Source of the DNA: Halichondria panicea
Lineage: Eukaryota; Porifera; Demospongiae; Suberitida; Halichondriidae
Length of the DNA: 64,000 nucleotides
Direction of reading: 5' to 3'
Assembly: GCF_963675165.1 (NCBI RefSeq)
Contig: NC_087386.1
Location: 2,668,169-2,732,168 of the forward strand
Below the pieces are notes generated by a model. That model searched no databases, was not told where the DNA came from, and saw only the letters and a program-made list of their open reading frames with translations. The position numbers and the translations under genes were made by a program. Positions 1-64,000 of this stretch are shown piece by piece. The first letter of the stretch is position 1, and each line of letters starts with the position of its first letter.

Positions 1-1509
1 CGACTGTCTGAGGGTCGTGAATTCACCACAGGACTTGAAACAGTCATTAGGAACATTGAACTGGCCGAGAGTCTGTCCTTACAAGCTGAGAATGAGACTA
101 CTGTGAGAGGCAGGGAGCTAATGGAGGCTGTGAGGGCTGCGAATATGGCTGCCTCATTTTTGGAAAATGCTAGTGTTAATCTAGCCAATGCATTCCAGGT
201 ATGAGAGCACTTACAATGTGTGCATCTACTGTATAGCGAGAGGAATTTGGTGAGGAAATAAATTATGAATTTGGCAAATAATAGGGATCACCAATAATAA
301 TTTATTAAGCTATAATTATAACCATGTTATAGCTACGTAGGAACTGCTTGCCTCAATCTATCTCACTTAGTTGATAATTGCCATAATAGAAATCTATGCG
401 CTTCAGTTGCCAAATTTACCCGCTATAGGGTGTATACGTATCGTTCTTGATAGTTGAATTTTACAGGTTGCTACAAATGCCAGTCTTTCTGCTAATCAGC
501 TTCTGTTGGATGCTCAAGCACTAAATTACACAGCCACAAGTTTCGCAAGTAATATTTCTCAAGCAAGCAGTAATGTGGATCAGCTGGAAGACACAGTTAG
601 AGATGACACTGACTCCATTGCTATGGTGACAGACACTGCCAATGAGACTATATCAGTAGCTGCCGATCTCACAACGAGACTACTTGTCATAAATGTAAGT
701 ATACATGTATGACTGTTGTTAATTGTGATAATAATAGTATCATTACAATATAGATACAGTTTTGTGTATGTACGTACGACATGCATGCAGGCACCAGGTC
801 CCAACATGCAATACAGCCCTAATGATTGCTACACAGTGCTTATCTATAGTCATCACTGAGGAACCATGTTGACCAAAATTAATGTGTACAATTACCGTAT
901 AGCGTGAAATTTTCTAGGGGCTTAATTTTCACGGATTTCGTGGTTTAGAATTGTACACGAAAATTAAGTCCACGAAAATTGTTCTTTAATTAGAATTATC
1001 ATGCAAAATATTTAAAGGCGTGGCTTCCGGTAAGCAATCATTCCGCAAACATTGTGCAATGAAATGGCTTTTAGAGGCCAATCCACGAAATATAAGTGCC
1101 TCGAAAATTTCGCGCTATATACGGTATGTATGTACATGCATGCACTGATGCACGTTCACGATTGGGTATATACATAACTGTGAGTAAATATTCAGGACAT
1201 TTTTTATGTAACCATTATTATCTTCTACTGCAGGATCTATTGGTCAATCTTACTCAAGAGCTAGAAGGTATTGCACTTATCTCCCCAGAACGAATTTTGA
1301 ACATCAACTCCACCCTTACGAGCTTTGAGGAAGATGCAGCGTCCAATCAAATTCTAGTCGACTCTCTCACAGTAGAAGTGAGGCAGCTACAAGAATCTGC
1401 TGATGAGTTACGGCTACGGTACACCCAAGTCCAACAGCACAGGGACTTACTGCAAGACATACTGAGAAATGTGGAGGATCTGAACTGCAGGGAACAATTC
1501 GAGAACTAG
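1..1509 (+). CDS. Laminin chain, C-terminal coiled-coil end (partial, probably gamma-like)
   Basis: This is the 3' end of a gene that begins before the window. Three in-frame exons are visible, about 1-198, 467-694 and 1234-1509, with GT-AG borders and a stop at 1507-1509. The product is continuous heptad-rich helix with several N-glycosylation sequons, as in the laminin domain II/I coiled coil. It ends with a lone cysteine seven residues before the stop (DLNCREQFEN), where laminin beta and gamma chains carry the cysteine that links the two chains. There are no LG domains after the coiled coil, which excludes an alpha chain. Laminins are secreted basement-membrane trimers. Gamma rather than beta is a guess from the C-terminal cysteine context. 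A MITE sits in the second intron. Confidence 0.7.
895..1124. mobile_element. TA-flanked MITE in a laminin intron
   Basis: The two ends are inverted repeats: CCGTATAGCGTGAAATTTTC at the left and the reverse complement of CCGTATATAGCGCGAAATTT at the right. Both ends are flanked by TA, as expected for Tc1/mariner-type target duplication. A second inner inverted pair (ACGAAAATTAAG type) lies near 935-980. There is no coding capacity. Related ends occur at 38840, 59446 and 62406. Confidence 0.7.
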
Positions 1510-1784
1510 TCTACGTTACATGTATGAATATAAGGCAGAAAACATACTTGCGTGTATTTTCTTTCACGTACCATATAATACAGGATCTATGGCAAAGCTG
1601 TAAGACTCTGTAACATACAAGGTTCATGCAATGAACTATGGTACGTATAATTATCATTTTGATGTTTATTAAAAATGGTGACAATGTATAAAGAATCAAC
1701 TTACAGACAAATGGTTAAAATATATAAAACTGTTATTGTGACTACAGTCTAATACATAATTATATAGTTGAGTTGGTGTTCTGC

Positions 1785-4700
1785 CTATTGTCTAGCCCGG
1801 GCATAAGCTTTGTCAATGCTGCAGAATGAATGACAGTATATCAAAACCTGAATATTGTCATAATTATCATAAAGAGAAGAGGGCAATACAACAATTGGTA
1901 CTTTCAAAGCGGCTGGCAATTAATGAAGTGGAACCTAAAATATGTATAATTATTGCTAAGACTTAATTGGCACCTACATGTAACTACGTAGCTGTGTCTT
2001 GATGGCTGAATTAAATACAAAAAGAAACAAATTTCTGGGGATTAGTCTGCACCCATGCAGGTGTGATCTTGAGGACTAATTATCGGTGAAGGCAATGGGT
2101 ACAAAGAGTATAATTATACGATATACTAAGATGAGGTACTCACCAGTCACAGATGACTGCATCCACCCCAGCGTTGGCCTGCATCTCAACAGTCGCACTG
2201 TCATTATTAGTATCCCCCCAACTAAACAACACAATGCCTCTTTCTTTCACCACCTTGATCAAATGAGGGTCCTCCAGAAATATATAAGAATCGGCCACTA
2301 TGCCCTGCACATGAGAGATTTAAAAGCAGAGCCACATGTGTACAATGCACACACATGATTGGTAGCAGTTGGTCATAGTTTTTTGATTTATAGTTTTTAG
2401 GCACATAATCATTTGGTACATGTACATCATACTTGCACAGACAAATAATAAGTACTGTACGGCAAGCGTATTGCGCATACAGTCAGTAACAGCTAGGTAC
2501 GTAGCAAACCAGATTGTAGGAAATGTGCATAATTATCGTATTCTCACCGACAGTTTCTCAGCAGTGACGTGCATCATGGCATCATGCATGGTGTGAGCAC
2601 GTACATCCAGAGGGTCATCATAGATGGGGTTGAGACATGCGGTGAGGAACATCACAGGATACTTGGACTGCTTACGGCGAAGGCTGTACGTACATGACAA
2701 TACACATTCTCACTCATGTAGAGAATACATAACCTCACCACTATTATAACTATGTACACAGAAATACGTAATTTTGTACTTTCCAACTCTCAACTCTGAT
2801 TGAGGTTCACTGCACCTTTGCTCAACAGAGGTACAATGGCATGCATTTACATGTACATTCAACATGCACATACACTGTACAGGTCAGCTGATCATGTTAT
2901 AGTGCTACTCCATTTATAATTTCAACTGCACCACTTACACTGTGCACATGTCTGGATTGAAACACGAGAATATCACCATTCTATCACCAGCATGATGATC
3001 CACAACCTTCAGAATCGTGTCTGCCATATCATTGCAATCAAAGCAGTCGTAGTTTTCTCCCACAGTTCCGTCCTTAGCCCTCTCAGGTAGTGGGTACTTG
3101 ACCTCTATATTGAACCCTAAGCTGGGCGGAACACCATGGAAAACCTGTGTGAACAGGTAGTTCACATGTAGTGAGGATAAAAACACAGGTACAGGTACAT
3201 GCACAATGGAACCTCTAAATGACAGAAGGACACTTGTGGGGCCAATATAAATTCTTGTAGAAAGGTGGTCTTCCATTGTTATACACTATTTTGGGGACAG
3301 ACGGAAGCCATTGTCTTAAATAGAGAAGTTTCCTCTATTCTGAGGCTCAAACTGTTAGTACAATGAGAACCTAGTGTGTTGTATACAACAAATATTATGC
3401 CTAACAGCTTTGAGTTTAAAATAAAATGTACAGTGGAAATAACAGCTAGAGCGTTCGGAAAATGAGCCTTGCTACACAGACAATGATTCCTGTCTCCAAC
3501 ACATGTACCGGTACATGCATTTACAGACATACAATCATCAAGCTGCAGGTACATGTACATGTATGTACAATGTAACTCTACGTATGTAACAGTTAACACA
3601 CGTTTTCTAAGGTTGGGAATTTCCTTTTTTCTTCATGTTCTATCTCTCTGATAGAACTCGAGCAGCATGTATTATCCGAGCAACACGTCTTGTTGGAGCA
3701 ACAGCACTTATTAGAACAATTGCAAGGGATCTCCACTGTGAAAAAGACCGAATTACAATAGGAGTTCCATCATCAGTTTACGATATAATTATATACAGAA
3801 GGACAAACATACATAACAATGCAATAACATGCTGATGACTCTACCTTCCTCTCCCGAGGCATGTGAATTGTCCAGTTTCAGTGATTGCAGCTGATGTAGT
3901 GTCAGGTCCTTGACCTCCATGGCGTAGAGCTCCCCTGAGAAGAATCCCTCTCTGGCCAGTGTGGTAGCTACCAGGAAATTGTGGTAGACTACCGGCACAT
4001 GGTCCCGGGTCAGGTGGACGTCAAACTCCACATAGTCAGCACCGTAATTGCCCGCCATCTTGAGAGATGCTATCGTGTTCTCTGTCTCAGTAGCCTTCCT
4101 GGGAGAGGGAGAAGGTGACGTAAAAGTATACATGCATTAGCTCATGTATGCTAAAAGTTGTGACCACTGCTGAAATCATACATTTTGCTGTGTACAGTAA
4201 TGGAAAATAATTGCTTATTTTATCTTATCTTATCTAGGTCAAACACTTTCAATACACGTACGTTGAAAGCACCTACACTAGAGCAATGCTATATATGTAC
4301 AATCATACAGTTGTGGATGGTGAGAGTCTCCCAGTCCCCTGTGTCCAATGTGCAGCATCCTCTTGTGCTGTCTCCAGCAGTTGGAGTAGGTGTGTTTGGT
4401 GGAGTGGAGGAGGGGCAACTCTCGCACAGGATGAATGAGCAGGAAAGACACTGCAAGTCGGAACAATACTGGGTTTGATGGTAAATGAACTGCAGGTTTG
4501 AGTAATAAAAGAGCATACCACTACATAGTTGAGCGAAGAGAAACGACATGAAATAGTAATGCTCTCTCAATAAATCAGATGTTACATTACATACGTAACA
4601 ATTAATACTAATTAATGTTACGATGAAGGCAGAGATTGAGCTTACGTGAGAGTGCTTACGTGAGAGTGTTCCTATTGGTAGAAGTTCATGTAAGTGAGAG

Positions 4701-6469
4701 AAGACGGTGAGAGTCACTTGTCCACTGGTCTGGTCGCCCAGGTACTGCCGAGGGAAGAGGCTGGCCCTGCCCACTTTGGAGGCTGAGGATAGTGGGATGG
4801 GAAGAGGGGGAGTGCAGTCACTCTCGATCCTGTACACATCAACAGAGAAGCCCTACCAGCAACCAAAAATTTCGAGATAGTTACATAACTGTGAATTTAG
4901 TTTTCAAGACGCTAAGGCAAACATTTAAACCATACACACACAGTAATCCGAGTGTATAGAGACTAAGGGCACCACCTATAATTATATCAACGAGTAGAAA
5001 TCTTAGTTCAATATCTTCTACTAAGGGAAACTCACAGTGTCTTGGAAGTCGACTGACTCTGTGGTGAATATGACCAAGTTGGTTTGCTGATTATAAGGAC
5101 AGCCCCCATCTGCAAGGTCAAAGGTCACACAATCTCCCTCGGTCCTACTCAAGAGCTTGGCTTTGCATGGAGAGCAGTCTACAGTCTGAGAGTGTGGGTG
5201 GGTTAGAAGCATTGAAGGAAGGAATCAGACAATAGACGCAGAACGACATTGAGTGTATAGTTGCAGTACACCTTATGATTCACCTTGTTCTGTTTGATAG
5301 AGAATGGGTGGATGGTGAGGAGGTAGCGAGTGTCTGGAGGGTGGTCAGAGATGGAGAGTGCACTCCCCAGAGTCCCCAGCTGCAGATGGAGCTCACTGGT
5401 ACTCACCAGCCAACCATCGCCAGTGTGGGACTGTCCAGCTACATATGAATAAGTGGAAATTACAGTGCCTATATTAATTATATAACATTTTTAGTTCTCA
5501 TAATGTAATTCAGCGCTATACTGCATTTAATACCCACCTTCACTAACTTCATACTCTCCTCTTAAAGTTTGAACTGAGGTCGACTTTAAACCTGCAGGAT
5601 TGTGTGAAATCGAGGATTACAGTGAAGAGCAGTCAAAGAGGGGAAACTTGTATTATAGTACGTGTAGTATGGTCCAGCAATGTGCTTTGGGAGCCGTGAA
5701 CAAAATACAAGAAGAAAAAAATAGCCAGGAGAGAATATATCCTTAAGTCACTGGTCTCTCAAGCGTACATGTATGTGCTCGTGGCTCAGGGAAGGTCTCC
5801 AAGGAAACTATGGTGAAGGCTCCTCCAAGCTCCCCCCTCGTGACCACGTAGCGATACTGGATGAGAGAGTCCACAGGAACTACCACTTCCACACTCCAGA
5901 TGTTCTCATGTCTGGGGGGAGGGGTGAAGGTATCGTCATACATTAAATAAAATGAATAGCTACCCAACAATTCTGGACAAAATTGGGTTATTAGTCAGTC
6001 GGTACAAATGCAAATACAGCCAGGTATTTTGAGGCTTGCTTGTGATGTGTTTACACAACCCTTGAAGTGGTCTCAAAACACCCACAACCAAAACCTCGAA
6101 GCACTTCACAAGTTAATGTTTGGTTACTGGGGTGCTGCTACGAATACGATTACATAATATAATAGTGAGGTGATAAAATGTTTATGGGGCACAAATTAAT
6201 TAATGACACCTATTTACCTGTGTGAGTAGGCTATGGACATGTTACCTATTTCCCAATGTTACAGTATGCACAATACAATAGCGATGCAGCTATCAATATA
6301 CTTTTACTCACTCTGTACTTCTATCCATCTTGACGCTATTATAGACATTCCATTTTCCCAGAGAGGCTGTGTTTCCAGTTACTCTCATCTCCCCTTTCTC
6401 TACACATGCCCTCACTTCAAACACCACCTTCACAATATCCTTTCCACCAGTCCCGTCCAGGGTAGCCAT
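1785..6469 (-). CDS. GPCPD1: Glycerophosphocholine phosphodiesterase GPCPD1-like, copy 1
   Basis: Thirteen exons: 6469-6312, 5911-5769, 5591-5538, 5438-5284, 5185-5036, 4852-4660, 4450-4309, 4098-3845, 3735-3602, 3144-2939, 2683-2548, 2304-2144 and 1818-1785, giving 639 residues. The first exon starts an N-terminal CBM20 starch-binding-like domain (VVFEVRA, VTGNTASLGKW). The glycerophosphodiester phosphodiesterase barrel follows, with the catalytic HRGLGDSH, the acidic EFD pair and a following H in VVYHN. The family hydrolyses glycerophosphocholine to glycerol-3-phosphate and choline in the cytosol. The start chosen is the ATG directly before the CBM20 strand, which matches the short N-terminus of vertebrate GPCPD1. 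Exon 3735-3602 has an unusual run rich in Cys, Ser and Asn. The gene is divergent from copy 2. Confidence 0.85.
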
Positions 6470-6710
6470 TTGGCCAGCTAGCGAGCTAGAGGATAAAGGA
6501 GACAGAAACCACAAGGACTTATTTTTTAGTCATGTATTTTTGAAATTGCTACCCTGTACCGGTCTGTCATTGCATATTCTGACTGGGTACAGGGTGGCAA
6601 TTTTAACTTACTGTATTCAAGCGATTCTGGTGTGAATTAATTCACTCAGTGCAGTGCTGAGTGATCTTCCTAAGGCCTAGCTAGCTGCAACATTGGCAAA
6701 GAATTTGCAG
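6470..6710. promoter_or_regulatory. Shared 5' region of the two divergent GPCPD1-like genes
   Basis: Only about 240 bp separate the two start codons, so the promoters must overlap or be shared. I see no clear TATA box. A short imperfect inverted repeat around CCCTGTACC (6552-6560, and its complement near 6587-6595) lies in the middle. A bidirectional promoter is inferred from spacing alone. Confidence 0.4.
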
Positions 6711-12115
<5,405 letters not shown>

Positions 12116-12353
12116 ATCATGATTAGGCTCAAATTGAATTTTAGCTGCTATAATAAGACACACATTTTTCAATCTTACTGTGGTACATGTACTTCTGTAC
12201 ACCTCTGTTAAATAGCCGCCCTCTAAGGCAGTGCTTTGGAGGGCAAGGGCGGCTAATCCTGAGAGTAGGCCACGTGGAGTGGAAAGAGCAGTTACAAATT
12301 GTGTTGGGAAGGCCAGTGATCAGTCGTATCTTCTATCTTACTATTCAGCTAGC

Positions 12354-13676
12354 ATGGGAGGTGGTGGAGGAAGGATAAACAAGCCCAAAACCTCCAAGTT
12401 GAGTACTCGGACAAGGGCTAGACAAAAGACAAAGTCACACAAACATAAATACATCAGGAGTGAAGACACCCTCTCTTTGACCACTGACAGTGTACTCCGG
12501 CAGTGCAGGTATATAATTATGCATGGGAGCGAGACTATAATAAAATTGTATTAATTAAGAAAATCTTGGGATACCGTAATACCTTGATCACACTTTTTAA
12601 TAATTACGAAGCCAGAGGTGAGGTAGCTCTACAGAGTCTACTTGCCTCGATTTCAGGCCGCTTAGAAACACTGATTTTCCAGTGGGCTACAATTGAGGCT
12701 AGGGAGTGGCTACATTTATCTCTATTTAGAACGTGACATTAAAAAATTATCATTAACGCAGCTTCGCTATTTTTAGAGGTCAGAAAATTGCTGAGCTTGA
12801 GGGTGTCGCATATTTAGAGGGTCACCTTAAATCGAGGTCTTACGGTATTATATATTACTTTTATTACTGGGAAGCAGCTAGTCTCATGCTCACAGAAGCC
12901 GGACCCAAAAATAGGGTTATCGCTCGGTAGGCCCTGATAAATTATGCTTTTTTTTCACCCATTATTAATTCTTGAAAAATGTGCCTCATAAAAAATCCGT
13001 CATAAAATTCTAATTTTCCCCCAAAATGTGACATACAAAATTAAAACGTAGACATAAACACAACTGACACAAGACATAATCATGATTCTCAGTGTTATCT
13101 TGTTGACTTGAACTGATCCATAATATTCACCTTCAGCATTTGTCATGAAAATGTCATTATGCAATACTTAATGTAAGGATCTTTACCAAAAATGGACATT
13201 GATGCCTATTATTCCTTTAGACACCTATTATGCTAACATTATTCCGAGCATAATTTATTAGGGCCTATAGGACCCTCAGATGGAACTCAGGCTTTCGAGA
13301 CTAGAAAGCAGCTGCATTTTTTTTTAATTGCAGACCATGCGCACATGTCTCCAGTTGATATAATGACACAAACTCATATTAAAAGTAGTAGTTTCAAATT
13401 GTTTTATATTCGATACAATGCATTTACATACTGATTCATTTTTTCAGGACAAATCCCAAAGCTAATGTGAAAATTTCATCAAAGAAGAAGAGGCTGTTAC
13501 TTAGGGATCTAAAGACGCTGGCAGTTGAGAAATGCACTATGGAGAGTAAGCAATAACATAATACATGTAGTGATTTGTATGATTGTGTTGATCGTTCCTC
13601 AGCTGAAATACAACCAGCATCAACTCGTGATCAAAAATCAACATCAACATTGAACAATAAAATGGACACCACATGA
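12354..13676 (+). CDS. C11orf98-like small basic nucleolar-type protein
   Basis: Three exons, 12354-12508, 13448-13545 and 13603-13676, give 108 residues. The N-terminus MGGGGGRINKPKT matches the invariant start of the C11orf98 family (MGGPGGKINRPRT in human, from memory of the family). The middle exon, with KISSKKKRLLLRDLK followed by EKCTME, matches that family's second conserved block. The rest is lysine and arginine rich. The family is conserved in animals and is thought to act in large-ribosomal-subunit assembly. A MITE occupies part of the first intron. The match is by motif order in a short protein, so an alignment would be decisive. Confidence 0.75.
12574..12845. mobile_element. TA-flanked MITE in the C11orf98-like intron
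   Basis: The ends CCGTAATACCTTGAT and the reverse complement of CCGTAAGACCTCGAT are inverted and flanked by TA on both sides. The element is about 270 bp with no coding frame. The ends resemble other CCGTA-ended MITEs in the window. Confidence 0.65.
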
Positions 13677-13952
13677 TGAATATATTCACTAGACTATCCT
13701 GTGTGTGTGCTTCAATGTGCTCTGTTTAGTGTTTATTGGGATTGCTCCAGTGCTCTTTGTTCTTTGTCTTGTGCTGTGTTGGGGTTTCTCCCTTCCCAGT
13801 GGATTGTACACAGATTTCAATTGAGCTAATTTTCTTGAACGGTTTGTGCTCTGTAGACATAACAGTATACCACTGTATGTACAATGTGTGTGTATGCATG
13901 AAAGACAGAATTAAGGTAATCAATCCATTAAATCCAGGGCATTACAATTCAA

Positions 13953-16674
13953 TTACCTGATCTGTTTCTTGCTCTGTTGTAGCTGATCTGCTAGCCAGTT
14001 AGAGTACGTTAGGTCAACCACACTTCTGAGTGTTTCCTACATATTAAATTAATTATTATCATTAATTACGATTCTCGTGTAGAGAAATAGTTTACAGGTT
14101 TTCCTTTATACTAGCTACATGAAAATGGAAGTTTGTGGCTGTATAGCGTTATGCATTGAGAGGTATTAGCTCACATCTTTCTGTAGTTGACAGTCGACAG
14201 AGATTTTGATAACTTTATGTTCAGATGAGAAGGTTATTGTTGAATGCCCCTACGAATGAATTAAGGGTGTGGAATATATTGTATGCATGGTTACGGAGCT
14301 TAACCGCCAGGGTTACATACCCTGCTCTGACATTTCACAGTGAGGTATTTGTTTAGTGTTGTAGTGGTTGGCTGGAAAGAGCTTCCATTAGGGCTGTCCC
14401 ATTCCCACCTCCTCCGTATGGTCCCATCATGATCAAAGACCATTCCTCCCGTTTGACCCGAGTACAATCTGCAAGAAAATGTTTATTGGCACCATCATAA
14501 TAGGCATGGTTCAAATACATATACATTCGCCGCCCAATATTGTACCGCATTAAACTGTTGTATTACTCACTGTAGCTTTCCATCTGAGTAGTAACAGCTT
14601 ATTCGTCCAAGCTCATCCAAGTACCCTAGCAATACTTTTGTAGAATCCTACAAATTGGAAGATTAGCTAGAGAATTGTTTAGTATACCATAATATATACC
14701 TCGTATAGGAGATACGCTAGCACACCAGCATAAGGGGAGAATGCAGCAACAGCAATGTTACCAGATCGATAGCTGCAAAATATACATACATGCATGTATT
14801 CCATTTTCTATAGTAAAAGAACTTATACTTGCACTGTCCCGTTCTGTTGGGCAGAAGAGTCACAAAGGATGTTCCGTCTCCATATAATCTTTGGTCCAGT
14901 TCACCATCGTTAGGCTTGTCCTGTACACATGCATGCATGGGAGTATTTGTAAACTAAGCTCTATAAATAATTTTTTTTTAGACTCACATTTCGTAGCCTT
15001 TTCAGTATACCAAGTGTAAGAACATTTGCTCTCTTTTTCCTGTCCAACTTTTGTTGAACTTTCTTTTTTCTTGCTGTGCAATGTTTCGTTTTGGATTGTG
15101 GTCTGACCATCCAGCCAGTGTCAAGGATTTCAGTGGACAACAGGGAGAACTGAATGATCCTTGTCTGCTTCAATGTCTCTGTGTACAGTGTGGGGGTGCA
15201 TGTATAGACGTAATCTAATACCTCTGAATATTTGCAATTGATCTGTACATGCATTCTTATGACTTATGAATATGATTGTGCATGGATCTGTGTGACAATG
15301 CTTTTACTGCAGTTGGGATGATGTGTGTATTATAATAGTGTGCTTCTGAGTTATAGATAACCTACTTCCAATTGTAGTTTTCTGCTGTGTTCTTTTTTGC
15401 AGCAGCTGCTCCCACTTTCTCTTTCTGCACATCCTATATACATATACCACCAGTATATGGGAGGGAATGTTTATTAAAATCCACTGACTGTCTGTCTGCA
15501 TGTACATGCACATGCATTAATTTAATCTCACAGTGCAAATGCTCTTTGCTCTGCTGTCTTCTGTATTTGCTGTTTTGTTAGCTTTATCGATATCTTCTTC
15601 GGGGGGCTGTGCTGAAGCTTGTCTACCAGTTGCCTTAGGCATGTAGCTACAAGTACGCAGAAGGCTTTGTATTCCTCACAACAGAATTCCTTGTCTTCCT
15701 CATCCTGCATGCAGTAGGATTAAATACCAAAAATTGTAACATAAATTTTACAAACCTTTTGTGCTGATTCTTTTACATCGAGAATATTGTATTTTGGCTT
15801 TGGCTCGCCGCAGAAGTCACAGGTTTCTAACTGCTCGTCAGGGAACCTTTGAATGTCTTCACCCTCTACATCACTGGCATCTAATTCGCTCTCCTCTGAA
15901 GTATCATCGTCTGTGCTCACACCCGTACCTCCCTGCAATTCCAGTTTCTTGTTTGAGGTATTGTTCATGCTAAGCCCTGTCTTGTGAGTAGCTTTAGCTT
16001 CTTTCAATCGTTTGGCCAAGGTACGCTTATTTTGTAGACTGAAGTATTTGGCAGCATAAGATTCCGATTCTCTCATGTATTGCAAGATTTTTGGCCATGG
16101 CAGATTAGGAAGTGAAAGATCGGTGTATGCTTGTTCTATTTCTTCCTCGTCAGGTGTGTCCGGGTCACTAAGGTCGTTCGAGTACTGAGCATTTGGAACA
16201 ACGGGTGGTAGTGTCACATCGTTTGTTTTTTGCTTTTGTATACACTTGTCTTCTTGGTTCCGTGTCAGACTAATTATGGGAAGGTGCAGTTCCTTTGTTT
16301 GTTGAGGTTCTGTGTTACTACTCGAATCAGATTGTGGGGAGTGTTGTATTGGATCCTCACTTGTTACCCTATGTACGGGCATAAAGCCGAAACTTCTGAA
16401 TAGCTGATCACTATTTTCTTGTACTGTGTTGATATCGAATTCCTGTTCATGTGAAGCACTGACTTTCCCTGTGAAGGTGAACATGTATTATAATGTGCAA
16501 TGTAGTCATAATTTAAAGGTGCATTTATTATTGTTCACCTGTGGTCAGATCTAGTTCCCTGATATCTTGCCTGCCAATGCTCAGCTCCAGCTCTCGGTGT
16601 TCATCTGTCAGCTTTGCAAGGGCTGAAAGATCTTGCACCCAACTCCAAGTTGTTTGGGTCTCGACTGTAGGCAT
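13953..16674 (-). CDS. Glutamate-rich protein 6 (ERICH6/FAM194)-like
   Basis: Eleven exons: 16674-16539, 16468-15756, 15704-15532, 15433-15366, 15178-14988, 14920-14835, 14772-14700, 14647-14571, 14468-14321, 14249-14175 and 14036-13953, giving about 607 residues. The N-terminal half is acidic and low complexity, with a CDFCGEPKP Cys pair and a second CC pair in the next exon. The C-terminal half carries FAM194-type features: YGDGTSFVTLLPN, YRSGNIAVAAFSP, GRISCYYSDGKL, FDHDGTIRRRWEW and SSFQPTTTLNKYLTV. FAM194 proteins are linked to cilia and flagella in animals; their biochemical role is not known. The exon 4 acceptor and the last exon are the least certain parts. The final codon could instead be a donor leading to a further exon. 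Confidence 0.65.
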
Positions 16675-16783
16675 TTTTATTTGTTGAGTATTATTTAGAC
16701 ATGCACAAGCAGCCCCTCCCCTTTTCAATTTAAGTCAGTAGTCTGAAGCCAGAGCTACTAGATCTATAGCAGTAAAACTAATC

Positions 16784-17338
16784 ATGGATCATCCTGTAAT
16801 GCTTATCGTGGATATCATTGTATCCTCCTGGATAATGACAATAGTTCTTTGCATCTTTGTAAATGTGTTTATCTGGGGTAGCACTAACATGTTTATTATG
16901 ATGTACTTGTTGGTGCACAGGTTTCAACAGTTAAAAATGCAATGGAAGGTTCTCATATTTTTAACTGCAGTTGGAGCATTGGCTGTGCCAGAGCTTGTTA
17001 AGGTTTACGGTATTACATTTGATGAGCAAATTTTAATATCGGAGATCAATTCTTATGGATCAATGATTATATTTTTAATCGCATTGTGTGTGCTTGCGAA
17101 AAAAAATTCATCTGGCAAGAAGCAACAAGTCGATTATGAAGCCACCCAAAGAGACTTACATCAGAGGTTTTCCATAGCCACACAACTGCAACAACCGAAT
17201 CTTGTGAAGCCGCCTTGTCTTTGTTACATGTGCATGTCAATGAATAATGCTATAACAGAAGAATCAGAGCTACAAACCCAACACACTGAACTGATGAGAA
17301 GATACCTCAAGCTAGACACAGAAGTGTCCAGTTTGTAG
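16784..17338 (+). pseudogene. Membrane RING paralogue that has lost its RING domain
   Basis: A single-exon frame of 184 residues. Its membrane-spanning N-terminus (FVNVFIWGSTNMFIMM, LTAVGALAVPELVKVYGI) and central region are close to the full-length gene at 17557-18585. After LDTEVSSL the frame stops. The bases straight after (about 17333-17378) match the last codons of the intact paralogue (THIQKYEKLFVS) in another frame. The whole cysteine-rich RING core has therefore been deleted, with a frame change at the scar. It could still make a truncated, RING-less membrane protein, so pseudogene is an inference. Confidence 0.75.
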
Positions 17339-17556
17339 GACGCACATTCAGAAGTATGAGAAGCTATTTGTTTCTTAATTAATTAGCTTGGACTAATATA
17401 TATGCTTACATAATTTATGTAAACCCAATGGAATGTGAGCAATAATTCTGTGTTAGCTTTTTTGTTTGTTTTGTTGGGATCTCAGTTGCTGGCAAAAAAT
17501 CAGCCCCTCCCCTTATGATGTTGGTTTGCTGGCACGTGCAATAAATGAACTTTTAA

Positions 17557-18585
17557 ATGGCAGCCGTGTGGAGCAGTATATCATGGATTCTGGACGTTTA
17601 TATCGCGTTTATTGTATCCTTTGTGGTGACCATAATATTCTTTATCGTCTTTGTAAATGTTTTATCCTGGCTTAGCACTAAAATGTTTATTATGGTGTGG
17701 GTACACAGGTTTCAAGAGTTGAGAATGCGATGGAAGGTTGTCACATGTTTGACTGCAGTTGGAGCATTGATTGTGCCTTTGTTTGTTAAAGTTTACGGTA
17801 TTGCATCTGATGAACCCGTTTTTGTATCAGAAGTCACTGACATTATTCCGTCGTCTATGTTGTTTTATCGGAAGTATACAAACATAGCGTTCAATGTGTA
17901 TGTTCTGAAGTTGCACATCAACAAGTTATTGTTGTACGGATCAATTGTATTATTCATCCCGTTGTTTTTGCTCATGATATTTTTTTTTCTCGACAAGGAG
18001 CAACGAGTCAATCAACAAGTCGATCAAGTCAATCAACAAGTTGACCATGAAGCCTCCCAAATAGACTTACGTCAGAGGTTGTCTATAGCCACACAAGTGC
18101 ACAATTTCCAGCAAAGGGAAATTAATGGATTGAAAACAGAATTGGCACTATTGAACTACAATTTCCAAGAAGCAAAAAAAGCCAAGAGTAAGCAACAACC
18201 GGTAAAGAAGAAACATGTGAAGCCGCCACCTTGTCCCCAATGTTCCAAGTCAGCAAATATTGTTACTGAGGAAAAAAGATATACAGAACTACAAAACAGG
18301 CATACTGAACTGATGAGAAGATATTACAAGCTAGACAATAAGTACAACGAACTTGCTAAGAGGTTACGTGATGAACAGGCTAGCCCTCCTCCCTTACCAG
18401 CATTTAAGCTTGGACTCAAAGGAGACGATGCATTGTGTGTAGTGTGTATGGAGAAGAAGAGACAGTTCATATTAAAGCCTTGTAACCACTACTGTGTGTG
18501 TAACGACTGTAAGAATTCACTTAAGAACAAGTGCCCACTTTGTAGGAAGCACATTCAGAAATATGAGAAGCTATTTGTTTCTTAA
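17557..18585 (+). CDS. Membrane-anchored RING-finger protein (C3HC4), single exon
   Basis: 342 residues. Hydrophobic segments lie near residues 9-40, 50-72 and 125-148, followed by a charged coiled-coil stretch (about 150-280). A C-terminal RING starts at Cys294 with CVVCMEKKRQ, KPCNHYCVCNDC and CPLCRKHI. This is the cIAP/MULAN-style compact RING that acts as an E3 ubiquitin ligase. The tail FVS ends the protein directly after the RING, a common arrangement in dimerising RINGs. Orientation suggests a cytosolic RING on an organelle or plasma membrane; substrates are unknown. It is tandem to the RING-less paralogue and convergent with the next RING gene. Confidence 0.8.
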   Translation: MAAVWSSISWILDVYIAFIVSFVVTIIFFIVFVNVLSWLSTKMFIMVWVHRFQELRMRWKVVTCLTAVGALIVPLFVKVYGIASDEPVFVSEVTDIIPSSMLFYRKYTNIAFNVYVLKLHINKLLLYGSIVLFIPLFLLMIFFFLDKEQRVNQQVDQVNQQVDHEASQIDLRQRLSIATQVHNFQQREINGLKTELALLNYNFQEAKKAKSKQQPVKKKHVKPPPCPQCSKSANIVTEEKRYTELQNRHTELMRRYYKLDNKYNELAKRLRDEQASPPPLPAFKLGLKGDDALCVVCMEKKRQFILKPCNHYCVCNDCKNSLKNKCPLCRKHIQKYEKLFVS

Positions 18586-18907
18586 ATTGTTTTTTGGTAA
18601 TTAATGTTTGGACCGAAATAATTGATTGATTGCAGTTTTGTATAACCCAATCATGTGTACCATCATGTATATATTATATACCTTGTGCAACTTTGCTCGA
18701 TTTTTAATATGGATATATACATGTAATTTCAATTGCTTCAACTTTTTTATTGTGATAATCATGCATATCATTATTACCATTATGTAAAATAATGATACCC
18801 TTATGGAATATTTTGTTCGTTAACAATTAATTTTTTCAACATGTAGCAAATCAAATGAACAGGCTGTAATGCATGTAATGGAATGTGAATGAACAATCTA
18901 TCATTAA

Positions 18908-19894
18908 TTAAACATGATAAATCTTTTCTGAACTTGAAATTCTTTGATTGCAGACGGGACAACAGTGCAGCTTGGGCAAACATGATCTACAGAGACAATA
19001 GTGTTTGCATGGCTTTAGCAGAACCTCGCGCTTCCTCTCGAAGCACACTACACACAAGTACTTATCCTTCTCTTCAGAAAGCTCTGCATTGAGTCTTGAC
19101 AATTCCTCTTTCAGACTAGTATCCACAACGTTTTTAGCAGATGATGATTCTGTTACGTCGGGCCTACTTGAATTGTTTCTATCCGTATCCGACATTCGTC
19201 TTCGCAATCTTCTAGCGACAGTTTCATTAGGGAGTTGTGGGTTAGGTGGGGCTCTAGTAGATCGTGGTGGTGTCTGTCTAGGCTGATTTTCTTGCTTGAT
19301 TAGTCTTACTATTCTTGGGATAAGTAGCTTCAGAAATAAAGAGAAACATGTCACCAGTGCTAAACCAATAGAAATGTAGACAACATTAATCATTAAAGTT
19401 TTCCATAATACCAGAGCATCGTAAAATGAGTTGAATTTCAGATTGTCACCAACTTTTGTGAAAAGTACATAAGCCTTTCCATACCCATCAACTTCTCGAG
19501 CAAATTGAAACATAGCTTTTGTACAGTCAAAAAGCAGCGAAAATGCAATGTTAAGTCCACCGTATACAAAGCTGAACAGTGTGTATACTCCTTCCCAGCC
19601 AATCAAACAAACCAATCGAGAAAAATCTGTGAAATGAGACCAGCCAAAAAGAAACAAACTGAAACACACGTCCAAAGCAGCAACCATTACAGTATATAGA
19701 TGTTCATTGGCAAATATAATCACATTGTAGACTGCAAACACCAGATTAGTAAATACTGAAAGCACCAAAAACTGAGAAATTTTGAGGAGCTGAAGGACTG
19801 TACTGAACAGGAGCTCCAGCGTGGGAACAACTAGTGAGAAGACTTGCTCAGTAATCCACAGGGTGGAGGAGATAGTAGCAAGCACTACATCCAT
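18908..19894 (-). CDS. Membrane-anchored RING-finger protein, single exon
   Basis: 328 residues from the ATG at 19894. About two thirds of the protein is hydrophobic, with several predicted membrane segments (AVYNVIIFANEH, MINVVYISIGLALVTCFSLF). A basic linker rich in Arg and Pro follows, then a RING starting at about Cys281 with CVVCFERKRE, KPCKHYCLCRSC and CPVCNQRI. The RING resembles that of the neighbour at 17557, but the membrane part differs in length. Predicted role is E3 ubiquitin ligase at a membrane. No function is shown by the sequence beyond that. Confidence 0.8.
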   Translation of the reverse strand: MDVVLATISSTLWITEQVFSLVVPTLELLFSTVLQLLKISQFLVLSVFTNLVFAVYNVIIFANEHLYTVMVAALDVCFSLFLFGWSHFTDFSRLVCLIGWEGVYTLFSFVYGGLNIAFSLLFDCTKAMFQFAREVDGYGKAYVLFTKVGDNLKFNSFYDALVLWKTLMINVVYISIGLALVTCFSLFLKLLIPRIVRLIKQENQPRQTPPRSTRAPPNPQLPNETVARRLRRRMSDTDRNNSSRPDVTESSSAKNVVDTSLKEELSRLNAELSEEKDKYLCVVCFERKREVLLKPCKHYCLCRSCLPKLHCCPVCNQRISSSEKIYHV

Positions 19895-20281
19895 ACCTTC
19901 TTGACTTTTAACAGAGAAACTACACTGTACGTACACAGTCTAGTACACGTATAGCACAGTCATATCATAGATTGACCCCAGGCCGATCCGTCTCTAATTG
20001 AACGCTAGGTCAACTTAGTTCTATTAACAAATAATCGGCATAGGACCAGACTCTGTGGGCGTGGCTTGTAGGATCCTGAATCACTGGATCAGTGCGCATG
20101 CGCACATTATGTTGCCGAGTCTTGAGGGGAGTGGAAGGCAATAACATTTTACTACCGGTATAGTGCACCATTGGCAAGTGTGGGTTTTATAGCACCACAT
20201 TATCCACATTGTCAAGAAAACACATTGAGGCGTAATGACATTCTAGCATGACACCAAAAATCAGACAGTTGAAGCAGTTCT

Positions 20282-21065
20282 TCAACTTGTATAAATCCTT
20301 TCTTTATGTTCTATTTTGGACCTGCAAATGGGGCATTCATCCAATTGTCGAACACATTCTTCACACAGAGCAAAATGGCTACAAGGTTTGATCAAAATTT
20401 CTTTTGGGTTGGTGAAACACACAACACAAATGTTGTCTGGAGGAGTTCTGATTCCCGAAGACAGTACAAGCCAGAGTCTATACAGAACAACAGTTATTAT
20501 CATCATGGTTACAAAAGGGTTAGTTACTGCTTGCAGAGGTGAAGGTAGTATCGCAATAAATATTTGTCCCAGTATTATTGCACATATCACTTCTGAGGCC
20601 ACCTGAGATGTGTTGCTCAGTCCAAATCGCTCCGCAATATGATTCCTAGGAAATCCAAACACAAAAGTGAAACTTGCAGTCACAAAAAAAGCCGGAAAAG
20701 CCAGTCTAAAGACAACGTGCGATGAAAAGTCCAGACAATAGATGAACCAAAGAATGACATACTTTAAAGCCACATTGAATAAAGAAAGTAGCACAAACAT
20801 GAGACCAAACACCCATGACAGAGCATAGATGAATAGTAGTATAAGCAACGGAGCAATTGAAGCTTGGAAGAGAAACAGGATTGTGTTGTGTCTTCTAATA
20901 AAAGCTGTGAGAGGACTGTTGTTGCAGTACGCCTTTATATCGTGGACATTTTCTAAACCTGCATGTAGTCAAACTGAATGTATGGCAAAAGTATAATGAA
21001 GGTGTAGTCTAGCCCTCACCTTTATTTCTTAGGTTTCTTAGACTTAGTCTTAGAGACTTGTCCAT
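20282..21065 (-). CDS. Membrane-anchored RING-finger protein, two exons
   Basis: Exons 21065-21020 and 20958-20282 give 240 residues. The first exon is short and basic (MDKSLRLSLRNLRN) and joins in phase at AAAG to the second exon. Four or so hydrophobic segments follow. The C-terminal RING at about Cys193 reads CVVCFTNPKE, KPCSHFALCEEC and CPICRSKI. It is the third intact member of the local RING cluster and the only one with a recognisable intron. The first exon was found by reading upstream for a donor and an ATG; its short length keeps some doubt. Confidence 0.75.
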
Positions 21066-21159
21066 TTATTATAAATAGCCCTGACCACAAGTTGAGAGAT
21101 CTGTACTATACTTGAAAAGTTTCACCACTTCACATTCATATTCAATTCAAGTTTGTATA

Positions 21160-21300
21160 GTCTTGTACTAGTCTCATGAATCAGCCTAGTTCCTTTGGAA
21201 ATGTAGCCTCGATCCCAGGCCGCACTTCCCACTTCACTTAGGGAAAGCCCGGTGAAGGAGGCTATTGGAAAGGCGGCTGATTCATGAGACTAGTCTTGTA
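21160..21300. mobile_element. Small nested inverted-repeat element
   Basis: The outer arms ACTAGTCTCATGAATCAGCC (left) and its reverse complement GGCTGATTCATGAGACTAGT (right) face each other. Between them, TAGCCTCGATCCCAGGCCG at about 21210 is the end sequence of the TAGCCTCGA MITE family. The whole lies between the last RING gene and FPGS. Confidence 0.55.
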
Positions 21301-21391
21301 CATGGACGATCGTTACCAATTTTATTACCATGTGCACATGTACTTGTACTTCTAAATCTACTGTGCCATCCATCTGGCTAGCCATCCGTAC

Positions 21392-24300
21392 ATGTTCTGT
21401 ACAAGATCAAGATTGTTGAAGAAAGTCACTGTCCTGGCCAGAGCTTATGCTAGAAGCAGGATCAGCAGAAAACTAGCTATGTGCTCAGGAGAAAGAGACA
21501 AACAATACAATGTGAGGATTAAAGTGCATAGCTACCTATCCAAGTTTTTTGTTTCCAGGAGGCAGTGGAGACTCTGAATGGTCTACAGACAAATGCATCT
21601 GTTTTAGAGAAGGTAAGTAAGTCTGCAACAGGCCAGAGGAGGTCGCGAGAGCTGCACGAGGTGGTAACTTTTCTGAAACGTATTGGACTGGAAACCTCAA
21701 ACCTGGATCAATTAAACGCCATTCATGTTACGGGAACCAAGGGAAAGGTAGAGTTTTCTAAAAATTACGTTTTGTACGTGGTATAGGCCACCAGTATTAC
21801 TCCTTCCAGTGCTACTGAGACGTAGTTGCTCAGCTTTTGATCTCCCTGCACTGAGCTGTGTTATGTGTATAGGGGTCCGTGTGTGCAATGTCTGAGAGAA
21901 TACTGAGGGCGTATGGTCTGAAGACAGGATTCTACTCGTAAGAGGTTTATGAAGATTTTACCTGCTTTCATTTTTACGAACTCCAGTTCTCCCCACCTGC
22001 GGGAGGTTAGAGAGCGTATCCGCCTCAATGGCCGACCACTGTCCAAGCCACAGTTTGTGGAGAACTTTTGGGAGGTGTACAACAAGCTGAGCAGCTCCAA
22101 GGTGACCAATGCTGTTAGTCTTACTGTATCTCAATGATTATATTTGCTTTGGGTAGCTTTGGGTAAGGTAGTCTGTTGGCAGTATCAAAGTCAATGTTAT
22201 GTCGAATGCCATGTTTGGTCAAATGCCATGTTTGGTCAAATGTTAGCCTTGTTCCCGGCCGAATTTTCTCTATTGTAACGTTAGGTTGAAGATAAATTGG
22301 TCTGAGAACGAGGCTAGTCAACTAACTCTTTGTATACAATATCCAATATCTACATGTACTTGAACATTTGCAGGAGGATTACGGTGGAGTCATGCCTCCT
22401 TACTTCAGGTTTCTCACTGTCATGGCATTTAACGTCTTCCTCAAAGAAAAAGTGAGGACAATGCTAACTGATTGAGGGTACTCATTCTGTGTACAGGTTG
22501 ATGTGGCAGTCATTGAAGTTGGTATTGGTGGAACATTCGACACTACAAATGTTATTCCGTAAGTCTAAGTGGCAAGGCCTTAACTTGCTGTTACAACCTT
22601 GATAAGCTACTGCATGCTTTTTTTACGATTTTTCCTTATATAGATATATGTACTGTACAACAGCATGTATTCAGTAACTAGTAACTCACGCCCATAAACA
22701 CTTACGATTCTGTATTGAAGCCGCCTACTCCACCCCCCAGCAACCCTGTGGTGTGTGGTATAGCCTCGCTGGGTCTAGACCATGTGGAATTGCTCGGGGA
22801 CACACTGGAGAAGATAGCGTGGCAGAAAGGTGGTATCTGTAAGCGTGGACACCCAGCCTTCACCATGCCCCAGGATCCGGGGCCACTGGGAGTGCTGCAG
22901 GAGAGGGCTAAGGAACTAGAGGTGCGAAATGGCCGGGGTGGTTAGGGGTAATCTTCGCTGAACATAGTTAAAACTAGGTGAGGCTCTAAGTTGCTCATAA
23001 TTTATTGAATTTATTGCCTAAAGTGTGCCGCATTCTTTGGAACCCTAATTAAGCACTTCAGTGGACAGTTAATGGGCTGTTGTTAGTATTTTATTGACTA
23101 ATGGACTGGAGTGGTGTATCCATTAAATATGTGTTGGCATTGTAGGCATTGCCACTGGAGGTTGCTCCTGAGTTGGGAGAGTATCCTGGAGAGGAACCAG
23201 GTAAGAGGAGCTGTCATAATGTGTGTGCACTTATCTTCATACGCACTTCCTACACACACATAATTATGTGCCGTACACTCACTCATTTTTCACACATCTT
23301 ACTAAAATGTATTTATATACACATGCATTACCAGCTGTTGTGCACTCCCATGACTTGCCATGACACTCCCACTCAGTGCTGGCCCTTGCTGGAGAGCATC
23401 AGAAGATGAATGCCTCTCTAGCTGCGCAGCTCTGTCGTAGCTGGCTACAGATCAAAGGGATGTGGTCTGACCTTGGTCAAGGTGAGGATAATAACTTTTG
23501 CAAATGTGGTCAATTGCACGTGAAGTGTGTAATCATTGGCTTTTACTGCCCACCCATGATTATTAATATGATTTGCTATGTACAGTTTAATGCTTAGTTA
23601 CGTAGTACTCAGGCTTTGCGTATATATAACATCATTATTTGAATACTCATATTATTTGAACACTCGTACCGTTGTGTTGATTCTGGCAATAAAACTGATC
23701 ATGTGTTTCATAGCACTGTTCCTATGTATTTAGTTTACAAAGGCCGTTGTAGCAATTCAGTAGACCTTCCAGATGTTCTAATATAAATTTCGATAGAACA
23801 ATTATTATTATTTACCATAATTTTTATGCTTGTGATTCTTGTATTGTATTTTTATCTGTACGTACATCACTGTAGATGCTCAGGCTGAGAAGAGGCATCT
23901 CCATGGAGTTCCAGTGGCCCAACCATTTCCACTTACCCCTCAGTTCTATGAAGGTATGCGAAAACTCTTGTTTGGTATGTGATACAATGTAAGTGGCTAA
24001 TTAGCACAAGAGACTGCCAAATGCTTCAGTGCTCGAACTTTAGTACTAGTGGGCTGCGTATCTGAAAATGAGCATCGATTGTGACAACCATTGTTAACTT
24101 TGTTCTTGTCCCTTAAATGGTTACTTTTCTCAGGTCTTCGTGAGGTTAGGTGGCCTGGTAGAAACCAGATCATCAAGAGAGAAAGAGTCACTTACTATGT
24201 AGATGGGGCACACACTCCTAAAAGCATTGAGGTATGTATGCATGTTGAATTATGGTGCTGGCTAGAACTCAACTTCAGAGGTGCAGTTTTGCCACACTGT

Positions 24301-25493
24301 TTGAGAACCTGGTGTGTTTAGATTGACAATCTGATATCTTATAACCTAAATAAGTTGGTGCATACGTCTATTTCCCTGCCCTCACCCTCGGCTTCAATCA
24401 CTAGACTAGTGCAGAGTGGTTCATGGAAGTGTCTGCAAAAGAGGCTGAAGCACTGACGTAAGTACCTGTGAGTGCACTCTTCAATGTTTAGTGTGTTTGT
24501 GCATTCCAGAGAGTCTACGGTGAGAGTGTTGATATTCAACATCACTGGCAAGAGGATCAACAGAACTGACGTGTTCCTACGGCCGTTAGTAGTGAGTTGT
24601 AGCTTTGTTCATTATTTAAGTCACCAATCCGAACTTAAATCCTACGCATACTTCATTAATGAAGGTTTCAAGCTCGGGCATTGTAATGCATAGAGTACTG
24701 TACTGTATTACATGTCGTGTATGAGCCACAACTATGAATTTTGCAAAACGTGTTTAAAAATGCAGTTCCTTTGGATCACAAAAATCCTACACCACTTATA
24801 ATTCTACGGGCCTGTCTTATTTATCTTGTGTGTTGTGGTATTTATGCAGGACTGTGGATTTGACTATGCTCTGTTTGCTCCCAATATCGCTGATGTGGAT
24901 GGAGCTCATTCTGCAGGTGTGTGTGTGTGTGTGTGTGTGTGCGTGCATGTGTGCGTGCGTGCGTGTGTCAGTAATAACATCTGTTCGCACAAACTGCACT
25001 TCTTTCCACTATACTCCCCCACATATTTTCACAAAATTTGTTTTGAAGCTCACCATGCTTATAATTATTCTAAGAACAAGTTTAGAGTGTTCATAATTAT
25101 GTGTACCATACAATTTTGTTTAAACACCCACACACACCAACAGATCAGACAAACTTGACAGTAACTAAGGACACGATGCTAGACTGTGTGAGGATGAATG
25201 AGTCAACATGGAGAAAGCTGGCTACTGAACAATGCGTCAAGAATGGACAATCACATAACCTGGATGACAATACATACCACAATGATCATGTGGCTACTTC
25301 TGACCAATTGAAAACTCGAGTGTTTGCTAGTCTAAGAGAAGCAGTGAACTGGTGTACAGTTGATTGTCATGGAGAATATTACCCGCAAAACCTTAAAGAC
25401 TCGTCTATTCATGTTCAAGTATTAGTAACTGGCAGTTTACATTTAGCAGGAGCTTTTATGAGTGTATTGGACATCAATGTTGATGAAAGTTGA
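21392..25493 (+). CDS. FPGS: Folylpolyglutamate synthase
   Basis: Fifteen exons: 21392-21511, 21559-21747, 21873-21937, 21987-22101, 22374-22451, 22497-22558, 22741-22921, 23146-23200, 23377-23481, 23876-23953, 24134-24231, 24405-24457, 24510-24591, 24850-24916 and 25144-25493, giving 565 residues. The enzyme adds glutamates to folates using ATP, in cytosol and mitochondria. Hallmarks are the P-loop VTGTKGKGS, SPHLREVRERIRLNGRP, VIEVGIGGTFDTTNV, GLDHVELLGDTLEKIAWQKG, YYVDGAHTPKS and the C-terminal VLVTGSLHLAG. The N-terminus (MFCTRSRLLKK) is basic and could be a mitochondrial presequence. Length matches animal FPGS. One alternative donor exists at 22117 in exon 4. I see no disruption. Confidence 0.95.
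24917..24965. repeat. GT-rich microsatellite in FPGS intron 14
   Basis: The sequence directly after the exon 14 donor is a GT repeat with GC interruptions, so the donor GTGTGT is part of the microsatellite. Confidence 0.8.
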
Positions 25494-25698
25494 TTGTATC
25501 ATTATTTTGCGGCCATCATCTGAGACCCACTATTAATATTCTCATTAACACTCTTTACCTATTGAAGTTATGTTCACGCATGTGAAGTGCCAAGGAATTA
25601 TCAGATGCAAAATGCATTCCATAAAAGCATTAGCTGTGTACGTGTAGGGGCGTACTGAAGCTACACACAACGTATAGGTACTCTAAACTTACAGTAGT

Positions 25699-27330
25699 AT
25701 GCAGGCTTTAGCAGCAAAAGCAGCCAAAAAGGCTGTTGAAAAAGAGGTCAAGAACACACTAAAGGATACATTACCAACTAAAGGTCCCAAGGTCCGAGGT
25801 ATTGTTATTATATATACCTGAAAATTGTAGCTAGTACAAATTGACACAATCTAGGTATACAGTTAGTCCTAGCCAGTAGATTAGAAGTAAACTGGTTTTG
25901 TATAATTATGTCCAGGTGGGGAAGGCAAAGCTGGAGGATGTTGCCACAAATGCTGCAAAAGTGTAGGTGGAACAGATCCATGGAGACAGGCAATTTGTTG
26001 GGGTAAGCTTGCCAATATATTCATTAGTCCTAGCAACATAATCGTAAGGTGTGAATCATAATTATGAATTTGTCCACATTGCCAATTAATATTGATGTGT
26101 TTACTCAAGAGTAGATAAAAGTACACTCCATATCTACTCTTGGAACAATTGTTACCGTATTTAGTGGTACCAAGTTGATGTCATGATTCTCCTCCTTTAC
26201 AGTGATGATCTCCCTCATTGTAATCACTGTAATTATGTTCTTTGGCGGAGGATTACTAGGTGAGTTCAATCTCATAGCTGCATGGGACCGTTTACTGACA
26301 AGCCTATTAATCGATATTGTATCGCCATTGTGACGTACTATTAGACTGTATAACAGGCACATATACACAGATGTACATGTGTCAGTGCTTGTTTAGTGTT
26401 TACACTTACCTGGAGAGTTGTATACAAAGGTGCACTTTCTGTTCCACAGCATGAAACTTACACTGACTATACAAATGTGTGTCTATTCCAATATGAGATT
26501 TTGTATAATTATAACCGTCAGTATCACGACCATATTTGATGTTTGCAGTGGGGCCAGCTAAAACAGCCACCGGTAGTCCTTGTGGAGTCACACTAACTAT
26601 ACCTATTTTCAATAAAGACGCCTACATCTGGTTTCTTAAGGTAACTTTTAATTTTTAATCATACAATTTAGCTGTCGAAAGGCTCCGTAGTAAATCTATC
26701 AATTTCTTTGAAATGGCTGTTAGATACCTATCTAATTAAGAGAAGTCCTTAATGTGCACAGTACTCACTGTCAATTCCTGCCATCTAAAATAATTCTGTG
26801 CCTATAAGCTTGTTTATATTTATTTTTATTTATGGAGATTCAATATATGGCTATAACGTCTACACGTATATGAATATCTGTTTGCAATGTGAGCACATGC
26901 ACAAACTCCTTCACCATTTCTACCCTCACACACACACACACAGTCCACAGGCATCCTGGTGTTTGTCATGATATTTGTCTCTTTCATCTACTGCTGCTCT
27001 TTACTCGCTGTCTGCTGTGGAGACTTCCCCAAATCAATTAGAATCTGCGGTATTATCGGATTCTTTATAGCCGGTCTCGGGATCACTGTCTACTCGGCAT
27101 GGGTTGCCATGGGAACGTATTTTGTGATAAAAGTTCACAGCGGAGCCCCGATATGTCGGAATACTATAGTGTATGTTGTGATACTGTATGTGTATCTCGT
27201 TGTACTGTTGCTGGTGGGAGTGGTTGTGGGGTGCTGGAAGTGTAAAGAGATGGTGGGCGGGATAAAATCAAGACGAAAGGGAAAGACAAAGTACCAGAAA
27301 CTACCACAGAAAGATCCGGACAATCCTTAG
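25699..27330 (+). CDS. Unrecognised four-pass membrane protein
   Basis: Five exons, 25699-25798, 25916-26002, 26203-26259, 26549-26640 and 26944-27330, give 240 residues. The N-terminus is an Ala/Lys-rich amphipathic segment (MQALAAKAAKKAVEKEVK). A Cys pair region (GGCCHKCCKS) comes next. Four hydrophobic segments follow: MISLIVITVIMFFGGGLL, LVFVMIFVSFIYCC, GIIGFFIAGLGITVYSAW and VVILYVYLVVLLLVGVVV. A short loop with Cys lies between the first two, and the tail is basic. The layout is tetraspan-like, but I see no CCG tetraspanin motif and do not recognise the family. Spliced length and phases are consistent, which supports a real gene. Confidence 0.6.
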
Positions 27331-27718
27331 TCACTCATTTTGTGTTGTGTACTAGTCAGATTGCAACATGTTCATACTTGTAATTTGATACTGCCACACC
27401 ATCATCATTTTTTCACCGGAATTCACTGCAGTAGCATATGTGTATGTGTACATCTGTGGTCATTTGATACTGTACATTTGCAATGATTCTATCACATTTC
27501 ACATGAATTGTCCCTTAACTACATTATGCTGTGGTGTGTGGGTTTACTGGTAATTTAAAAACCAACATAAAGTAGTACCAGTACTGTACCAGTGTCTAGT
27601 CTAGTGACATGACAAAATTAGGGATTGCATGTACTTGCTTACAATCACAGCGATAGTAACTTACTAACTACTTTACCTATGACAACCATAAAAGTGTGCA
27701 AACATAGTTATTATACAG

Positions 27719-27964
27719 TCAGACGTATCTGTTGAGGGTCGACTCGTACTTCTCTTGTTGCCCGGAAACTGGCTGAGGGAAACCGTTGCTCATAATGAAC
27801 TCCTGTGCATGTACATGGAGGTGGGAGGATGTTTGTAGTAAATGTGTAAATGTTGTACACGCCCACCTAACCACAAAATAAAATCATGCCGACAATCATA
27901 ATTCAATTAAGAGGTCTCAATTACCATAATTATGATACAGGCCAAGGCTAATGAATGTAGAAAG

Positions 27965-28033
<69 letters not shown>

Positions 28034-30667
28034 ACACACCACACACACACACCACACACCACACACACACACACCTCCATTTCCTCGAGACTGGCCTCCC
28101 CCTTCTCAATCTTAGCCCCGAGTCCACTGTCGTAAGAGCTGTACCGCTCCTTTACAGCATCAGCCATCACTCCCTCATCGAGAATCTTGTCAGCAGCACG
28201 AAGACCTCGAGCAAACGTGTCCATAGCACCTGGAATAATTATACGATAGTGTGTATATGCTTGATCTCTTAATACTTGGAGCATAATATAGATACCGTAT
28301 ATCTTCTAATTTATCGGACACTTCTAATTACCCGGACACTCTTTTGGGCAATTTTCGTTGTTCTAATACAACGGACACTCCAGTACTTTAATATTACATT
28401 TGTTCTAAATATCCGGACAATACCTTGAAAAGTTGAGTTACCATTCATAGACGGCAAGTAAGACTTGGAGTGCTGCAGTTAGATAGCTTTGAGTAGCTAG
28501 TTTTAGATAGTTAGTGCAACTATTCAGTCGTACCTTGTTCTATTAAACTTAGCTAGCTCGCATGCAGCTGCTTGCTTGTTCTAATTATTCCGGACACTTC
28601 ACATGCTCTATAAAAATCTGTTCCAATTATACCCGGACAATTTCCAAAATAATTATTTTTTGCTGTCCGATAAATTAGAAGATATACAGTACGTACATGC
28701 ATGTACCACTCACCAATGTGTGAGATGAACATGTCCTCCAGAGCAGTGGACTCTCTCCTCACCTTGCAGTCAAAGTTGAGGCCACCCGGAGCCAGACCAC
28801 CTTGCTCCAGAATCACCTGAGGAAAGACACTTTAAGTTAGTTTTAGTTTTGTCTTTTGACCCACTCCTTTGGGTAGACAAATAAAGTCTGTACGCTACAA
28901 ATATACTCTTGTAAAAGGAAGTTGTCCTTTTCTATTATCCCTCACCTTGACAACGAGGGTGGAATTTTTGACGTCCATAGGAAACTGGTCAGTGTCCCAG
29001 CCGAGGTCAGGTGACCCTGTGTTGGCGTCAATGGAGCCCAGCATCCCATAACCAGAAGCAACCACTATGTCGTGCTCGTAGCCATGACCAGCCAGGCTCG
29101 TGTGGTTGGGCTCTATGTTCAGCTGCATTGGAGTATAGAAAATTAGTATAATTATAGAGAGGGCCATGTTTTAAATGCCTCAAGATGTCTCTTAATCGTC
29201 AATCCTAAAATTGACACAGCTATAGATTTATTTTCACCTTGAAGTCTTTGTCCAAGTTGTAAGTCTTCAAGAACGCAATCACAGTCTGAGCATCTGCCGG
29301 TTCAAACAGAGACACACAAAATGGTTGACTGAGGAAAGTGCTAAGACAAACAGCTTACCGTAGTCGTACTGGTGCTTCATAGGTTCCTTAGGCTTTGGTT
29401 CAATGAGCAGTTGACCATTGAAGCCGATCTTATTCTTGTACTGGACGACCATCTTGAAGAATCCTCCCATGTGGTTGAGCTCTCTCTTGACGTCAGTGTT
29501 GAGCAGAGACTGGTAGCCCTCACGACCTCCCCAGAACACTGCAGGAGGCTTTAGTTAAAACAGCTACAGTAACTGTAATCCAAAATATAGTCAAAGGGCA
29601 TTCTAAATTAAAGGGCTATCCACTGTAAAGCGAAGAGCCAGCAACTTTCTGAACTAGCCAGTACCAGGTAAATGTACTCCTACAATACTTATAGCTGTGC
29701 TAGCTCACTCAGGCACTCACCAAATCCCTCTGCCCCCAGTTTCTTGGCAATCTCCAGTCCTTTCTTGACCTGGGCAGCTGCCATTGCAAACACGGCAGCG
29801 TCAGGGTTGGTGCTCGCTCCACATGCGTACACGGGGTGGGCAAACAGGTTACATGTAGCCCAGAGCAACTTGACACCCGTCTCCTTCTGAAGCTGGAGGG
29901 CAAGGTCCACCATCTCGTCCAGATTCTGATTGGTCGTTTTCAGGTCTGCTCCCATTGGGGCGATATCCCTGAAGCAAGGGAGAAATTATAACTTATAACT
30001 GCGCATGCTGTGGGATGGGAAGTACGTTGTGTTAGACTTACCTGTCGTGAAAGCACCAATACTTGACCTGAAATTAGAAGTGTGGAATAGGTTAAAAATT
30101 GTCTTTGTAGTACACCTAAAGGTCACCCTTTAATATGTACCACATATATACAGCATAGATGACGATCCTCACCCCGAGTTTCTTAAAGAATTCGAACCCA
30201 GCTCTGAGTCGTCTCTTGGCATTCTCCATGGAATCAGACTGATCGTCCCAGGGGCGACAGAGGGTGGGGTAGCCAAATGGGTCAGCCCCTATCAATCAGT
30301 ATTAAGTCATTTTTAGTTATGCTGGTGTCAACACACGCTAAGAAATCTCAATGTCTCACCAGTTCCTCGGAAGGTGTGCCAGAAGCAAACTGAGAACCGG
30401 AGCCACTCCTCCATTGTCCGACCTCTGACCACCTCCTGGGGATTGTAGTACTTGAAGCAGAGGACGTCACTGGCGGGAGAATCCGGCTTGTACTGGATCT
30501 CACCAATACCTGCAACATCACATCCATCACATGGGGGTACCCGGTACCCGGTACGGTACGGTGTGCAGCAACATTCGTGCTCACTCACCTGGAAAGAATT
30601 CTTTGCCAGACTCATAAGCAAAGCTACTTGCTTCAGAAGACTTGCTTGCTGGGGCAAAAGATGACAT
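27719..30667 (-). CDS. xylA: Xylose isomerase, intact copy
   Basis: Eleven exons: 30667-30589, 30509-30360, 30288-30173, 30067-30042, 29968-29721, 29538-29359, 29293-29238, 29122-28946, 28816-28714, 28229-28075 and 27802-27719, giving 457 residues, a normal class II length. The enzyme interconverts xylose and xylulose and needs two divalent metals. Conserved signatures are [25 protein letters not shown], the catalytic [21 protein letters not shown], metal-site [33 protein letters not shown] and [20 protein letters not shown]. The introns argue against bacterial contamination. The donor after exon 10 lies inside an AC/GT microsatellite. Intron 9 contains a MITE missing from copy B. The enzyme is uncommon in animals. 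Confidence 0.92.
27967..28074. repeat. (AC)n microsatellite at a xylose isomerase splice donor
   Basis: About 105 bp of AC repeat with CC interruptions. On the minus strand it gives the GTGTGT donor of exon 10. Confidence 0.9.
28295..28689. mobile_element. TA-flanked MITE in xylose isomerase intron 9 (copy A)
   Basis: The ends CCGTATATCTTCTAATTTAT and the reverse complement at the right (GATAAATTAGAAGATATACAG) are inverted, with TA on both flanks. The duplicated gene has the uninterrupted site GATACGTACATGC at about 39698. The insertion therefore postdates or distinguishes the duplication. An opposite-orientation relative is at 51004-51382. Internal sequence repeats the word CCGGACA in several contexts. 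No coding frame. Confidence 0.85.
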
Positions 30668-31294
30668 GGCTGCTAGTTCACCTAGACTGTCTTACTTGTG
30701 TGAAGAAAGAGTACGCTATAAAATCTATGCTGCATGTGACCTCTCTTGATAGCCACCCCCTCAGTCAACAAAGGGGGTGTATCTCATATCGTAGATGTCG
30801 GAGGAACTCGGGACGCATGCGCATCCATAAAATAATTATAAACATGCAGAGGTGCTAACGAAAAACACATTATTTTAACTGGGAATTTCCCAGGGGGCCC
30901 CCCTACAGATAGTGAACAAACAGTTGCAAGATACTGCAAAATAATTTCTCTTTAGTGACAAGATTCATCGCAGAAACACATTAAAGGCCTATAGATCTAT
31001 TTTGTGTAAGTTTCATTACTCAAATCTACATTATTTTATACCATCATAATTATAGTAGATAGAGCTATAGATTCATGATTGTTCAGCTAGAAAGCCCTTT
31101 GTAAGCTATTAAATACATGCGATATGCATGCATGAGGTATATTACTTCTATGTCTAGAAAGCAGCGTTTACTATAGCTATGCATTTAGTATATTCTGTAT
31201 CTTATTTACTTATTTGTAGCAAAATTTCACAATGAAGTCTCTATTTCTATGTGCATGTACATGCAGGTTACTGACTACTGATCTAGCCGTCAAC
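30668..31294. other. Intergenic, matches 41721-41912 plus 44280-44480 of copy B
   Basis: I see no gene here. The run GGGAATTTCCCAGGGGGCCC near 30881 and the following 170 bp recur near 44291. Bases 31080-31230 recur near 46975-47215. This marks the duplicated block between the xylose isomerase and IFI27-like genes. Confidence 0.6.
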
Positions 31295-31570
31295 ATGAGT
31301 TCATACGTCATTGGTGTGGTATTGGGAGGTACAACTGCTCTAGTTGGTGCTCCATTTATAGTAACTGGACTTGGATTCACAGCTGCTGGGATAGCAGCTG
31401 GATCAACAGCAGCGTCTATGATGTCAGTTATGGGTCCCACTGTGGCAGGAGGAGTTGTGGCCACATTGCAGTCTGTTGGAGCTGCTGGGCTTGGTGTTGC
31501 TGCCAGTACGGCTGTTACTGGTGCTGGAGGTGCTATTGGAGCAGTGGTTGCAAAGGCATTGGGGGGTTAA
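31295..31570 (+). CDS. IFI27/ISG12-family hydrophobic protein, copy A
   Basis: 91 residues, almost wholly hydrophobic and rich in Gly and Ala. It carries the family pattern GLGFTAAGIAAGSTAASMMS followed by MGPTVAGGVVATLQSVGAAG. In vertebrates, interferon-induced IFI27 and IFI6 sit in mitochondrial or nuclear membranes and affect apoptosis. Invertebrate members are common and their role is unknown. A longer frame starts at 31232 (MKSLFLCAC), but the sequence TGCAG at 31262-31266 looks like an acceptor, so the ATG at 31295 is preferred. A frameshifted duplicate lies at 47300. Confidence 0.85.
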   Translation: MSSYVIGVVLGGTTALVGAPFIVTGLGFTAAGIAAGSTAASMMSVMGPTVAGGVVATLQSVGAAGLGVAASTAVTGAGGAIGAVVAKALGG

Positions 31571-32950
31571 ATAAAGTCTGGCGGCAAACACTCAAACTCA
31601 ATTAAACTGGCTATTGACTATTAGGTTTAGTTGCTGTAGATTTTTGTTCATGTCAATTTCTGGCTTCCATGTGCCTCAAGCTCTCTGAAGCTATACTATG
31701 AGTGTCTATCTCGAACTCATTACCCAAATTAAAGCTGTGCTTTGCAGTTCACCTGAAAGTTTGAACAAATGGGTGAAATGCATAAAAACTATGACCAGTC
31801 TACATAAGACCTGTCTACTTATGTATTAACTTAATCATAGACACGCATGTAGTTGTTTGCAAGTTACCATTTGCCCCAAACTTTCAAGTAAGCTGCAAAA
31901 CACAGTAGACCTATGTACACCTATACATACATCCAATTAGAAAAATAAGTTGCTAGGATTGGCCGGGGGGAAAAACCAAAAAACGTGGAAACAAGAAATC
32001 TTTTTTGCGCGATCTCCAATCCTTTATTGATACAACACTTGCCGAATAGAGAGAGTATTGTATTATTCCATAACGTAATGTAAAATATCAAAGGTCAAAT
32101 TGTGAGTCAATCGCCTCTGCGCAGCGGGGCAGGAGGGGGCCACCCACAGCCGCTCCCCTTTTACTTTTCCTGGATCCGCCCATGGCCCTCACCCCTCTGT
32201 ACCTTGCCCAATTAATTATAGGCATATGAAGGTGACTTGAGAAGTAGTTACAGTGCAAGATAAATTCTGGATGCAAGATTTAGATAAGCTATGCTCTATA
32301 TATATAATTAATTATTCATCCTATTATATGTGGTTCAACAATCTACCCTTGACGTCAACTAGTTAATCTTCATGTATCAATAAACAATTAACTATCACCT
32401 CTGATAGTATGTAGGAATATTAGCCCTGTGCGCCGGCAAATTAAGTCAGGCGAGTTCCTCAGGAAATTACTTAGGGCATATAATTATCATTGCCAGAAGA
32501 GGTCCGACATGCAGGCGCGGTGCAGCAGAGCTCAAGCAATTAGCCTCTGATTACACTCAACAATAAATTAGCAATATTTCAATGAGTGATTGAGGGTGCT
32601 TTCATACACACTTTCATAAAACACCCTCACTGGCAGAAAATACACCCTCATAAAGCAAGCATCCTCAATGGCATAAAAGACACCATCATAAGGAGTTAGA
32701 TTAGAAAGCATCCTCGACTCAATGTATGAAAACACTAGCCTCCTTCGCAGCCTCTCTTTTTTCTGTTCTTTGTCACAATAGTCATAATAACTATTAGAGG
32801 ACAACTCCTTTTTCTTTGTCGCTTCCTTCTTTCTTTCTTTGTTCCTCTATTAATTCTGAAAAGGAGGCTATGAAAACACACCCTCATTGACATTTTGCAG
32901 TCACCCTAATTTTAACACTATATCACACCATAGCAGATAAGGATTGCCTC
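31571..32950. other. Duplicated non-coding stretch, no gene seen
   Basis: The part to about 32495 recurs in copy B, split by an insertion (47560-49930). Shared words include ACGTGGAAACAAGAAATC at about 31984 and 49071. Bases 32590-32890 contain loosely repeated ACACCCTCA and CATCCTC words with no frame of interest. Confidence 0.5.
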
Positions 32951-34943
32951 ACACGAGATCAACTTTCACGAGATCAACTCCCACGAGATCCAATTCTTAC
33001 CAGATCAACTTTGCATGAGGTCAACTCTCAGTAGATCAACTCTCATAGAGTCAACTTTTCATAGAGTCAACTCAACTCCTGAAATCAACTGAGATCAACT
33101 CCAATTTTAAAATCCAGAAATTAACTATTTTTATAGGTGTTGTTGACCTTTCTTTTATAGCTAATTACTATAGTACATGTGCTAAATATTTTGTGCCAAA
33201 GGTTGACAGGTTGACAGGTTTTGACAGGTGATAAAAGGGCCACTAGAACTATCATGCACTCATTTGCAACATGATGGATCAACTCGTCAAGACAAACCGA
33301 GGAGGAAAGAACCTTCAATTTGAGGGGTATATTTATACAAAAATAAGAGATGGAACCGATTTTCAATTCTGGAGGTGCAAAAACCACAAGGCTGGTTGCC
33401 CAGCAAGAGCCACTTCAGAGGGTTTGAGTGTGGTTGTAAGGAATGAACATGATCACCCACCCAATCCAGCTGAGATCACCACTCAAGTTGCCATTGCGGG
33501 AATGAGGAAGAGGGCCAGAGATGAAAGTACCTCCATAAATGTGATCTACGATGATCAACTGGAGGTAATTAGCCAAGAACAGAACTCTGCTGATGTGCTG
33601 GCACAACTGCCTAGCCTTGAGTCTATCAGGTCCTCTCTGTACCGAGCTAGACACGAAGACACTCCCATCCTTCCGACCCTCAGAAGAGATGTCAGCCTCT
33701 CTACCAGATTCTCAAACACTCGAAGTGGGGAAGACTTCCTCCTGGTTGACGATGGAGATGATGACAAGATCATGATCTTTGCCACTGAAGAGAACCTCAG
33801 ACTCCTGTCTGATGCAGAGGCCTTTTACATTGATGGCATATTCTCAACATGCCCTTCACTGTTCTACCAGGTACATAATTATGTACATGAATATTTTCTT
33901 TTCTGCAGGTGTTTACAATCCATATTCTGCTCTATGGCCATACATTTCCAATGGTATATTGCCTTTTGCCTAACAAACAAAGACAGACATATAACAGAGT
34001 GTTCATGCTACTCAAAGATGCTGCTCTAGTTAAAGTTCCCGGTATCAGTTTTGATGTTGAAGTAGTTGTGAGTGATTTTGAGCTGGCCATGGTTCAGGCT
34101 TCTACAATGAGCTTTCCGAACTCATATCATCGTGGCTGTTATTATCACTTCATGCAAGCGATTTGGAGAAAGGTATATCTTATATAGCAATAATAACTCT
34201 ATTCTAACTCTATTTTCTATGCTCTATACAGGTTCAAGCCCTGGGGCTAGCCACAGAATACCGTCGCCCCAATGGGGAGTTGAAGGAATTCGTACAATTG
34301 ATGGCATATGTGGCATTTTGTCCACTGATATTTGTTAGAACAGCCTGGCTTTCCATCCAATAGGATGCTCCGAACATCCCAAGAGTTGACGAGCTAGTGG
34401 ATTATTTCACTACCACCTGGATCAATGGAAACTTTCCACCAATTCACTGGAACTACTTCAATCAACATCAGCCTAGAACCAACAACCATGTTGAGGGATG
34501 GTATTCTAGAATGAAAAAAGTTATAGGCAACCCTCACCCAAACATCTTCAAATGGATTGAACACATGCAGAGAGAGGAGGCAGTGACCAAAGCAAAGATT
34601 CAGAGCTACATGTCTGGAGCTACTGCTCGGCCACAGAGACGCCGAATGAAAGAGAAGGAAAAGAGGATTCAGACACTGTTTGACCAATTTAACACAGGAG
34701 GCATGACTCTTAATGCATATTTATCAGCCATCAAGCATCTTACTGGACTCTAATCTAATTTTTTTTTTTATTCACTTTTGTAATTCTAATTTCACTTTTT
34801 ATTAAATTCAAATTGTAATCGAGTTGATCCCATGAAGTTGATCATATGAAAAGTTGATTCTATGAGAGTTGATCTACTGAGAGTTGACCTCATGCAAAGT
34901 TGATCTGGTAAGAATTGATCTCGTGAAAGTTGATCTCGTGTGC
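32951..34943. mobile_element. MULE-type DNA transposon with repeat-built terminal inverted repeats
   Basis: Left arm about 32951-33110 and right arm about 34815-34943 are inverted copies. Both start ACACGAGATCAACTTTCACG and continue as degenerate repeats of AGATCAACT with spacers of 5 to 7 bases. The left arm has one extra unit. Between them is a FLYWCH/MULE transposase gene. The element splits the duplicated block: copy B joins TTATCATTGC to ATAATAGTA directly near 49915. I could not find a convincing 9-bp target duplication at the ends. Confidence 0.85.
33271..34753 (+). pseudogene. FLYWCH-MULE transposase with an in-frame stop
   Basis: Three exons, 33271-33870, 33909-34172 and 34232-34753, read through 462 codons including one in-frame TAG at 34361-34363. 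An N-terminal FLYWCH zinc finger (FEGYIYTK, FWRCKNHKAGCPAR, HDHPPNP) would bind DNA. The MULE DDE core follows: FYIDGIFSTCP with the first Asp, VVSDFELAM with the second acidic residue, the YHRGCYYHFMQAIWR block, and NHVEGWYSRMKK with the Glu. The stop lies between the second and third catalytic regions, so this copy is probably dead. Everything else is open, which suggests recent loss. Confidence 0.85.
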
Positions 34944-35104
34944 ACACACCCAGATGAGTAATGCAATCAAAGGCTAATTGCTTGAACTGCACTGCGCCTG
35001 TCGTACTTTTTGTATCGTTGCATAACAGTAATCATAAAGGAATGAATATACACAAGATGTACATTTCTACAACAAAAAAGTGTTCACTGAAAGTTCTCCA
35101 ACCA

Positions 35105-36112
35105 CTATAGATCTACACTGGTACTGTACAGCTTAGCAATCATGTCTGTGAACTGCCTCTCTCCACTCTGCTTCCAGGTGACGTACACAAATATTTCCTT
35201 TCCCTTGGTGTCGTCTATCACTGTGTAGCCAGCACTATTCACAGTTAAGTTTAATGTGGTATAGTTCATGTACTGCATCCCAACTTCAGGCATACTTATC
35301 AACGTGCCTGTTACATCGAAAAGTATTGGGGTCTCATCTTTGAGATTACAGTTCTCTACAAGGCAGAAATAGGTCAGTGTGGAAGCAAGTGCAGTAGCTG
35401 CTTTGCTGTCTCCCAGTAGCATTTGCTTGATCTGGCCACCATCAAGAGCTACATTCCAGCATGTGTCTAGCGGAGTAAGAGTAATTTTGTTCCAGTTAGC
35501 AGCCAGGAGGACTTGCATGCACCACGGACACATAAATATGTTGTACTCAACAGAGGGTGGCTTTGAACCATTATACCCTATGTAAATTGAGCCAGCCATC
35601 GCCTTTATTCTTGCTCTGGGCACGACCTCAGGGTAGCGCTGAATCAGAGATGGGAAATTAGTCATGGGACCAATGGCGATGATTTCAACAATTTCTCCAC
35701 TACTCTTTATGACTTCAGCCATCTTGGACACTCCGTCTGGAAACACCCCTCCCTTGTAAGTGGAGAGATCCTCCTCAGCCCCCCAGCCAATCAAACTCTG
35801 GTGTGTGTTGTTGCTGTTTTTGATCCCAATGCCAATTGGGACGTCATCTCGGCCTAGGAGCTTCATTAATTTGGCAATCACCTTTGCTCGAGCTGTGGTG
35901 TCTTGAGTACATGTTACTATCAGCTTGATGTCCAGCTCCTCGCTTTGAGCAGCATACACAATGGCAAAAGAGTCGTCAATGAATGATCCAATATCAGTGT
36001 CGATAATCACAGGGCGCTTAGAAGCCTGGGATTGTGTCAAACAGAATTGGCACTGGAAGACCTCAGCAATGAGTAGGATCATCACTGCACTCCTGCTTCC
36101 CTTCATGATCAT
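35105..36112 (-). CDS. Secreted inosine-uridine nucleoside hydrolase-like, single exon
   Basis: 335 residues in one exon. A hydrophobic N-terminus (AVMILLIAEVFQCQFCLTQS) looks like a signal peptide. The calcium-binding Asp cluster reads DTDIGSFIDDSFAI at residues 38-51, the arrangement typical of bacterial-type DTDIG-x-x-IDD hydrolases. IIAIGPMTN follows as the second family motif. The family hydrolyses the N-glycosidic bond of ribonucleosides. Lack of introns in an intron-rich neighbourhood, plus the secreted form, hints at transfer or retrocopy origin. The last half is duplicated as a broken copy at 49995-50412. It is divergent from the gene at 36281, 168 bp away. Confidence 0.85.
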   Translation of the reverse strand: MIMKGSRSAVMILLIAEVFQCQFCLTQSQASKRPVIIDTDIGSFIDDSFAIVYAAQSEELDIKLIVTCTQDTTARAKVIAKLMKLLGRDDVPIGIGIKNSNNTHQSLIGWGAEEDLSTYKGGVFPDGVSKMAEVIKSSGEIVEIIAIGPMTNFPSLIQRYPEVVPRARIKAMAGSIYIGYNGSKPPSVEYNIFMCPWCMQVLLAANWNKITLTPLDTCWNVALDGGQIKQMLLGDSKAATALASTLTYFCLVENCNLKDETPILFDVTGTLISMPEVGMQYMNYTTLNLTVNSAGYTVIDDTKGKEIFVYVTWKQSGERQFTDMIAKLYSTSVDL

Positions 36113-36280
36113 GAGTGGCTGAGCCCTGGCCCTTGGAAAGTCTCTCTATCTCACTTATTGCGGTCGGTAATCGACTATTAATTGGGGGAGGGGCTGGTGG
36201 GGAAGAATTTTGCTTTGACGTTTCTGCATCATCGACAAAAAAGTTGTGCCTGACTCTGGCCTGACCCCTACACTCTCTAA

Positions 36281-37048
36281 ATGGCTACCCAAGCATTGAT
36301 TGACTCTCTACTTGAGCCTTTTGCCAGTGCAATTTTGGGAGGTGTTGGATACTTTGGCTCAGTGTACTTGGAAAAGTTTTCTGAGGTGGGGCTATATGAA
36401 ACAGTTGGACTTGCTGTTTGTCTCTCTCTAGCCGCTGTACTCCTTCTGAATCTTCCGCAAATTTTACATCGAGCAATATCGTACAAATTTTATGTACCGA
36501 TAGTGATTTTCGTAGTAGTTCTGCTTTTTCGACTAACTTGGAATCGTTTTTCGCCACATGATAATACGACTCAGAAAGATAATACCGATTCCACAGTAGA
36601 GGTGCAAGCAGATCCACAAAAACTCGTCTTTACAGAGTTAGAAAATACTCAGCCAGTGGATTTACTTAACCCACAACAGGGATCAAAACAAAGTTTGTCA
36701 GAATCTTTACATGCTGCAAGATCCGATGGACATGAATCTTCCCCAATCAAGTTTGATAATGACTGTAAAAAGCATTCACAACGCCTGCTTTCTGAAGCAA
36801 GTTTAACGTCACCAACGAAATACTCTATTCAAGGTCAGGTAGAAGTGTTTGGACGGACAGTTCATTTAACTGGAGAATCATCTGTTCCAATGATAGCTGA
36901 TGACTATAAACCTTTAGAATTCAAAGCAAGCGCAATGGATATTTTGAATCGACAACACAATACTGGTGCCACTAGCAAACTCAATGTTCAAGACGCAGTT
37001 GAGAAAGCTCTTGTTGAAATGTGTAAAAATCTTCGTGAAGGAGGATGA
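36281..37048 (+). CDS. Unrecognised single-exon protein with two membrane segments
   Basis: 255 residues. Two hydrophobic stretches lie in the first 90 residues (TVGLAVCLSLAAVLLLNL and VPIVIFVVVLLFRL). A polar tail of about 160 residues follows, rich in Ser, Gln and Asp, ending NVQDAVEKALVEMCKNLREG. I recognise no domain. The N-terminal layout recalls the RING cluster proteins, but there is no RING. Length and clean single frame support coding. Divergent from the nucleoside hydrolase. Confidence 0.55.
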   Translation: MATQALIDSLLEPFASAILGGVGYFGSVYLEKFSEVGLYETVGLAVCLSLAAVLLLNLPQILHRAISYKFYVPIVIFVVVLLFRLTWNRFSPHDNTTQKDNTDSTVEVQADPQKLVFTELENTQPVDLLNPQQGSKQSLSESLHAARSDGHESSPIKFDNDCKKHSQRLLSEASLTSPTKYSIQGQVEVFGRTVHLTGESSVPMIADDYKPLEFKASAMDILNRQHNTGATSKLNVQDAVEKALVEMCKNLREGG

Positions 37049-37489
37049 CAGCAGGCTAACTCTATATGACGAGATTTCACTATAATACATGCATTGTACC
37101 TCACTGAGCATTATTATTATGTTCATAACTCAGTTATAATTTTGATACTTAGCAGTATGTTCTACCAACATTTCTTTTACACGTTCTCGTGTTGTGTTGT
37201 ATATAATTGCATGCTACTGTTTACAGCGGGCAATAAATTGGTGGTAGCTATATAGTGGCTCAGCTATATAATATTATAGGCTGCATATATACAAGAGCTG
37301 AGCAAATGTTCATATAGAATCCAGTCAAACAAAGTCTAAATCTACAATCTTTATATTGGGAATAAAGTCAAAACAAAATCAGCTGATCTCAAGACAAGAT
37401 ACATGTGCACATTCATAATGAATACACAGTCGGACATGTCCAAGTAAATAGAGGTGTATTAAAGTGTACTGATATCGAATGAAAGTCCA

Positions 37490-38006
37490 TCAGCCAGTCA
37501 GAAGTCCAAGCTTCTTCAGTTCTGCAACAAGGTCTTCTAGTGCATGCTCCCGAGCACCATCTTTACTTTTCCATCCTTTAGTCTTTACAGATATCGCTGC
37601 TTCTTCATCCCATGCTTCACCCTTGTACTGATACTCCCACTTATAGAACCCGCCTTTCACCTTGTAGTGTAGGGTTCTTCCCTGAATAGTTATTGTCCCA
37701 CTGCCTCCAGTCAACGTATAGAGCTGTTCTTTCAATTGGTCAACGGTGCTCAGTACTTTTCCAAGCTTTTCCGCTGTTTTCTGCATGAAAATTATCCCTT
37801 GAGTGAAGTAAATATATCTATGAGTGCATGAAGCTATCCAGTGTATATAATTTATACAGCTCATATAGGCCTACAGAACAATATACTGACAAACTATAGA
37901 GAATATATAATGCATACAAACTTACAATGAGATCTATAGCCTCTCCAGATGGTGATATCAAAAGCAGACAGAGCCCCATAAGGCCAAACACCAGTGCCAC
38001 TTTCAT
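37490..38006 (-). CDS. Small secreted protein, family not recognised
   Basis: Exons 38006-37926 and 37780-37490 give 123 residues. The first exon is a signal peptide (MKVALVFGLMGLCLLLISPS). The second encodes a charged domain: ITIQGRTLHYKVKGGFYKWE, then YKGEAWDEEAAISVKTKGW and DGAREHALEDLVAELKKLG. A strand-rich half followed by a helix is likely. The donor GTAAGT and acceptor CAG are clean. No cysteine is present in the mature part. I do not recognise it. Confidence 0.6.
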
Positions 38007-38077
38007 CTTGAAATCATGAGACTGCTGAGTCATTCATGACTCAGCAATTTTAATTAAGGTGTGTGGTAACAGTATAT

Positions 38078-39606
38078 AATTATGAGGCAGATCTATATTG
38101 AAACCAACAAATTGCAATAATGAAAGGTGAATATAAATCATGAGTACACAACGGCCCATATTGCTATCGCAAATATAAGAACCATTACTGCTGCTATAAA
38201 CATCCACAGTTGACTACTAATAGATCTACTCTCAAGTTGGTTAGGTTTCACAGAATCCAGCTGAGGTGTGTCTTGAGGGCAAGCGGATGAAGAGGATGAC
38301 TCGAGGCAGAGTGATGAGAGAAGAGCTGTTGCAGACGCTACTCCAAGCAAATCACACACTCGACCTTCACACTCCTGTGAGATAGGAATCATTCAACGAT
38401 TAAAGGGTTTGCTGACGAGGGGCTACAATTGTTGTGACATTAGTACACAGACAGGCTACCTTAACGTCCTCTCCTGGTAGAGAGTACTCCGAGAATGACC
38501 AGGCAGCACTGGGGACAGTTACAGAGACCCGACACGGGAGGGACAGGGAGAGACCTGAAGAGATACGTATACTTACAGTAACTCAATAATTTTATAAGAT
38601 TTAATTACAGCATAGATTTTTTTTCAAAAAGTACACGTAAACATTGATATCTGTACGTGCCAGTTGAAGTGTCATGAACAGTGTCTGCTTCTGTGAGAGC
38701 TACTAGTTGAGATGTTAAACTTCGACAAGCATCTTCTTTGATGGCCTGCAAGAGATGTAGAGTTTATACTCTTCATTCAAAGTGCACATCTATAAATCTT
38801 GCCGTACATCTTCTAACTACCACATGAACTTTTGAAATACCGCATAGTGGGTATACTCATTTCGGGGGTATAAACTTTGCAGCACATGCTTAATTAGAAA
38901 AAAACTATTGTTTGTATCCTCGAAATAATAATACTTATACTCGCTATATGGTAGTTTTACAGCACCAGTTACCTAGTACCTGTAGTGCATCGCTGTAAGT
39001 GGCCCTGGAGTGTAGATAAGCAGTGAGAGACAGGCACCCAGTCAGTCCTACCCTCCTTGCCCTAGTCAGTAGATTAACACCTTCCTCGGAATGCAGGGGC
39101 TGCGAAACAGACAGGGAAGTAACGAAGCATTAAGATGATTATCATAATGGACCATAAAGCACAGTGTATTTGTCTAGTAGTACAGGCTTTTGAGACACAG
39201 AAGTGAAGCAATTGCTTTAGGGGAAGAGATAATAAAATGAAAAGTACTAATGTTTAGACAATACACATTAGTAGACTCACGTGTCTTGTTAAGATGTCCA
39301 ATTTGATTCCTCCGTCTGGAACAGACAGTTCATTCTTCCTGGTCTTGGGCAGTATGGGGTCTCCCTCATCAACAAAACGACCACTCACTTTGAGCAATGG
39401 CCGTGAGAACACCTCCTCAACAGTGTCTACCACAGTAGCCTGTATAGTGGTACACATGTAGCTGCTGCTTGTATTTAACAAAATCAGTTCAACTTTCCCC
39501 AAAATAATTACTGCTCTCTAGTTTTCCATACCCTTCTATTTACAAACTGAGTTCCCACAAACTATTATAGTGTAAGCACATGTTCTGTGCCTGCAGGGAT
39601 GTACCC
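38078..39606 (-). pseudogene. Truncated ODR4 duplicate (last five exons)
   Basis: Exons equivalent to ODR4 exons 6 to 10 are present at about 39439-39281, 39099-38980, 38753-38651, 38554-38462 and 38383-38138. The sequence is almost identical to 58668-60211, including the introns and an intronic MITE. The first five exons, with the start, are absent. At 39606/39607 the homology stops inside an intron and truncated xylose isomerase begins. The last exon lacks six bases found in the complete gene. It has no promoter of its own and is unlikely to make ODR4. Confidence 0.85.
38840..38951. mobile_element. TA-flanked MITE in the ODR4 fragment
   Basis: The ends CCGCATAGTGGGTATACTCA and the reverse complement of CCATATAGCGAGTATAAGT are inverted with TA flanks. 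The same insertion is at 59446-59557 in the full gene, so it predates the ODR4 duplication. Half of a similar element appears at about 62407. Confidence 0.6.
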
Positions 39607-41720
39607 GAAGACCTCGAGCAAACGTGTCCATAGCACCTGGAATAATTATACGATAGTGTGTATATGCTTGATCTCTTAATACTTGGAGCATAATATAGAT
39701 ACGTACATGCATGTACCACTCACCAATGTGTGAGATGAACATGTCCTCCAGAGCAGTGGACTCTCTCCTCACTTTGCAGTCAAAGTTGAGGCCACCCGGA
39801 GCCAGACCACCTTGCTCCAGAATCACCTGAGGAAAGACACTTTAAGTTTGTCTTAGTTTTAGTTTTGTCTTTCGACCCACTCCATTTGGGTAGACAAATA
39901 AAGTCTGTACGCTACAAATATACTCTTGTAAAAGGAAGTTGCATTGTCCTTTTCTATTATCCCTCACCTTGACAACGAGGGTGGAATTTTTGACGTCCAT
40001 AGGAAACTGGTCAGTGTCCCAGCCGAGGTCAGGTGACCCTGTGTTGGCGTCAATGGAGCCCAGCATCCCATAACCAGAAGCAACCACTATGTCGTGCTCG
40101 TAGCCATGACCAGCCAGGCTCGTGTGGTTGGGCTCTATGTTCAGCTGCATTGGAGTATAGAAAATTAGTATAATTATAGAGAGGGCCATGTTTTAAATGC
40201 CTCAAGATGTCTCTTAATCGTCAATCCTAAAATTGACACAGCTATAGATTTATTTTCACCTTGAAGTCTTTGTCCAAGTTGTAAGTCTTCAAGAACGCAA
40301 TCACAGTCTGAACATCTGCCGGTTCAAACAGAGACACACAAAATGGTTTACTGAGGAAAGTGCTAAGACAAACAGCTTACCGTAGTCGTACTGGTGCTTC
40401 ATAGGTTCCTTAGGCTTTGGTTCAATGAGCAGTTGACCATTGAAGCCAATCTTATTCTTGTACTGGACAACCATCTTGAAGAATCCTCCCATGTGGTCGA
40501 GCTCTCTCTTGACATCAGTATTGAGCAGAGACTGGTAGCCCTCACGACCTCCCCAAAACACTGCAAGAGGCTTTATAGTTGCAACGGCTGCAATAACTGT
40601 ACTCTAAAATTAATAGTCAAAGGGTATTTTTAATTAAAGGGCTCTGTAAAGCAACTTTCTGAGCTAGCCAGTACCAGGTAAATGCCCTCTTTGCAGACAA
40701 TGCTGATGATTGGACAAGGACGATGACAATGGTGTGTGTAGCTGTGCTAGCTCAGGCACTCACCAAATCCCTCTGCTCTCAGTTTCTTGGCAATCTCCAG
40801 TCCTTTCTTGACCTGGGCAGCTGCCATTGCGAACACGGCAGCGTCAGGATTGGTGCTCGCTCCACACGCGTACACGGGGTGGGCAAACAGGTTACATGTA
40901 GCCCAGAGCAACTTGACACCCGTCTCCTTCTGAAGCTGGAGGGCAAGGTCCACCATCTTGTCCAGATTCTGATTGGTCGTTTTCAGGTCTGCTCCCATTG
41001 GGGCGATATCCCTGAAGCAAAGGAGAAATTATAACTTGTAACTGCGCATACTGTGGGATGGGAAGTACGTTGTGTTAGGCTTACCTGTCGTGAAAGCACC
41101 AGTACTTGACCTGAAATTAGAAGTGTGGAATAGGTTAAAAATTGTCTTTGTAGTACACCTAAAGGTCACCCTTTAATATGTACCACATATATACAGCATA
41201 GATGACGATCCTCACCCCGAGTTTCTTAAAGAATTTGAACCCAGCTCTGAGTCGTCTCTTGGCATTCTCCATGGAGTCAGACTGATCGTCCCAGGGGCGA
41301 CAGAGGGTGGGGTAGCCAAATGGGTCAGCCCCTATCAATCAGTATTAAGTCATTTTTAGTTCTGCTGGTGTCAACACACTAGTTGGTGTCAACACACGCT
41401 AAGAAATCTCAATGTCTCACCAGTTCCTCGGAAGGTGTGCCAGAAGCAAACTGAGAACCGGAGCCACTCCTCCATTGTCCGACCTCTGACCACCTCCTGA
41501 GGATTGTAGTACTTGAAGCAGAGGATGTCACTGGCGGGAGCATCCGGCTTGTACTGGATCTCACCAATACCTGCAACATCACATCCATCACATGGGGGTA
41601 TCCGGTGTGCAGCAACATTCATATATACAGTGCTCACTCACCTGGAAAGAATTCTTTGCCAGGCTCATAAGCAAAGCTACTTGCTTCAGAAGACTTGCTT
41701 GCTGGGGCAAAAGATGACAT
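39607..41720 (-). pseudogene. Xylose isomerase copy B, 3' truncated
   Basis: Exons 41720-41642, 41570-41421, 41331-41216, 41110-41085, 41011-40764, 40560-40381, 40315-40260, 40144-39968, 39826-39724 and the start of exon 10 (39636-39607) match the intact copy A with few differences. The catalytic and metal motifs of exons 1 to 9 are open. The gene is cut inside exon 10 after [10 protein letters not shown]; the frame then reads ODR4 intron sequence for about 20 codons to a stop. The last roughly 70 residues, which in this family form the C-terminal arm used for dimer contacts, are missing. Probably inactive, though transcribable. Confidence 0.85.
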
Positions 41721-42048
41721 GGCTGCTAGTTCACCCTTGATAGACTGTCTTACTTGTGTGAAGACTAATCTGCATGTGACCTCTCTGTGCTGCATTGATA
41801 GCCACCCCCTCAGTCAACAAAGGGGGTGTATCTCATATCATACTGAGGCAGGGTGCGGCTAATTTATGAGACAAAAGTGTCGGTCAGGAACTTGGAATTA
41901 AATATGGCCGCATGCGATAAACTACTCTCTGGCCTCTTTTGCTTCACTGCTCGCTATGCACACATGGTTTTACTTTGATACGCCCCTTATAGCCTGCATG
42001 TAGCACCTTGGCTCACGAGATACTTTGTTCCAAAAAAGAGCAAAAAAA

Positions 42049-43069
42049 ATGGCTGAAAGATGTGACAACTCTCGTTCTCTACCCAAGAAGAAGCGTGCTA
42101 GGCATGGTTTTCGGTACCAAATGGAGCTGAATTTCGATACTGAAGATGCAAAGTAGGCTTTTGTAGCTAGGATAGATAGGGCAAAGCGTTCTCTTGCTGC
42201 TACAGCTAGAGGCTCATTGCCCTTGGACAGCAGAGAGCTTATTTCTGTCCTGTTGGACAAGTTGGAGCATTATCAGGTGAGTGTGTATGATAACAAGTTG
42301 TCCTTACTCTGTACACCAATAACATTTATAATCGTGTTCTCAGAACGAGCACTCAGATTGTAACGAAGTGTCACCCTGTAAGCGTCCAGGGTACAAGCCC
42401 ACGAAGATAAAACTAGAGGATCCTCTTGCAATCGAGTCATTCACGTCAGCACTAAAAGACACCCTTATTTACAAGAATGCCGAATCATATTGTCGAGTGA
42501 GGTTTTTTCTAATTATTATAAATTTCTATGATGTTGTTTTTACAGTGTCGAGACACATTCTGGGTGGAGTCTTTCAATCACCAGCTGCTCACATACATCT
42601 CAAAACGTGTACACTTCTACATTCAACATGAGAATGAACCTTGCTATTATGGACTGGGTACGTTATGCAATGTATGTACGTGTGACTGTACGTTCATTCA
42701 TTTGTTTACTTCAGAACGAGAATGTACGTAGAGAGTGTACAAGTGAACGACTGGTTCAGGGCATGAGAAGACCGGATCGTAGGACTCACGTAAGAGTGCT
42801 GGTAGAAAAATCGTTCAACTTTGCCGGAGAAATATGGGAGAATTACGAGCAGCAGAGAAAAGTTGACCTCAGGTACTGCGTAATATATTTTATGTACAAT
42901 CTACATAATTTATTTTACATATAATTTAATTTTGCTACATGTATATATGTGCAGTGAGTTTGTAGAGGACGTGCAACCTGAGCAATCAGATGAGCCAGTA
43001 GATGAAAACGAGGACCTATTAAACGATGGTGTACATGTACTTGACGAAGGTCTTTATGAAGACATATAA
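42049..43069 (+). pseudogene. Transposase-like gene with a stop and a frameshift (two-gene cassette, left gene)
   Basis: Exons about 42049-42276, 42344-42496, 42546-42657, 42716-42873 and 42955-43069. Recognisable blocks are RDTFWVESFNHQLLTYISKR, then, in a shifted frame, FNMRMNLAIMDW, and then NENVRRECTSERL and VLVEKSFNF. The pattern of a Trp/Glu-bearing VESFNH block followed by RMNLAIMDWNENV resembles the C-terminal part of transposase-like proteins common in marine invertebrates. An in-frame TAG occurs at 42154-42156, and exon 3 needs a frame change near 42615. Family assignment is tentative. It converges on the gene at 43135-44063. Confidence 0.5.
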
Positions 43070-43134
43070 AGTAAGTACGTATCCGTGCAAATTTTGACTA
43101 GCCAATCAGCATTTTATAATTGCATTTTACATAA

Positions 43135-44063
43135 TTAAACAATAAAGGAAGTAGAAGACTGGAAGTCTGTGTATGGAACTCCATCTGGATTCGGAAATCG
43201 CTACCTCCTGGAAAAGGTATATAGCAATTGATCGTACTTGCACTGTAAAGTGGGCATCATTTATAACTTACTCTCAATACACAGTCAGGCATCACATCCC
43301 TCTTGTCATGTGCACTGGTTTTGGTCACTTTATATGCCATATATAGAGGGTGATTCCATACCCCCAACTGACCTAGCAGCGTCCAATACTTTCTGTATAG
43401 TTTGAAGCGCTTCACCATGTTCCCCAAATTAGGTGCAGCGCTTCCAATCAGCCAGCTGGGTGGTCTGGCTCTGACACACGGTGACAGGTGGCAGTACGGG
43501 CAGGGACCCTCTCCATTCAAGACTGGAGGATCATCGTGATCATACCCTCCGGGACCTAAGGAAAGTACCACTCATTTTATTCATATGTACAGGTTAGTGA
43601 CATTCACCTTTCTTAGGCCTCGAAGGACCGGCTTCACCCCCAACTGTCCTTACTCGAACTCGAGAAACACCTGTGCAAAAGATAAGTGATCGTCATCCAT
43701 ATCACGTGATAATTATTGAAATTAATTCCTCTAGAATTACCTCTCTTTGGGCTCTTCGCTGGAGGGGGAGCAGCTTCACCACTGGATGTATTACACCCGC
43801 CTGACACTGATGGTAATTTAATTGTATTTGAAATCATCATTCTAATATTTACTTTCCAGTGTTACCTTCGGATGGCGCCGAATCAATTTCGTCAAGAGTG
43901 ACGTCGGGGAACAGCGCAAGCAACTTCTGGAACTCCTCCAGAAAGTGCACTGGAGGATGCTGGCTGTACCGTACCTGAAGCTGAATAGATGTAGATCTAC
44001 ATCTTATTTATGTAATGTCTTCTGTGGTACCTTGAGTCTTGCTTGTTCTGTATAAGTAGCCAT
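43135..44063 (-). CDS. Small Cys-rich protein, possibly P2X7-intracellular-like (two-gene cassette, right gene)
   Basis: Six exons, 44063-44031, 43974-43866, 43806-43741, 43670-43608, 43555-43272 and 43200-43135, give 206 residues with all phases intact. An N-terminal helix (HFLEEFQKLLALFPD) and a low-complexity linker (APPPAKSPKRG) precede a Cys block CPYCHLSPCVRARPPSWL. Next come YRKYWTLLGQLGVWNHPLYM and DKRDVMPDCVLRRFPNPDGV. The last block recalls the P2X7 cytosolic C-terminal module, found in many transposon-linked proteins, but I am not sure. The stop is 66 bp from the stop of the left gene. Being intact beside a broken partner is notable. Confidence 0.5.
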
Positions 44064-44470
44064 TATGTGTTTTTTGTTTGCTTGTGCTAAAAAAAACCAC
44101 GTGCATGTATCCCCACCCTGGTATAAAATGCGCATGCTTGTTTTAGAGCTGTCTAAATCGTTTGAACGGGCTATGAAGCGGGAAAAGAAACAAGAGCTGT
44201 TTACAGATATTTGAATGTTGGAGCTGGGGTCAAAGGTCTGCCCAGGGCACGGGCCTTTTGTACCGCAACAGGCGGAAGTGAATCTAAACACTGGGAATTT
44301 CCCGGGGGGGCCCCCCTAGCCCTACAGATATATATAGTAAACCAACAAGCATACGTCTACATGTATTTGCAAGCATTGCTGCAAGATACTGCAAAATCAA
44401 GTGACAAGATTCACATAAGGCCTAGATCTATTTTGTGTAAGTTGCATTATTCAGATCTACATTTGATTTA

Positions 44471-46313
44471 TACCGTACCCTCTCGAAAATACGCCCACCC
44501 TTTTCTGCAAGAAGTCTAGGCTTATTAGGGGACTGGGCGTTTAATCGCGAACGGCGAGTTTTCATTCGAATATACGCCCACCCGCGGCCTCAAATCGAGG
44601 TTTATACTTTGCTCTATTGTATTTTCATTTTAATACATAGTATGAACATTTCATTGACAACAACAATGTTATAAACTAATGCATGAGTATGATAAAGCAA
44701 GACAAGAGAATGAACAAGAAGAAGTGAACTCTGACTCTTCGTTGCTTGTCACTTGTGTCGATGTCAGATGTACGTAGCAGAAACTTCCCAAAGGATGATA
44801 GGTCATACTCCTACAGAGCAGCTATCAGGTACTTTGTTTCAGAAAACCAAGGCAAGGTAACCTGCAAAATTGGCCTGTGTGATAACTTTCTTGGACTTTG
44901 TGTTTTCTTTTCTCTGCATATAGGACTACTTGTTCCCTGCATATACATCTTCAGGGGCAAACAGATCCATACAGAGAAAGTTATATGTCTGATCTTGGTC
45001 CAGCAAGGAGTATAGTCTTACTAGCTACTACCTAAAACTTCCTTTCTTCACTAAAATTAATGGTGAACATGTGGCATTTAGCTACTGCGCATGCTCAAAC
45101 TCTTCATTCTAGGTGGGCTTATAATCGAGTGAAAATACCCTTGTGCAAGAACTTAGCCTCGATCCCAGGCCGAGTTTTCGCTTTTATAACGGTTAGGCGA
45201 ACAACTGGGCCTGGTACTAGTTGTCTGCGCATGCGTCAATCGTTCGTCAGATTCTGACGAATGGATATTCTCGTTCACTTTCGTGACATTTATATTCGTG
45301 TACTATCGTGTACTAGAAGTCAGTTCCCGTTTTATCATTATTGGAATCGATTGGAATGGCTCTTAGCTGAAGCTTCTCTCTTCTCTGAAGCTTATTCTGA
45401 AGACTGAACAACAAGGGAAGAGGTATAAAGCTTTGTCAAGCTTGTTAAGGTCAGATATTTTTGTGTGGGGCCCTATGGCCGGCTATGCTATCAAGTCTTG
45501 TTCATGTTTGGCAAGAATGTAGGTAGACTATAGTTTCATCATTAATATGGTGGATCAAGTGAAGAGTGTGAGCTAGAGAACTTGGTGCTGCCATCATCAG
45601 CTCGTCGACAATGACACTATAACCGAGAAATTTAATATGTATAGATCTACACGTATTTAAAATGTCTACTTCTCTGTACAGGAGCAATGGCTAATATCCA
45701 GCTATCCCAACAGTGCTCCTCTTGGCTATACTAACGGACGAGACTGGACAGTTTGAGGTAAGGGTTTTACCGTCTTTGGTTTCTTTTAATATTGTCCTAT
45801 ACTCACAGACACAGGACTGGAGTATGACCTGCTCATTCGAGCGTTGCTGGGTAGCTCAGAGATATCAAGAGAATCTACGTTTTCTCAAGTAATGAGTTAC
45901 GAGTTGGGGCCTAGAATCAGAGAAGTCCAGCAGCCTGCTAAATCTTTTTGAAACGTAATTTGAAGGCATTCAATCATCCTGAAGTTGCCCTGGGTCACTG
46001 TAATTGTGCTGCAGCACAACTGGCAACTCCCCAGGCCTTTGTGAAGCAGCTCCCTATGTGCATCTTTTGTGTACTCACTCTGTGCATTTTCTGTGTACAA
46101 ATTTCCATTATTGATTTATTAAATATTTTTGCCGACCACAAATATACAATGAAAATTTGACGCATGCGCAGACAACTAGTACCAGGCCCAGTTGTTCGCC
46201 TAACCGTTATAAAAGCGAAAACTCGGCCTGGGATCGAGGCTAGCAAGAACTTCGAAGCAAAAGAGTGGATGGGCGTTTATTCAAGATGGGCTTATTTTTG
46301 CGAGGGTACGGTA
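44471..46313. mobile_element. TIR element with a second element nested inside
   Basis: The ends TACCGTACCCTC and GAGGGTACGGTA are inverted, and the homology continues inward (AAAATACGCCCA against TAAGCCCATC). The outermost TA can be read as the target duplication. The site is uninterrupted in copy A near 31053. The element carries a nested 1.09-kb element at 45154-46242. I found no convincing protein in it. Confidence 0.65.
45154..46242. mobile_element. TAGCCTCGA-family element with perfect 9-bp target duplication
   Basis: Both ends are near-perfect inverted repeats of about 88 bp (45154-45241 and 46155-46242), beginning TAGCCTCGATCCCAGGCCG. The 9 bases GCAAGAACT occur directly before and directly after the element. 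Nine-base duplications are typical of Mutator-like elements. The 1089-bp body has no recognisable transposase, so it is non-autonomous. Confidence 0.9.
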
Positions 46314-46339
46314 TTTGTAACCAGGTATTGTAAGTGAAA

Positions 46340-46897
46340 GAAGGCCTGCTATCGACTGCTTGCGCATGCGCCAAATTATTGGATTTTTTCCCGTAAATAT
46401 TTCTATAATACTGGATACATCAGAGAAAATATTCTAAAAGTCATACACAGAGCTATATAGCTAGCTAGCTAGAAACAGAGCTGTGTAGGTTTGTTGTACT
46501 GCTATTTTCTTCTGATAGAATCAGTAGCAGTAGTATAGTAGACTTTCACCAAAGTTAGTGTTAAATGGGCGTGGCCTGTCCATATAGGCTCTTATCAGCC
46601 GTCACTCCTTTCAGACGATCGTCATCCACACTGTTGCAGGCTGTGAGTCTTTTGTTAACATAGCAGGCTAAGGGTAGCTATCACAGAATGCTATCCGATG
46701 GGCTAGAAACCTTCAATCAAACTTTCTATCTACTTCCTTCAATCCACTTCCTTTCGTTGTGATGTCATAGTTTTACTGAGCATAAACGATGTTATCCAAA
46801 GCCCCCAGATACCGGGGGGGATATTAGCGCATGCGCAAGCAGTCGATACCAGGCCCACTTCCCTAGCGGGAAGTGCGGCCTGGGATCGAGGCTAGTA
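46340..46897. mobile_element. Partial TAGCCTCGA-family element
   Basis: The inverted arms ATCGACTGCTTGCGCATGCGC (about 46355) and GCGCATGCGCAAGCAGTCGAT (about 46827) face each other. The right side ends GCGGCCTGGGATCGAGGCTA at 46897, the family terminus. The matching left terminus is missing, so the element is truncated. No gene seen. Confidence 0.5.
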
Positions 46898-47299
46898 CAG
46901 TGCTAGTGGTTGAGTAGCCTTGCCACTACGTATAGGTCTATCTATATATCTATATATAGGAGCTATATAGATTGTTCAGCTGGAAAGCCCTTTGACTGTA
47001 AGCTATTACGCTCCTGAGAGGTTGCTTTACATTGAAGTCATTGTAGTTTCAATCCGTACCTGAGCTCTTGGCCGTTATATAGCGTGTGGTTGCTCTTCGG
47101 AGGTGGTCATTATTGGAGGTTCCACTGTACTTCTATGTCTAGAAAGCAGCCTTCAGTATAGCTATGCATTTAGTGTTCTGAATCTTATTTGTAGCAAAAT
47201 TTGACAATGAAGTCTCTATTTCGATGTGCATGCACATGTATTATTATACTGAAGGCTGCTTTCTAATATAGATTACAGATTACTGATCTAGCCGTCAAC

Positions 47300-47551
47300 A
47301 TGAGTTTGTACGTCGTCGGTGCGGTAGTGGGAGGCGCAACTGCCCTTGTTGCTGCACCGCTTGTAGTGACTGGACTTGGATTCACAGCTGCTGGGATAAC
47401 AGCTGGATCAGCAGCAGCGTCTATGATGTCAGCCATGGGTCCCACTGCAGCAGGAGGAGTTGTGGCCACACTTCAGGCTGGTTTAGTGCTGCTGCCAGTA
47501 CGGTTATTACTGGTGCTGGAGGTGCTATTAGAGCAGCGGTTACAGCTATAG
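47300..47551 (+). pseudogene. IFI27/ISG12-like, copy B, frameshifted
   Basis: The first 55 or so residues match copy A (GLGFTAAGITAGSAAASMMS, MGPTAAGGVVATLQ). After ATLQAG a small deletion shifts the frame, and the tail becomes Leu-rich (LVLLPVRLLLVLEVLLEQ) in place of the Gly/Ala-rich segment. A hydrophobic protein of 83 residues could still be made. Upstream and downstream bases match copy A. Confidence 0.75.
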
Positions 47552-47654
47552 TGTAGAGTCTAGACTGTCTGGCAGCAAACACTCAACTCAATGTTTAGAT
47601 CTAGTTGTTGTTTCATTGTAAGAATTATATAGCAAGATTATTCTTTAGCTGTAC

Positions 47655-48190
47655 CATAGATAGAGTAGAAGAGAGGGATTGGAAAAGGAAGTGATTCACG
47701 TGATGTTTTACAATGAAGTCTACGTAGTGGCTCTGGGACCATCCGTGTATCTCCTCATAACTCCCGCAAAAGCCCGGGAAATTTATTGTGTCCAAAGCAT
47801 ACATCTCAGAGCTACCCCCATTACTGAATCACATGCCCCCTGATAGTAGGTATCAATTGGAAACAAAGAAAATATAATCTCGATTGTCGTGAAGTAGCTA
47901 GAGGTACACAGAGCGCTTTTTCATGCTTGTGTTCCTATAGTACCTTTGATATAGCTAAGGCTTTGTAACTAAATAGTGTCCTGTGTCCTAAATGGCCTCA
48001 AGTATTAGAGAAAGTTGATGTTTAGCAGCAGAACTGCTCGTGGACTTCTTACAGAGAGCAAAACAATTCTCATGAATTATTCATGTTTAGCCCTCGTGTT
48101 AAAAAGTAAGCCTCGATTAAAACCGCGGAGATACACGGATGGTACTTCGAGGGTACTTCCGTTTCCAATCCCTCTTCTACTCTATCTATG
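47655..48190. mobile_element. CATAGAT-ended inverted-repeat element
   Basis: The ends CATAGATAGAGTAGAAGAG and the reverse complement ending TCTACTCTATCTATG are inverted over about 40 bp. GCTGTAC flanks both sides (47648-47654 and 48191-48197). The insertion is absent from copy A near 31630. An inner pair around CATCCGTGTATCTCC (47751) faces GGAGATACACGGATG (48127). Confidence 0.75.
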
Positions 48191-49994
48191 GCTGTACTAG
48201 CTACACCTTCATGCATGTCAATTTCTGGCTTCCAATGTGCCTAGGCTCTCTGATAACTATCTCAAACACATCACCCAAAAGCTGCACTTTGCAGCTCGCT
48301 TGGAATTGGAAGTTTGGGCAAATGGGTATTAAAAGTGCAGTTTACATAACTACTTGTTAATATCTCAAGCTGTTGTTTGCAATTTATAATCCATTTTCCC
48401 CAAACTTCCAAGTGAACTGCAAATACGACAGGTGCGGTGCAGCTCTAGCAATTGGCATACCTGGATCTATAAATGGTCATACAATCAAAATAATGTTATT
48501 GACTATATATATGCACTACAAACAAACTATATAAATTATGATAACTACAAATGTCTGCTGGATCAAAATGTGCATGAACGTCCAAAAAAGTGATTGTAGA
48601 GACTTTGTTTGCTTGGTCGTTGAAAAGGTAGAGAGAGATCGATGCGCGGTAGATTGTTCCATAACTTAACAGTCAAGTTGATTCAACTTGTTTGAATACT
48701 TAGTTTTTTCGAAGAGTTTGATCTTGCTTTGCTTCGGAAAACTTAACGTAGTTGTATAAGTTGAAATCGCCTGGTGATTGAATAAAATTAACATTTAACA
48801 GCAAAGGATGTCTAAGACTTACAGTACATGAGTGATAGGAGATTTACTTCGATAAGTCTAAGTTTGTAATCCATATTCTGTTATTTAAGCTCTTTGAATT
48901 AGCTCTTTGAATTAGCTCGATCTTGGCTATGTATTATAGGCTCAGTCTCCATAGTTGAGAATAAATGTTAGGTTTGATCTTACCAAGCATACTCCTCTGG
49001 CCATATAGCTACATCCGACTAGAAAAACATATTCGTTTTGCAAGTTGCTAGGATTGGCCAAACACCAAAAAACGTGGAAACAAGAAATCTTTTTTGCGCT
49101 ATCTCTAATCCTTTATTGATATACTTTTGCCGAATAGAGAGCGAGTTTTTTGTATTTCATTTTCCATGGTTATGTATTCACTATAAGTATACCACTCTGA
49201 CACTCATTCTATAACCATGAAAGATCAAATTGTTAGTAAACCCCTTCCCGACCCACAGCCGCCCCCTTTCTGACTACCACTAAGGGTACTAATTTTAGCG
49301 AATTTTAGCGAATTTGTAATTAACGCTAAACTAAGTACGCGCTAATAATAAAACGCTAATTTTTTTCTTTTTTCTAATGTACGTTCGAGAGTATGCTCAG
49401 CAAGCTAGCTAGTCCTTTTTTCATCTGTATCTGACTCCAAACTTTCCATTCAACCTTAAAACTCATACTTGTACATCTTTCGAGATATGTTGTGGTAATG
49501 AAAATCCACCTAAATTAGTACCCTAAAAACAGAGAAAAATCTGAAAACGCTAAAATTACTATACCCGTCTATAATAGTAACATTAAGGTATTATACCGGT
49601 ATACATGTAGCCCCCCTTTTATTTTTCCTGGATCCGCCTCTGCTCGTCCTCATGTCCCATGCCCAATTAATGTAGAAATACATGTAGATGAAAGAATAAG
49701 GTGACTTGAAGTAGTGACAGTGAAAAATAAATTCTAAATATAGTTTGGATGCAAGCTATGCTATTTATATATTCATCCTACATGTATTATATGTGGTTCA
49801 ACCTATACCGTTTGTAATATCCACTATATTATATTGTAAAATGGTTAATTAATTTTCATACCCCGGAAAAGTCAGGCAAGTTCCTCGAAAATATACAGGG
49901 CATAATTTTATCATTGCATAATAGTATTAAATCAGAAAGGCATGAAATACACAAGATTTACATTTGTATAGCAAAAAAGAAAAGTTTTTCACCA
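48191..49994. other. Copy B non-coding stretch, no gene seen
   Basis: Parts match 31650-32495 and 35017-35104 of copy A. Bases 49270-49620 contain repeated GCTAAT and CGAATTT words without a clear element structure. Confidence 0.4.
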
Positions 49995-50412
49995 CTATAC
50001 ACTGCTACTGTACAGCTTAGCAATCATGTCTGTGAACTGCCTCTCTCCATGTTGCTTCCAGGTGACGTACACAAATGTTGCCTTTCCCTTGGTGTCGTCT
50101 ATCACTGTGTAGCCAGCACTATTCACAGTTAAGTTTAATGTGGTATAGTTCATGTACTGCTTCCCAACTTCAGGCATAGTTATCAACGTGCCTGTTACAT
50201 CGAAAAGTATCGGGGTCTCATCTTTGAGATTATATACAGTTCTCTACAAGGCAGAAATAGGTCAGTGTGGAAGCAAGTGCAGTAGCTGCTTTGCTGTCTC
50301 CCAGTAGCATTTGCTTGATCTGGCCACCATCAAGAGCTACATTCCAGCATGTGTCTAGCGGAGTAAGAGTGATTTTGTTCCAGTTAGCAGCCAGGAGGAC
50401 TTGCATGCACCA
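49995..50412 (-). pseudogene. Nucleoside hydrolase fragment, copy B
   Basis: This matches the last 140 or so codons of the hydrolase at 35105-36112. A short insertion (ATATAC at about 50231) breaks the frame. Homology stops at about 50412, just before the codons for MCPW of copy A, so the signal peptide and Asp cluster are missing. Confidence 0.85.
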
Positions 50413-51003
50413 TCTCAAGACCAAGCTGAATAATGAGAGGGTGTGTCTAGTCTTTCCCCCAAGACTGTGGAACCATAGATTGAATGGATTGGAAACGGAA
50501 GTAGCGTCACGTGACATTTTACATTGAATTTGCAGCATGGGTATACCAAGATAGTCCAGAGGGTCTACCAATGGATACTACTCAGTCCTACATGCTGTAT
50601 AGCAAACCTTTTTTTAAACCTCAAGTGACCTAATTGAACAGCTCAGCAGAACTTCAAAGGATAATCGCATTCATGATACTATGCCACACAATTCAATATC
50701 ATGCAACATTCACAAGTTGATAGCACGCTCCCTCCCAGATTGTTGTTGTAAAATTTACAACAATTTGACCGGTAAAGGGTTATGTGGCCATTATAAAGTT
50801 TGTGAGGTTGCTTGTGTGATGGAAATGATGTGGTCTATGTTGTGCTCGTGGTTTGTACATGCATGTCATTTGAGAAGATGAGATGAGGAGGTGAACAATG
50901 TTTTAACACACAATGACACACACCATAATTCATAATTATGTCCCCAAGCACCAACAAAAAACTTGGTGTTTGAGAGGAACAACAAGCTTGCCTAAGGGTG
51001 GTA

Positions 51004-51382
51004 CCGTATATCTTCTAATTTATCGGACAGCAAAAAATAATTATTTTGGAAATTGTCCGGGTATAATTGGAACAGATTTTTATAGAGTATGCGAAGTGTC
51101 CGGAATAATTAGAACAAGCAAGCAGCTGCATGCGAGCTAGCTAAGTTTAATAGAACAGGGTACGACTGAATAGTTCACTAGCTATCTAAAACTAGCTAAT
51201 CAAAGCTATCTAACTGCAGTACTGTAAGTCTAATACTTGCGGTCTATGAACAATAACTCAACTTTTCAAGGTATTGTCCGGATATTTAGAACAAATGTAA
51301 TATTAAAGTACTGGAGTGTCCGTTGTATTAGAACAACGAAAATTGCCCAAAAGAGTCTCCGATAAATTAGAAGATATTACGG
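51004..51382. mobile_element. TA-flanked MITE, inverted relative of 28295-28689
   Basis: It starts CCGTATATCTTCTAATTTAT after TA and ends TTAGAAGATATTACGG before TA. The interior is the reverse complement of the xylose isomerase intron element, with modest divergence. Confidence 0.8.
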
Positions 51383-51867
51383 TATACGTAAGAGTGCAAG
51401 TGGCAGACAATTCACCTGGTTTTGACCCTGACGTAATGACAAAAATCAGAGACATTTTCTAAAAATAGAACTGCCCATATTCATTTAGCCAATCGGATTG
51501 CAGTATTTATGACCGGAACTAGAGCATTTTAGGAGTATAAAAAGTCGCTATAACTCAGTAACTCGCTGTGTCTTCTTCGAGGGGGATCTTTTGCACACAC
51601 TACCTGTGCCAGCTCTACCGTCTCAGCCCAGCTCTATCGTCTCACTCTACCTTTACCTCTCAACAAAGCAGGTTCGTTTTTTTCGTATAAAGAGCAGTAG
51701 GAAAGCCTCAGTATCGACTGTTTGCGCATCCGCATGGCAAGCCGTGTGGTTCAAAAATAGAAAGCACAAAACGTACTGTTATTATGCCTAAAAACCTACG
51801 TGTTTTGGCTAAAAACGTACGTGTTTCATTTTACGCAATTTGCTTTTTGTGGAAGTCTCTCTGTCAC

Positions 51868-51902
51868 TAGCCTCGATTCTAGGCGGCCTTGAATCGAGGC
51901 TA
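51868..51902. mobile_element. 35-bp palindromic TAGCCTCGA element with 9-bp target duplication
   Basis: The unit begins TAGCCTCGATTC and ends GAATCGAGGCTA, with 11 bases between. CTCTGTCAC is found directly on each side (51859-51867 and 51903-51911). It has the same termini as the 1.09-kb element at 45154. Confidence 0.8.
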
Positions 51903-51915
51903 CTCTGTCACTTGC

Positions 51916-52450
51916 TAGACTCGCCAGCCAGCCCTTCCTCGGGGTAAGGGACTGGTGGATTGCCTATCTGAGAGTTGTGCCGGTGGAATTTTAATGAGTT
52001 GCATGACATCATGTATGTGGTTTGTAATATCTGATATGCGTGGGTTGCAAATAGCTTACAAATAAGCTCCCCTTGCTTAGTTTGTGGCAGAGAAACCAAG
52101 AAACATTGAGACTGGTGGTAGAAGGCTACTGTCAAGCCCTTTCCATCCCCAGACTGGAAAGATTTTCTCCATTGTAAGACAAGTGGTGCAAATCATACAT
52201 ACTCAATTGCAGCTTGATTGATAAGCTCTGCTTGGTCGCTTAATCTTGCACTAGCACAGTCTTGCCCATCCGTTATTATCATGCATTCTACCACAAAGAA
52301 ATTAACTAAGCAATACTGTGGGCGTAAGAATGTCACATGACATTGATACTGCACTCTGATTGGTCATTACCAGATTCAGGTAACTGCACAACTCTCAGAT
52401 AGGCAATCCACCAGCCCCTTACCCCGAGGAAGGGCTGGCTGGCGAGTCTA
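51916..52450. mobile_element. TAGACTCGCC-ended MITE with perfect 9-bp target duplication
   Basis: The inverted ends of about 60 bp start TAGACTCGCCAGCCAGCCC. GTCACTTGC flanks both sides (51907-51915 and 52451-52459). The body of 535 bp has no transposase. Duplication length suggests Mutator-like mobilisation. Confidence 0.88.
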
Positions 52451-52479
52451 GTCACTTGCTAGGTGTTTCAGATATAACC

Positions 52480-52536
52480 TAGCCTCGAGACCAGATTAAA
52501 ATATATTTTATTCAGCCTGGATTCGAGGCCATACTA
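52480..52536. mobile_element. 57-bp TAGCCTCGA-family palindrome
   Basis: It begins TAGCCTCGAGACCAG and its right side contains CTGGATTCGAGGC. GATATAACC occurs on both sides (52471-52479 and 52537-52545). Confidence 0.65.
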
Positions 52537-52780
52537 GATATAACCTGACACGTACGTTTATAATGAAACACGTACGTTTATAATAAAATACCTTACGTTG
52601 CAGGAAGACGTAGCGGTATAATGAAACACGTATGATTATAGAAAACACGTATGTTTAATAGGCAAAACATGTACGTTTTTAGGCATAATAACAGTACGTT
52701 TTGTGCTTTCTATTTTTGAACCACACGGCTTGCCATACATCTGCTCAATCACCCAAATTTGGGTGATCAAGATATCTCAC

Positions 52781-53982
52781 CATAGATTGAAAAGGAAGGG
52801 GATTGGAAACGACCAGGCCTCCCTGTGTAAATGGGTGTTTTGATTTTGCGATCGTGATTATTTTTATTATGCCTCGGTGCGCATGCGCAAGCGAGGTATA
52901 CGGTTGTGTGTCTGTGTGTGTGTGTGTGTAGACCGCTACAGCTGCTCAAGGATGAATCAAGTGCAAGTAAGAGTTTCTATAGGCTTCTAGTCATGTTTAC
53001 TTGGATTTTAATTCGTGGATTTGCAAAATAATGCTTCGTTCTCGAGTTATGCCTAGTTTTGCTTACTTGGAATGCTATTGCAGCCTTTTCAGAAGAGTCC
53101 GTAGCAAAACTTGTTCACCGAGTGTTACAACTCTACTTAGTAGTTAGCTCTGCACTAGAACGCTAGCTATTGGTAGCTGCAAGAGTGAGCAGAGAGCTGC
53201 AAGGCTCTGCTGACTTGCAGCCATTAATTTTAGACTTGAACTTTTGGCATCGATCGTTTTTAACAACAATCATGGTCGATCATTACCCACTATTCGGTTG
53301 ATTGCATGCAGCAAAATTCATCATAATCAATGTGTGTATAATAAAAGCTAGCTATTAGTAGTTTTATGTTATGTAGCTTTGGCACCTCCACCGAGGCATC
53401 AGCACCTGCGGTGCTTTCATTTTGACCGTACTCTGGTTGTATTTCAACTGTTTCTAGCTCTCCTATCCACTAGCGATCACCCAGAGGCTGGGAGGTTACT
53501 CTAGAGGGATCAGCAGGCATGTACGGCACCATGTGTTTTAATTGCGCAACGTGATGGGCATTGCGTGGAAGTGCTATATAGAATGGTTTCATGCCATGGA
53601 TAAGCTTTACTGTTCATAAACGTTTGCAGTATAGTCCTTCAAACTGCTTTAGTATACTTTTAGACACACCACGGGCCTTGACCTCTCACGGCTTCATAGT
53701 AAGGGCTATTCCTTCTTTTATAGCATTTATTTGTTTGGTGGTTGCGTTGCTTAGTCGACCTTTTAGAGCTATATTGTCTAGAATATTCAACATTAAATGT
53801 GATCAATTTCACCATTTCTATGTACAGCACATTGTATGGCAGCCAAGACAGGTAATGAGCATGCTGAGTATAAAATAATGCTGAGTATAAAATAATCCCT
53901 TTGTAGTTTTAGCCACGCCCTATAACGCGGAGTGTTTCACGCAAAAATCTTCGTTTCCAATCCCCTTCCTTTTCAATCTATG
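52781..53982. mobile_element. CATAGATTGA-ended element, 32-bp terminal inverted repeats
   Basis: The first and last 32 bases are exact inverted repeats except at the innermost base or so, starting CATAGATTGAAAAGGAAGGG. Flanks ATCTCAC and ATCTTAC are similar, which suggests an eroded target duplication. A half-end of the same type occurs at about 50464. The body holds no recognised protein; the frame at 53591-53878 has no family features. Confidence 0.75.
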
Positions 53983-54174
53983 ATCTTACTAGTAAATTAG
54001 TCAATACAATTACCGTAATTGATGTAATTACAGCGCCAGAAAAAATTATCTGAGTCGTCTTTTAGAACACAAAAAATTGCGTTCAGCCCAGCTGGCGCCT
54101 AAATTATGGTGGCGCTTATTTTTACAGCTAGTATAGAAGAAAATGGGCGTGGTCTAGCTCAGTTTTACTTGCTA

Positions 54175-54366
54175 CCGTATTCACCTGAATTACCGAGACA
54201 CTTCGGACTTACGTAATTTTTTTCACTCTATATTAAGGAACATGCCACACCCCTAAGTAGAGCCTCTACTAGAGGTTAAAGTATGTGAACTTTAACCTTC
54301 AGAAATTATTTGGTGTACTCTTTTTATTCGAGGGTACTCTTTTTAGTTCAGGTATGGAAAATATGG
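54175..54366. mobile_element. Probable TA-flanked MITE
   Basis: CCGTATTCACCTGAA at the left and the reverse complement of CCATATTTTCCATACCTGAA at the right are imperfect inverted ends flanked by TA. Weaker than the other MITEs. Confidence 0.4.
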
Positions 54367-54964
54367 TACTAGGTCATAATAATATGGAAGAGTATAGGTA
54401 CTCAGGCCAGCCTCAAACAAATTATTTGTGTACCTTAAACTGATAAGAGCACCCCCAAGTCTTTCTTTTTGATAGTCTACACTACAAAGTGTACCCCTGA
54501 ATATTTATTTTCTATACCAGTTGACAAAAAGAGTACCCCCAGATACAAATACCGTATGTACTCTAATTTTGGCACTGATATTGCGCCATACCTAACTGTG
54601 TTTGTGTAAACGGCCCAAGGTCTCTATGGGGTTTTGAGACCTGAAGGCAGCGAGGGTGCTACTAAGGGCCTGAGGGTCTCAAAACTCCATAGTGACTGTT
54701 GGACGAGGCCTATAACTGGTTTAGAATAGTGCTGAGCAAGCTAGGCTATATTAACACAAAGAAGACTGAAACCGAGAGTTTCTACAAGCCTCAAGCAATG
54801 TTAAAAAACTTTCTTGATGCACGGGCTAATAGCGTTGCTATAGTTAGCTAGTTTCAATTTTTCACAATGACATGCGTTTTTACGGAACGGGGCCTCTCAG
54901 CATGTAAATCTGTACACGTTAAATATAAGTTTACACTGCATGGTACATCTTCTCTACAGCTCTG

Positions 54965-56452
54965 ATGAGTGCCTCTGGCTCTGGATACCCTCCTCTAAAA
55001 CGGAGCAAAACAACATCCACAACATTGCCTGTAGTGTTGCCATCCTCAAGCACTGTGTCAAATGTGGTTTCTGTGTCAGAGTTTAATTTATTCACGGTAG
55101 CTGATACGTCTGAACAAAGAGGAATAGACACACCAATATACACTCTAGAAGAAATTGCTACGTACCTTAGTGTTGGCTATCAAAAAAACGTTACAAGTGA
55201 AGAACTGGCTTCCAAGTGCATTAAATCTTTTCTCGGAGACATGGATATAGAAGCCGAAGCCTTTCCCGGTATTGAAACTGAAGCTAACCGTGAAATGAGA
55301 CACTTAACACATGTGTGTGTGTCCACGACCTCAAGGCCGGACGTGATAGTGTATTCAAAAAAAAAAGATATAACCATAACATTCGTCGAAGTACAATCTT
55401 CGCCAATGAAAGACACAGAACGAAAAGCAACCTTTGTTGCAAAAGACTTTTTAAGGATGTTAAGATATGTAGATTCATCCATAACCACACTATCTGTGTT
55501 TTGTTTTCCCAAGCGTAAAGTCCAGCAATGTATAATTGAAATTGAAGTAAAGTGGGATAACTTCTACATTTTCACGAATTTAAAACGTTTTCCGAACTTG
55601 GAAGATGGTTTGAAAAGGCTAAAAGAAGTCGCTCTAAAACAATGTGACCACCCAGCACTTGAAAGGCCAGAGGAAAATATGATGACATTATCCCCCACCG
55701 ATTTAAATGCTTTTGGAGTTGGTTATGAGCAAATGTCTTCTGCTACACACATAGTTGTGACAAACAAACAAAATGTTATCAAACTTTTATATTGCGATTC
55801 TGAAGCCAGTTGTATTAAGGATTTGATCCATAATGTAGAATTCAAAGCTCTTTCAATGCAGAGATTCACGTTAAATGTTGACCCTGAACCCGAAGGCTAT
55901 GTTTATACGTATTTTCCGTACGGTTCTTTAAAACGAATTGATGCAAAAAAATGTTTAAAAGAACTACTTGCAAAAATAGCTGACGAATTACTGAAATTGC
56001 GCCGGATGAATATTTCTCATAATGACGTGAGATTGGAAAACATATGTTTTGATGAACAATTTAAGCCATGCTTAATCGATTTTGATCGTTGTTGCACTTT
56101 ACACAAATCGAGAGACAAATATTTCTCAGGAAATGGACTAAGTGGTTGTATGTACAATCTTTTTAACCCTGTATTCTCTCGTGTTCAATTGAAAGAGCCT
56201 GACGTTACCACCGATTTTATGCAGCTGGGCTGGATGGCTGCATTTATTTTGGATGATAATGTCGAAGCAAAAGATTATCATACTAGAGCATGGGAATTAA
56301 CTGCGGAGAAAGGTTGTGTACTAGTATCAGAAGAAATCAAACGAAATAAGTTTATACAGGAGTTAATAGTAAATAAAAAATTCGATCGAGACCTCCTAAG
56401 GACCTGTCTACCCGATGATATAAAAACTGTGAAAGACGTTATAAAGAGCTAG
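54965..56452 (+). CDS. PD-(D/E)XK nuclease-like plus protein-kinase-like fusion (Crinkler-type architecture)
   Basis: 495 residues in one exon. The N-terminal half resembles a restriction-endonuclease fold: acidic helix (EAEAFPGIETEANREMRH), then RPDVIVY with Asp126, then ITFVEVQSSP with Glu142 and Gln144, the PD...ExQ form of the active site. The C-terminal half resembles a divergent protein kinase: NVIKLLY (Lys273), then ISHNDVRLENICF (Asp354, Asn359) in the catalytic loop and LIDFDRCC (Asp374) in place of DFG. This nuclease-kinase pairing is the known layout of Crinkler-RHS-type proteins of oomycetes, fungi and some animals. It is intronless and AT-rich, in a repeat-filled stretch with no related neighbour. 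Whether it is an effector, a defence protein or transposon-derived cannot be told here. Confidence 0.75.
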   Translation: MSASGSGYPPLKRSKTTSTTLPVVLPSSSTVSNVVSVSEFNLFTVADTSEQRGIDTPIYTLEEIATYLSVGYQKNVTSEELASKCIKSFLGDMDIEAEAFPGIETEANREMRHLTHVCVSTTSRPDVIVYSKKKDITITFVEVQSSPMKDTERKATFVAKDFLRMLRYVDSSITTLSVFCFPKRKVQQCIIEIEVKWDNFYIFTNLKRFPNLEDGLKRLKEVALKQCDHPALERPEENMMTLSPTDLNAFGVGYEQMSSATHIVVTNKQNVIKLLYCDSEASCIKDLIHNVEFKALSMQRFTLNVDPEPEGYVYTYFPYGSLKRIDAKKCLKELLAKIADELLKLRRMNISHNDVRLENICFDEQFKPCLIDFDRCCTLHKSRDKYFSGNGLSGCMYNLFNPVFSRVQLKEPDVTTDFMQLGWMAAFILDDNVEAKDYHTRAWELTAEKGCVLVSEEIKRNKFIQELIVNKKFDRDLLRTCLPDDIKTVKDVIKS

Positions 56453-57260
56453 ACTCTGAATCTACTTGTCCTTATGTCAATATTTATTATTGTATTTTTA
56501 TTACATGCAATTATTATTATACAAGTGCAAAAAACATTTTGTGAAAAAATGGGGAAGAGTAGGGTTGGAAGAGCATGTGCACTGAAGTAACAAAAAGTTC
56601 GAAAACAAGATTGTGGGTTGGTATTGTTAGCAAAGCTTGCAATGTGACTTAGCTAGATAGAGCATGTTCTCAGTTTAACAGATAAGAAAGATATCACGGA
56701 CTGACTAAGCACATGGTCACAGTGACCTAAATACATGCAGTGCACTTGCAACAGAAAATTGCCAAACAGCAAAACCACCAGATATGAATTTCATTACCAA
56801 TAATAATTCTAAGCTCAGCTTGTACTTTTGTTACAATAGCAGAATCTCATTGAACAACTGCTTATTCCTAAAGGTGTACAGGTATGAGCAAATTGAATGT
56901 ACAAGCTGGGCCCGGGGGAATTTAAAAGCCCAAAAAGGTGCTCAGTCATACACCTCCATGTGATTATATAGATATAATCTCAGGGCACTCCTATTAGTAT
57001 CACTCATAGATACGTACAGAATGGCTACTTTGATATAGCATTCTTGAAAAGCCTTGAACATAGAAATACATTTCAAGAATGCTTGACTGACTGCATGTAC
57101 AGTGTACAAATGTCATGCATGTTAAATCGTTCTTGGGGGGGAGGGGGCATGCCTAGAGAGGTTCAATGGGTGTGTTTGCTGAAAAGTGGTTGTCATTTCA
57201 GTTGGCTCTATGCTTTCTACCTGTAATAAAGTCAAAGTACTCTTGGAAAAGTTCAGAGTA
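56453..57260. other. Intergenic, no gene seen
   Basis: AT-rich sequence after the nuclease-kinase gene. TTTATTATTG and similar A/T runs near 56480 may hold its polyadenylation signal, though no canonical AATAAA stands out. Confidence 0.3.
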
Positions 57261-57269
57261 TATAACTCC

Positions 57270-58057
57270 TAGCCTCGATCCCAGGCCGATCTGTCTCCAA
57301 TTGAACCCTAGGTCGCCTTACTAGGCCTGGTATTGATTGTATTTGGGCGTGATCTGGGCGTGGTTTTTAATAAATTGACTCTGGTACAACAAAAAATGAA
57401 TCCTCCAACAGTGGTCTTCAACAACAGCCTCTGGGGCAGTATACAGCAGGAAATACTTCCCAGAAGACACTTCTTTGGCAGTGGCAACCAAATCTTTGTC
57501 GATTCCTTTATTGCTACTGAGGATGGCAGCAGAACACCTCTATTGTTTAGACTCTTGCCTGGTCAATCATGAGTCTCATGATGAGAGATACAAGGGGAGA
57601 GACAATTAACAAGAATAACACTTTTGTCAACAGGAGGAGCCTTGGTCCTACCTAGCTTGTAGTCCATTAAAAAGGGTAGCAACTGATATAGCAGAGAGAC
57701 TTGCCATACCCCGTTGGGAACCAGATAAACACGTCCCTTCCCTCAAACAGGAGCTTGAGAGCCTGGGCCTGTTCTGCCATGAGAGTGAGGCCATCTTGCT
57801 TCAAACAAGACAACGCGTTGCATGCCATAGCTAGCTCTATAAATTGAGAACATGACACGGAGCTACATTACTGTAAGTTTTACCGGAGTAAAATGCCTCT
57901 ACGTACACCTTTAGTATTACAGAAAAAAAGCAGGAAACAAAATGTGAAGAATCTCTGCTTTAGTTTCCGGTTCCTGCCACACCCAGATACAATCAATACC
58001 AGGCGGTATTTTTCAACTTCGTTCTATTAAAAAAAAATCGGCCTGGGACCGAGGCTA
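57270..58057. mobile_element. TAGCCTCGA-family element carrying a helicase fragment
   Basis: The ends TAGCCTCGATCCCAGGCCG and the reverse complement of TAGCCTCGGTCCCAGGCCG are inverted, and a second inner match, CTGGTATTGATTGTAT, follows. Flanks TATAACTCC and AGTAACTCC agree at 7 of 9 positions. The 788-bp interior encodes part of a RecQ-like helicase on the minus strand. Confidence 0.8.
57400..57858 (-). pseudogene. RecQ-like DNA helicase fragment
   Basis: A frame at 57858-57667 reads LTLMAEQAQALKLLFEGRDV then FIWFPTGYGKSLCY, a Walker A motif as in RecQ-type helicases. Further along the minus strand, in other frames, IDKDLVATAKEVSSGKY and FLLYTAPEAVVEDHCWRI (about 57515-57405) match the next helicase region. 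Small deletions and stops separate the parts, and the rest of the helicase is absent. This is a captured or decayed piece. Confidence 0.7.
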
Positions 58058-58396
58058 AGTAACTCCAAAAAACTGATAATGATATTCATAATAATTTATC
58101 TGATTGTGGTTTTGCTGTTTGGAAATTTTCTGTGCAAGTGCACTGCAATCCACTGTAACACAAAGAAAGTTCTAGAAAGTTCCAGACCAGAGGAGGTACG
58201 ACATGCAGGAGCAATTAGATGTAATTGGAAATTAATTGGCAATTTTTGCTGAGTCAGCAAATACGTTCAGATACAGAAAACTCAGCGTTTGTAGAGTCCT
58301 ATGGCTAATAAAAACAACAGACAGCAATTGCAAGATCACTTCTATGTAGCTAGCCTGTTAGTTCTCAGGTATAAGGTCATTGCATTGAGCATCAAC

Positions 58397-58456
58397 GTAG
58401 CCTCGAATCCAGGCTGATTAAAATACGTATTTTAATCCGCCTGGATTCGAGGCTAC
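58397..58456. mobile_element. About 60-bp TAGCCTCGA-family palindrome
   Basis: It begins TAGCCTCGAATCCAGGCTG and ends CGCCTGGATTCGAGGCTA, with AAAATACGTATTTT at the centre. No clear flanking duplication. Confidence 0.6.
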
Positions 58457-58744
58457 TAGGAGGTCGATCTTGGTATCATTTTGAAGCTTAAAGGACGCCC
58501 TATCAGATTCAACAATAAAAACTGATTCGAAAATGCCCGCGTTAAGGTCCCTTTGCATTGGCACTGTCACATATCGTGCCGGTGTACCGGTCCATGACAC
58601 ACACACACGCACGCACAGACGAAATTGCAACGTTCATCACTAGGAAGGGACTCGCTTCGCTCGCCCCAATTATGAGGTAGTAAATAATTTACTGCAGATC
58701 TATATTGAAACCAACAAATTGCAACAATGAAAGGTGAATATGAA

Positions 58745-61636
58745 TCATGAGTACACAACGGCCCATGTTGCTATCGCAAATATAAGAACCATTACTGCTG
58801 CTATAAACATCCACAGTTGACTACTAATAGATCTACTCTCAAGTTGGTTAGGTTTCACAGAATCCAGCTGAGGGTCAGTGGGTGTGTCTTGAGGGCAAGC
58901 GGATGAAGAGGATGACTCGAGGCAGAGTGATGAGAGAAGAGCTGTTGCAGACGCTACTCCAAGCAAATCACACACTCGACCTTCACACTCCTGTGAGATA
59001 GGAATCATTCAACGATTAAAGGGTTTGCTGACGAGGGGCTACAATTGTTGTGACATTAGTACACAGACAGGCTACCTTAACGTCCTCTCCTGGTAGAGAG
59101 TACTCCGAGAATGACCAGGCAGCACTGGGGACAGTCACAGAGACCCGACACGGGAGGGACAGGGAGAGACCTGAAGAGATACGTATACTTACAGTAACTC
59201 AATAATTTTATAAGATTTAATTACAGCATAGATTTAGTACACGTAAACATTGATATCTGTACGTGCCAGTTGAAGTGTCATGAACAGTGTCTGCTTCTGT
59301 GAGAGCTACTAGTTGAGATGTTAAACTTCGACAAGCATCTTCTTTGATGGCCTGCAAGAGATGTAGAGTTTATACTCTTCATTCAAAGTGCACATCTATA
59401 AATCTTGCCGTACATCTTCTAACTACCACATGAACTTTTGAAATACCGCATAGTGGGTATACTCATTTCGGGGGTATAAACTTTGTAGCACATGCTTAAT
59501 TAGAAAAAAACTATTGTTTGTATCCTCGAAATAATAATAATTATACTCGCTATATGGTAGTTTTACAGCACCAGTTACCTAGTACCTGTAGTGCATCGCT
59601 GTAAGTGGCCCTGGAGTGTAGATAAGCAGTGAGAGACTGGCACCCAGTCAGTCCTACCCTCCTTGCCCTAGTCAGTAGATTAACACCTTCCTCGGAATGC
59701 AGGGGCTGCGAAACAGACAGGGAAGTAACGAAGCATTAAGATGATCATCATAATGGACCATAAAGCACAGTGTATTTGTCTAGTAGTACAGGCTTTTGAG
59801 ACACAGAAGTGAAGCAATTGCTTTAGGGGAAGAGAGAAAAGTACTAATGTTTAGACAATACACATTAGTAGACTCACGTGTCTTGTTAAGATGTCCAATT
59901 TGATTCCTCCGTCTGGAACAGACAGTTCATTCTTCCTGGTCTTGGGCAGTATGGGGTCTCCCTCGTCAACAAAACGACCACTCACTTTGAGCAATGGCCG
60001 TGAGAACACCTCCTCAACAGTGTCTACCACAGTAGCCTGTATAGTGGTACACATGTAGCTGCTGCTTGTATTTAACAAAATCAGTTCAACTTTCCCCAAA
60101 ATAATAACAATTTACTGCTCTCTAGTTTTCCATACCCTTCTATTTACAAACTGAGTTCCCACAAACTATTATAGTGTAAGCACATGTTCTGTGCCTGCAG
60201 GGATGTACCCACACTGGTCGGCGGTGGTTAGTGGTTAGTACTAACCACCAATCACTAGAAAAAAGGCCTAGTGCACCACATAATCGGCTCTAAAAAAGGC
60301 ACATTCGTGTTAATGGAGACAAGGACTGTAAGTAGCCAGGGCACATCACTGTACCTGTATGCCCTTTAACAACCCCTGAGGTGTGTTGCCATAGAGGTGA
60401 GTGTAGCAGTCACTGGACAGTCTGATGGATGACTCCACTTGAACGAGCTGCACTGGATTGGACTGGAACTTCACCTCAGCTGGATGAAAACCACCCTAGT
60501 GACAGAATATGTAACTTCACCATATGTACTTACTATAAGAACACTCCATAAGCTACGTAAAACACATCACCATGAGTACTTTCAGAAATCTTGTACTGTA
60601 ACAGCCCATAAGTGCTTGGTTAGTACATGTACATGTATGTACTTGACACAGTGTAATTGTTCTATTTGCTTACAGATACAACGAAAGCAAGGAATCTACA
60701 CACACACATTGAACGCTGACTTTCACAGAGTGACAGTACTGAACTCACCCGTTGCTCATGGAGCACTAGTCCTTTTGTTCTGCCACTGAGAGAGCAGACA
60801 TGGAGGAATATGGTGTGGGGGTGGGGGGTCAGTTGAGGAAGGATCCCAGCCACTCTGGGCTGGATGGAGGGGAGCACTTCTTTAGAGCACACACAGAACA
60901 TTCCAACCACGCCTAACCCGCCGGGAAGGAGATTGATCACCTGACAAAAGTACAAGTATAATGAGCTTGTAGCAAATAGTATGCTATATATACATTGTAC
61001 ACAAGTTGTCAACTCACTTGCTTAGCGTGTTCAATAACCCACCAGTCTTCAAAATGCTCAGAGGAATTGGATGATTTTTCATCTAGAAAGGCATAATAGT
61101 ATAAATTTCACACACATGAAAGAAGCAGCCATACATTTTAATTTAGTTACCTTCATTTTCTTTTAGCTCCTGAAGTGACGGAGTCTGCACAGCCAGGAGT
61201 ACAAAATCCTTCGTCTTTGTCACCTATGTGTATGCATTGTATCATCAGTTAATCATTAGGATGGTTACAACAAAAAACAAGATAATGTAAAAAAGATATT
61301 GCAAGCAGAAATAGTAAACTATAAGCTGAAAGTAATATAACACTAAGGAGCTAGGTATCTACCGTAAGTCTTTGATTTAATGCGCCCTTCTTATTAGGCA
61401 CTACTCGGACATTTCCTAGACAGGAACATATATTTGTTTTGTGTGCACAGTAGTCTAAAATATATTTGGGGATTCAAAGTATATCTTGATTGTGGTGACC
61501 AAATTTCTTAGAATCAGACTACAAATAATAGATACTATACCTGGCCAACCAGTATGCCAATTGTGATCCCTCCAGAGGAGAGCAGACCCTTGAGAACAGC
61601 CTCTACTTTATTGTCAACAATCACTGTGTGCACCAT
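58745..61636 (-). CDS. ODR4: ODR-4 homologue, complete gene
   Basis: Ten exons: 61636-61541, 61223-61151, 61082-61018, 60940-60749, 60495-60355, 60036-59878, 59705-59586, 59351-59249, 59170-59076 and 58990-58745, giving 429 residues, near the usual 450. ODR-4 is a membrane-linked factor for folding and ciliary trafficking of some receptors and pairs with UFSP2 in UFMylation. Matching blocks are the start MVHTVIVDNKVEAVL, EDWWVIEHAKQVINLLPGGL followed by GVVGMFCV, TKGLVLHEQR, LTAYLHSRATYSDAL and a near-C-terminal LPCRVSVTVPSAAWSF. A single C-terminal membrane helix (LWMFIAAVMVLIFAIATWAV) ends the protein, as in the family. Exons 6 to 10 are duplicated at 38078-39606. Confidence 0.88.
59446..59557. 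mobile_element. TA-flanked MITE in ODR4 intron 7
   Basis: Same insertion and ends as 38840-38951, CCGCATAGTGGGTATACTCA at the left with TA flanks. Confidence 0.6.
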
Positions 61637-61784
61637 GGTGGGCTTTATCCAGAAATAGGGTGCACTTTAATTATAGTGTGCACGTTCTAATTGATACCCA
61701 CCGAGTTACTTAGCAACCGTTTCGGATTTACAGTTTAGATTTTGAGTCCTTTTTTCGTTTTCTTATTATTGTGAGCAATCAACT
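61637..61784. promoter_or_regulatory. Shared ODR4/CFAP20 divergent promoter region
   Basis: Only 148 bp separate the two start codons. No TATA box is obvious. CACCGAGTTACTTAGCAACC near 61700 includes GTTACTTAGCAAC, which resembles an RFX X-box (GTNRCC N0-3 RGYAAC). X-boxes drive ciliary genes, and CFAP20 is ciliary. This is a suggestion from one site. Confidence 0.45.
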
Positions 61785-63361
61785 ATGTTCAAGAACACCT
61801 TCCAGTCAGGCTTTCTATCCATACTCTACAGTATTGGCAGCAAGCCCTTGCAGATATGGGATAAAACGGTGAGAATTATTGAAACCTTCCACTCTCACCA
61901 CATGTGTACACGATTATGCTTTTTCTTCAGGTTAGAAATGGTCACATAAAGAGGATAACTGATAACGACATCCAGTCATTAGTGTTGGAGATTGTAGGGA
62001 CCAACGTAAGGTGAGTGCAGGTACATATAATGTTGGGTGATATAATTACACAGCCCCTTTGAAGTTTCATGTACATGTAATGTAATCACACATAATCCTC
62101 GTACATACAATCAATGTTGAATACACAACCTCTGGTGCAGTTGTAAAGAATTACTTTAACCATCGCTATGTGCATGTATGTAGGCAAGAATTGTTAGCGG
62201 GTCTTGGACCCCATTTTTCATTTTAATACCTAACATTTATACTGTGCATCTCCCCACAGCACAACGTATGTGTGCTGCCCTGCTAACCAGAAGCAGTTCC
62301 TTGGGATCAAGCTACCCTTCTTGGTCATGATTATCAAGAATATGAAGAAGTACTTCACCTTTGAAGTCCAGGTACCTGCATACCTGCTACGTACAACTGT
62401 GCATGTACCGTATAGCGGGTATAATTATTTCGAGGGTATAAACTTTTGCTGAAATACATTAGAAAGGATTTTGCGGATTTAATTTTTGTGGACTACAGCC
62501 TTTTGGCGCATGCGTGCATGTGATAAATATTTGCGGTACATGCTTAATCAGTAAGAAACACGTAAGTTTTTACACCACTTGAAATAATATAGTATGTATG
62601 TTGCATAGCGAAAAACTTGGTGGATCAACTTTATTCTCACTATCTTTTACATGTAGCTAGATGATTGTGCACTTATACATGTACTGTTTTAAGATATTTT
62701 TCCTATGCTAGGTTTTGGATGACAAAAATGTCCGTCGGCGATTCAGAGCCTCCAACTACCAGTCAACGACCCGAGTGAAACCGTTCATCTGCACCATGCC
62801 CATGAGACTGGACGATGGGTGGAACCAGATCCAGTTCAACCTCTCTGACTTCACCAGGAGGGCCTACGGAACCAACTACATTGAGACTCTTAGGGTCCAG
62901 GTGAGTAATGAGCCCGGCTGTATAGTTATTCATAGCAGATATTCAAGATCAATTAGTGGCCTTGTTTTCTGTGTGTTCTCCCAATAGTAACTTCGAAAGC
63001 AGTGTGCAGTCAATTCTTACACGATCTACTGTTATTGTTTACAACCCATTGCCTCTAGATCCATGCCAACTGTCGTATTCGAAGGGTTTACTTCTCTGAC
63101 CGTCTGTACTCTGAGGAGGAGCTGCCAGCAGAGTTCAAGCTCTATCTGCCAGTGCACAACAAGGATAAAGTGAGTGTTACGTACATAACGTTTTTGCTAC
63201 GTATACGTATGCTGGACTCATCACCTATGTTGAGCTATTGGTGTTTGTTATAATTATTATTGATGGATAATTTATTAATTATTTTCACGAGTAATTGTTC
63301 ACTGTATTAGTCTCCTCTCTCTCTCTCTCTGCAGGGAGGTGCAGCCCCACTGCAGTCATAA
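61785..63361 (+). CDS. CFAP20: Cilia- and flagella-associated protein 20
   Basis: Six exons, 61785-61868, 61931-62010, 62260-62371, 62712-62900, 63059-63169 and 63335-63361, give 200 residues (human about 193). The protein is among the most conserved in eukaryotes and the match is nearly continuous: [59 protein letters not shown] and [24 protein letters not shown]20/Bug22 is an inner-junction protein of axonemal doublet microtubules. The last small exon replaces the usual basic C-terminus with GGAAPLQS, the only novelty. Divergent partner of ODR4. Confidence 0.97.
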
Positions 63362-63719
63362 CCACCCACACATGTTGTCACTTATTTGTGTGTACAGTAA
63401 CACTCTTACGTACTTACACTTACGAGTACATGATGGTGAAAAATTGTTTTATGCTCATAACTTCACCTATTACATGCATACATTGTTCAATCCGTCATAC
63501 TTGTTAATTGCCATCTACTTGTAATAAAGCTCAGCTATAATCATAGCAAAAGGGTTTTGGCCAATTACGCATTAAGACATACATTTGAAACTCTAACAAT
63601 ACATGTGAAATACTGATCCATACAAAATTAATTATGGCAAGAGTAGACAAGATCTACTCCTGGTTGAACAAAAAACTTGACAACAAGTAGAGGCGGTATC
63701 AATAAAAGGATGCCATTAA

Positions 63720-63939
63720 TTAATGACAATGTTCGTTCTGTTCCCTAAAGTTTCCCATGAGATGCCTACTCTTAGCAAAGACAAAGTAGCCAATCCCAGC
63801 ACCAAAGATCACAGCCAGAAACAGCCATCCATTAAATGTCATCACCACTAACATGAGAAGGTAGCCATAGCCAACTTGAAACACATGGAGAAATGACTGC
63901 ACAATGTGCATTGAAATGCTGACAGTGTAGTACTTCAAC
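63720..63939 (-). CDS. CTR/SLC31 copper transporter, last exon (partial)
   Basis: The exon encodes about 72 residues and a stop; the 5' part lies beyond the window. LLMLVVMTFNGWLFLAVIFG followed by AGIGYFVF matches the third transmembrane helix of CTR proteins, with the packing motif GxxxG (GAGIG). The tail ends EHCH; a C-terminal HCH metal-binding motif is characteristic of CTR1. These are trimeric plasma-membrane or vesicle copper importers. The acceptor at 63940-63941 follows a pyrimidine-containing tract. Confidence 0.85.
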
Positions 63940-64000
63940 CTGTAATAGAAGAGAAAAATATGTACACATTTCAAAAGACACAGTGATCAACAGGTCTTAG

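Follow-up and report, generated by a model that had tools for sequence, protein, structure and literature searches.

A small gene family in the sponge Halichondria panicea couples a kinase half to a putative nuclease half and shows an excess of amino-acid replacements between recent copies

In the Crinkler (CR) proteins, C-termini combining a restriction-endonuclease-type (REase) domain with a kinase make up about one sixth of all CR C-termini, as stated in a passage of PMC5289972 that reports Zhang et al. 2016. The same passage, reporting others, describes the REase of these proteins as the presumed toxic part and the kinase as its regulator. A CR-type element from an animal is Tribolium Medea1, which consists of CR-NTPase8 plus CR-REase7 according to a section of PMC11342252. 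The gene described here, A1, and its relatives resemble the CR REase-kinase proteins in that an REase-type domain, putative in this case, is coupled to a C-terminal kinase. They differ from them in residing in an animal genome, in having no ubiquitin-like (Ubl)/Crinkler header that could be found, in an ExQ motif where ExK is usual, and in the replacement-driven divergence of their copies. With Tribolium Medea1, the family has in common the animal genome and a putative REase-type conflict gene; however, Medea1 contains an NTPase where the A1 family has a kinase, and the A1 family is not known to have a killing phenotype. Restriction-type nucleases (HSDR_N_2, BsuBI/PstI) gave a weak profile match across PD...ExQ, but the A1 family is eukaryotic and kinase-fused, and the matches lie under the curated cut-offs. 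The kinase half resembles bacterial anti-phage kinases in PADLOC (MkoA, PD-T4-6 and Stk2), with MkoA matching seven of eight members at a best E of 6.6e-9; this likeness is one of general kinase similarity, without a common architecture being apparent. Among the listed titles and abstract openings in the literature, no REase-kinase gene from sponges or other animals was found.

The initial annotation had described A1 as a Crinkler-type fusion. No match to the Pfam Crinkler header was obtained in the 495 aa of A1 up to E 10, and the Ubl domain with LXLFLAK, one of the CRN/CR headers, was not found; exon 1 of subfamily C comprises only about eight residues (by eye). PF20147 gave no match in the sponge's own genome and none in the control genomes either, so that its genome-wide absence carries little weight. 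The main exon of A1 thus has no Pfam Crinkler header, while a header on an upstream exon is still conceivable. In the strict sense, the designation as Crinkler effector was not borne out, as neither the protein nor the genome, by PF20147, yielded a header. Searches of IMG/VR, GTDB contigs and phages detected no relative; a plasmid collection contained two weak kinase-like matches (E 0.2–0.3). As the alignment-based scans among them were keyed on one short kinase motif, distant microbial or viral relatives could be missed. A microbial or viral origin was considered and set aside with these results.

A1 lies at 54965–56452 on the plus strand of the window, the whole stretch of 64,000 nucleotides that was analysed, and its main exon is one open frame of 495 aa followed by the stop codon. 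The frame carries P125-D126, E142-V-Q144, H352-N-D354-V-R356-L-E-N359 and D372-F-D374, the residues that had been named at first reading. It had also been called intronless, which is true of the main exon; acceptor-like sequences in subfamilies A, B and C and an intron in subfamily C (by eye) speak against it for the gene as a whole. In A1, a 3' splice-acceptor-like ttctctacag at 54950–54959 is followed by ctctg just 5' of the ATG (54950–54964 in total, plus strand, by eye), which suggests an upstream exon that is perhaps non-coding. The acceptor-like sequence directly precedes the main exon in all three subfamilies A, B and C (by eye). Subfamily C has a readable first exon of about eight residues, which is joined in frame across an intron of about 100 bases (by eye). 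Upstream of B1 (L022, minus strand), tandem repeats are seen by eye of a small exon-plus-intron unit that encodes an N-terminal piece rich in Ser. Close to the N-terminus of A1, the translation contains a basic, NLS-like stretch PPLKRSK (54989–55009, plus strand, by eye). The GC content of A1 is 37.4% compared to 41.3% for the window and 38.7–46.5% for six nearby ORFs. The gene is indeed AT-richer than all six neighbours, as had been noted, but the bias is small.

Other ORFs of the window were also inspected. Three of them, at 17557–18585 (plus strand), 18908–19939 (minus strand) and 20282–20968 (minus strand), form a small local family with a C-terminal RING finger (Pfam zf-C3HC4_3) and, by eye, hydrophobic N-terminal stretches. 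A nucleoside hydrolase is encoded at 35105–36145 (minus strand; IU_nuc_hydro, E 1.6e-28), and part of it is repeated 14 kb away in the ORF at 50230–50571 (minus strand). The ORF at 37490–37870 (minus strand) matched Anti-LPS factor/scygonadin below threshold (E 9.7e-5) and is a possible antimicrobial peptide gene. At 33247–34753 (plus strand), a FLYWCH zinc finger precedes an ORF that by eye resembles a transposase and may belong to a MULE-type element.

Within the 131 Mb assembly of the sponge's own genome, the family comprises eight copies whose frames are largely open, which fall into four subfamilies (A–D), in addition to broken pieces. The animal nature of the assembly is borne out by Wnt exons, with 10 matches (best E 5e-54) as opposed to none in 14 control genomes. 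The A1 protein had 27 matches, itself included. A2 is located on the same contig as A1 (C10) at a distance of about 254 kb and is 95% identical. B1 (contig C9) and B2 (contig C8) show 35% protein identity to A1, and C1 (contig C6), C2 and C3 (both contig C11) show 30–34%. The distant member D1 lies on contig C6 about 3.5 kb from C1 and is 28% identical to A1. The remaining matches of A1 are fragments, several of them with stops. With C2 as the query 20 matches were obtained and with D1 18, in overlapping lists that added further broken pieces, and D2 on contig C3 is without a continuous frame. The C-terminus is shifted in A2, and the N-terminal region of C3 is shifted at a G-run, where an assembly error is also possible. 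In an alignment of the eight sequences, the members outside subfamily A are 26–35% identical to A1; P125, D126, K273, H352, D354, R356, E358, N359, D372 and D374 are nevertheless invariant in all eight. The paralogue count thus yielded seven further largely full-length copies, and the gene is not isolated. That the motifs are more than chance was confirmed by these relatives, because they retain the same residues.

The kinase half (about residues 255–470; 55727–56374, plus strand, by profile and Pfam matches) is secure by profile. The profile built for this half from all eight members matched a ULK3 chain in the PDB with E 3.3e-8, and Pfam Pkinase was found in all eight members at E≤1 (best 2.5e-8), together with the invariant motif residues in good agreement with the kinase-like half proposed at the outset. 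On A1 itself, Kdo, APH and protein-kinase models of Pfam matched residues 328–383, all under their cut-offs. The hallmarks of protein kinases are present, namely the β3 lysine, HxD...N and D372, with DFD where DFG is expected. K273 (55781–55783, plus strand) was assigned as β3 lysine equivalent by motif position and is invariant in all eight members. The catalytic loop HNDVRLEN comprises residues 352–359 (56018–56041, plus strand), with its five invariant residues H352, D354, R356, E358 and N359. D372-F-D374 occupies the DFG position (56078–56086, plus strand), and D372, D374 and the next residue R375 do not vary among the eight. It is followed by the equivalent of the activation segment, residues 375–416 (56087–56212, plus strand), which is rich in replacements.

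The N-terminal half is less clear. A putative PD-(D/E)XK nuclease core was placed at residues 78–183 (55196–55513, plus strand) on the basis of weak profiles and low-confidence models. Its motifs are P125-D126 (55337–55342, plus strand), invariant in all eight members, and E142-V-Q144 (55388–55396, plus strand) with Q where K is usual; E142 and Q144 are each found in seven of eight members, the exceptions being E142→Q in C1 and Q144→E in D1. HSDR_N_2 matched A1 residues 120–154 with E 0.0016 under its cut-off when the whole protein was scanned with Pfam. In whole-protein scans, HSDR_N_2 was found in two members and BsuBI_PstI_RE in one of the eight. In scans restricted to the nuclease halves, HSDR_N_2 was absent at E≤10 and BsuBI_PstI_RE was found in two of eight (best E 0.022; A1 E 0.033). 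Hef nuclease matched one member (E 0.046), as did mREase_IV (E 0.0018), the latter in whole proteins, where the half is not distinguished. Similar E-values were reached by unrelated families such as PlasmethDesatCarF (0.0011, one member), the Rol-3 propeller (0.034) and others. A profile of the nuclease halves had no credible match in the PDB.

Two single-sequence AlphaFold models were of low confidence with pLDDT 36 and 40. They contain a helix at 78–90, strands at 114–119, 126–131 and 136–142, a helix from 151 and a strand at 173–183. At this confidence, the predicted order α-β-β-β-α-β is the one expected of a PD-(D/E)XK core, with the motif at strand ends. Foldseek with the model of the nuclease half found nothing at E≤0.001, and its top matches were ribosome-hibernation factors. 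CidB, a cap-snatching endonuclease and a Holliday junction resolvase, chains which we take to have the nuclease fold, appeared at E 0.06–0.14 only. The odds for a nuclease fold are slightly lowered because HSDR_N_2 did not recur with the halves alone and unrelated families scored alike. From motifs, profiles and models together, a PD-(D/E)XK-type nuclease is still somewhat favoured for this half. The nuclease-like half of the initial annotation is thus weakly supported by its residues (PD in all members, E142 in all but one) and the weak profiles, not by the fold search, which gave no significant nuclease match. Of the separate checks proposed there, the profile search was successful for the kinase half; for the nuclease half, HSDR_N_2 was lost and Foldseek gave no significant match. 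C1 (L006, minus strand) has Q at the position of A1 residue 142, where the other seven members have the catalytic E. Because of this E142Q exchange at a putative catalytic residue, C1 is likely to be a nuclease-dead paralogue.

The two halves differ in their divergence within the A pair. A1 and A2 have in common a block at 51358–56475 (plus strand, blastn) with indels, which stops 23 bases 3' of the A1 stop codon. They were compared up to residue 472, leaving out the residues beyond, which are shifted in A2. The nuclease half (residues 56–230) showed two replacement and five synonymous changes and the kinase half (231–472) 20 and three (Fisher p 0.007). Compared to neutrality, there was no excess of replacements in the frame up to 472 (25 to 8, p 0.49), and that in the kinase half alone was not significant (20 to 3, p 0.12). 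The kinase DNA is 3.2% diverged versus 1.5% in the upstream flank (p 0.027). A conserved nuclease and a variable kinase could be explained by a division of labour between toxic nuclease and regulating kinase as in the CR proteins. The older pair B1 and B2 has a dN/dS of 0.55. In their N-terminal pieces, 30.3 replacement and 4.7 synonymous changes were counted over 34 codons, a stretch where the alignment is uncertain.

The conserved nuclease half of the A pair also bears on a reading as an ordinary signalling kinase family, in which the N-terminal domain would be a non-catalytic REase-like or other domain. Strong homology is confined to the kinase half, the nuclease lysine is missing, C1 is without E142 and the nuclease is without fold support, all of which would fit such a family. 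On the other hand, PD is retained by all eight members and E142 by seven, although the other subfamilies are only 26–35% identical to A1. This reading is considered unlikely.

In subfamily C, three near-identical copies at three dispersed places were compared over main exon and flanks. The upstream flank, first exon and intron included, had 0 differences in 399 bases between C1 and C2 and one in 348 for both C1/C3 and C2/C3. The downstream flank had 4/377 (C1/C2), 3/377 (C1/C3) and 1/400 (C2/C3). In the main exon, 42 of 1542 (C1/C2), 48 of 1386 (C1/C3) and 25 of 1392 bases (C2/C3) differed, which is significantly more than in the flanks (Fisher p 1e-4, 1e-5 and 0.002, respectively). Coding divergence was thus 1.8–3.5% versus 0.3–0.6% in the flanks, 5 to 7 times more. 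Of 462 codons common to C1–C3, 44 vary, and every one of these changes the amino acid; seven carry three different amino acids. The number of purely synonymous codons was 0 compared to a null mean of 13.2, and none of 20,000 simulations was as low. The result held when neighbouring variable codons were collapsed to 27 events (p 0.0006) and for the 18 singletons alone (p 0.007). The dN/dS values were 3.4 for C1/C2 and 3.9 for C1/C3, and C2/C3 differ by 25 replacement and 0 synonymous changes. Further C-like pieces showed a similar tendency in ten non-independent comparisons (three queries with three pieces each, dropping those below 80% identity). The ratio of replacement to purely synonymous codons was at most 36:3 in 224 codons (piece beside C3 versus C2), and the lowest ratio, 3:1 in 60 codons, is no more than neutral. 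The recent C copies thus carry an excess of replacements, as would be expected from an evolutionary arms race.

The replacements of A and C fall close together in the kinase half. Proximity of the sites was significant by permutation at three smoothing widths (p 0.011, 0.0013 and 0.0004) and by circular shift (p 0.017, 0.008 and 0.004). The overlap of exact codons was not significant (three sites, p 0.25), and a count within ±2 residues over the whole frame was not notable (8/17 versus a base rate of 32%). Parts rich in replacements in both subfamilies, chosen after the data had been seen, are located at about 277–283, 301–317 and 378–394 and correspond by motif position to the β3-αC loop, the pre-hinge region and the activation segment. 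In the latter, replacements are found at 380, 390, 393, 394 and 407 between A1 and A2 and from 378 to 398 among the C copies.

Host-defence or selfish-toxin genes tend to combine conserved catalytic motifs with copies that often duplicate and break and that, when recent, diverge by replacements only. From the replacement excess in subfamily C, a conflict role, be it defence or selfish toxin, is likely for the A1 family, in line with the immunity or genome conflict suggested at first. A selfish toxin of the Medea type with post-zygotic or germline killing would have the nuclease as toxin and paralogues with altered kinase or dead nuclease as antidotes. The fast diversification of near-identical copies and the probably nuclease-dead C1 (E142Q) beside copies that keep E would suit this, and part of PMC11342252 describes Tribolium Medea1 as CR-type with NTPase and REase. 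However, it is an NTPase and not a kinase that Medea1 contains, and a separate antidote gene is not known; among the ORFs listed for the A1 block, the sole other same-strand one of at least 80 aa has 95 aa and lies inside a MITE-like repeat. Such a toxin is clearly unlikely.

The MITE-like repeat is found 5' of A1, outside the gene, at 52781–53982 with perfect inverted ends of 32 bases (from the sequence). It matched 39 other places among the best 40 of 505 candidates, and the repeat-rich setting described for the locus is real. It is also present near B1, while 38 of the 39 other scored places have no match of the family (queries A1, C2 and D1) in their vicinity. Among the best 40 candidates, a repeat 3' of C1 and C2 had 37 further places at 93–99%, and another one, located 5' of the C copies in their flanking DNA, is dispersed without the gene. 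An inverted pair of 26 bases (52504–52529 and 58400–58425) spans A1. Its sequence recurs in the region as a palindrome at 58397–58456, and the pair is not the boundary of the duplicated unit because the A1/A2 block ends at 56475. C1–C3 start at one identical 24-base edge, which has four places in the genome (≤2 mismatches), all at C copies (L025, 2036; L026, 2708 and 2656; L024, minus strand); one of these is an inverted copy beside C3. In the DNA fetched around these copies, no inverted counterpart of this left edge is present at the opposite end, the right edges differ among C1, C2 and C3, and by eye no target-site duplications were seen at the shown C-copy edges.

A place of the gene within a transposable element, either as cargo or as one of its coding parts, could be read from the repeat-rich flanks, the common start of the C copies at an edge unique to them and the inverted pair around A1. 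Against it, the pair reaches beyond the right side of the A1/A2 block and recurs as a palindrome, the C edge is unpaired with unequal right edges, intact copies are few, introns are present and the repeats occur free of the gene. Moreover, replacement-only divergence is not expected of element copies. Bounding ends, target-site duplications and spread together with the gene were not found, and this origin is improbable. The mobile-element component offered by the initial annotation was rejected, given dispersed neighbouring repeats without the gene, few gene copies and introns seen by eye in two subfamilies. Both labels, "Crinkler effector" and "transposon component", are left unsupported, because no Crinkler header was found and the repeats occur without the gene. 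The dispersal of the C copies resembles segmental duplication more than transposition, with the repeated left edge and its inverted copy beside C3 staying odd. Relaxed selection or decaying pseudogenes, as might be thought from the shifted A2 C-terminus, the shifted N-terminal region of C3 and the many broken pieces, are very improbable, for relaxation predicts a neutral mix and equal divergence of the flanks, while the C copies have no purely synonymous codon against an expectation of about 13, and the divergence of their flanks is 5 to 7 times lower.

The A1 family is best read, with a probability of roughly 0.48, as an endogenous, intracellular conflict gene of the animal which combines a kinase with a PD-(D/E)XK-type nuclease, is headerless and diversifies fast. 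As such a conflict gene, it would be kept small and dispersed while it duplicates, breaks and diversifies fast. The nuclease half would act as the effector by cutting nucleic acid, possibly inside the nucleus, and the kinase half would gate it. The kinase half may at the same time form the surface in contact with a rapidly changing partner, which could be an antidote or a protein from a virus or mobile element. New amino acids at the β3-αC loop, the pre-hinge region and the activation segment might be favoured because the kinase meets this proposed partner. A more specific form, with the kinase half as polymorphic recognition surface (self/non-self, antidote or viral antagonist) over a nuclease effector and with nuclease-dead duplicates such as C1 (E142Q) turned into regulators or antidotes, is rather unlikely as far as can be judged from the sequences.

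With recent copies that differ almost only by replacements, the role of such animal genes becomes testable. The replacement-rich kinase surface may serve as a lead to the partner, and natural controls would be provided by comparing copies that keep the catalytic glutamate with those that have lost it.
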